Source of the DNA: an uncultured Chloroflexota bacterium
GTDB taxonomy: Bacteria > Chloroflexota > Anaerolineae > Anaerolineales > UBA4823
Length of the DNA: 35,183 nt
Direction: 5' to 3'
NCBI GenBank assembly: GCA_903871905.1
Contig: CAIQIV010000761.1
Span: forward strand, 1-35,183
The notes under the pieces are model-generated. The model did not search any database. It was not told where the DNA came from and was given only the letters and a program-made list of their open reading frames with translations. How positions within the stretch are numbered: position 1 is the first letter of the stretch; the number at the start of each line of letters is the position of its first letter. Both the position numbers and the translations under genes were made by a program. Below are positions 1 to 35,183 of this stretch, one piece after another.

Positions 1-6
1 AAGGGT

Positions 7-786
7 GTGCCTATATCATACCCGGCGAGGGTTGTCGGGCTGCGAGATGGGGCTTTGCAAATCCAGACGGATAGACTGCAAATTGTATGCCTGTACCGCG
101 AAAGGGTGACTTATATTCAGGGAGATGCCTTCCCGGAAACCATCCGTGCCTGGGTTTCGGCAATAGACCTGGGCCGGTTGGAGGCTGAGCTGGATAAATT
201 TGAGCTGGTAACTGGGCGTATCGGTAAGCGCACCCAGGTGCGGGTTCAACCGGGCGAGCCGATCCAGGGCGATTTGCAGATCAAAGGAGTCCTTCTGCCT
301 TTTCGCGGTGAGCTCTCGGATATTTCGCAGAATGGTTTATCTGTGATGTTGAAAAGAGATCGCAACAATGCGGCTTATTTCACCATGGGTACGGCGATTA
401 CCGTTGCTTTTCATCTGCCAGGGGTATATGAGTTGGGCTCAAATAAAAAGGAGGATCTTTCGGCTGCCCCGTCACCTGTTGTTGATCGCTATAGCCGGGA
501 AGGAGTGCGCGGCTCTGTATTCTCTGCTGCACGCCAAGAACGGGATCAGTTGTACAACTCCCGACAGCGAGTGCGCTCGCCTTTGCTCAAGTTGGATGGA
601 TTGATCTCCAATCTGGTTGAGCTTAAAGAAAGTGACCGCTTCCGCATGGGAGTGCGCTCCCTACCTGATGATCCATCTCGCAAGGTAATTACCGAATTTA
701 TTTCCTCCCGTCAATCAGAGATTATCCGCGAAATCAGGGCCATCAGCGACCTGATCGCCTCCCAGAAGTCACTCCCGCCGCGATAG
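7..786 (+). CDS. PilZ-domain protein (probable c-di-GMP receptor)
   Basis: About 259 aa. The middle carries the two PilZ signatures: RIGKR (residues 71-75, fitting RxxxR) and DISQNG (105-110, fitting D/NxSxxG), about 30 residues apart as in c-di-GMP-binding PilZ domains. The first 65 residues resemble the YcgR-type N-terminal region that often precedes PilZ, but I cannot assign them firmly. The C-terminal third is charged and helical. No signal peptide or membrane segment is visible, so it is probably cytoplasmic. The start is GTG, but the frame is open to the window edge, so the true start may lie outside. The FW lipoprotein gene follows after 16 bases, suggesting one transcript. A diguanylate cyclase is encoded at 8.5-9.8 kb. 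Domain call good; target of the signalling unknown. Confidence 0.75.
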   Translation: MPISYPARVVGLRDGALQIQTDRLQIVCLYRERVTYIQGDAFPETIRAWVSAIDLGRLEAELDKFELVTGRIGKRTQVRVQPGEPIQGDLQIKGVLLPFRGELSDISQNGLSVMLKRDRNNAAYFTMGTAITVAFHLPGVYELGSNKKEDLSAAPSPVVDRYSREGVRGSVFSAARQERDQLYNSRQRVRSPLLKLDGLISNLVELKESDRFRMGVRSLPDDPSRKVITEFISSRQSEIIREIRAISDLIASQKSLPPR

Positions 787-802
787 CGTATTCCGGGCAA
801 AG

Positions 803-2068
803 ATGCATCAACCCCTGCCACAACTCGTTCGTACTTCCAGCCGTCTGGCGTGGGTGGTGATTGGTTTATTATTGTTCGCTTGCAGCAGTTTGGGCAGCCC
901 GGCGATCCGCTTGAGCCGGGAGAATCCGGTGGTTGGTACCCAGGTCGCTTCAACCGTCAATGCGGATCGTACCCAGATTGCTTCTACGCTGACCCCACCG
1001 CCCACGGTCGCCTATCACCTGCCCTATTTTGTGGTTGGGCCTTCTCCTCGTCCATCGAAAACATCATCCCCTGCGCCGTTGATCCCGTTCTCTCCGACAC
1101 CTTCTGAGACCACAACACCTTCGCCAGTTCCCCCTACCCCGACATTTACCCCGATGCCGTGCAATTTTGCCTACTTTGTGCAGCACATCACTGTTCCGGA
1201 TGGCACGGTTATGGCTCCTGGGGAGAAGTTTCGGAAAATATGGCGCCTGATGAACCTGGGAACATGTCCCTGGACGTTTCAATACCTGGTAATCTATGCC
1301 GAAGGAAACCAGATGAGCGCCAAGGATAATACGGTGATGCCTGCCGTGATCGCTCCCGGCAACTCGGTGGATATCGCCCTGGATATGGTCGCCCCCAAAA
1401 CGGTTGGGTATATTCACAGCGGCTGGATGATCAAGGCGCCAAACGGCCAGATTTTTGGCGTGGGCCCATATTCAGTTGAACCGTTTAGCGCGAATATCTA
1501 CGTACGCTCGAGCACTACTGGCACTGCCACCAAGTCCGGGACTGGCACATCAGCCGCCACCACCGCTGCTGCCACCACCAAGCCGGCTTCTACGACAGCC
1601 GCTCCAACGACTGCTGGACCAACCTCCACAATCACTCCCTCGCCGTCGATCACCCCGACGCCCTCGCCTACTGTTCCGACGTTTACACCTTCCCCCTCGC
1701 CCACCAACCAACCGCCCGTTGGGCAAACTGTGATCCGCTACCGGCGGGAGAATGCCACGACTGGGATGTGTGATGACCTGATCATCACTTTCACCGGGCA
1801 CACATCCCCCGAAGCACAAGGGAGCTCCTGCGGCGGAACTTATTATGGTTCATACCAGTTGTCAAACGCTCAGCTTGCCCAGGTGACAGCCTGGTATAAT
1901 GCGATTCAGACGTTTGATGCCACGCGCACACCGCCTTATCCGATGGATCAGACGACCTCCCGTGTGCAGTTTACCGGGGTGGGCGCCAACCTGTACACGG
2001 AGCAGGATTTCCAGCAAATGAAGGCTTTGTGCGACCAAATTCTGACCTATATGCCTCACAGCCCGTGA
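803..2068 (+). CDS. Lipoprotein with NBR1-type FW (Ig-like) domain
   Basis: 421 aa. An N-terminal hydrophobic stretch ends in a lipobox (LFAC, Cys27), so this is a predicted lipoprotein anchored outside the membrane. A Thr/Pro/Ser-rich linker (about 70-118) leads to a domain (about 119-230) with the pattern VPDGTVMAPGEKFRKIWRLMN, TCPW and APGNSVDI, which matches the four-Trp/NBR1-like Ig domain common in Chloroflexota surface proteins. A second low-complexity Thr/Ala/Pro linker (about 235-305) precedes a C-terminal Cys-containing domain (about 310-421) that I do not recognise. It lies 16 bases after the PilZ gene and 24 before the LysM gene, so the three probably form an operon. Role inferred: a cell-surface binding or adhesion protein; no enzymatic motif is seen. 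Confidence 0.75.
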   Translation: MHQPLPQLVRTSSRLAWVVIGLLLFACSSLGSPAIRLSRENPVVGTQVASTVNADRTQIASTLTPPPTVAYHLPYFVVGPSPRPSKTSSPAPLIPFSPTPSETTTPSPVPPTPTFTPMPCNFAYFVQHITVPDGTVMAPGEKFRKIWRLMNLGTCPWTFQYLVIYAEGNQMSAKDNTVMPAVIAPGNSVDIALDMVAPKTVGYIHSGWMIKAPNGQIFGVGPYSVEPFSANIYVRSSTTGTATKSGTGTSAATTAAATTKPASTTAAPTTAGPTSTITPSPSITPTPSPTVPTFTPSPSPTNQPPVGQTVIRYRRENATTGMCDDLIITFTGHTSPEAQGSSCGGTYYGSYQLSNAQLAQVTAWYNAIQTFDATRTPPYPMDQTTSRVQFTGVGANLYTEQDFQQMKALCDQILTYMPHSP

Positions 2069-2092
2069 GCTGTACAGACACAGGAGTGAGAG

Positions 2093-2674
2093 ATGAATAC
2101 CGATAATTCTACCCGTGAGCTGCGCCGCAGCGCCTGGATAGGGCTTGGTGTGATCCTGGTCATCGGCGCGTTCTTGTTGGCAGCCCTGGTTGTCCCGGCT
2201 CGTGCAGAAAGCTGCATGGCGAAATACACGGTTGGTGCAAGTGAAACCCTGCAAGATATTGCAGATCTGTATAAAGTGCGCCTGCGCGACCTGGCGCGGG
2301 TTAACAGCCTGAAGAAGCCATACCGCATCGAAAAAGGGCAGGTACTGTGCATCCCAAGCAAGAACAGCCAGTCCAGTGATCCCACGCCTGGGCCAAACGA
2401 TGGTTTTACCTTCGATGTCAGCTTCCTCAGCACAACCTTCATTATCGAAGCCGGCAACATGCCCGGGCGGAATACCTATTATGTCATTCTGGAGAATGAT
2501 ACTCGCCGTATTAAAGCAGGCATGCTGCGCACCGCAAATGGGGGCAAGGTGAGGATGATCTTTGATTTGAACGAGCCGATGCGCAGCTCCAAAGAAGTTA
2601 ATGTGTGTCTGAAAAACATCACCTCCAATGCTTCGGTGTGCAGGAAGTACACGCGCCGGCTGAGTTCTCCATGA
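2093..2674 (+). CDS. Membrane-anchored or secreted LysM protein
   Basis: 193 aa. A hydrophobic segment (about 14-37) is followed by ARA, so it is either an uncleaved anchor or a signal peptide. One LysM domain follows (about 42-86): YTVGASETLQDIADLYKV, LARVNSL and a closing VLCIP. LysM binds N-acetylglucosamine-containing polymers such as peptidoglycan. The domain is bracketed by two cysteines, one just before KYTV and one in VLCIP, as in the paralogue at 5034-5609; a disulfide across the domain is plausible. The C-terminal part (about 100-193) is a predicted beta-rich domain with a VCLKN...SVC pair shared with the same paralogue and not known to me. A good AGGAG site precedes the ATG. Last gene of the PilZ-FW-LysM unit; a terminator follows. 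Confidence 0.8.
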   Translation: MNTDNSTRELRRSAWIGLGVILVIGAFLLAALVVPARAESCMAKYTVGASETLQDIADLYKVRLRDLARVNSLKKPYRIEKGQVLCIPSKNSQSSDPTPGPNDGFTFDVSFLSTTFIIEAGNMPGRNTYYVILENDTRRIKAGMLRTANGGKVRMIFDLNEPMRSSKEVNVCLKNITSNASVCRKYTRRLSSP

Positions 2675-2741
2675 TCTCATCCGAAAGGTTGAGAAAAATT
2701 CCGTCTCATGATGGATTGGATACCCGCCCCATACGATGTAT

Positions 2742-2773
2742 AACCGGATCAGGAACCTGATCCGGTTTTGTTT
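2742..2773 (+). terminator. Rho-independent terminator after the LysM gene
   Basis: AACCGGATCAGG and CCTGATCCGGTT are perfect reverse complements separated by two bases, followed by a TTTTGTTT tract. In practice the loop will open by a base pair or two. It ends the PilZ-FW-LysM unit. Confidence 0.85.
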
Positions 2774-2832
2774 CGTCTTTCTTTTGAAAAGTATGGTGAG
2801 TACAATGATAAAACCTGATGTGAGGAGCAGTG

Positions 2833-3819
2833 ATGAGTCCGCTTAAGGTTCGCTTTCAGATTGTCATTCTTACCTGGCTGGTGCTGCTGGCAGCCGCCCT
2901 TGCGTGCAACCTGCCGCTCATGCAGCCAGCTACCCCCACCCCCTTCCCGCCGGAAGTGCTGACCGCAGGGGCAGAGACCTTGGCTGCGCAAATGACCATT
3001 GCCGCCCCGCGCCCATCCTTGACGCCCTCACCTTATCCGATGCCTGCCCAGCCCAGCCCGACGCCGCTCCCTCCCATTGTTCTTTCCCCCTCGCCCACCT
3101 GGGTGCCGCCGACTGCATCCTATCCGACGCCAGCCCCTCCCTCTGCAACCAGCACACCTTATGGGTTTTACCCGGTGCCGACTTATGGGTACAATCCATA
3201 CAATCCATATAATCCGTATTACCCAACCCAGGCTTTTCCAAACTACCCTGCTTATCCTACGCAGTACAGCCCGTATTACCCCTGGCCGCCTTCACCTACA
3301 CCGGTTTTCTTTCCATGGTATCCCACACCTTATTATCCTGACCGTCCCACTCCGCCATATGTTTTTTGTGATGCCGCGCGTTTTGTCAAAGATGTGACCT
3401 ACCCGGATGGGACTGTCGTGCAGCCCGGCCAATTGATCATCAAGACCTGGCGGCTGCGCAACGTCGGTACCTGCATGTGGAATATGAGCTATGCCATCGT
3501 ATACTTTAGCGGCGATTTGATGGGAGGCGCACTGGCATACCCGCTTCCGGGTGTGATTGCCCCGGGCCAGGAGGTGGATATTTCTATCAACCTGGTTGCT
3601 CCTTTGGTATCAGGGCATGCACGTGGGGAGTGGAAGCTGCGAAATTCGATGGGTGTGGTCTTTGGCCTGGGCGATACTGCCGACAAGCCGTTCTGGGTAG
3701 ATGTCAATGTCGCCCCCACCCCGGCGATCCCGACCCTGGTCTATCCCACCCCCTGGACGCCTGCGCCATTCCCTACCTTCCCACCACCACCGCCGACTTT
3801 ACCACCGCCGTCTCCTTAG
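2833..3819 (+). CDS. Lipoprotein with Tyr/Pro-rich linker and NBR1-type FW domain
   Basis: 328 aa from the ATG at 2833. The ORF track starts at an upstream GTG (2830), but GAGGAG at 2822-2827 is spaced five bases from the ATG and only two from the GTG. The signal segment ends in a lipobox (ALAC, Cys25). A very long Pro/Thr/Tyr-rich linker (about 27-180) includes a YNP tandem and many Tyr-Pro steps, and would be extended. An FW domain follows (about 182-290; YPDGTVVQPGQLIIKTWRLRN, TCMW, APGQEVDI), paralogous to the one in the 803-2068 gene. The protein ends in a second Pro-rich tail, unlike that paralogue, which has an extra domain there. It is monocistronic between two terminators. Surface-exposed role inferred. 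Confidence 0.75.
   Translation: MSPLKVRFQIVILTWLVLLAAALACNLPLMQPATPTPFPPEVLTAGAETLAAQMTIAAPRPSLTPSPYPMPAQPSPTPLPPIVLSPSPTWVPPTASYPTPAPPSATSTPYGFYPVPTYGYNPYNPYNPYYPTQAFPNYPAYPTQYSPYYPWPPSPTPVFFPWYPTPYYPDRPTPPYVFCDAARFVKDVTYPDGTVVQPGQLIIKTWRLRNVGTCMWNMSYAIVYFSGDLMGGALAYPLPGVIAPGQEVDISINLVAPLVSGHARGEWKLRNSMGVVFGLGDTADKPFWVDVNVAPTPAIPTLVYPTPWTPAPFPTFPPPPPTLPPPSP
3190..3216 (+). repeat. 9-bp tandem repeat coding Tyr-Asn-Pro
   Basis: Three 9-base units in a row (TACAATCCA, TACAATCCA, TATAATCCG) encode YNP three times inside the linker of the lipoprotein. The first two copies are identical, pointing to recent slippage-type expansion. Confidence 0.8.
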
Positions 3820-3837
3820 CCTTCTGCTGATTCTCGT

Positions 3838-3884
3838 GCAGGTCCCCTGGGCCGCGATGCGGCAGGGGACCTGCTGTTTTTCCC
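3838..3884 (+). terminator. Strong Rho-independent terminator
   Basis: GCAGGTCCCCTG (3838-3849) and CAGGGGACCTGC (3863-3874) form a perfect 12-bp stem with a 13-base loop, followed by TGTTTTT. Directly after it, a second palindrome (TTTTTCCCCC-A-GGGGGAAAAA, about 3877-3896) has T and A tracts on its two sides and could act on either strand. Confidence 0.9.
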
Positions 3885-4001
3885 CCAGGGGGAAAAAGAT
3901 AAAAGATGGTACTCGCTTATCACTATCAGGAATTCGTGATATCATTATTGCACTCCGAGAGAGTAATTCCAGACCAGGCGAATGAGAATAAGAAAGGAAT
4001 T

Positions 4002-4913
4002 ATGGAGGAGAAACGTCCCCTTACCTTGATGCTGACGACCCGCGAGATGTTATATCTGGTGGCAAGTTTAAAATTACCCACCAATGTATTGCTTGGTAAC
4101 CCATTTGGAAAACTCAATGCAGAGCAACTGCGGGAAGAGATCAGCAAAGGACGGGCCACGCTGGAGGACCGGCGGTTGCTGAAGCGCGTTGGGCCAAGTG
4201 AGTGGGAATATGAAAGCCAGGTACGCGGCGTCTTGCCCTTCCTGACCCAAACAGAGTATTCAATAAACATGAACATTATACGCCGCACCGGGGAGACGGT
4301 GCAAATGGCGTTGTTTTTCAGGGAAAACCGCGGGGTAAACCTGACTTTCAAGAATCCATATTACACACTCACTCTCTACCAGGATCTTCAAACGCTGCTA
4401 TCATTCATTTTGCCCTTGATGGATGTGGGGTCCCGTTTCTCCTACGGTTGTCCTTCCTTCGTTATGCCTGCTACAAACGTGTTTAATAATCTGCAGGGAG
4501 TGTGGAAAAAGCCAGAGGACCCGGTGTCTGTCATGACCGCTGCAGGAATGTCCGGTCAGGAGGCAGAGAACAGCGCCCGCTGCCTGATGCAGGTGGATAA
4601 TGCTACGGTGTTGGTTCTTCAACCCCGGGATGCCAAACAGCCTGTGCGCCAGGCGGTAGCTTTCCTGTTTACCAGTAAAGGCTGTATCTGGTGGAATGAA
4701 AAGGTGGACATGGCGTCAAACCTGCTGGTTTTTGATCCTGTTCCTTCCTCGCATAAAGAGGCTGCCATGCCAGATGTTTATGAGGCGATGTTTGAGCCGC
4801 AGATGATCAAGCTGGATCCGAGCGCTCCTTCAGCCACCACCTTCCTGCTGCGCCTGCTGCGCGGTAACCCCCCAGAAAAAGTGAATGATAAAGGCACGGA
4901 TGTTCTGCAATAA
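4002..4913 (+). CDS. Conserved-looking protein of unknown function
   Basis: I do not recognise this protein with confidence. The ATG at 4002 (303 aa) is preferred over the track start at 3906 because AGAAAGGA lies three bases upstream and the extra 32 residues are of odd composition. There is no signal peptide or clear membrane segment, so it is probably cytoplasmic. The N-terminal half has the run LTLMLTTREMLYLVASL, then GRATLEDRRLL and VRGVLPFL, then alternating beta-like segments including TGETVQMALFF. This layout faintly recalls EspG-like chaperones of type VII secretion, but I give that little weight. The C-terminal half (about 190-303) also has mixed alpha/beta character. It stands alone, flanked by terminators, between the FW lipoprotein and LysM genes. 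Confidence 0.55.
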   Translation: MEEKRPLTLMLTTREMLYLVASLKLPTNVLLGNPFGKLNAEQLREEISKGRATLEDRRLLKRVGPSEWEYESQVRGVLPFLTQTEYSINMNIIRRTGETVQMALFFRENRGVNLTFKNPYYTLTLYQDLQTLLSFILPLMDVGSRFSYGCPSFVMPATNVFNNLQGVWKKPEDPVSVMTAAGMSGQEAENSARCLMQVDNATVLVLQPRDAKQPVRQAVAFLFTSKGCIWWNEKVDMASNLLVFDPVPSSHKEAAMPDVYEAMFEPQMIKLDPSAPSATTFLLRLLRGNPPEKVNDKGTDVLQ

Positions 4914-4927
4914 GACCTGGTTTGTGG

Positions 4928-4933
4928 TATAAT
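4928..4933 (+). promoter_or_regulatory. Possible -10 box (TATAAT) upstream of the second LysM gene
   Basis: A perfect TATAAT lies just after the stop of the unknown gene. No good -35 box is seen at 16-18 bases (nearest TTCTGC, 19 bases). The terminator hairpin at 4950-4981 lies immediately downstream of the expected start site. Confidence 0.35.
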
Positions 4934-4949
4934 TAACATTGATAAGTCT

Positions 4950-4981
4950 TTCCCCAGGCGCTCTTATCCTGGGGAATTTTT
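4950..4981 (+). terminator. Rho-independent terminator
   Basis: TTCCCCAGG (4950-4958) and CCTGGGGAA (4968-4976) form a 9-bp stem with a 9-base loop, followed by TTTTTCTT. It ends the unknown gene, or attenuates transcripts from the TATAAT box just upstream. Confidence 0.85.
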
Positions 4982-5033
4982 CTTGCTCGCAAGTTGATTG
5001 CGCAATCGAATTTTAGGACAGCAAGGAGTTCGA

Positions 5034-5609
5034 ATGAAACTAGCTGAAAAAAGGCGCAGGGTCGCCCTGCGGTTGTTAGCCCTGGTAGGGGTGATTATCC
5101 TGGCAGCAGCACTGCTGCCGGCAAGTGTTTTAGCTGAACAGAGCTGTGTCTCCAAATACAGCGTCCAATCCGGAGATACCCTGGCGCGTATCGCCCGCAG
5201 TAATGGGTACACGACACAGGAACTGGCATCTGCCAACAGTCTGTCTCTGCCATATTCTGTGCAGCCTGGCGATGAGCTGTGCCTGCCCAACAGCAGCAAG
5301 GCAACCGCCACCCCCGAAGGGGCAAAGGCCAGTAAAAGTAATAAAATCCCGAAGTTTTCAGCATTCATGACCGCAAAAAACCTGGTTGCCACGGCGGCTG
5401 AATTCCCCGAAAAGCAATCCTACCAGGTTAAGCTGCGCGGCAGTTCAACCAAGCTGGGCGCGCTGCGTGGAAACAAGGGAGACACGCTGCACCTGACGGT
5501 GGATCTCAGCAAAGTAGAGTTCAGCGGACGCAGTTACTCGGTTTGTTTCAAGAATATGTCAACCAACCAATCTTACTGTGTTCCGGTTTCTGTTGTGTCT
5601 ACCAAGTAA
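5034..5609 (+). CDS. Membrane-anchored or secreted LysM protein (paralogue of 2093-2674)
   Basis: 191 aa from the ATG at 5034, which has AAGGAG five bases upstream; the track start at 4998 adds 12 residues and lacks such a site. A basic N-terminus (KRRRVALR) and hydrophobic segment (about 11-30) end in a signal-peptidase-like VLA. One LysM domain follows (about 37-84: YSVQSGDTLARIARSNGYT, ANSL, ending ELCLP), again bracketed by two cysteines. A charged linker leads to a C-terminal beta-rich domain (about 105-191) with VCFKNMSTNQSYC, matching VCLKNITSNASVC in the other LysM protein. The two proteins share order, length and cysteine positions, so they are paralogues. Likely cell-wall binding; the C-terminal domain has no function I can name. 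Confidence 0.8.
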   Translation: MKLAEKRRRVALRLLALVGVIILAAALLPASVLAEQSCVSKYSVQSGDTLARIARSNGYTTQELASANSLSLPYSVQPGDELCLPNSSKATATPEGAKASKSNKIPKFSAFMTAKNLVATAAEFPEKQSYQVKLRGSSTKLGALRGNKGDTLHLTVDLSKVEFSGRSYSVCFKNMSTNQSYCVPVSVVSTK

Positions 5610-5644
5610 GTAATCGCCGCGTCTGAATCTGAACATCATCTTCT

Positions 5645-5676
5645 CTCCAGGGTCTAACCGCTCTGGAGTTTTTTTA
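5645..5676 (+). terminator. Rho-independent terminator after the second LysM gene
   Basis: CTCCAG (5645-5650) and CTGGAG (5663-5668) form the stem, followed directly by seven T residues. Confidence 0.8.
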
Positions 5677-5731
5677 TGCTAATTTTATGGCTGTATCGTT
5701 GCCGGGGAACAAACTATTTTTAGAACATCAG

Positions 5732-5737
5732 TATAAT
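5732..5737 (+). promoter_or_regulatory. -10 box (TATAAT) for the chemoreceptor gene
   Basis: A perfect TATAAT lies 38 bases before the ATG of the MCP gene, in an AT-rich stretch after the terminator. No convincing -35 hexamer is seen at the normal distance, so an activator or alternative sigma factor is possible. Confidence 0.45.
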
Positions 5738-5775
5738 AGCATGAATGCCCGAAACTCCTGTCTGAGGTTAGCTTC

Positions 5776-7989
5776 ATGAATTGGTTGAAGAATTTCAAGG
5801 TCGGAATTAAGCTAAATGTTGGGTTTTTATTTGTCACTCTTCTCTCCATTGTTGTGGCGGCCAGCGGATTCGTGGGGATCAATCGAGTTCAGCAGTCTCT
5901 GGAACAGGCGTTACTACGCCAGCAAGATATCGTTGTTCTGGACCAATTTAAGCTGGATTTTCAAAACCTGATCACGATAAAAAACCGGGTAATCGGGTAT
6001 GACGTGAAAGCTATCGACGCATATAACCAGCGGCAGCAGGTGCTGCGTAATTCGGTCAACAGCTTGAAGACCAGGATTGACAGCCCAGAAGAACAGGTAT
6101 TAATGAAGGAAATTGATCGCTTGCTGGCGGTTTTTAATAACACTTTCCAGGCAAAAATTGTGCCAAATGCCCGCAGGGGGTACCTGGGAAATACGGACCT
6201 GGATAAAAAGGAGATGGACAAAGCCGCAGATGGATTGGTGGCAGCGACTGATCAACTGGTCGACCGGTTTGCTGCGGAAGCAGAAATAACGGCTTCTGAG
6301 TCAATAGCAACGGGAAAGAAAGCCCAGTTGGTCATCCTGTTTGCCACAATGGGTGTGATTGCGGTGGGGTTGGTTCTGGGTTTGGCCATCACCCGCGACC
6401 TGGTTTCTCCGATCCAGGAAATGACCGGGATGCTGCAGAAAATGGCATTGGGTGAACTTAATCGCGAGGATTCGCTTGAAACAAAGGAAAAAGTTGCTGC
6501 TCGGGGCGATGAATTAGGTACGATGGGGGAGGCTCTCCGGGCGATGGAGAGCTATATGATACAACTGGCAGATGGCGTGCAGCAGGTGGCGGCAGGAGAT
6601 TTAACCCTGGAACTCGGGTCGCGCTCCTCGCAGGACGAGCTTGGCCAGACCTTCTCCAGGATGGTTGACTCGCTGCGCCAGGTAGTGGGGAGGGTAGCGG
6701 AGAGCGTGGAGCAGTTGGACAGAGCGGCCGCACAAATGGCCAGGGCAGCTCAGCAGTCCGGAGCCGCCACCGGGCAAATTTCCTTGACCATGCAGCAGGT
6801 GGCGAGAGGCGTAAGCCAGCAGAGCAGCAGCCTGAGCGAGGTAGCAAACTCGATGGACCAGATGACAAGGGCTATCAACGGTGTGGCAGAGGGGGCGCAG
6901 GAGCAGGCACAATCTGTTGCCCTGGCGTCACATACCATGCAGGAGCTTACAAAAGCGGTGGACAGCATCCAGGGCGGCGCGCAGCAGCAGGTGGCGCAAA
7001 TGGAAACAGCTGCGGCTGCGCGAGAAGATATGGGCAGGATCATCGCCCAGGTGGCGCAGACCTCTCAGCAGGTCAGCCAACAGACACAGCAAGTTTCATC
7101 CCTGGCAGATGGCGGTGCGGAGGCGATTCGTGAAACCGTCAAGGGAATGGAACGGGCAAGCAGCGCAACACAGCAGCTGGCTGTGCGGGTGAAGGATCTG
7201 GGAAAGAGTGCAGGGAAGATCGGCGCGATTGTGGAGACGATCGATGAGATTGCTGCTCAGACCAACCTCCTGGCGCTGAATGCGGCAATTGAGGCGGCGC
7301 GAGCCGGGGAACATGGTCGTGGCTTTGCTGTTGTTGCTGGGGAAGTGCGTAAACTGGCTGAGCGCTCAATTTTGGCGACCAGGGAGATTGGGGATATGGT
7401 TTCGATGATCCAGGATGGAACGCGGGAAACAGCTTTGGCGATGAACCACGCTGGAGAAGATGTTACCGCTGCCGCAGGCCTGGCTGACCAATCGATGACT
7501 GCTTTCCAGGAGATTGCAGGTGAAGCTCGGGAGACGGCCAGCAAAATGAACGCAGTCAGGGAAATGGTCATTTCCATGGCGGATGCTGAGCACAGGCTGG
7601 CCGTAGCAATTGCCGAAGCCACCCGTGTTGCAGAGGCAAACCAGGAAGCCACAAAGCACATGGCTCAGCGCAATATTCGCATGGGGGAGAGCCTGGATGT
7701 GGTATCGGCGGTGGTTGAAGAAAATACGGCAGCCACCGAGCAGATGACAGCCGGGGCAGCCGAAGTCTCCCAGGCCTTTGAATCGGTGGCCAGCGTCTCG
7801 GAACAAAATACCGCAGCGGTGGAACAGGTCAGTGCCAGTGCAGAGAAGGTCACATCTCAGGTGCAGGAGATGGCAACCTCGGCCCAGGGATTATATGACC
7901 AGGCGCAGTCGCTGGGGGCAGTGATCTCGCATTTCAGGCTCACTGGTCATACATTGAATGAGATAGAGGACGCCGACACCTGCAGTTAA
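5776..7989 (+). CDS. Methyl-accepting chemotaxis protein, 4-helix-bundle-type sensor
   Basis: 737 aa. TM1 lies at about 12-35 and TM2 at about 183-206. The 150-residue extracellular part between them is all-helical and has the size of a four-helix-bundle sensor; the ligand is unknown. HAMP follows TM2 (SPIQEM...), and a second HAMP-like unit seems to sit at about 255-310 ([22 protein letters not shown]). The cytoplasmic coiled coil carries the conserved MCP hairpin tip ([20 protein letters not shown] from about 487). There is no C-terminal NWETF-like pentapeptide, so CheR/CheB tethering is not expected. No che genes lie nearby, so it must signal to an array encoded elsewhere. Monocistronic by context. 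Confidence 0.92.
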
Positions 7990-7998
7990 AACACTAAA

Positions 7999-8023
7999 AG
8001 CGGGAGGTGGAAACACTCCCGCT
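7999..8023 (-). terminator. Hairpin terminator for rpsT; further hairpins to 8110
   Basis: AGCGGGAG (7999-8006) and CTCCCGCT (8016-8023) form an 8-bp stem. Read on the minus strand it is followed by TTTTAGTGTTTT, which suits termination of rpsT. Between the convergent genes there is also ATGCCAAC-aga-GTTGGCAT (8053-8071). A weaker plus-strand candidate, ACCCGG...CCGGGTTTTT (8074-8109), runs into the end of rpsT and may end the MCP transcript. Confidence 0.65.
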
Positions 8024-8091
8024 GTAAAGGCGCGTATGTTTTTGCGGGTTTTATGCCAACAGAGTTGGCATCCACCCGGGAAAAGAAGGCG

Positions 8092-8370
8092 CTACTTAAC
8101 CGGGTTTTTCTGCATCGCAGCCAGGCGCCGCATCAGGCGGCTTTTGCGGCGGGCAGCATTATTCTTGTGCAGGATGCCCTTCTCGGCAGCCTTGTCCAGG
8201 GCGCTGACAGCCTCCATCGTAGCCTGCTGAGCAGTTTCCAGGCTGCCTTTTTCCTGGGCAGCGCGAGCTTTCTTCACTGCAGTGCGGGCGCGTCCGGTAT
8301 AGTAGCGATTGCGCAAACGGCGCTTTTCATTCTGGCGGTTGCGCTTGATTTGAGATTTAATATTAGCCAA
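8092..8370 (-). CDS. rpsT: 30S ribosomal protein S20
   Basis: 92 aa, the normal size for bS20, and almost all Lys/Arg/Ala-rich helix. The N-terminus MANIKSQIKRNRQNEKRR, the central RTAVKKARAA and the closing helix with HKNNAARRKSRL are the family hallmarks. It binds 16S rRNA in the small subunit. The start codon is TTG, six bases from a GGAGG site; no ATG fits. E. coli rpsT also starts with UUG and is autogenously controlled at translation, so the weak start may be functional. It has its own promoter downstream of the diguanylate cyclase gene and a leader with a perfect palindrome. Confidence 0.97.
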   Translation of the reverse strand: MANIKSQIKRNRQNEKRRLRNRYYTGRARTAVKKARAAQEKGSLETAQQATMEAVSALDKAAEKGILHKNNAARRKSRLMRRLAAMQKNPVK

Positions 8371-8383
8371 TGCGATCCTCCGG

Positions 8384-8398
8384 TCGTGTGTTACACGA
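8384..8398 (-). promoter_or_regulatory. Palindrome in the rpsT leader
   Basis: TCGTGTGTTACACGA is a 6-bp perfect inverted repeat with a 3-base centre, lying two bases from the GGAGG site of rpsT within the predicted 5' UTR. It could be a small leader hairpin that S20 or the ribosome reads, or a protein operator. Confidence 0.45.
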
Positions 8399-8424
8399 AA
8401 ATTTATGAATAAGAACGGCGCAAT

Positions 8425-8453
8425 ATTTTACCTGAAGGCGGCTGGATTGGCAA
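8425..8453 (-). promoter_or_regulatory. Sigma70-type promoter of rpsT
   Basis: On the minus strand, TTGCCA (8453-8448) and TAAAAT (8430-8425) are separated by exactly 17 bases, in the gap between the cyclase stop and rpsT. The predicted leader is about 50 bases. Confidence 0.7.
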
Positions 8454-8473
8454 GGGTTTTGCGCAGCGAGTTA

Positions 8474-9793
8474 TCAGGCTGTTGAGGATGGAGATTGACG
8501 TTTTTTGGCCTCTTTCTCTTCATACATGCTGCGGTCGGCCAGTTTGAGGGTTTCAGACAGCGGAACGCCAGCCAGGCTGGTTGCCACCCCAATGGAGAGG
8601 CTGATGGTGGGAAAGGGATTCTGGCTGTTATAGCGGTCAACATTACTGCGCAGCCGGTTGAGGGCCACCGCCGCTTGTTGGTTGTCCGTTGCAGGTAAAA
8701 TGATGATGAACTCATCTCCGCCTATGCGCGATACGGTATCCTGGGAGCGGAAACTCTGGTGTAAGATGTCCCCGGTCGCCTGGATCAGGTGGTCTCCTGC
8801 CTCGTGTCCCCAGGTGTCATTGACCCTTTTGAGATCATCCAGGTCTATCGCAATCACCGAGACTGGCTTTACCTGCAGGCTTTCGATGCGCTGCAGAGTA
8901 TCTTCAAAATAAGTCCGGTTGTATAAACCAGTCAAAGCATCATGGGTACTTAAATGTAGCAGCTTTTGCTCTGTCTCAACCTGTATCTGCACCTCTTTTT
9001 GGAGCCGATTGGTGGCGAAGGCGATGCCTAATAACCCGGCCAGCGCGATCAGGCTGTGCCCGACCAGCAGCGACTGGTTGAAACCCTCGTTTGCTCCCTG
9101 CAGTGGTTTGAGGGGGACGGTTTCGCTGATTCCCCCCCGCACCTGGCCGATCTGGTAGCCCTGCTTGGCGTGGCATTTCAGACAGCCTTCCTCCACGAAC
9201 AATGGGCGCATGAAGCGCAGGGCTGGCTGTCCGTCCATCATTTCAATGGAACTGACCTCCTCTACGCCCTGCTCAAAGGCTTGCAGGGCCCGGGTCTCCC
9301 ATGCATCCGCCTTGTTCTGAGGTCGGATGGGGTTCAGACTGGTGATGTGCCCCCAGACCCCCATGTTCTCCTGTTGCAGCTCGAACACCTGGCGGGTCAT
9401 GTAAGCCGGGTTGATCAGGGTATACAAACGCTCATTGCTGGCGGTCAGATCACGGTTGGGGTTGTCAGCCAGGTAAGGATTGGGCTGTGTTTTATCGGTA
9501 ACCGGGACATAAACGCCGCCGTGCCCGGAATTCCATCTCCGGTAAAGCACATCTTTTTGGAATGAGGCCAGCGCCAGCAGGCGGGCATGTTCCTTGATTG
9601 CCTCAGACTGCTGGTACAGGTTCCAGGCAAGCGAGGTGCTGACCCCAATTATCCAGGCCAGGGCAATGGCAAGCATATAGCGGCGCAGTGCTTTCAGGCG
9701 GCGATGTGTGTTAAACCCTGACGTCATTGCCGGAAGAGCCGACTCTTTGCTCGTGGGATTGCTACCCAGGCCTGGCATTTCAGGTGGGCTCAC
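8474..9793 (-). CDS. Diguanylate cyclase with extracytoplasmic haem-c (Tll0287-like/DUF3365) sensor
   Basis: 439 aa. TM1 is at about 38-58 and TM2 at about 240-261. The extracellular domain between them ends with CLKCH (204-208), a CxxCH c-type haem motif followed by GYQIGQVRGGIS, as in the Tll0287-like/DUF3365 family of haem-binding sensors. The cytoplasmic GGDEF domain (about 275-435) has THDALTGLYNR, an intact GGDEF active site (358-362) and an RxxD inhibitory site (R349-D352) exactly five residues before it. It should make c-di-GMP with product inhibition, probably under redox or gas control. The start is GTG, overlapping the kinase stop by four bases (GTGA), so translation is coupled. 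No EAL or HD-GYP domain is present. Confidence 0.9.
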   Translation of the reverse strand: MSPPEMPGLGSNPTSKESALPAMTSGFNTHRRLKALRRYMLAIALAWIIGVSTSLAWNLYQQSEAIKEHARLLALASFQKDVLYRRWNSGHGGVYVPVTDKTQPNPYLADNPNRDLTASNERLYTLINPAYMTRQVFELQQENMGVWGHITSLNPIRPQNKADAWETRALQAFEQGVEEVSSIEMMDGQPALRFMRPLFVEEGCLKCHAKQGYQIGQVRGGISETVPLKPLQGANEGFNQSLLVGHSLIALAGLLGIAFATNRLQKEVQIQVETEQKLLHLSTHDALTGLYNRTYFEDTLQRIESLQVKPVSVIAIDLDDLKRVNDTWGHEAGDHLIQATGDILHQSFRSQDTVSRIGGDEFIIILPATDNQQAAVALNRLRSNVDRYNSQNPFPTISLSIGVATSLAGVPLSETLKLADRSMYEEKEAKKRQSPSSTA

Positions 9794-12700
9794 TGCTTGG
9801 CGTAATTGTAAAAGTATAATCCCCCGTTGAGCAGTGGACTGGGAAATGGGCCCCTCACCCAGCGCTGTTCAAAATGTCTGCCGGTTGGTATGGGCAACAG
9901 CGTCAGCAGCACTTCTTGGGAAACCTGCAGATTCATCTCCGTATAAATCTTCTCTCGCTCCTCTGGCTGCTGGGTATGGACGCCCAGGTTGATCAGGTCT
10001 CGCAGCGACTGTGTCGCTGAATTGGGTAAGCTGAACCATTGGCTGTACTGCCCGCTGAAATATCCAGCTGCCCAATAATGGGGATCATGCACCTGTTCCA
10101 CCAGGCCAAACATCGCCAGCGGCACCCGCTTCTCTTCAAGCAGGCGGGAGTACTCTGCAAAATCCACCTCGATCAATTCCAGGCGGAATTTTTCGTTGAC
10201 CCGCGCCAAACCGTCGGCCAGCAGCTGCAGCATTGGCTGGCGCAGGCTGCCGCCAGTGTTATAGGGTACCTGCAGGCGAAAGCCTACATCCCAAAGCGGC
10301 TGGCCGTCAGGCGCCTGCCATTGGGAGTTTCTGAATGCATCAGCACAGGCCTGCAGGTTGAAATCATATCCTGGCGCATCTGGGTTGAAGCCCGGCATTT
10401 CCGGGAGCGGGAAACCATTGCTTTCCAGGGTATGGCCCTGGTAAGCCAGGTTGGTCAGTGCTCTCCGGTCCAAGCAGAAACTGAATGCCTTACGGATTTC
10501 CGGGTCCTTGAAGAAATCTGGGGGCGCACCCTCGCCATCTAACTGGCCGCTGCCCAGGAGGTCATTGCCATTTTCTGCGTTGATCTCATAGTTGAAGAAC
10601 AAATCATAGCGGTGACCAATTATAAAGCCAGTGATCATCCGCAGCGGCTCATTCGTGGCGGCAGTGGGCACGCAGTTCCCTGGTTCAAAGTGCAGCGGGT
10701 CCAGCATGCATTGTTCGCCTACCTTGTCAAGCAGGGTGGAGGTGTCTTCCCCGCGTGCGGGGTCACTGATCGCGTCCACCATGCCATCCATGAGCAGTTT
10801 GTAGCGTTCGCTGGACCGGGCAACCAGGCGGATGACCACCTGTTCCAATCTGGCTGGACCGGTCGGCGCGCCAGGCCAGGCTGGCTCTTTGCGCCAGTAG
10901 TCGGGAAAGCGCTGCAGCACAATCTCCTGCCCCGGCGTCCAGTGGTCCAGGAGAAACGGTCCACTGCCGTTGGCCACCTGGTGCAGCGGGGTCTCTCTTG
11001 ACCCGACTCCGTAATAGTTCTGCCAGGTTTCGCATTTCCCATCCCATGTGCCCTGTTCCTCAGCCCATTGGCGCTCAAGCACTGAACCCCACGGTCCAGC
11101 CAGGGTTACCAGGAAAGGCGCCCAGGGCCGGGACAAGTGAAGGTTGAGCGTCCAGGCGTCATCATTCGCCTGGATGGCTTCCATTACCACCTGGCATACC
11201 TTAAACAATAAGGCCGGATCGGCCCGTTTCAATCCTTCCGGGTTGTTTACCAGGTCTGGATCCACCATGGCTGCAATGTCAAAGATTCCATCACCAAGCA
11301 GCGGCTCTGTAAGCAGCGATTGTTGGGAACCACTGCCTCCCTGGAGTATTCCACGCTGCAGGGCGTAAGCTGCATCCGATGGTTTCAGCTCAGCACCGCT
11401 GTGGAAATGCACCCCTCGCCGGAGGTAAAAGGTATAGTTCAGCCCATCCGGCGAGATTTCCCAGCGTTCTGCCAACTGGGGAAGGACTTCACCGGGGTGG
11501 GAGGCGTTATAGAAGACCAGGGTTTCATAGACATTCTGGATAACCTGTGGGCCGTAAGTTCCGTTATCCAGCGCTGGATCCAGGTTAGCCGGCTCACCGC
11601 TGGCGGCCAGAAAAAAGGTAGCCGGTTCGCGGGCTGCCGGTCCTGGTTGGAGCCCCGGGGGGGTGATCTCTGGTGGGTTGGCAGGCAGGATGGGGGTTGG
11701 CGCATCGGTCGATGGCACAGGGGAAGGATGAGTGGTCCGGGTGGGAGACAACATCCCGGAAACTGCCGTAGGGGTGACCGGTCCGCCAAGGACCAGCGGT
11801 TGGCGCATTGATGGAGGAAAAATACCGGCAGCATACAGCATTCCCAATCCAACCCCCAGCAGAACCAGGAAGGCTGCAATCCATGCCCAGGGAGGAAACC
11901 GGCGAGAGGCCGTTGGGGGGGAGATCTGCCCCGCCCTTTCCGCCACGGGAGAGACGCCTGGCACCGGTAGGGTGTCGCTGGACCGGCCTGGCGTTTCCTT
12001 GGAGACCACGGGCTGGGTGGCTTCAAATGATGAAGAGGGGGCGGAGTCCGGCTCTGCCCTGGATGGCCGCACTGGGGAAATTGGCCTGGGAGGGGATCCT
12101 GCCTCTGGCGCCAGGGCAATTAGTGGAGCGACCTGCGCCTGCCTGCTTGGCAGGACCGTCGGATTTGTCATGTCCTGGGCCGCGCTGCCGGTTCCAGTTT
12201 CCAGTGCCTGGACCAGCAGCGCTTTGAATTCGACTGCATTAGAGATTCGCTGCCGGCGGTTCAGGCGCATTGCCCGGTCAACAGCCTGGGCTAAGGTCTC
12301 GGGTACCCGGGGGTTAACCTGGTCCAGCAACAGCGGCGGCTCGGCAATTCCAGACATCACATCTACGCTGGCAGGCGGGGTGCTGCCGCTCAGCAGGCTG
12401 TAAAGAGTAGCTCCCAGGGAGTACACATCACTGGCAGCATCGGTGACGCCCAATCCATACTGCTCGGGGGGAGAATACCCCGGGGTGACAGCCTGCGCGC
12501 CGGTGGTGGTGCGTGTGTTGGGGTCATACACTTTGGCGATGCCGAAATCAACCAGTACAGCCTTATCTTCCGGTGTGATTTTTATATTGGCTGGTTTGAT
12601 GTCTCGATGGATCACCGGGGGTTTTTGTTGATGCAGGTATGATAGGGCATCGCAGATCTGAGCGATCCAGGTGACAGCCAGGTCCACGGCCAGCGGGCCG

Positions 12701-13011
12701 TTTTGTTCACTTAACAGCTGTTCCAGGTCTTTTCCCTCGATATAATCCATCACCAGGTACTGGCCTTGCCCGGGCAGGGCAAAGTAATCTTTCACCAACG
12801 GCAGGTTCGGATGGCGCAGGGTGTGCAGCATCTGGGCTTCGCGCATAAACTGGCGCTGGGCTTCAGGGGTGGATTCTGTATTTTCTTTGACCGCGCAGGG
12901 CAGGCTGAAGCTGGTATCCCAGGCGCGGTAAACTGCTCCAAAGCCTCCCTGTCCTAGCAGGCGCACAATGCGGTAGCGATTATTCAGGACCTGGCCCTGG
13001 CTTAGAGGCAT
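9790..13011 (-). CDS. Ser/Thr protein kinase fused to an extracellular oligopeptide-binding (SBP family 5) domain
   Basis: 1073 aa. Kinase domain at about 11-265: glycine loop LGQGGFGAV, VAIK-type Lys42 (AVKE), HRDIKPAN (135-142), DFG (155-157) and TPGYSPPEQ in the activation segment, all intact. A Pro/Ser-rich juxtamembrane stretch leads to one TM helix (about 374-396) and a Thr/Pro linker. The outer part (about 460-1073) is a full-length family 5 solute-binding fold, with AERWEISPDGLNYTFYLRRG and the lobes typical of OppA/DppA-type peptide receptors. It has the receptor-kinase topology of PknB but with a transporter-type binding protein in place of PASTA repeats. A good AGGAG site precedes the ATG. 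The phosphatase gene lies 25 bases upstream and the cyclase overlaps downstream. No ABC permease genes are nearby, so sensing is likelier than import. Confidence 0.92.
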   Translation of the reverse strand: MPLSQGQVLNNRYRIVRLLGQGGFGAVYRAWDTSFSLPCAVKENTESTPEAQRQFMREAQMLHTLRHPNLPLVKDYFALPGQGQYLVMDYIEGKDLEQLLSEQNGPLAVDLAVTWIAQICDALSYLHQQKPPVIHRDIKPANIKITPEDKAVLVDFGIAKVYDPNTRTTTGAQAVTPGYSPPEQYGLGVTDAASDVYSLGATLYSLLSGSTPPASVDVMSGIAEPPLLLDQVNPRVPETLAQAVDRAMRLNRRQRISNAVEFKALLVQALETGTGSAAQDMTNPTVLPSRQAQVAPLIALAPEAGSPPRPISPVRPSRAEPDSAPSSSFEATQPVVSKETPGRSSDTLPVPGVSPVAERAGQISPPTASRRFPPWAWIAAFLVLLGVGLGMLYAAGIFPPSMRQPLVLGGPVTPTAVSGMLSPTRTTHPSPVPSTDAPTPILPANPPEITPPGLQPGPAAREPATFFLAASGEPANLDPALDNGTYGPQVIQNVYETLVFYNASHPGEVLPQLAERWEISPDGLNYTFYLRRGVHFHSGAELKPSDAAYALQRGILQGGSGSQQSLLTEPLLGDGIFDIAAMVDPDLVNNPEGLKRADPALLFKVCQVVMEAIQANDDAWTLNLHLSRPWAPFLVTLAGPWGSVLERQWAEEQGTWDGKCETWQNYYGVGSRETPLHQVANGSGPFLLDHWTPGQEIVLQRFPDYWRKEPAWPGAPTGPARLEQVVIRLVARSSERYKLLMDGMVDAISDPARGEDTSTLLDKVGEQCMLDPLHFEPGNCVPTAATNEPLRMITGFIIGHRYDLFFNYEINAENGNDLLGSGQLDGEGAPPDFFKDPEIRKAFSFCLDRRALTNLAYQGHTLESNGFPLPEMPGFNPDAPGYDFNLQACADAFRNSQWQAPDGQPLWDVGFRLQVPYNTGGSLRQPMLQLLADGLARVNEKFRLELIEVDFAEYSRLLEEKRVPLAMFGLVEQVHDPHYWAAGYFSGQYSQWFSLPNSATQSLRDLINLGVHTQQPEEREKIYTEMNLQVSQEVLLTLLPIPTGRHFEQRWVRGPFPSPLLNGGLYFYNYAKQ

Positions 13012-13036
13012 CTTTTCTCCTGACCTGTTTGGGTGA

Positions 13037-13597
13037 TTATTCCCCTGGCAGCCAGCTTCTCACCAGGTCGCGCTGGTGCCCTGTTTCGGGCGCCAGGCGG
13101 TTAACCCGGGGGTCGTTCTGGCGCAGCGCCTGGAGCCGGCCCAATGCAGCCTGCCCGGTGGCAATATCATGCCGGGCGAGCCAGCAGCCGATCACCGTGC
13201 CAGTGCGGCCGATTCCGCTGCCGCAATGGACGTAGACCACCAGACCATCTGCCAGGGCAGCGTCGATTGCATCCAATATCAAGACCATTTCTGCACGGGT
13301 AGGCGCCTGCCAGTTTGGCAGTGGGAAATTTGTGAAGCGAACGGTCATCCCGCGCGCGGCCGCCAGCTGCGCCAGGAGCGGCTCATAAGGCACAACCGCC
13401 ACCCCATCGCAGTTGCGCTCCTCGGAACTGACCAGGTTAACAGTGCACGTGATCTTGCAATCCAGCAATGCGTTCAGCTTGAGCTCAGCCCTGCGCGGGT
13501 TGATGTTTCCAGGAAAGTATCCAGCCAACAACCGGCCAGGTTCCACCCAATAAGCGCGGGGGAATGGGGGTGAGAAGGTTGTGCTTGGGGTCACCAT
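13037..13597 (-). CDS. Protein tyrosine/dual-specificity-type phosphatase
   Basis: 186 aa. The P-loop HCGSGIGRTG (Cys125 to Arg131, CX5R) is the signature of cysteine-dependent phosphatases. The loop that usually supplies the general-acid Asp (FPxPD type) reads FPLPNW here, with Asn95 where Asp is expected, so activity may be slow or the acid may come from elsewhere. No signal peptide or TM is seen, so it should be cytoplasmic and could act on the kinase made from the next gene or on its targets. AGGAGGAG lies about ten bases before the ATG. First gene of the phosphatase-kinase-cyclase operon; a TATAAT box lies upstream on the same strand. Confidence 0.85.
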   Translation of the reverse strand: MVTPSTTFSPPFPRAYWVEPGRLLAGYFPGNINPRRAELKLNALLDCKITCTVNLVSSEERNCDGVAVVPYEPLLAQLAAARGMTVRFTNFPLPNWQAPTRAEMVLILDAIDAALADGLVVYVHCGSGIGRTGTVIGCWLARHDIATGQAALGRLQALRQNDPRVNRLAPETGHQRDLVRSWLPGE

Positions 13598-13650
13598 GAA
13601 AGCAGTTCTCCTCCTGGGGAAAAGATTGACTGGCTTATCTCTTGTGAAAG

Positions 13651-13656
13651 ATTATA
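13651..13656 (-). promoter_or_regulatory. -10 box (TATAAT) for the phosphatase-kinase-cyclase operon
   Basis: Read on the minus strand, GGTGTATAATCTTTC contains a perfect TATAAT about 54 bases before the phosphatase ATG. The -35 region is AT-rich with no clear match at 17 bases. The 142-base gap is shared with the divergent PAS gene. Confidence 0.5.
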
Positions 13657-13727
13657 CACCATCGGAAAACAAAATTTAGCAACGAAATGATGAATAAAGA
13701 AAAACGAAAAAAGGGGTTTCTTAATGC

Positions 13728-13733
13728 TAGAAT
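13728..13733 (+). promoter_or_regulatory. Possible -10 box giving a leaderless mRNA for the PAS gene
   Basis: TAGAAT ends six bases before the ATG at 13740, where transcription from it would start at about the A of the ATG. There is no Shine-Dalgarno sequence before this gene. A -35 match is not visible, so this is tentative. Confidence 0.3.
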
Positions 13734-13739
13734 TGTTTC

Positions 13740-15332
13740 ATGGATATTCTCAGTCAGATCCCTGATCTCGTTTTCCTGTTAGAACCGGCAAATTTTGGGC
13801 TGGTGTATACCAACGATTCTTTCCGGCAGCGTTTGGGTTACACCGATACGAGGCTGCACGGCCTATCTCTGCGCCAGATTGCAAGCAGCGGGCAAGAATC
13901 GCTGTTGGAGGCAGCTCACCGTGTATTCCAGACGCACCAGCCGCTGGTAGTCTCCACCCTGCTTCTTTCCCCGGATGGCAGCACCCAGGCGGTTGAGATC
14001 AGCTTAAGCGTGATTATCCTGGCTGGCCACGAGCTGGTCTGCGCTGTTGGACGCCCCGTGCCTGGAGGTGCGCCTGAGGCGAACCGGGAGCAGGTCCGAG
14101 CAGGCAGCATTCCTGGTCCACATCCTGGATCTCCAGAGGATGAAGCATCCAGCCAGCGCACAGCCAGTCTCCTGGATGGTTTCCGAGAAGGTTGCTTCAC
14201 CCTGGACCAGGTCATGGTGATCACATATTTCAGCCGGTCAGCAGAGAGGCTGTTGGGTCGGGCTCGCCAGGAGGTCCTGGGGCTCCCGCTCAGTGAGGCG
14301 TTCCCGGAGATGCATCGTGTTATTGAAGAGTATTCTACACGTTTAACCCAGGAGCGCCTGCCGCTGGATTTTGAGATATGTCTTGATGCTGCGCCTTATG
14401 CCAACTGGTTTGCAGTTCGTCTTTATCCGCTGGATGATGGGTTGGCTGTATATTTCACCAGAACCTCCGAGCAAAAGCAGATAAGGGCCGACCTGCAGCG
14501 CAGCCAGGCGATGCTTGACCTGTTTTTTCAGCAGTCATTGGACGGCTTTTTCTTGATGATGCTGGATGAGCCGATTGCCTGGGATGATAACGCCGACAAG
14601 GATACCCTGATCGAATATGCCTTTACTCACCAGCGCTTCACCAAGGCAAATGAAGCCATCCTGGAGCAGTATGGTCTGGAGTTGAGGGATTTTATCGGGC
14701 TTACCCCGGCGCATTTCTTCCAGCACGATCCGGATGGCGGACGGCGGGTCTGGCACAAATTTTTTGATGCCGGTACGCTTCACGTGGTTACCAACGAGCG
14801 GCGAGAAGACGGTTCGGAAATGTGGATAGAGGGGGATTATACCTGCCTGTATGATGAACAGGGTCGTATCACTGGCCATTTTGGGGTACAGCGGGATATC
14901 ACCGGGCGCGTGCAGGCCGAGCGTGTCCTGCGGGAGAGCGAGCAGCGCCTGGACCTGATCCTGCAGTGTTCTGACCTGGGATTGTGGGATTGGAATATCC
15001 AGACCGGCTTTCTGCACATCAATGCCCGATGGGCTGAGATGCTGGGTTATAAGCTGGAAGAAATTGAACCATCTATCCGTTCGTGGGAGCGGATGATCCA
15101 TGTTGATGATCTTCCGAGGGTTATGCAGGCGCTTCATCATCACCTGGATGGAGAGGCCTTCCAATTTGAGTGCGAATACCGCATGCGGTGTAAGAATGGC
15201 GGCTGGGTTTGGGTGCTTGGGCGTGGCAAGGTGTTTTCCTGGGATCAACAAAACCGGCCACTGCGTGCGCTGGGTACAAATGTGGATATCAGCGAGCGAA
15301 GGCGGGTGGAAACAGCACAACTTGGAGTGTGA
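13740..15332 (+). CDS. Multi-PAS protein without an output domain
   Basis: 530 aa, with four PAS-like units in series: about 1-106, 145-245, 255-390 and 395-525. The third and fourth end in GVQRDITGRVQAERVLRESE and GTNVDISERRRVE, the usual PAC-to-linker sequence. The last unit, with ERMIHVDDLPRV, is of the PAS_3 type. In normal sensor proteins a histidine kinase or GGDEF domain follows such a linker; here a stop comes seven codons later (TAQLGV then TGA), and nothing downstream in any frame resembles one. There is no membrane segment or phosphoacceptor His box. It may be a C-terminally truncated sensor or a stand-alone PAS adaptor. Divergent from the phosphatase operon. Confidence 0.8.
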   Translation: MDILSQIPDLVFLLEPANFGLVYTNDSFRQRLGYTDTRLHGLSLRQIASSGQESLLEAAHRVFQTHQPLVVSTLLLSPDGSTQAVEISLSVIILAGHELVCAVGRPVPGGAPEANREQVRAGSIPGPHPGSPEDEASSQRTASLLDGFREGCFTLDQVMVITYFSRSAERLLGRARQEVLGLPLSEAFPEMHRVIEEYSTRLTQERLPLDFEICLDAAPYANWFAVRLYPLDDGLAVYFTRTSEQKQIRADLQRSQAMLDLFFQQSLDGFFLMMLDEPIAWDDNADKDTLIEYAFTHQRFTKANEAILEQYGLELRDFIGLTPAHFFQHDPDGGRRVWHKFFDAGTLHVVTNERREDGSEMWIEGDYTCLYDEQGRITGHFGVQRDITGRVQAERVLRESEQRLDLILQCSDLGLWDWNIQTGFLHINARWAEMLGYKLEEIEPSIRSWERMIHVDDLPRVMQALHHHLDGEAFQFECEYRMRCKNGGWVWVLGRGKVFSWDQQNRPLRALGTNVDISERRRVETAQLGV

Positions 15333-15422
15333 GGTTGTTACAGGATAGATGACTGCGGTGGCTGGCTGTCCATTTGCTCGAGTGCCATCAGCAAGCGAAC
15401 CATGACCAGGAGAGAAACAATA

Positions 15423-16256
15423 GTGAAGGTATTCATTTCTGTAGATATTGAGGGGATTGCCGGGGTTGTTCATTGGGATGAAACCCGTGGAGAAGGTGAA
15501 GAATTTCAGCGAGCCCGGCGTTGGATGACCGGCGAAGCCAATGCTGCGGTCCGGGGGGCTTTCGCTGGGGGAGCGGATGAGGTGGTGGTGAATGACTCCC
15601 ACGGCCAGCAGCGCAACTTGTTGGCTGAAGAATTAGATCCGCGCGCCAGGTTAGTACGTGGCAGGCTGAAACCAATGATGATGATGGAGGGGATCACCCC
15701 GGGGACAGACGCCATTTTTCTTGTTGGTTATCACGCCCGGGCTGGGACCGGTCAAGCTATTCTCAACCATACATTTAGCGGCAAGTCGATTTATCAATTG
15801 AGCTTGAATGGTCGGGTGGTAGGGGAGGTTGGTTACAACGCAGCCCTGGCTGGCTCTTTGGGCAGCCCGGTTGCCCTCGTGTCTGGGGATGATGTCCTGA
15901 GCCGTGAGGTGGACCTGCTGCTTCCCTGGGCCGAACGGGTGGTGGTTAAGCGAGGGGTGAGCTCGTGGGCGGCAGAAAACCTCTCCCCCCAGATCTCATG
16001 TGAGCGGATTTACCAGGGGGCAGCGCGTGCGCTGGCCGGGCTAAGCGAAATGCAGCTTTACCAGCTTCCAGGGCCGATCAATATGGAAATCACTTTTCAG
16101 CGTCCGATCCTGGCTGACCTGGCTGCGTGGGTCCCGACTGCACGGCGTGTCGATGGGACAACAGTCGCATTTGCCGCGGAGAATATGATGGAGATCAACC
16201 GCGCCTGGGTGACAGTGATCAACCTGGTTTCAAGCCAGACAGATGGGTATGGATAA
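15423..16256 (+). CDS. M55-family D-aminopeptidase (DppA-like)
   Basis: 277 aa from a GTG at 15423. This start is preferred over the track's ATG at 15402 because CCAGGAGAG precedes it, and because the residue numbers then match Bacillus subtilis DppA: Asp8, Glu10 (SVDIEG), His60 (NDSHG) and His104 (GYHAR), with Glu135 near the DppA Glu133. These are the dinuclear zinc ligands. M55 enzymes remove N-terminal D-amino acids from peptides, typically D-Ala from cell-wall fragments. Probably cytoplasmic, with no signal peptide. It lies 90 bases after the PAS gene and about 150 before the radical SAM operon, which has its own promoter; functional connection to that operon is only a possibility. Confidence 0.9.
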   Translation: MKVFISVDIEGIAGVVHWDETRGEGEEFQRARRWMTGEANAAVRGAFAGGADEVVVNDSHGQQRNLLAEELDPRARLVRGRLKPMMMMEGITPGTDAIFLVGYHARAGTGQAILNHTFSGKSIYQLSLNGRVVGEVGYNAALAGSLGSPVALVSGDDVLSREVDLLLPWAERVVVKRGVSSWAAENLSPQISCERIYQGAARALAGLSEMQLYQLPGPINMEITFQRPILADLAAWVPTARRVDGTTVAFAAENMMEINRAWVTVINLVSSQTDGYG

Positions 16257-16340
16257 GCAGATGGAGGGGATCCTTTATGGGGGGGTGAACATCCTTTAAT
16301 GAGAGTGATATTTGGACTTTGATCCTCTGGTTTGGGCGGG

Positions 16341-16369
16341 TTGCCAATCTGTTTAGAGACTGTTATACT
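16341..16369 (+). promoter_or_regulatory. Sigma70-type promoter of the radical SAM operon
   Basis: TTGCCA (16341-16346) and TATACT (16364-16369) with an exact 17-base spacer. Expected start near 16376, giving a leader of about 34 bases with AGGAGA before the ATG at 16410. Confidence 0.75.
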
Positions 16370-16409
16370 TTGGGGGGATCACAATTTATTGGTGTGTGGT
16401 AGGAGACGA

Positions 16410-18479
16410 ATGGCAGAATATTCTCAACGGATTAGCACCTTGCTTCCACGCTTGCCCCTGGAAGGGAATATAGACCTGACGTATCGCTGCAACAATACCT
16501 GCCAACATTGCTGGTTGTGGCTGTCGCCGCGAGCTCACCAGCAGGCGGACGAGCTGACCTTTAGCGAAATCTGCCAGATTGCCGATGAAGCACGAGCCAT
16601 GGGAACCCGCCGCTGGAATATTTCTGGCGGCGAGCCGATGCTGCGCCCGGATTTTCCCGAAATTTTTGATTATCTCACTGCAAAGTCAAGTGGATACAGC
16701 TTGAATACCAACGGTACGCTGATCACCCCGGAGATCGCCCGCCTGATGACCCGTAAAGGCAGCAAGATGGTGGCGCTGTACGGGGCGACCCCTGAGGTCT
16801 ATGATACTGTAACCCGCAACCCAGGGGGATTTGAACTTTTAATGCAGGGAATTGAAATGCTCAAACAGGCTGGCGCCGGGTTCATCATGCAGCTGATCCC
16901 GATGCGTCAGAACTGGCACGAGTGGGATGCGATGATCAGGCTGGCAAGGTCCCTTACCTCTCATTACCGGTTGGGCGCTCCCTGGCTTTACCTGTCTGCG
17001 AATGGTGACCCACGGCGCAGAGCAGAGATTGCTGACCAACGCCTGCCGCCCCGTGAAGCGCTGTTATTAGACCCGCCACAACTTCCGGATGACCTGCCGC
17101 CGCAGCTCGGGAGTGCCCTGGCGATGGGTGAGACAGCGCTGATGCCATCCTGCGGCATCCCGGAGGCCAGTGACGACCGCCTGTTTGCCCGCTGCATCGC
17201 CGGGCGGAAAGAGTTTCATATTGATCCCTACGGGGGAATGACTTTCTGCACTTTCATTAAACATCCAGATCTACGGTATGATCTGCGCCGCGGCAGCTTT
17301 CGCCAGGCCTGGGAAGAGTTTATCCCTTCCCTGGCGGATATGGTGCGTGGCGGGGATGAGTTCCGCCAGAACTGTGGTTCGTGTGACCGCCGCGAAGATT
17401 GTCGCTGGTGCGCAGTTTACAGCTACCTGGAAACCGGGCGCTTTACTGCCCCAGTACCCTACCTGTGTGCTGTGGCTGAGGAGACGCGAAAGTATAAAGA
17501 AGAATGGCCTGTACTCCATCGCCGCTACTTTCGCATTGCGGGCATCACTGTGCGTGTCGAAAGCGACCTGGATTTCTTCGAATTTCCGTTCAAACCTGAG
17601 TTCTCAGCCTTTGCAGTGGAAGGCCCAGGGGAGGATATGGTTACCCTGCGCCATCATTTTTACCTGCCTGAACTGCAGGAGAAGGACCTGGGGGAAGAGG
17701 TATATCATCGGGTGCCCTGGTCCATCTGGCGCAAGAACGGCTCCTGGTTTTACCTGGGTATTTCAGATGGGGTACAGGCTGGTTTGCACCGGGTAGCCCA
17801 GTTTAGCGCCGATTATTCCCGCGGGGTAATCTTCAGCCCGCCGCGCGATATCGAGCTGTTGCAAAGGACAGGCTGGAACTCAATTTCAATGTTCCCCACG
17901 GACCAGATCTGGCTGGCGCCGCTGCTGGCGGACCGACAGGCGGTGCTCATCCATTCCGCCGGCCTGGTGGTCAATGGCGCCGGGTTGGCCTTCATCGGTC
18001 ACTCCAGCGCCGGTAAGTCGACCACGGTCACCTTGCTTAAGGATGCAGCCGGGATAGGTGAGGCGCCTCCCCAGGTTGAGATCCTGTGTGATGATCGCAA
18101 TATCCTGCGCCGGTGGGAGGACGGCTGGCGCATCCACGGCACGTGGAGCCACGGCACGGTGAGCGATGTATCCAATGGCGCAGCGCCGTTGTGTGCCATC
18201 TTGTTCATCGAGCAGTCCCCATGTAACGAGATCCTCCCCATTGTGGACCGCAAGGAAATCTGGAAGCGCCTGCTGGCGACTTTGATCCGCCCTATGGCGA
18301 CGCCTGAGTGGTGGCAAAAGGAGCTGGATATCTTGCAGAAAGTGGTGGATGAAGTTCCATGTTATTTGATGCGTTTTGATAAAAGTGGGGCAATTGTCAA
18401 AGAGCTGCTGCGCCTGGTGAAAGATGTGCGGGGGCTGCAGGACATCGAGAGCTCGACTGCGGAATTGGGCGTGGGGTGA
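16410..18479 (+). CDS. Radical SAM/SPASM enzyme fused to an HPr-kinase-like domain
   Basis: 689 aa from the ATG at 16410 (AGGAGA upstream); the track start at 16332 lies within the promoter. The radical SAM core (about 18-230) has CNNTCQHC (Cys27, 31, 34) binding the SAM [4Fe-4S] cluster and the SGGEPMLRPDF motif. A SPASM region follows (about 260-360; IDPYGGMTFC, then CGSCDRREDCRWC and YLC) for auxiliary clusters. The last 300 residues resemble HprK: Walker A GHSSAGKST (530-538), then ILCDDRN and HGTWSHG. HprK homologues in some lasso-peptide clusters phosphorylate the precursor; SPASM enzymes commonly modify ribosomal peptides. First gene of a five-gene operon. Fusion of the two enzyme types in one chain is unusual. 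Substrate unknown. Confidence 0.88.
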   Translation: MAEYSQRISTLLPRLPLEGNIDLTYRCNNTCQHCWLWLSPRAHQQADELTFSEICQIADEARAMGTRRWNISGGEPMLRPDFPEIFDYLTAKSSGYSLNTNGTLITPEIARLMTRKGSKMVALYGATPEVYDTVTRNPGGFELLMQGIEMLKQAGAGFIMQLIPMRQNWHEWDAMIRLARSLTSHYRLGAPWLYLSANGDPRRRAEIADQRLPPREALLLDPPQLPDDLPPQLGSALAMGETALMPSCGIPEASDDRLFARCIAGRKEFHIDPYGGMTFCTFIKHPDLRYDLRRGSFRQAWEEFIPSLADMVRGGDEFRQNCGSCDRREDCRWCAVYSYLETGRFTAPVPYLCAVAEETRKYKEEWPVLHRRYFRIAGITVRVESDLDFFEFPFKPEFSAFAVEGPGEDMVTLRHHFYLPELQEKDLGEEVYHRVPWSIWRKNGSWFYLGISDGVQAGLHRVAQFSADYSRGVIFSPPRDIELLQRTGWNSISMFPTDQIWLAPLLADRQAVLIHSAGLVVNGAGLAFIGHSSAGKSTTVTLLKDAAGIGEAPPQVEILCDDRNILRRWEDGWRIHGTWSHGTVSDVSNGAAPLCAILFIEQSPCNEILPIVDRKEIWKRLLATLIRPMATPEWWQKELDILQKVVDEVPCYLMRFDKSGAIVKELLRLVKDVRGLQDIESSTAELGVG

Positions 18480-18482
18480 TAT

Positions 18483-19727
18483 ATGGAAGGAGCTTATTCC
18501 CGTCGAGTCCAGCCTCACCAGTTCAGGGTTTACAAACCGGGCGGCCTGCACATGGGCAGCCTGGATATTGAGCTGACTGAGCGTTGTAACAACGACTGCA
18601 TCCACTGCTGCATCAACCTGCCGGCTGGCGACCGGCAGGCTCGGGCGCGAGAGATGACCACCGACCAGGTGAGGCGCATCCTGCGCCAGGCCGCAGATCT
18701 TGGCGTTATTCGGGTGCGCTTTACCGGCGGCGAGCCGCTGCTGCGCCCGGATTTTGAAGAGCTGTATCTGTTCACCCGCCGCCTGGGGATCAAGGTCCTG
18801 TTATTCACCAACGCCCGCCTGCTGACCCCGCTTCTGGTAGAGATGTTTGCTAACATTCCTCTCCGCGCGCCGATTGAGATCACGGTCTACGGCCTGCGTC
18901 CTGCATCATATGACGCAGTCAGCCGCGTTCCAGGCTCTTTTGCCCAGTTTCGTAGGGGGGTAGAATTGTTGAGTGAGCGGAATATTCCCTATGTTCTCAA
19001 GAGCGTGGTGCTGCCTCCCAACCAGGAAGAGTTGGAAGAGTTTGAGGCCTGGGCGGGGTCTATCCCCTGGCAGGGTGACCGCCGGCCTTCTTTGGCAATG
19101 TTTTATGATCTGCGCAACCGCCGCGATGACCTTGAAAAGAACCGCCAGATAGAGCGTTTCAGGCTGTCGCCTGAGTCGGGGCTGCGCATCCTGATCAGGG
19201 ATGAGGAGCGGTTTCGGAAAGAACGGGCTGAGTTTGCAGCCAGATTCATGGGTCCAGCCGGCGATCACCTGTTGAACTGCGGTATCGGACAAGGGATGAC
19301 GGTCGATGCTTATGGCCGGGCGCAGCCCTGTCTTGGCATACGCGCTCCTGAGCTGACCCTGGACCTTTTTCCGCCCACAGCCGGCCTTGATGGCATTGGT
19401 CTGGGCACTGCTCTGGAACATTTTCGCAGCCTCGCCGGGTTGACCACCACCAATCCTGAGTACCTGCGCCGCTGTGCCCGATGTTTTCTTAAAGGCCTGT
19501 GTGAGCAGTGCCCGGCTAAATCCTGGGCAGAATATGGCACTCTCGATACCCCGGTAGAGTATTTATGCCAGGTGGCGCACGCTCAGGCAGTTCACCTTGG
19601 GTGGCTGCAGGAGGGGGAGCATGCCTGGGAGGTGGAGGACTGGCAGTCCAGGTTAAACGGACCCGGGGGGAATGGAGAGCAGCAGGCAGCCGGGCGCGCC
19701 CGGGCGAACAGGATGGAATTGAATTAA
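18483..19727 (+). CDS. Radical SAM/SPASM peptide-modifying enzyme (second)
   Basis: 414 aa, starting three bases after the previous stop, so probably translationally coupled. CNNDCIHC supplies the SAM-cluster cysteines (about 32-39), followed by TGGEPLLRPDF and a TIM-barrel core to about 230. The SPASM part has NCGIGQGMTVDAYGRAQPC and CARCFLKGLCEQCPA, so at least one auxiliary cluster is expected. It is clearly paralogous to the third radical SAM gene: both read RCNNDC, INLPAGD and TGGEPLLRPDF at matching places. The C-terminal 35 residues are charged and Gly/Arg-rich, without an assigned role. The PqqD gene follows. Role inferred: modification of a peptide or protein carried by the PqqD protein. 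Confidence 0.9.
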   Translation: MEGAYSRRVQPHQFRVYKPGGLHMGSLDIELTERCNNDCIHCCINLPAGDRQARAREMTTDQVRRILRQAADLGVIRVRFTGGEPLLRPDFEELYLFTRRLGIKVLLFTNARLLTPLLVEMFANIPLRAPIEITVYGLRPASYDAVSRVPGSFAQFRRGVELLSERNIPYVLKSVVLPPNQEELEEFEAWAGSIPWQGDRRPSLAMFYDLRNRRDDLEKNRQIERFRLSPESGLRILIRDEERFRKERAEFAARFMGPAGDHLLNCGIGQGMTVDAYGRAQPCLGIRAPELTLDLFPPTAGLDGIGLGTALEHFRSLAGLTTTNPEYLRRCARCFLKGLCEQCPAKSWAEYGTLDTPVEYLCQVAHAQAVHLGWLQEGEHAWEVEDWQSRLNGPGGNGEQQAAGRARANRMELN

Positions 19728-19752
19728 ACAGGGTTTGATCAGGAGTAAATGC

Positions 19753-20055
19753 ATGGATTTGGTCACGATGGATAGTGTGTGCTTTCCCTCCAAAGATGTG
19801 GTTGCGCGGATGATTGAAGGAGAAATAGTGATTGTCCCGATCGCCTCCGGGATTGGAGATGCAGAGGATGAGCTGTATTCGCTTTCTCCGACGGGACAGT
19901 CGATTTGGGAAAAACTGGATGGGGAAAAGACCCTGGGCCAGGTCGCCCAGGCGTTGGTGCAGGAGTACGAGGCCCCACTCCAGGAAATAGAAGATGATGT
20001 GCTGGGGTTTGCCAGCGAGCTGGTTCGCCGCCGCATCCTGGAGCTGAAAAACTGA
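19753..20055 (+). CDS. PqqD-like peptide chaperone (RiPP recognition element)
   Basis: 100 aa from the ATG at 19753, which has AGGAG seven bases upstream; the track's TTG start (19735) would overlap that site. The pattern (LYSLSPTGQSIWEKLDGEKTL, then a helical half with VAQALVQEYEAP, EIEDDVLGF and ELVRRRILEL) is the winged-helix PqqD fold that binds leader peptides and presents them to radical SAM/SPASM partners. Cytoplasmic. Its place between two SPASM enzymes and next to a protease-like gene is the strongest sign that the operon acts on a ribosomally made peptide. No Cys or extra domain is seen. Confidence 0.88.
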   Translation: MDLVTMDSVCFPSKDVVARMIEGEIVIVPIASGIGDAEDELYSLSPTGQSIWEKLDGEKTLGQVAQALVQEYEAPLQEIEDDVLGFASELVRRRILELKN

Positions 20056-20074
20056 GGGGTTACTCCTCAGGTGG

Positions 20075-21091
20075 ATGATGGATGAAGCCCCTTTTACCCG
20101 CCAGGGTGAGCCTCTGCGCCTGACAAACCATGCTCAACTGGAACTGATGTGTGGGGTGATCGAGCGAGGCGCAACCTTCCGCTTCAGCGCGCGTGGTTAC
20201 AGCATGCTGCCCTTTATCCACGATGGGGATGTGCTCACCATTTCTCCCCTTGATCCTCCCCTGCAGGTTGGCGCCGTGGTGGCTTTTATCCGTCCGGGTT
20301 GGGAAGTGCTGGCGGTGCACCGGGTGGTGGCGCAGAAGGGAAGTGAGTACCTGATCAAAGGGGATAACTGCATCCAGCCGGATGGGGTTATCCCGGCGGC
20401 GCAGCTCATAGGTCAGGTGGTTCGGGTGGAACGCCGGGGACGCCGGGTCGGTGGGGGGCTGGGCGCATCGGGGGCGTGGATTGCCCGTCTGTCACAGCGC
20501 GGTTTCTTCATCCGCCTGCGCTCATTTCTTGACCTGCCGCGCCGGGCAGCAGCGGCTGTGTTGTGGCGTCTGCAGAAGCTGGGGCTGTACCGCCGCTGGG
20601 CGCGCCATCGAGGTTTGCAGGTGGTTATCGATGAAGCCCGGGACGACGAGCTGGATTTGCTGGCCCAGCGATTGAACCCGGGGATCTGGCTGCCTCCCAT
20701 GCGCCGGGTCCCGGAGGTTAATACATACGTGGCGCGCCTGGGAGGCGAGGTGGCTGGCATGGTGGAACTGGTGCGCCGGCCTCCTGAGTTTGGTCCGCAT
20801 GCTGGCCACTGGCTCTACAGTCTGCATGTCTGGCCCCGTTATCGCGGCTTCGGGCTGGGCGAGTTACTCAGCTGCCGTGTGATCCGCCAGGCAGCGGCAG
20901 AGGGGGCGGCTGAGCTGCGCTTGCTGGTCAAGTCGAACAATACTCCGGCGATTCAACTATATCGTAAGCTGGGTTTTGAGGTTGTGGATGGCAGCGAGCT
21001 GGCAGAAGTACTTGAAAAAGATAGGCTGCTGCTGATGCGCCTTCATCTGCAGCCTGGAGATGCAATTTTTACCGGTAATCAACAAGGATGA
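20075..21091 (+). CDS. S24/S26 signal-peptidase-like domain fused to a GNAT acetyltransferase
   Basis: 338 aa. The N-terminal domain (about 30-125) has GYSMLPFIHDGD with Ser43 in the GxSMxP motif of S24/S26 peptidases, then VLAVHRVV and IKGDN. His82 sits where bacterial signal peptidase I has Lys, as in ER- and archaeal-type enzymes, which use Ser-His. There is no N-terminal TM, so it may work in the cytosol. After a basic linker, the C-terminal half (about 180-330) is a GNAT domain with LHVWPRYRGFGLGELL (acetyl-CoA loop RGFGLG) and NNTPAIQLYRKLGFEVV. It could cut a leader and acetylate the new N-terminus; that is inference. Two ATGs are adjacent at the start; the second (20078) is better spaced from AGGTGG. 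Confidence 0.85.
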   Translation: MMDEAPFTRQGEPLRLTNHAQLELMCGVIERGATFRFSARGYSMLPFIHDGDVLTISPLDPPLQVGAVVAFIRPGWEVLAVHRVVAQKGSEYLIKGDNCIQPDGVIPAAQLIGQVVRVERRGRRVGGGLGASGAWIARLSQRGFFIRLRSFLDLPRRAAAAVLWRLQKLGLYRRWARHRGLQVVIDEARDDELDLLAQRLNPGIWLPPMRRVPEVNTYVARLGGEVAGMVELVRRPPEFGPHAGHWLYSLHVWPRYRGFGLGELLSCRVIRQAAAEGAAELRLLVKSNNTPAIQLYRKLGFEVVDGSELAEVLEKDRLLLMRLHLQPGDAIFTGNQQG

Positions 21092-21145
21092 CGGATAGGA
21101 TGCCAGGGCATGTGGATGGCCGGGTACCAGAAAGCAGGTGAGAGG

Positions 21146-22264
21146 ATGACCCATACAAGCACAGGCGAGATCCAGGATTTTCATTTGTGGGATAAGCTGA
21201 TCAGCAAACGCACACCGTTCTCCTTCGATCTGGAGGTAACCGCCCGCTGCAACAACGACTGCCGTCACTGCTATATTAACCTGCCGGCGGGTGATATGGA
21301 GGCGCGCGGGCGTGAGCTGAGCCTGGGTGAGATAACAGACATCGCCTCGCAGGCAGTAAAAATGGGTACGGTGTGGTGCTTGCTGACCGGTGGTGAGCCG
21401 CTGTTACGCCCCGACTTTGCCCAGATTTACATGGCTCTCAAGCGCCTGGGCCTGCTGGTTTCGGTTTTTACTAATGCCACGGCAATCCAGGATGAGCACA
21501 TCCAGTTGTGGAAGAGGTATCCACCGCGGGACATCGAGGTCACTGTCTATGGCGTCACCCAGGAAACATACGAGCGTGTCACCCGCCGGGCTGGTTCATA
21601 TGAAAATTTCCGGCGTGGATTAGACCGCCTGTTTGCTGCGGGGATCCGGGTGCGGTTGAAGGCGATGGCCATCCGCTCCAACCTGGAAGAACAGCCTGCA
21701 ATAGCCAGGTTCTGCCGCCAGTACACCAAGGATTTCTTTCGTTTCGACCCGCAGCTCCATCTGCGGTATGACGGCAACGCTGAGCGGAATGATGAAATCC
21801 GCCAGGAGCGTCTGTCACCCGCACAGATCGTTGCCCTGGAGCAGTCGGATGAACAGCGGATGCAGGTGATCGCCGAGCACTGCAGGGAATTGGTTAACCA
21901 GGAGCTCAACCACTATGGCTGCAATCACTTGTTTCACTGCGGGGCGGGCAAAGGCAGTTTTTCGGTAAGCTATGACGGCCAGTTCCGTCTGTGCTCCGCT
22001 CTATGGGGGCCCGGGACCACTGCTGATCTGCGCCGCGTACCCCTGGCGGAGGTCTGGAACAACCTGGTGCCTCAGGTAAGGGATTGGCGCTCCTCCCGCC
22101 AGGAGTACCTGGATACCTGCCGGAAGTGCGCCCTGGCTAACCTGTGCCTGTGGTGCCCGGCACATGCATACCTGGAAAGTGGCGAGCTGGATGGCGAAAC
22201 GCCGTATTTCTGCGCCGTTGCCCATGCCCGCGCTGCGGTTATCCAACAGAACTTGCCCGGGTAA
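21146..22264 (+). CDS. Radical SAM/SPASM peptide-modifying enzyme (third)
   Basis: 372 aa from the ATG at 21146 (GCAGGTGA upstream); the track start at 21110 adds 12 residues with no ribosome site. CNNDCRHC gives the SAM-cluster cysteines (about 37-44), with TGGEPLLRPDF. The SPASM part has HCGAGKGSFSVSYDGQFRLC and CRKCALANLCLWCPA, ending YFCAVAHA. It is a close paralogue of the second radical SAM enzyme, including the INLPAGD run just after the third cysteine, but is shorter at the C-terminus. Last gene of the operon; no obvious terminator follows before the next promoter. Role inferred: a second, distinct modification, or the same chemistry at another position. Confidence 0.9.
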   Translation: MTHTSTGEIQDFHLWDKLISKRTPFSFDLEVTARCNNDCRHCYINLPAGDMEARGRELSLGEITDIASQAVKMGTVWCLLTGGEPLLRPDFAQIYMALKRLGLLVSVFTNATAIQDEHIQLWKRYPPRDIEVTVYGVTQETYERVTRRAGSYENFRRGLDRLFAAGIRVRLKAMAIRSNLEEQPAIARFCRQYTKDFFRFDPQLHLRYDGNAERNDEIRQERLSPAQIVALEQSDEQRMQVIAEHCRELVNQELNHYGCNHLFHCGAGKGSFSVSYDGQFRLCSALWGPGTTADLRRVPLAEVWNNLVPQVRDWRSSRQEYLDTCRKCALANLCLWCPAHAYLESGELDGETPYFCAVAHARAAVIQQNLPG

Positions 22265-22288
22265 TCCTGAAAATCGCGCTGGATGCGC

Positions 22289-22318
22289 TTGACATAACTC
22301 GTACCTCCCCTGTATACT
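22289..22318 (+). promoter_or_regulatory. Near-consensus sigma70 promoter
   Basis: TTGACA (22289-22294) and TATACT (22313-22318) with an 18-base spacer, just after the radical SAM operon. It gives the GNAT/ADP-ribosylglycohydrolase gene independent expression, with a start near 22325. Confidence 0.8.
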
Positions 22319-22341
22319 ATAGCCAACCTGCCCAATCCCGT

Positions 22342-22362
22342 GCCGCAGAGATTTTCTGCGGC
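22342..22362 (+). promoter_or_regulatory. Hairpin in the 5' leader of the GNAT/ADP-ribosylglycohydrolase gene
   Basis: GCCGCAGA and TCTGCGGC form a perfect 8-bp stem with a 5-base loop (GATTT), 17 bases after the expected transcription start. It is not followed by a T tract, so it is more likely a leader structure or mRNA stabiliser than a terminator. Confidence 0.5.
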
Positions 22363-22411
22363 TGAGTGGTTTAAGCTGATCGACAATTTTGAAATCCATC
22401 CATGCACAGGT

Positions 22412-23923
22412 ATGATTGAGGTGACATTGGACGAAAAGACAGACACTGGGCAGGCGCTTGAATGGCCTACGAATTATCCCGCTGATTGGATAGAAGATAT
22501 TACCCTCAAGGATGGGCTGCAGGTGCACCTGCGTCCAATCCTGCCGTCGGACGCGCCGCGTTTGCAGGAGGGATTCAAATACCTTTCACCGCGCTCGATC
22601 TATATGCGCTTCTTCGAGACTTACAAGAGCCTGCCGGATGAGATGGCTCAAAGCTTCAGCAATCTGGATTACCAGGAGCGCATGGCCTTCATCGGCGAAA
22701 TTGATATCGACGGGCAGAGGCGCATCATTGGGGTTGCACGGTTTGGTATGCTTGGCCCGGAAAGGCCGGGCATGGCGGAGAGTGCAGTGGTCGTTGCTGA
22801 TGACTTTCAGCGCCGGGGGCTGGGATCAATGTTGGTCCAGAGGTTGGTGAATTACGCCTGTTTGCACGGAGTGCAGTCCATGCTGGCAACGGTTCACATA
22901 TCAAACCTGGCGATCCTCAATTTCATCCGCAGTAGCGGGTTTCTCTTTTCACGTAAGATGTTAGAGCCAGGCGTTTTTGAGATTACCATTCATCTGCCTT
23001 CTCGAGAGAGTTTCCAGGGCAGCCTGCTAGGCCTGGCGGTGGGGGATGCGTTAGGCGCACCGGTTGAATTCATGGCGCCGGGATCTTTTCCCCCTGTCCA
23101 AGGGATGCTGGGGGGGGGAACATGGGGCCTGAAACCAGGCCAGTGGACGGATGACACCTCCCTGGCTCTCTGCCTGGCTGCAAGCCTGGTGGAGAGCGGG
23201 GGGTTTGACCCGGCTGACCAGATGCAGCGCTATACCCGCTGGTGGAAGCAGGGGTACATGAGCAGCACAGGTTTTTGTTTTGATATCGGCAATACCACAC
23301 GCGCCGCCCTCGAGCAGTTTGCCCGCAGTGGCGAACCCTACAGCGGCCCGACCGATCCCTCGCTGGCAGGCAACGGATCGCTGATGCGCCTGGCGCCAGT
23401 GCCCATGTTCTACGCTCGCCGGGCGGATCTGGTCCTGCGCATGTGCGCTGACAGTTCGCGCACCACCCATGGCGCACGCCAATCGGTGGATGCCTGCCGT
23501 TACTTCGGCGGCCTGCTGTTGGCTGCGTTCTATGGTGTTGAAAAAGATGTGCTGCTCTCTCCCCGCTATTCGCCAGTACTCAATGCCTGGGAGGAAGAAC
23601 CGCTGCATGAAATGGTAGACACGGTTGCTGCTGGCTCGTTCAAGCTGCGCCAACCGCCGGCGATTCGCGGGGCCGGGTACGTGGTGGATTGCCTGGAGGC
23701 AGCCTTGTGGGCATTTTACAACTCGGATGACTTCCGCAGCGGAGTCCTGCTGGCGGTTAACCTGGGCGATGACGCGGATACCACCGCGGCCGTGTACGGC
23801 CAGCTCGCCGGTGCGTATTACGGCGTGAAGGGTATTCCGGAAGAATGGCTGGAGCAGTTGTACCAACGCCCGCTGCTCGATGACTATGCTGGACGGCTGT
23901 TTTCACAGGTCTGCACCCGCTGA
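22412..23923 (+). CDS. GNAT acetyltransferase fused to an ADP-ribosylglycohydrolase
   Basis: 503 aa from the ATG at 22412; the track's GTG at 22340 has no ribosome site and would put the leader hairpin in the coding part, though neither start is well supported. The N-terminal GNAT (about 35-190) has VHLRPILPSDAPRLQEGF and YMRFF, the style of the acetyltransferase domain of Pat-type protein acetylases, and VADDFQRRGLGSMLV for acetyl-CoA. The C-terminal domain (about 205-500) is an ARH/DraG-type hydrolase: GLAVGDALGAPVEF, WTDDTSLALCL (245-255), GNGSLMRLAPV and NLGDDADTTAAVYGQLAG, so both Mg-binding clusters are intact. It should remove ADP-ribose from a protein or nucleic acid target. The two activities in one chain suggest paired control of modifications. 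Confidence 0.87.
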   Translation: MIEVTLDEKTDTGQALEWPTNYPADWIEDITLKDGLQVHLRPILPSDAPRLQEGFKYLSPRSIYMRFFETYKSLPDEMAQSFSNLDYQERMAFIGEIDIDGQRRIIGVARFGMLGPERPGMAESAVVVADDFQRRGLGSMLVQRLVNYACLHGVQSMLATVHISNLAILNFIRSSGFLFSRKMLEPGVFEITIHLPSRESFQGSLLGLAVGDALGAPVEFMAPGSFPPVQGMLGGGTWGLKPGQWTDDTSLALCLAASLVESGGFDPADQMQRYTRWWKQGYMSSTGFCFDIGNTTRAALEQFARSGEPYSGPTDPSLAGNGSLMRLAPVPMFYARRADLVLRMCADSSRTTHGARQSVDACRYFGGLLLAAFYGVEKDVLLSPRYSPVLNAWEEEPLHEMVDTVAAGSFKLRQPPAIRGAGYVVDCLEAALWAFYNSDDFRSGVLLAVNLGDDADTTAAVYGQLAGAYYGVKGIPEEWLEQLYQRPLLDDYAGRLFSQVCTR

Positions 23924-23982
23924 CTGGCGTGCCAGGAAGCCCTGTTTTCATCCGTGACTCCAGAACAAATGGATTGATTTTA

Positions 23983-24022
23983 CAGGCTGCCCCTGGGAAC
24001 TGGATTTCCCATGGGCAGCCTG
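23983..24022. terminator. Large hairpin between convergent genes
   Basis: CAGGCTGCCC-c-TGGGAA, a 6-base loop, then TTCCCA-t-GGGCAGCCTG gives a 16-bp stem with one mismatch. No T tract follows on either strand, so it is an atypical terminator or an mRNA 3'-end structure shared by the two converging genes. Confidence 0.6.
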
Positions 24023-24056
24023 ATCGAGCCGGTGAGATGAAGAGTCTGGACCGGTG

Positions 24057-27000
24057 TTACTTGAACACCAAGGGGGCGTAGAATTTAATTAACGGCGGCG
24101 GAGGAGCCATCAAGCTGCCAGTTGCCAGGCTGACGGTGATGGTGACCGTCTGTGTGGTGTGGTCGGAGGCTGCGGGGGAAATGAGGGTGACTGTTGTATC
24201 CGCACTGGTGAATGGAGGAATACCGCTGGGGTCAGCCGTAAGCGTCAGGGTAAAGGGGGCCGTCCCGCTAAAAGCATTGAGTGAAAGCCAGGGTGCAGGC
24301 GTGCTGGCAGTAAACGCCAGCATTCCGGAGCCGGTATTGCGGATGCCAACCTCGGCTGCCTGGAGGTTAGTGCTGCCGGGCGATACAGACCAGGCAACGG
24401 TGGTGGGGCTGGCGTCCAGGTTCGGGCCAGGCAGGCCCAAATCGTCATCGACGACAATGGTGATGCTGGTGGATGCTGTATTGAAGTCCGAGTCGGTGGC
24501 GGTCAGGGTGATCAGGTTCACCCCTGGCGGCAGGCTGTCGCTGGACAACTGGGATCCGCTGCCCAGGGGACCCTTCTGGGTGCTCCAACTCAGGTTTGCC
24601 GGGGGGAGGCTCCCATCTTCAAAATCCTCCGCTTCTCCTGAGAAATTGACCAACTGGCCATAGTGGATATGCAGGTTGTTCCCTGGGAGCAGGATGTGCG
24701 GGATGGGCGGTTTACTTTGCATGGTGAAGGGAGCGCTGTCGGCGTAACCGGTATTAGCTCCATCATTAGCAAGAACACGGAAGATGGCGGTGGAGCTGCC
24801 ACCCAACCGGGCTGTATCCACCTGGACGCTGCTGCCCGGCGTCCCTTTTTGCAGAGGCTGGAAGGTGGCGCCGTTGTCCCGGCTGTAGAGAATGTCGAAG
24901 CTCAGCGGGTCGTTATCTGCATCGCTGGCATCCCAGGTCAGGGCGACGGTGCCGGTGACCGGTTCTGAGGCGCCGGTAATTTGTACAATGCTAACCACCG
25001 GCGGTTTTGGGCTGATATCCTGGCTGACCAGCACCAGGCTGTCCGATTGGCGGATGATCTCCACACGGGTAGTATTGGGAGCATCGTTGACGACTTCGGC
25101 AAAGGAAAGCACCTTGCCGCCCGAATCGTCAACTGGCAGCGCACTGAAATCATAGCTTGCCAGGATTGTGCTGCCGGCTCCGAGCAGGCGCAAGGTGTAG
25201 CCGCCAGGGATGGGGGTGGTGGTGCCGGAAGCATTATCCAGGCGGCGCAGGTGCTGGATGGCGGCGCTGTTGGTGCCCGAGATGATCACGCCTGAGATGC
25301 TCAGGTAGCTGCCCGGTACCAGCGGCAGGCGTTCAGGAGATGCCGGAGCTTTCAGCGCCGGCAGGGGTATGGCGTTATATAGAGCATTGTAGGTATAATC
25401 GCTCCACCATTTCGGGCTGCAGTAGCTCATATTGTCAGACCAGTTAACCCCGGGCATCAGGCGCATGGGGATGCCAAAAGCCGGGTCGCCGGTGTCGAAG
25501 CCGAGCACCGCCCCGTCATTGGAGCTAATTTGGGCATTCGGGTAGGGATAACCCGGGTCGCTGCGGCTGTGACCACAACCTTCGGTCGCCTTGGTTGCCG
25601 GATCATCCGAATTTGGGTTGGGGTGTGCCCTGCCCAGAGAGTGTCCGATTTCATGCCCGGCATACCAGTCGGCGTAGGTCTGGTCATTCTCCCATCCGGC
25701 TCCAAAGTAGGCTGGGGCAGTGTTGGGAACACCCGCCGGTCCGCTGGAAACCTTGCTGCCGCCCTCTTGCCCTCGAGGGAAGAACCCTGCCCGGTCAGAG
25801 ATCATGCCATACATGAAAACATTGTCAGGGATGCCCTCCTCCTTGCGCATGGTGACCATCAGCCCATTTACATAGGCGCTGGCGCACAGGGACTTATCAC
25901 CCATCGAGGCACAATCCTTGGCAGTCTGGTTGACGCGGCTTGCCAGGCCATCGTCAGCGATGAACCACAGGTTGGGTCGCAGCCCAGCAGATGGATCGGA
26001 CGAGAAGCCGGGGGAGGAAGCCAGCGGAAAAGAACGGCGCAGCCAGGAGTAGGTCTGCACAATGTCCGTGGCGATCAGCGGAAAATAGTACTGGTTATTC
26101 AGGATATAACCCCAGCCTACAAACTGCACCTGCAGGCGAGGGGAAGGGGAGAAGGAGATATTGTTGAGGGTGACCTGGTTGTCACCGAAATTTGGCTCCA
26201 GAGGATAGCCGTAGGGATTGACCACACCGCGCAAGTTAATGGGGCCATTGGTCCAATCCCAGGGAAGCTCAAACAGGAAACTGTCGTTCAGAAAGTTACG
26301 GGAGGGAGAGGGCAACACGGTCAGTTTTGTCCCCACCGGGTTCACCGGCAGCAGACTGGCAGAGATGGGCGTGCCCTGCCCGTCGACCAGGTATAAGGAT
26401 GCGGTCACCCCGGAGACATACGCGCTGTCAGCCTGGACATACAGGCGGACAAATGTGCGCTTGCCCCGCACCAGGCGGATCGAGTTATCTGCGCGCTGCA
26501 CGGATTGGATCACCTCCATGCCGGTGGCGCGCAGGTTAATCTTCGGAAGGGCAGCTGCGTTCTTGGGCAGGCGGCGGATGACATTGTCCTCCAGCCAGAA
26601 AAGGAAATTCCCGGCCGCTTGAAGGCTACGGGCGGGGAGGCTGGCAAACACGTTTTGTTGGACAAAGAGCTCGACCGGGTTGCTGCCATCCAGGTTGGAA
26701 CGGAAGATCACATAGTTATAGGATGGGAAGCAGGGCTGTGGGTTGCAAGGATTCGGCCGCCGCTCGATGAAGAAAAGGTTTGCTCCGTCGTTGATCAGGC
26801 TGGTGATGGTTGCATTGGGGTCTATGCTGGTATAGATCGTGGTTGTCGGGTCACCCAGGTTGCTGTAGACCAATAACTGATTTCCCGAAGAATAATAGAC
26901 GAGCTGAGCAGCAGCAAAGAAGCTGTTGACGCTGCCAGCAATTGAACCTGCCGGAGGTCCATAATAAGTAACCATCTGTTGCAGTGTGTTGCCCACCAGC

Positions 27001-27692
27001 CAGTACAGGCCATAACCGTCGTTTTGCAGCCCACCGGGATAACTCCCGGCGTTGGCAATGACCTGGTTGGAGACACCAGTATATTTATTGATCTGCCACA
27101 GGCTGCCGGTGCTGGCGTATGTCAGAACATAAATATCACCACCGTCAAAGGCCAGGGAAGCCATGCCGCTGACGGCATTGCTGACCAAGGTGATCGGATC
27201 GCCAGGGCTGGCTTCTACCGGGTATTTGGCCAATCCTCCCTGACTGGCGCTCATCCAATACAGGAATGTGCCATCGGTGATCACATTGGATAAAACTTCT
27301 GACTGGTTGCAGTTCTTCTGGGCGCTGTACAGAGTGCGCTGAGGTCCGCCATAGATGGCAACCCGGCCGATTGTCTCGGTATCATTGGGAGCATTTGCCT
27401 GGGTGGGTGCAGCAGGTGGGCATGGAGAGACGCCGCTGTACCAGAACAATTTGGGATCGACCGCAAGGAAGGAAACCACCGGTCCGCTGACAAAGTAATC
27501 CGGTGTATCCTGTGGCGCATGGGGTGCATCCGGACTGCTGCGGGTTAGAAAACCACCTGGCTGTAGAGCGGCCTTATCCGTCGCGGCAAGGCGAACACCT
27601 TGCTTTTGCAATGCCTGAACAGGTTCTGGCAGCATTGCTTGGGAGAGGATAAAGGCCAGGATGGCCAGGTTGACCCATCGTGCTCTGCTCAT
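24057..27692 (-). CDS. Large secreted metzincin-type metalloprotease
   Basis: 1211 aa. The signal peptide (about 1-28) ends PVQA. A region rich in YW, DGG and AGNFLFWL repeats (about 60-390) looks like a beta-propeller of the DUF5050 kind. A beta-rich domain follows (about 390-520). The protease core has HEIGHSLGRAH (680-690), fitting HExxHxxGxxH, and a Met-turn NMSY with Met755, so it is a zinc metzincin; the exact family is unclear. Downstream are Ig/fibronectin-like units (about 905-1100) and a BACON-like domain (about 1110-1190). The protein ends IKFYAPLVFK, resembling the short PLV-containing tails of many Anaerolineae exoproteins. GGAGG lies six bases before the ATG. Likely extracellular or surface-attached, for polymer degradation. 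Confidence 0.87.
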   Translation of the reverse strand: MSRARWVNLAILAFILSQAMLPEPVQALQKQGVRLAATDKAALQPGGFLTRSSPDAPHAPQDTPDYFVSGPVVSFLAVDPKLFWYSGVSPCPPAAPTQANAPNDTETIGRVAIYGGPQRTLYSAQKNCNQSEVLSNVITDGTFLYWMSASQGGLAKYPVEASPGDPITLVSNAVSGMASLAFDGGDIYVLTYASTGSLWQINKYTGVSNQVIANAGSYPGGLQNDGYGLYWLVGNTLQQMVTYYGPPAGSIAGSVNSFFAAAQLVYYSSGNQLLVYSNLGDPTTTIYTSIDPNATITSLINDGANLFFIERRPNPCNPQPCFPSYNYVIFRSNLDGSNPVELFVQQNVFASLPARSLQAAGNFLFWLEDNVIRRLPKNAAALPKINLRATGMEVIQSVQRADNSIRLVRGKRTFVRLYVQADSAYVSGVTASLYLVDGQGTPISASLLPVNPVGTKLTVLPSPSRNFLNDSFLFELPWDWTNGPINLRGVVNPYGYPLEPNFGDNQVTLNNISFSPSPRLQVQFVGWGYILNNQYYFPLIATDIVQTYSWLRRSFPLASSPGFSSDPSAGLRPNLWFIADDGLASRVNQTAKDCASMGDKSLCASAYVNGLMVTMRKEEGIPDNVFMYGMISDRAGFFPRGQEGGSKVSSGPAGVPNTAPAYFGAGWENDQTYADWYAGHEIGHSLGRAHPNPNSDDPATKATEGCGHSRSDPGYPYPNAQISSNDGAVLGFDTGDPAFGIPMRLMPGVNWSDNMSYCSPKWWSDYTYNALYNAIPLPALKAPASPERLPLVPGSYLSISGVIISGTNSAAIQHLRRLDNASGTTTPIPGGYTLRLLGAGSTILASYDFSALPVDDSGGKVLSFAEVVNDAPNTTRVEIIRQSDSLVLVSQDISPKPPVVSIVQITGASEPVTGTVALTWDASDADNDPLSFDILYSRDNGATFQPLQKGTPGSSVQVDTARLGGSSTAIFRVLANDGANTGYADSAPFTMQSKPPIPHILLPGNNLHIHYGQLVNFSGEAEDFEDGSLPPANLSWSTQKGPLGSGSQLSSDSLPPGVNLITLTATDSDFNTASTSITIVVDDDLGLPGPNLDASPTTVAWSVSPGSTNLQAAEVGIRNTGSGMLAFTASTPAPWLSLNAFSGTAPFTLTLTADPSGIPPFTSADTTVTLISPAASDHTTQTVTITVSLATGSLMAPPPPLIKFYAPLVFK

Positions 27693-27743
27693 TGGACGCC
27701 TCCATAATGGTGCAAACCGCCTATTTGTGGATAAATATAATCA

Positions 27744-27772
27744 ACTTTACCTTAGATAAAAATTTTTGTCAA
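27744..27772 (-). promoter_or_regulatory. Sigma70-type promoter of the metalloprotease gene
   Basis: On the minus strand, TTGACA (27772-27767) and TAAAGT (27749-27744) are 17 bases apart, in an AT-rich gap between divergent genes. Confidence 0.65.
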
Positions 27773-27816
27773 TTCGACTTGTACCTTACAATGCTGTTAG
27801 CTTGCTGCGGATTATC

Positions 27817-27844
27817 TTTGCAAAATTGATTCCGTACGTATAAT
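27817..27844 (+). promoter_or_regulatory. Promoter of the first dCache chemoreceptor gene
   Basis: TTTGCA (27817-27822) and a perfect TATAAT (27839-27844) are 16 bases apart. The gene starts at 27941. Confidence 0.6.
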
Positions 27845-27858
27845 CGTGGATACGTATA
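27835..27858 (+). repeat. Direct repeat TACGTATA overlapping the -10 box
   Basis: TACGTATA occurs at 27835-27842 and again at 27851-27858, 16 bases start to start, each holding the palindrome TACGTA. One copy covers the -10 element, the other the start region, so it could be an operator. Confidence 0.5.
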
Positions 27859-27940
27859 CCTTAGGGTGAATCAATTGTCACCTCAACAGGATTCATTAGC
27901 TTTTATTGAATGGTTGGTTATTCTTATGGGAGCAAATGAC

Positions 27941-30367
27941 ATGGCTAAGCAAGAACATCGGCGTTTCGTATCTCTCCAGGTGAAGCTTGTAATGTGGGCA
28001 GGCCTGTGCCTGTTGGTAACGGGGCTGGTGATCATCGCCTATGCATCCTGGGCGGCGCGCAATGAGGCGCTTATGTTGGGGAATGCAACGATTGAGGGGA
28101 GCGCCAGAACCCAGGCATCGAGGCTGGATGCGGAGCTGGAAGTAGCGATGGATACGGCGCGCGCCCTGGCCTTGAGCCTGGCGGCGCAGCATTCTGCCCA
28201 GAACCCGGCGAACCTGAACCGCGACCAGGTCAATTCCATGTTAAAAAATGTCCTGGAAAATAACCCGAATTTCCTGGGAGTGTATACCGCCTGGGAGCCG
28301 GACGCCTTTGATGGCCAGGATAAGCTGTACGCCAACTTGCCAGGGAATGACCAGACCGGGCGGCTGATCCCCTATTGGGTGCGTTCCGGGGGCAAGGTGG
28401 TGATGGAGCCGCTGCTGGATTACGAGACGGAGGGCGCCGGGGAGTATTACCTGTGTTCAAAGCGATCGGGCAAAGAATGTATCATCGACCCATATATTTA
28501 TCCCATCGAGGGCAAGGATGTGCTCCTGGCCTCGCTGATTGCCCCGATCCTGATCGATGGAAAGTTCGCCGGGATTGCCGGGGTTGATCTATCTGTGGGT
28601 TTCCTGCAGGAAATGGCGGACCAGTTTGACCTGTTTGAAAAACAGGGGAAGATGACCATTGTCAGCCATAACGGCACCATAGCCGGGGAAACAGGGGCGA
28701 AAGACCACGTGGGTAAGCTTACCAGCGATTTCCACCAGGATTACCAGGAAGACTTGAAGCTGATCCAGGCAGGGGAAGAGCGGTTTTCCCAGATGGATAA
28801 TGTGCTGGAGTTCTTCACACCAATTGCGGTGGGCAATAGCGTAACTCCCTGGTCGGTGTTGGTGACGGTGCCGGCCTCGGTGGTATCGTCCGCGGCGACC
28901 CGGCAGATGTTTGTCATGATTGGCGTGTCGATCGTGGTGGTGCTGCTCGGGCTGCTGGCGCTGTGGTTCGTGGTTCGCCGCACCGTGGTCTTCCCGATCA
29001 CCCGCCTGCGCCAGGGGGCGCTGCTGCTGGCGGAGGGGGATGCCAATCTGAATGGAATGAACAGCCTGGACATTACCCAAATCGGCAGCCGCAATGATGA
29101 GATGGGAGAGATTGGACAGGCATTTATCGATCTGATCGGGTACTTCAGGCAGATGTCCGAAACCGCCTCATCCATTTCCAGGGGAGACCTGACCGGGCAG
29201 GCGCAAACTCGCTCGGCGAATGACCTGCTGGGGCATGCGTTCACCGACATGAGCCAAAACCTGCGTGAATCGGTGAGCCGGGTGCGTGAGAATGCCCTGA
29301 CCTTGAAATCTGCCTCGGAGGACCTGGCGCAGTCGGCCAGCCAGGCAGGGAGGGCGACGAACCAGATTGCAGCCACCATCCAGCAGGTGGCGCGTGGATT
29401 GTCACAAGAGTCCGAGTCGCTTTCCCATACCAATTCATCTGTGGAGCAGATGGGCCGGGTGATCGACGGTGTGGCGCGCGGCGCCCAGGAGCAGGCAGCG
29501 GCAGTGGGCAAGGCATCCACCGTGGCCAGCCAGATCACCGGGTCAGTGGGTCAGGTGGCGGGCAATGCCCAGGCAGTTTCGCAAGAGGCGGCGAACGCCG
29601 CAGGGGCGGCGCGCAAAGGCTCGCAGACTGTAGAAGAGACCATTGCCGGCATGCAGCAGATCAAGGCCAAAGTGGGCGTTTCGGCGCAGAAGGTGCAGGA
29701 GATGGGGCAGCGCTCAGACCAGATCGGCGCTATCGTAGAGACGATTGAGGATATTGCATCGCAGACCAACCTGTTGGCTTTGAACGCGGCGATTGAAGCG
29801 GCGCGCGCTGGGGAGCACGGCAAAGGCTTTGCCGTGGTAGCGGACGAGGTGCGCAAACTGGCCGAGCGGGCTGGCGGAGCCACCAAGGAGATCGGAGGAT
29901 TGATCAAAGGCATTCAGAAAACTGTGAACGAGGCAGTGAGTGCCATGGAAGATGGGGCGCGGGAGGTTGAATTGGGGGTGGCGCGGGCTAACCAGGCTGG
30001 GGCGGCGCTGACCGACATTCTGCGTGCTGCGGAGGCGGTACGCCAGCAGGCAGAGCAGGCGGCGTCTGCCACCCAGGTCATGGGGCGTGCGGCAGATGAG
30101 CTGGTAAGCTCGGTGGATTCGGTCTCGGCGGTAGTGGAAGAGAACACCGCCTCCACCGAGGAGATGGCAGCCTCATCGGGTGAGGTGATCCGCGCCATTG
30201 AGAACATCGCCTCGGTGAGCGAGGAGAACAGCGCCGCGGTGGAACAGGTGAGTGCGGGCGCTGAAGAGATGAGCGCGCAGGTGGAAGAGGTGACTGCCGC
30301 GGCCCAATCCCTGTCTGAAATGGCTCGCGAGTTGGAGGATATCGTCCAGTTTTTCAAATTATCCTGA
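27941..30367 (+). CDS. Methyl-accepting chemotaxis protein with dCache-type sensor (first of a pair)
   Basis: 808 aa from the ATG at 27941. The track start at 27866 adds 25 residues, but GGGAG precedes 27941 and the protein then aligns with the start of the paralogue at 30591. TM1 lies at about 14-36 and TM2 at about 325-345, enclosing a 290-residue dCache domain ([23 protein letters not shown], then [11 protein letters not shown]), the fold that binds amino acids, amines or organic acids; the ligand cannot be read from sequence. HAMP follows TM2, then the signalling coiled coil with the tip [20 protein letters not shown] (about 600-620). No C-terminal tethering pentapeptide is present. Membrane chemoreceptor; array and che genes are elsewhere. 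Confidence 0.93.
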
Positions 30368-30374
30368 GCAGAGC

Positions 30375-30420
30375 CGGGCGCAGCCTTTTCGCAACCGGGC
30401 TGCGCCCGACTTTTACTTTC
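30375..30420 (+). terminator. Rho-independent terminator between the tandem chemoreceptor genes
   Basis: CGGGCGCAGCC (30375-30385) and GGCTGCGCCCG (30398-30408) form a perfect 11-bp stem with a 12-base loop, followed by ACTTTTACTTT. It makes the two chemoreceptor genes separate transcripts. Confidence 0.85.
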
Positions 30421-30490
30421 GAACTCTCCCTGGTTTCTGGTTCTGAGTTTCTTGACACCTTTCAATATTGATAGCTTTGCTTGGATTCCA

Positions 30491-30518
30491 TTGAAAAATA
30501 ACATACAATCTGTATAAT
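30491..30518 (+). promoter_or_regulatory. Promoter of the second dCache chemoreceptor gene
   Basis: TTGAAA (30491-30496) and TATAAT (30513-30518) with a 16-base spacer. GTATAATCG is shared with the promoter of the first paralogue. The leader of about 65 bases has no structure I can name. Confidence 0.65.
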
Positions 30519-30590
30519 CGGGGTGCATCAGTGAAAAGGGGCGATAGCACCTTTCCCAGGAAGACATTCTAGACAATAAGGAGCCTGGTC

Positions 30591-33185
30591 ATGGAAAAAG
30601 GGAAAAAAGGTCGATTTATCTCTCTGCAAGTGCAAATCACATTTTGGGCCGGGTTATGCTTGCTGCTCTCCGGCATCATCATTATCATTTATGCAACCCT
30701 GGTTGCCAGGCAAAACGGATTAGCCCTTGCCCGGGCAGAGATTGAAGGGCATGCGCGCACCCAGGCATCCGTGCTGGATGCTGACCTGGAGGTGGCGATG
30801 GATGCGGCGCGCACCCTGGCCCAAAGCCTGGCGGCGCAGCGATCTGCCGCAGCTCCAGCCAACCTGTCCCGGGACCAGGTGAACGCCATGTTGAGAAATG
30901 TCATGGAAACCAACCCCAATTTCCTGGGCGTCTCGACAGCCTGGGAGCCGGATGCCTTCGATGGCAAGGATCAGGAGTTCGCCAACACTCCGGGGTATGA
31001 TCAGACCGGCCGCCTGGTTCCTTATTGGGCGCGCGCAGGAAACAAGGTTGTGTATTCCCCCCTGGTTGATTATGAGACCGAAGGGGCTGGTGAATATTAC
31101 CTGTGTTCAAAGCGCAGTGGGAAGGAATGCATCATCGATCCATACGTTTATAAGATTGAAGGGAAAGATGTGCTGATGACTTCGCTGATCGCCCCGATCG
31201 TCGTGGATGGAAAATTCGTGGGGATGGCTGGGGTGGATATGGCGGTGGATTATTTGCAGGAAAAGGCTGACCGGATCGATCTCTTCGATAAGCAGGGTCG
31301 AATGGTGATCATCAGCAACAACGGCACCATTGTCGGGGAAACCGGGACGCCGGAGCACGTTGGCAAACAGCTAAAGGATTTCCAGGATGATTACCTGGAG
31401 GATCTGGCAATCATCCAGGATGGGAAAGAGCAGTATTCAGACCAGGGGGATGTGCTGGAACTGTTTTCCCCGGTGGCGGTGGGCAACACGGTCACCCCCT
31501 GGTCGGTGCTGGTCATGGCGCCGCAGTCGGTGGTTACAGCAAATGTCAATACTGAGATGTTTACCCTGATCGGCCTCTCGGCGGCGATGATCCTGCTCGG
31601 GTTGGTCGGTATCTGGTTTGTGGTGCGCCGCACGGTTGTTGCGCCCATCTTGCTGATCCGCCAGGGCGCGATATTGCTGTCGCAGGGTGACGCCGGGGTC
31701 ACGGGGATCGACCGCAAAGATATTGCCCGCATCAATGCCCGGAACGATGAGATGGGTGAAATCGGGCGGGCGTTCAATGACTTGATCGCTTACCTTACAG
31801 ATATGGCGTCTGTGGCAGCCAGCATTGCTGGAGGCAACCTCTCCAGCCAGGTGCAGCCGCGTTCGACACAGGATGTGTTGGGCCAGGCTTTTGCCCAGAT
31901 GACCACCACCCTACGGCAGTCGATAACCCGGGTATCCGAGAATGCCCAAAGCCTGAAGGCGGCATCAACAGAGCTGGCGCAGGCGGCTGTTCAGGCAGGC
32001 ACAGCCACGAACCAGATTGCGGCAACTGTCCAGCAGGTGGCGAAAGGACTGGCCCAGGAGTCGGGGTCGATCTCGCAAACAGCGGCTTCGGTGGAGCAGA
32101 TGGGTCGTGCCATCATTGGCGTCGCCCGCGGCGCCCAGGAGCAGGCGGATGGCGTCTCGCAGACCGCATCAGCCATGAGCAAGCTCACCACAACCGTGGA
32201 GGGCATCCGCCAGGGCGCCCGCCTGCAGGCCGAACAGATGGAACAGGCAGCGCGCGCCCAGTCGGACATGGTGATGGCGGTGGCTAATGCTTCCAACGCT
32301 GCTGACCAGGTTGCCCAGGAAACTGAAAAGACCGCGGCATCTGCCGCGGATGGCACCGCCATTGCTGCCCGTACGGTTGGCGGCATGCAGCGCCTGCAGT
32401 CCACCACTGAAGAGCTCGGCCTGCGCGTGCGCGACCTGGGCAAGCGCTCGGGCCAGATTGGAGCCATTATCGAGACGATTGATGATATTGCCGCCCAGAC
32501 CAACCTCCTGGCGCTCAATGCCGCCATTGAAGCGGCGCGGGCCGGTGAGCACGGCCGGGGCTTTGCGGTGGTGGCTGATGAGGTGCGCAAGCTGGCTGAA
32601 CGCTCCTCTCAAGCGACAAAAGAAATTGGTGAGATGATCCGCACTGTTCAGGGTGGGGCGAATGAGACAGTGGAAGCCATGCGCCGGGCGGGCGAAGATG
32701 TCAGCGCCGCGGTGGATCTGGTCAACAAGGCCGGCAGTTCCTTCGATACGATTGCCCGGGGGACGCAGGTCTCTCGCCAGCGGGTCGACGCGATTAATGA
32801 AGCGGTTCGTCGCATCCAGGAGGCTGCTTCTACGCTGGAAAATTCAATTAAACAGGCTGCCAGCATCGCGGAGCGCAACCGCCAGGCATCTGAGGAAATG
32901 AATAAGCTGAGCAATGAAGCGGTAGAGCGCCTGGATTCAGTGAGTGCCGTGGTTGAAGAGAACACAGCAGCAACTGAGGAAATGGCTGCCAGCTCCAGCG
33001 AGGTCAACCAGGCGGTGGAGAACATTGCCTCGGTAGCAGAGGAAAACAGCGCGGCCGTAGAGGAAGTGAGCGCTTCAGCCGAGGAGATGAGCGCACAGGT
33101 GGAGGAAGTGTCGGCTTCAGCGCAATCTCTGGCCGAGTTGGCCAGGGTCCTGGATGACGTGGTCGGTCACTTCAAGCTTGCATGA
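30591..33185 (+). CDS. Methyl-accepting chemotaxis protein with dCache-type sensor (second of a pair)
   Basis: 864 aa. Same plan as the preceding gene: TM1 (about 12-34), dCache domain ([10 protein letters not shown], the identical run [27 protein letters not shown]), TM2 (about 323-344), HAMP, coiled coil and tip [20 protein letters not shown] (about 630-650). It is about 55 residues longer, the extra length lying in the signalling helices ([20 protein letters not shown] region), so the two may pack into different-length arrays unless the insert is symmetric about the tip. AAGGAG precedes the ATG by seven bases. The differences in the outer domain suggest altered ligand range. Its 3' end overlaps the convergent ATPase gene by 19 bases. 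Confidence 0.93.
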
Positions 33186-34708
33186 TGAATTTCCAGGGCG
33201 GGACCCTGGAGGCTGTCCTGTCCGCTTCCGCTCTCTTCGGGTAGTGAGGCGGACAGGGCGCGTCCCTCGCGCAGCCAGCTGCGCAGAGCGCTGATTGTCT
33301 CGCGCTGTGAGATTGAAAGGGGGACCTGCCGCTTGAGAGCAGCCGAGATGTCTTCGGTGGTGAACTCGCGCGCCTGGTTGAAGCCTTCGTACATGGCGTC
33401 GATCACCGCCTGCTCGATCTCGGCGCCGACATAGCCCTGTGACTCGCGCCCCAACCGCTTCAGGTCATAATCCTGCACCAGGCGGCGGCGCTTGCGCAGG
33501 TGGACGGTGAAAATCTCCATGCGCTCCGCCAGTCCCGGCAGGTCCAGGAAGAAGATCTCATCGAAGCGGCCTTTGCGCAGCAGTTCCGGCGGCAGGCTGG
33601 TGATATCGTTGGCGGTGGCTACCACAAAGCAGGGCGCGGTCTTCTCTTGCATCCAGGTCAAGATGGTACCGAAGACGCGCTGGCTGGTGCCGCTGTCCAG
33701 CCCGGAATGCGCCAGGGCTTTTTCCATCTCATCGATCCATACCAGGCAGGGGGCGACCGTTTCAGCCAGGCGCAGGGCGCGCCGGGCGCGTTCCTCAGAT
33801 TCGCCGACCAGGCTGCCGAACAGCGCCCCCACGTCCAGGCGCAGCAGCGGCAGGCGCCACATGCCGCCGATCATCTTGGCTGTCAGGCTTTTCCCTGTAC
33901 CAGGGATGCCGATCAAGGCAATACCCTTGGGAGCAGGCAGCCCATACTGGCGCGCCTCCTGGGTGAAGGCCTTCTCGCGCAGCCCCAGCCAGCGCTTGAG
34001 AACCCCCAGCCCGCCTACGTCGTCCGGCGTTTCCGTCGCCGGGTAATATTCCAACGCCTCGCTCTCGCGAATAATCTGCTGCTTGGCGTGCGAAACCTGT
34101 TCAATATCCCGGTCATCGATCACCCCATCGCTGACAATAGCCCGGGCGTATACCCGCTGCGCCTGGGAGGCGCTCAATCCCAGGGCTGCCTGCACCAGCT
34201 TCTCACGGCCCAGGGGGGTCAGCTTAACCTTCAGCCCAGGGGTATGCAGCAGGCGCTCCAGCACCGCTTCGATTTCGGCAGCCGTGGGCGCTGGAAATTC
34301 CACCACCACCGCCTCGTCGCGCAGCTCGGCTGGCAGCCTGGCGCCCGGGGTGGTGATGATCAGCGACTTGCGCCCAAACTTTAGGCGCTGCGCGGCGTTG
34401 CGCAGCTTGCGCTTGACCTGGGGGTTGCTCCAGGCTTCGTGAAAATCCTTCAGCACATACACCGTGTCCCCCTCGGCTTTTTCCACCTGTTCCAGGGCGG
34501 TGAGGGGGTCTTTTGCCACGGGCAGGGGTCCGCTCCAGCCTCCCAGCACCTGAAAACCATCGGCAACATCCCAGGCCAGGCAGGCGCGCCCGCTGCGCTC
34601 ACAGGCGCCGCGTACCGCCTCCAGCGCCCGCTCCTCCTCGGATGAAACGATCACCACCAGGGTGAAACGGGCGCGCAGATATGTATCCAGCTCTTGTTCG
34701 AAGTCCAT
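33167..34708 (-). CDS. Ycf46-type AAA+ ATPase
   Basis: 513 aa. The N-terminal half (about 1-215) is a degenerate P-loop-like domain of the kind found in Ycf46 proteins ([44 protein letters not shown]). The C-terminal AAA+ module has Walker A GIPGTGKS (267-274), Walker B LVWIDE (Asp326, Glu327), ATAND sensor 1 and RKGRFDEIF with the arginine finger region. Ycf46 relatives occur in cyanobacteria, plastids and many bacteria; a role in carbon-uptake control has been proposed in cyanobacteria, but the function here is unknown. Only ten bases separate it from the upstream PLP-enzyme gene, so they are probably co-transcribed. Convergent with the chemoreceptor gene and overlapping it by 19 bases. Confidence 0.87.
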
Positions 34709-34718
34709 GCACTGAATT

Positions 34719-35183
34719 TTACCTCACCTCATAGGTCAGGTCGATAAAATCCTTCATCCCTTCGCTCAGTATTTGTTTGCCTTCCAGGGTTCCCGCCAGG
34801 CCATACAGCGCCCCGGTCTTGGGGTAGTCGTAGGGCGGGTCCTTGGCAAAGTTGACCGCCTCCCCCAGGTCCTGCACAAACTGCTCCGCCACGCCGGGGA
34901 GTGTCTGGCGCAGGGTGAGGCAAAAGTGGAAACCGGGCGGGTTCTGGCAGCCGTTCATGCGCCAGCCTTTCATTGCCAGGTAATCGTTAACATGATAGAT
35001 ATTTACCACGTCTGAGCCCAGGCTGAGCAGGAAGGTGGATTTTCCCAGGATTTTGAGCTCGGGGATCTGGGCGATGCCGGCGCGGATGGTGTCAGATGCG
35101 CGCATGATCGCTCGCGCCGCCTCCAGGTAGCCCTGCTCCCCCATGCTGACCATGGCTGCCCAGGTCGCCGCGCTCAAACCGGC
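34719..35183 (-). CDS. PLP-dependent lyase/decarboxylase, C-terminal fragment (cut by the window edge)
   Basis: About 154 residues are visible; the frame is open to the window end (AGLSAATWAAM...), so the track's TTG start is not real. The sequence is the small C-terminal domain of a fold-type I PLP enzyme of the sphingosine-1-phosphate lyase/glutamate decarboxylase group: GEQGYLEAARAIMRASDTIR, then a beta-rich part with VVNIYHVNDYLAMKGWRMNG and FHFCLTLRQT. The Schiff-base lysine and most of the active site lie outside the window, so the substrate cannot be told. It precedes the Ycf46-type gene by ten bases. Confidence 0.75.
   Translation of the reverse strand, partial: AGLSAATWAAMVSMGEQGYLEAARAIMRASDTIRAGIAQIPELKILGKSTFLLSLGSDVVNIYHVNDYLAMKGWRMNGCQNPPGFHFCLTLRQTLPGVAEQFVQDLGEAVNFAKDPPYDYPKTGALYGLAGTLEGKQILSEGMKDFIDLTYEVR

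Follow-up and report, generated by a model that had tools for sequence, protein, structure and literature searches.

In an uncultured Chloroflexota bacterium we found that an S26-type peptidase domain and a GNAT acetyltransferase are encoded as one protein (S26-GNAT), which probably works in the cytoplasm and finishes, in two steps, the product of a radical SAM RiPP pathway akin to those of lasso peptides and of linear polyphosphorylated peptides (LPPs). Its gene lies in the window, that is, the whole stretch of 35,183 nucleotides that was analysed, within a tight plus-strand run in the order radical SAM-HPrK fusion, radical SAM, PqqD, S26-GNAT and radical SAM (table 1). The radical SAM version of the pathway, its precursor family and the fusion of protease and acetyltransferase are new here; none of the three was found reported in the open literature searched, which took in only a minority of subscription journals. 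The range of the SipW-type leader peptidases, described from Bacillota in 2026, would thereby widen to include a radical SAM pathway of phyla that have been little studied. Moreover, a natural protease-acetyltransferase fusion could serve as a compact tool to release and cap peptides.

Table 1. Features of the S26-GNAT gene and its cassette in the window
Feature	Position	Strand	Basis or remark
Radical SAM/SPASM enzyme fused to HPr-kinase-like domain	16410..18479	+	motifs; separate HPrK genes elsewhere
Second radical SAM/SPASM-like enzyme	18483..19727	+	PF04055, CNNDCIHC motif
PqqD-family leader-binding protein (RRE)	19735..20055	+	PF05402, E 1.6e-15
S26-type (Ser-His) peptidase domain and GNAT acetyltransferase, one ORF	20075..21091	+	338 aa
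S26 half, about residues 1-152, without membrane helix	20075..20530	+	end approximate, as in unfused homologues
Ser43 codon, predicted nucleophile	20201..20203	+	29/29 sequences
His82 codon, predicted general base	20318..20320	+	29/29 sequences
Asp97 to Asp103, GDN...D box	20363..20383	+	Asp97 29/29, Asp103 25/29
GNAT half, about residues 153-338, with its own N-terminal helix	20531..21088	+	boundaries agree with separate L101 GNAT gene
R-Y-R-G-F-G-L-G, residues 255-262, acetyl-CoA binding motif	20837..20860	+	alignment of three close fusions
Third radical SAM/SPASM enzyme	21110..22264	+	PF04055, PF13186, CNNDCRHC motif

The fusion protein and its predicted active site

The reading frame, recomputed from the sequence, starts with ATG at 20075 and stops at 21089-21091, and its length of 338 residues matches the earlier description. 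Its first 116 residues match TIGR02228 (signal peptidase I, archaeal type; E 1.9e-9, below the equivalog cut-off) and Pfam Peptidase_S24 (2e-6, above gathering), while GNAT PF00583 covers residues 213-301 (2e-14). The GNAT half matches the GNAT fold and contains the acetyl-CoA motif RxxGxG/A, in which R255, R257, G258, G260 and G262 are invariant across the three close fusions (window, L060 and L061). Both halves form one chain in these three independent genomes, with 47-49% identity over the whole length, and a sequencing error is thus ruled out. No transmembrane helix was detected: the highest Kyte-Doolittle 19-residue mean was 1.39 in the fusion and at most 1.71 across the 29 sequences aligned. 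Because there is no membrane anchor or hydrophobic segment, we rejected a classification as secretory signal peptidase. The earlier note had described a signal-peptidase-like domain fused to a GNAT and lacking a membrane anchor, and this description is confirmed by the reading frame, by the TIGR02228, Peptidase_S24 and PF00583 matches and by hydropathy.

AlphaFold2 models of the S26 half and of the full-length protein were built on five sequences and are of modest confidence. The model of the S26 half (mean pLDDT 66) supports a signal-peptidase fold: its Foldseek matches were the signal peptidases SipA, at the top, and SpsB, and also LexA. Among solved structures, SEC11A matches this half best by sequence. 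The full-length model matched many GNATs by fold.

Gly41, Ser43, Met44, Pro46, Gly66, His82, Arg83, Gly96, Asp97 and Gly113 do not vary across the 29 aligned sequences, with Ser43 in the context G-Y-S-M-L-P and His82 in V-H-R-V. Judged by its GxSMxP serine, HR-box histidine and GD...D box (Ser, His and GD in 29/29), the S26/S24-fold domain is of the archaeal/SipW/SEC11 Ser-His type, and the likeliest third catalytic residue is Asp103. A Ser-Lys dyad was rejected, the position being His in 29 of 29 sequences. In the archaeal/SipW/SEC11 branch of S26, His instead of Lys is the normal state. The prediction of a Ser-His S26 enzyme from Ser43 and His82 thus held for both residues, but not the implied oddity of a His in place of Lys.

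The cassette and its probable precursor peptides

For the radical SAM-HPrK gene, the ATG at 16410 was chosen as start over a TTG at 16332. The product contains CxxxCxxC, a SPASM-like CxxC...CxxC and the Walker A motif GHSSAGKS, and its second half is matched by separate HPrK-like genes in other loci. The window PqqD also matches the lasso PqqD and PQQ PqqD models, both below cut-off. Two radical SAM/SPASM proteins together with a PqqD-like protein also occur in the SynChlorMet cassette (NCBIfam TIGR04248-04251); membership was rejected, all proteins scoring far below the family cut-offs (62-79 bits vs 400; PqqD 27 vs 100). On the 3' side of the cassette, at 22340-23923 of the window, lies a second GNAT fusion, of a GNAT with an ADP-ribosylglycohydrolase (NF041672, 309 bits, below cut-off), which was not found in the cassettes of the five relatives compared.

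The probable substrate of the cassette is a family of small Cys-rich peptides with the motif KxWxxPELxVLxRxxPEEAVLxxCK. Genes for such precursors lie inside the clusters L060 (two), L041, L062, L063, L101 (two), L102, L103, L104 (four), L105, L106 and L107, and 11 of these precursors belong to clusters L101-L107. One example occupies a gap of the L060 cassette (L060:2379-2564, MENKAQPKKEWTKPELTVLVRNKPEEAVLTTCKVSGGDGPDAYNNGCGYLICSVDCANGGSS). The close-type precursors have a Cys-rich core that begins near an invariant Cys-Lys, and 16 of 17 end in Ser, the other in Thr; L104 encodes four different precursors in one cluster, each ending in Ser. Around the proposed cut site the residues are variable among precursors. 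A cut rule of a small residue two before the Cys was considered, and the first precursors have T, A or G there; it is weakened by later ones with E, I or L, and we therefore claim no exact cut site. The close-type precursors match no Pfam or NCBIfam family above cut-off, and with this family in hand the chemistry becomes testable.

No small ORF with the motif was found in the gaps of the window operon (16257-16409, 22265-22339 and 23924-24056). A precursor profile was built from five cassette precursors, leaving out the C599 and G039 sequences. In the window's own genome it matched contig C599 at 2541-2726 (E 3e-13; 61 aa, MDKLKKTCWEKPQLLVIVRSQPEEAVLITCKCDGWGDAQSTNFGCYQDAQSCTVCSTYGLS), and in G039 it matched next to the rSAM-HPrK gene (E 1.5e-16). 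In a scan of 199 genomes of the class, strong matches occurred only in G000, G039, G155 and G195, and the rSAM-HPrK protein was found in the same four and also in G064, where it is fragmented at the end of a contig. G155 and G195 had contributed to the profile and were excluded from the chance calculation; among the 197 genomes left, both remaining precursor genomes (2/2) fall among the three remaining cassette genomes, with a chance of 3/19306 (about 1.6e-4) when kinship is ignored. In a reversed-sequence control the profile gave nothing better than E 0.1. The tetranucleotide make-up of C599 resembles that of the window (r 0.917; other genomes 0.27-0.78). The C599 sequence, the only candidate for the window, lies on a different contig and is unlinked to it; contamination of this draft genome is estimated at 8%, and no RiPP enzymes were found on contig C599.

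Shorter and weaker cousins of the precursors (KxYxKPxV...VLGxCK) occur in looser S26/PqqD/HPrK clusters of the window's class, and these too match no NCBIfam family above cut-off. The looser clusters with S26, HPrK, PqqD and radical SAM genes in this class (L040, L043, L044, L046, L053 and L054) often adjoin short Cys-containing precursor-like peptides and a secreted protein of about 1000 aa, which by eye resembles a C25 (gingipain-type) peptidase. A second S26 subfamily (SMxPTLPPGC; L048-L052) has HPrK and PqqD neighbours, and one of its loci encodes a different precursor-like peptide (L050:1691-1918, KKLWEKPAIVIERSLVAEAQGG...).

Relatives with fused, separate or no acetyltransferase

A scan of GTDB with the single fusion protein as query returned no relative, and one with the alignment of three fusions returned four loci. 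In total four fusions were found, three in Chloroflexota and one in the phylum to which a KSB1 genome belongs. The fusion is present in just 2 of the 14 genomes of the family that holds the two other Chloroflexota fusions. The fourth fusion (L102; 345 aa) is only 27% identical and lies in a looser cluster of PqqD, radical SAM, precursor, HPrK, S26-GNAT and ABC exporter genes. Wide occurrence of the fusion away from PqqD or radical SAM genes had been named as an argument against a role in peptide maturation; all four fusions have both neighbours. Two weak A3 matches in the window's genome (L065 and L066) were inspected and dismissed as chance.

We examined 14 close cassettes in two phyla: the window, L060, L061, L041 and L062 from Chloroflexota, and L063, L101 and L103-L109 from the phylum of the KSB1 genome. 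In each of the 14 the S26 gene occurs together with PqqD and radical SAM genes; gene order varies, and HPrK is a separate gene in L101 and L107. The GNAT is fused to the S26 domain in four genomes and encoded by a separate cassette gene in two clear and two weaker cases. In the clear cases, L101 and L104, a separate GNAT gene lies beside the S26 gene and starts with the helix that in the fusion comes after the S26 half; in the weaker cases, L105 and L108, the GNAT genes within the cassette are more distant. Domains that are fused in some genomes and adjacent in others are a classical sign of one shared pathway. Since the separate GNAT gene sits inside the same cassette in other genomes, a role of the GNAT in the same pathway as the S26 peptidase is supported. 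No GNAT was found in the cassettes L041, L062, L063, L103, L106 and L107; acetylation would thus be optional and outside the core of the pathway. In a tree of S26 halves, the L102 fusion fell outside the group (99/98) formed by the close cassettes; this suggests two separate fusion events rather than a single origin of all fusions, although the long branches keep it tentative.

Other genes were also observed in these loci. SAM-dependent methyltransferase-like genes occur in two of the GNAT-free cassettes (L041:10435-11256 and L063:4757-5398) and possibly provide an alternative tailoring step. Two fusion genomes have sulfotransferase-like genes near a precursor or PqqD gene (L060:5097-5669 and L069:3-581). 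At L042:9871-10842 an S26 domain is followed by what appears by eye to be a protein-phosphatase domain (HCAANMRVS stretch).

Proposed pathway, rival readings and known systems

By analogy, the assignment of the S26 half as leader peptidase is well supported, because LppS, a SipW-like peptidase whose gene neighbours encode an RRE and an HPrK kinase, was demonstrated in 2026 to act as the RRE-dependent RiPP leader peptidase of LPPs in Bacillota (PMC13381572). LppS cuts its precursor only with the RRE and requires S29, H68 and D93 (PMC13381572), and its Ser29-His68 spacing of 39 residues is the same as that of Ser43 and His82. Moreover, discrete RREs bind leader motifs of the WxxPxL type in lasso and LPP systems (PMC13381572). 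The S26-GNAT gene likewise has genes for a discrete RRE and an HPrK kinase as neighbours. That the S26 domain might be a leader peptidase working beside PqqD had been proposed in the earlier note, and the 14/14 close cassettes, the matching precursor family and the LppS precedent support this. To our knowledge, an S26-type protease for RiPP leader removal was unprecedented before 2026. Cleavage and acetylation in one chain had also been thought undescribed; this stands for the peptidase-acetyltransferase fusion, which was not found in the literature searched, but not for the S26-type leader peptidase itself, known since May 2026.

Based on the leader motif, the C-terminal Ser, the LppS precedent and the equal Ser-His spacing, we infer cleavage, cut site, phosphorylation, acetylation and their order as follows. 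PqqD would bind the leader stretch W-x-x-P-x-L of the small Cys-rich precursor, the three radical SAM enzymes would modify the core, and the HPrK-like domain would phosphorylate the C-terminal Ser. The PqqD-bound precursor would then be presented to the S26 half, which would cut near the conserved P-E-E-A-V-L-x-x-C-K junction via Ser43, His82 and an Asp, and the tethered GNAT half would then acetylate the product, most likely on the freed N-terminal amine. That the GNAT caps the N-terminus set free by cleavage is plausible by analogy with microviridin and goadsporin. The complete version, a soluble bifunctional enzyme that performs an RRE-assisted Ser-His leader cut and then N-terminal acetylation for unreported radical-SAM, C-terminally phosphorylated, Cys-rich peptides of Chloroflexota and KSB1, is advanced tentatively, with confidence a little short of even.

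It is also conceivable, though unlikely, that the S26 half removes the leader while acetylation by the GNAT half falls on a core side chain, such as the invariant Lys of Cys-Lys, the fusion delivering both activities to the RRE-bound substrate. Side-chain acetylation has a precedent in albusnodin, a lasso peptide in which a Lys is modified by the GNAT AlbT (PMC8498205), and Cys-Lys stands at the presumed core start of the close-type precursors, but this Lys is equally conserved in the GNAT-free cassettes L041, L062 and L063. The solved-structure matches of the GNAT half include the N-terminal acetyltransferases Naa50, RimI and Ard1 alongside side-chain and antibiotic acetyltransferases, and such a mixture does not decide the acceptor. 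Antibiotic and spermidine acetyltransferases are among its best sequence and fold matches, as would suit a GNAT that provides self-protection or acts on another cellular target and is merely co-expressed with the peptidase. Matches of this kind are expected for any GNAT, however, and the GNAT travels with the cassette, fused and unfused, at differing positions; we regard such a role as improbable. For the S26 half, a leader-binding or scaffolding module that has lost protease activity would agree with SipA as best fold match; such a role has been proposed for some signal-peptidase homologues, among them the inactive SipA of S. pyogenes. A loss of protease activity is very improbable, as all 29 sequences retain Ser, His and the GD box and LppS requires the same residue types (PMC13381572).

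The preferred reading, leader cleavage followed by N-terminal acetylation, can be compared with several known systems. Fold and catalytic residues are common to S26-GNAT and signal peptidase I of the SEC11/SipW type, whereas S26-GNAT has no membrane anchor and is encoded with RiPP genes. With LppS and the LPPs it shares the Ser-His-Asp peptidase of SipW/archaeal type, the discrete RRE (PqqD) and the HPrK kinase, and the LPP leader has [Y/W]xxP. In contrast to the LPP systems, the window has three radical SAM enzymes, with HPrK fused to one of them and GNAT fused to the peptidase; the core is Cys-rich and the phyla differ. The words 'radical SAM' and 'acetyl' are absent from the main text of the LppS paper (PMC13381572). 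The LPP precursor motif YxxPxVLxHQxIxFETxxS was not found in the precursors described here, and the NTP transferase and exporter of the LPP core cluster are absent from the window cassette, an ABC exporter being present in L102.

In microviridin and goadsporin biosynthesis, once the leader has been removed, a GNAT (MvdB and GodH, respectively) acetylates the N-terminus of the peptide (PMC13039773, PMC5303826); unlike S26-GNAT, MvdB and GodH are separate proteins of other RiPP classes with other leader proteases. Paeninodin-type lasso peptides share with the present system a discrete RRE, the W-x-x-P leader motif, an HPrK kinase and a C-terminal Ser, which the HPrK kinases of paeninodin-type clusters phosphorylate (PMC8498205), and in some clusters (here L060 and G039) nearby sulfotransferase genes. 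The macrolactam cyclase (C) and cysteine leader peptidase (B2) of lasso clusters were not found among the genes that surround the window's cassette, which has radical SAM enzymes instead and is not a lasso cluster. In some lasso clusters a nucleotidyltransferase is fused to the leader peptidase B2 (PMC8498205), and the fusion of a tailoring enzyme with a leader peptidase thus has a precedent.
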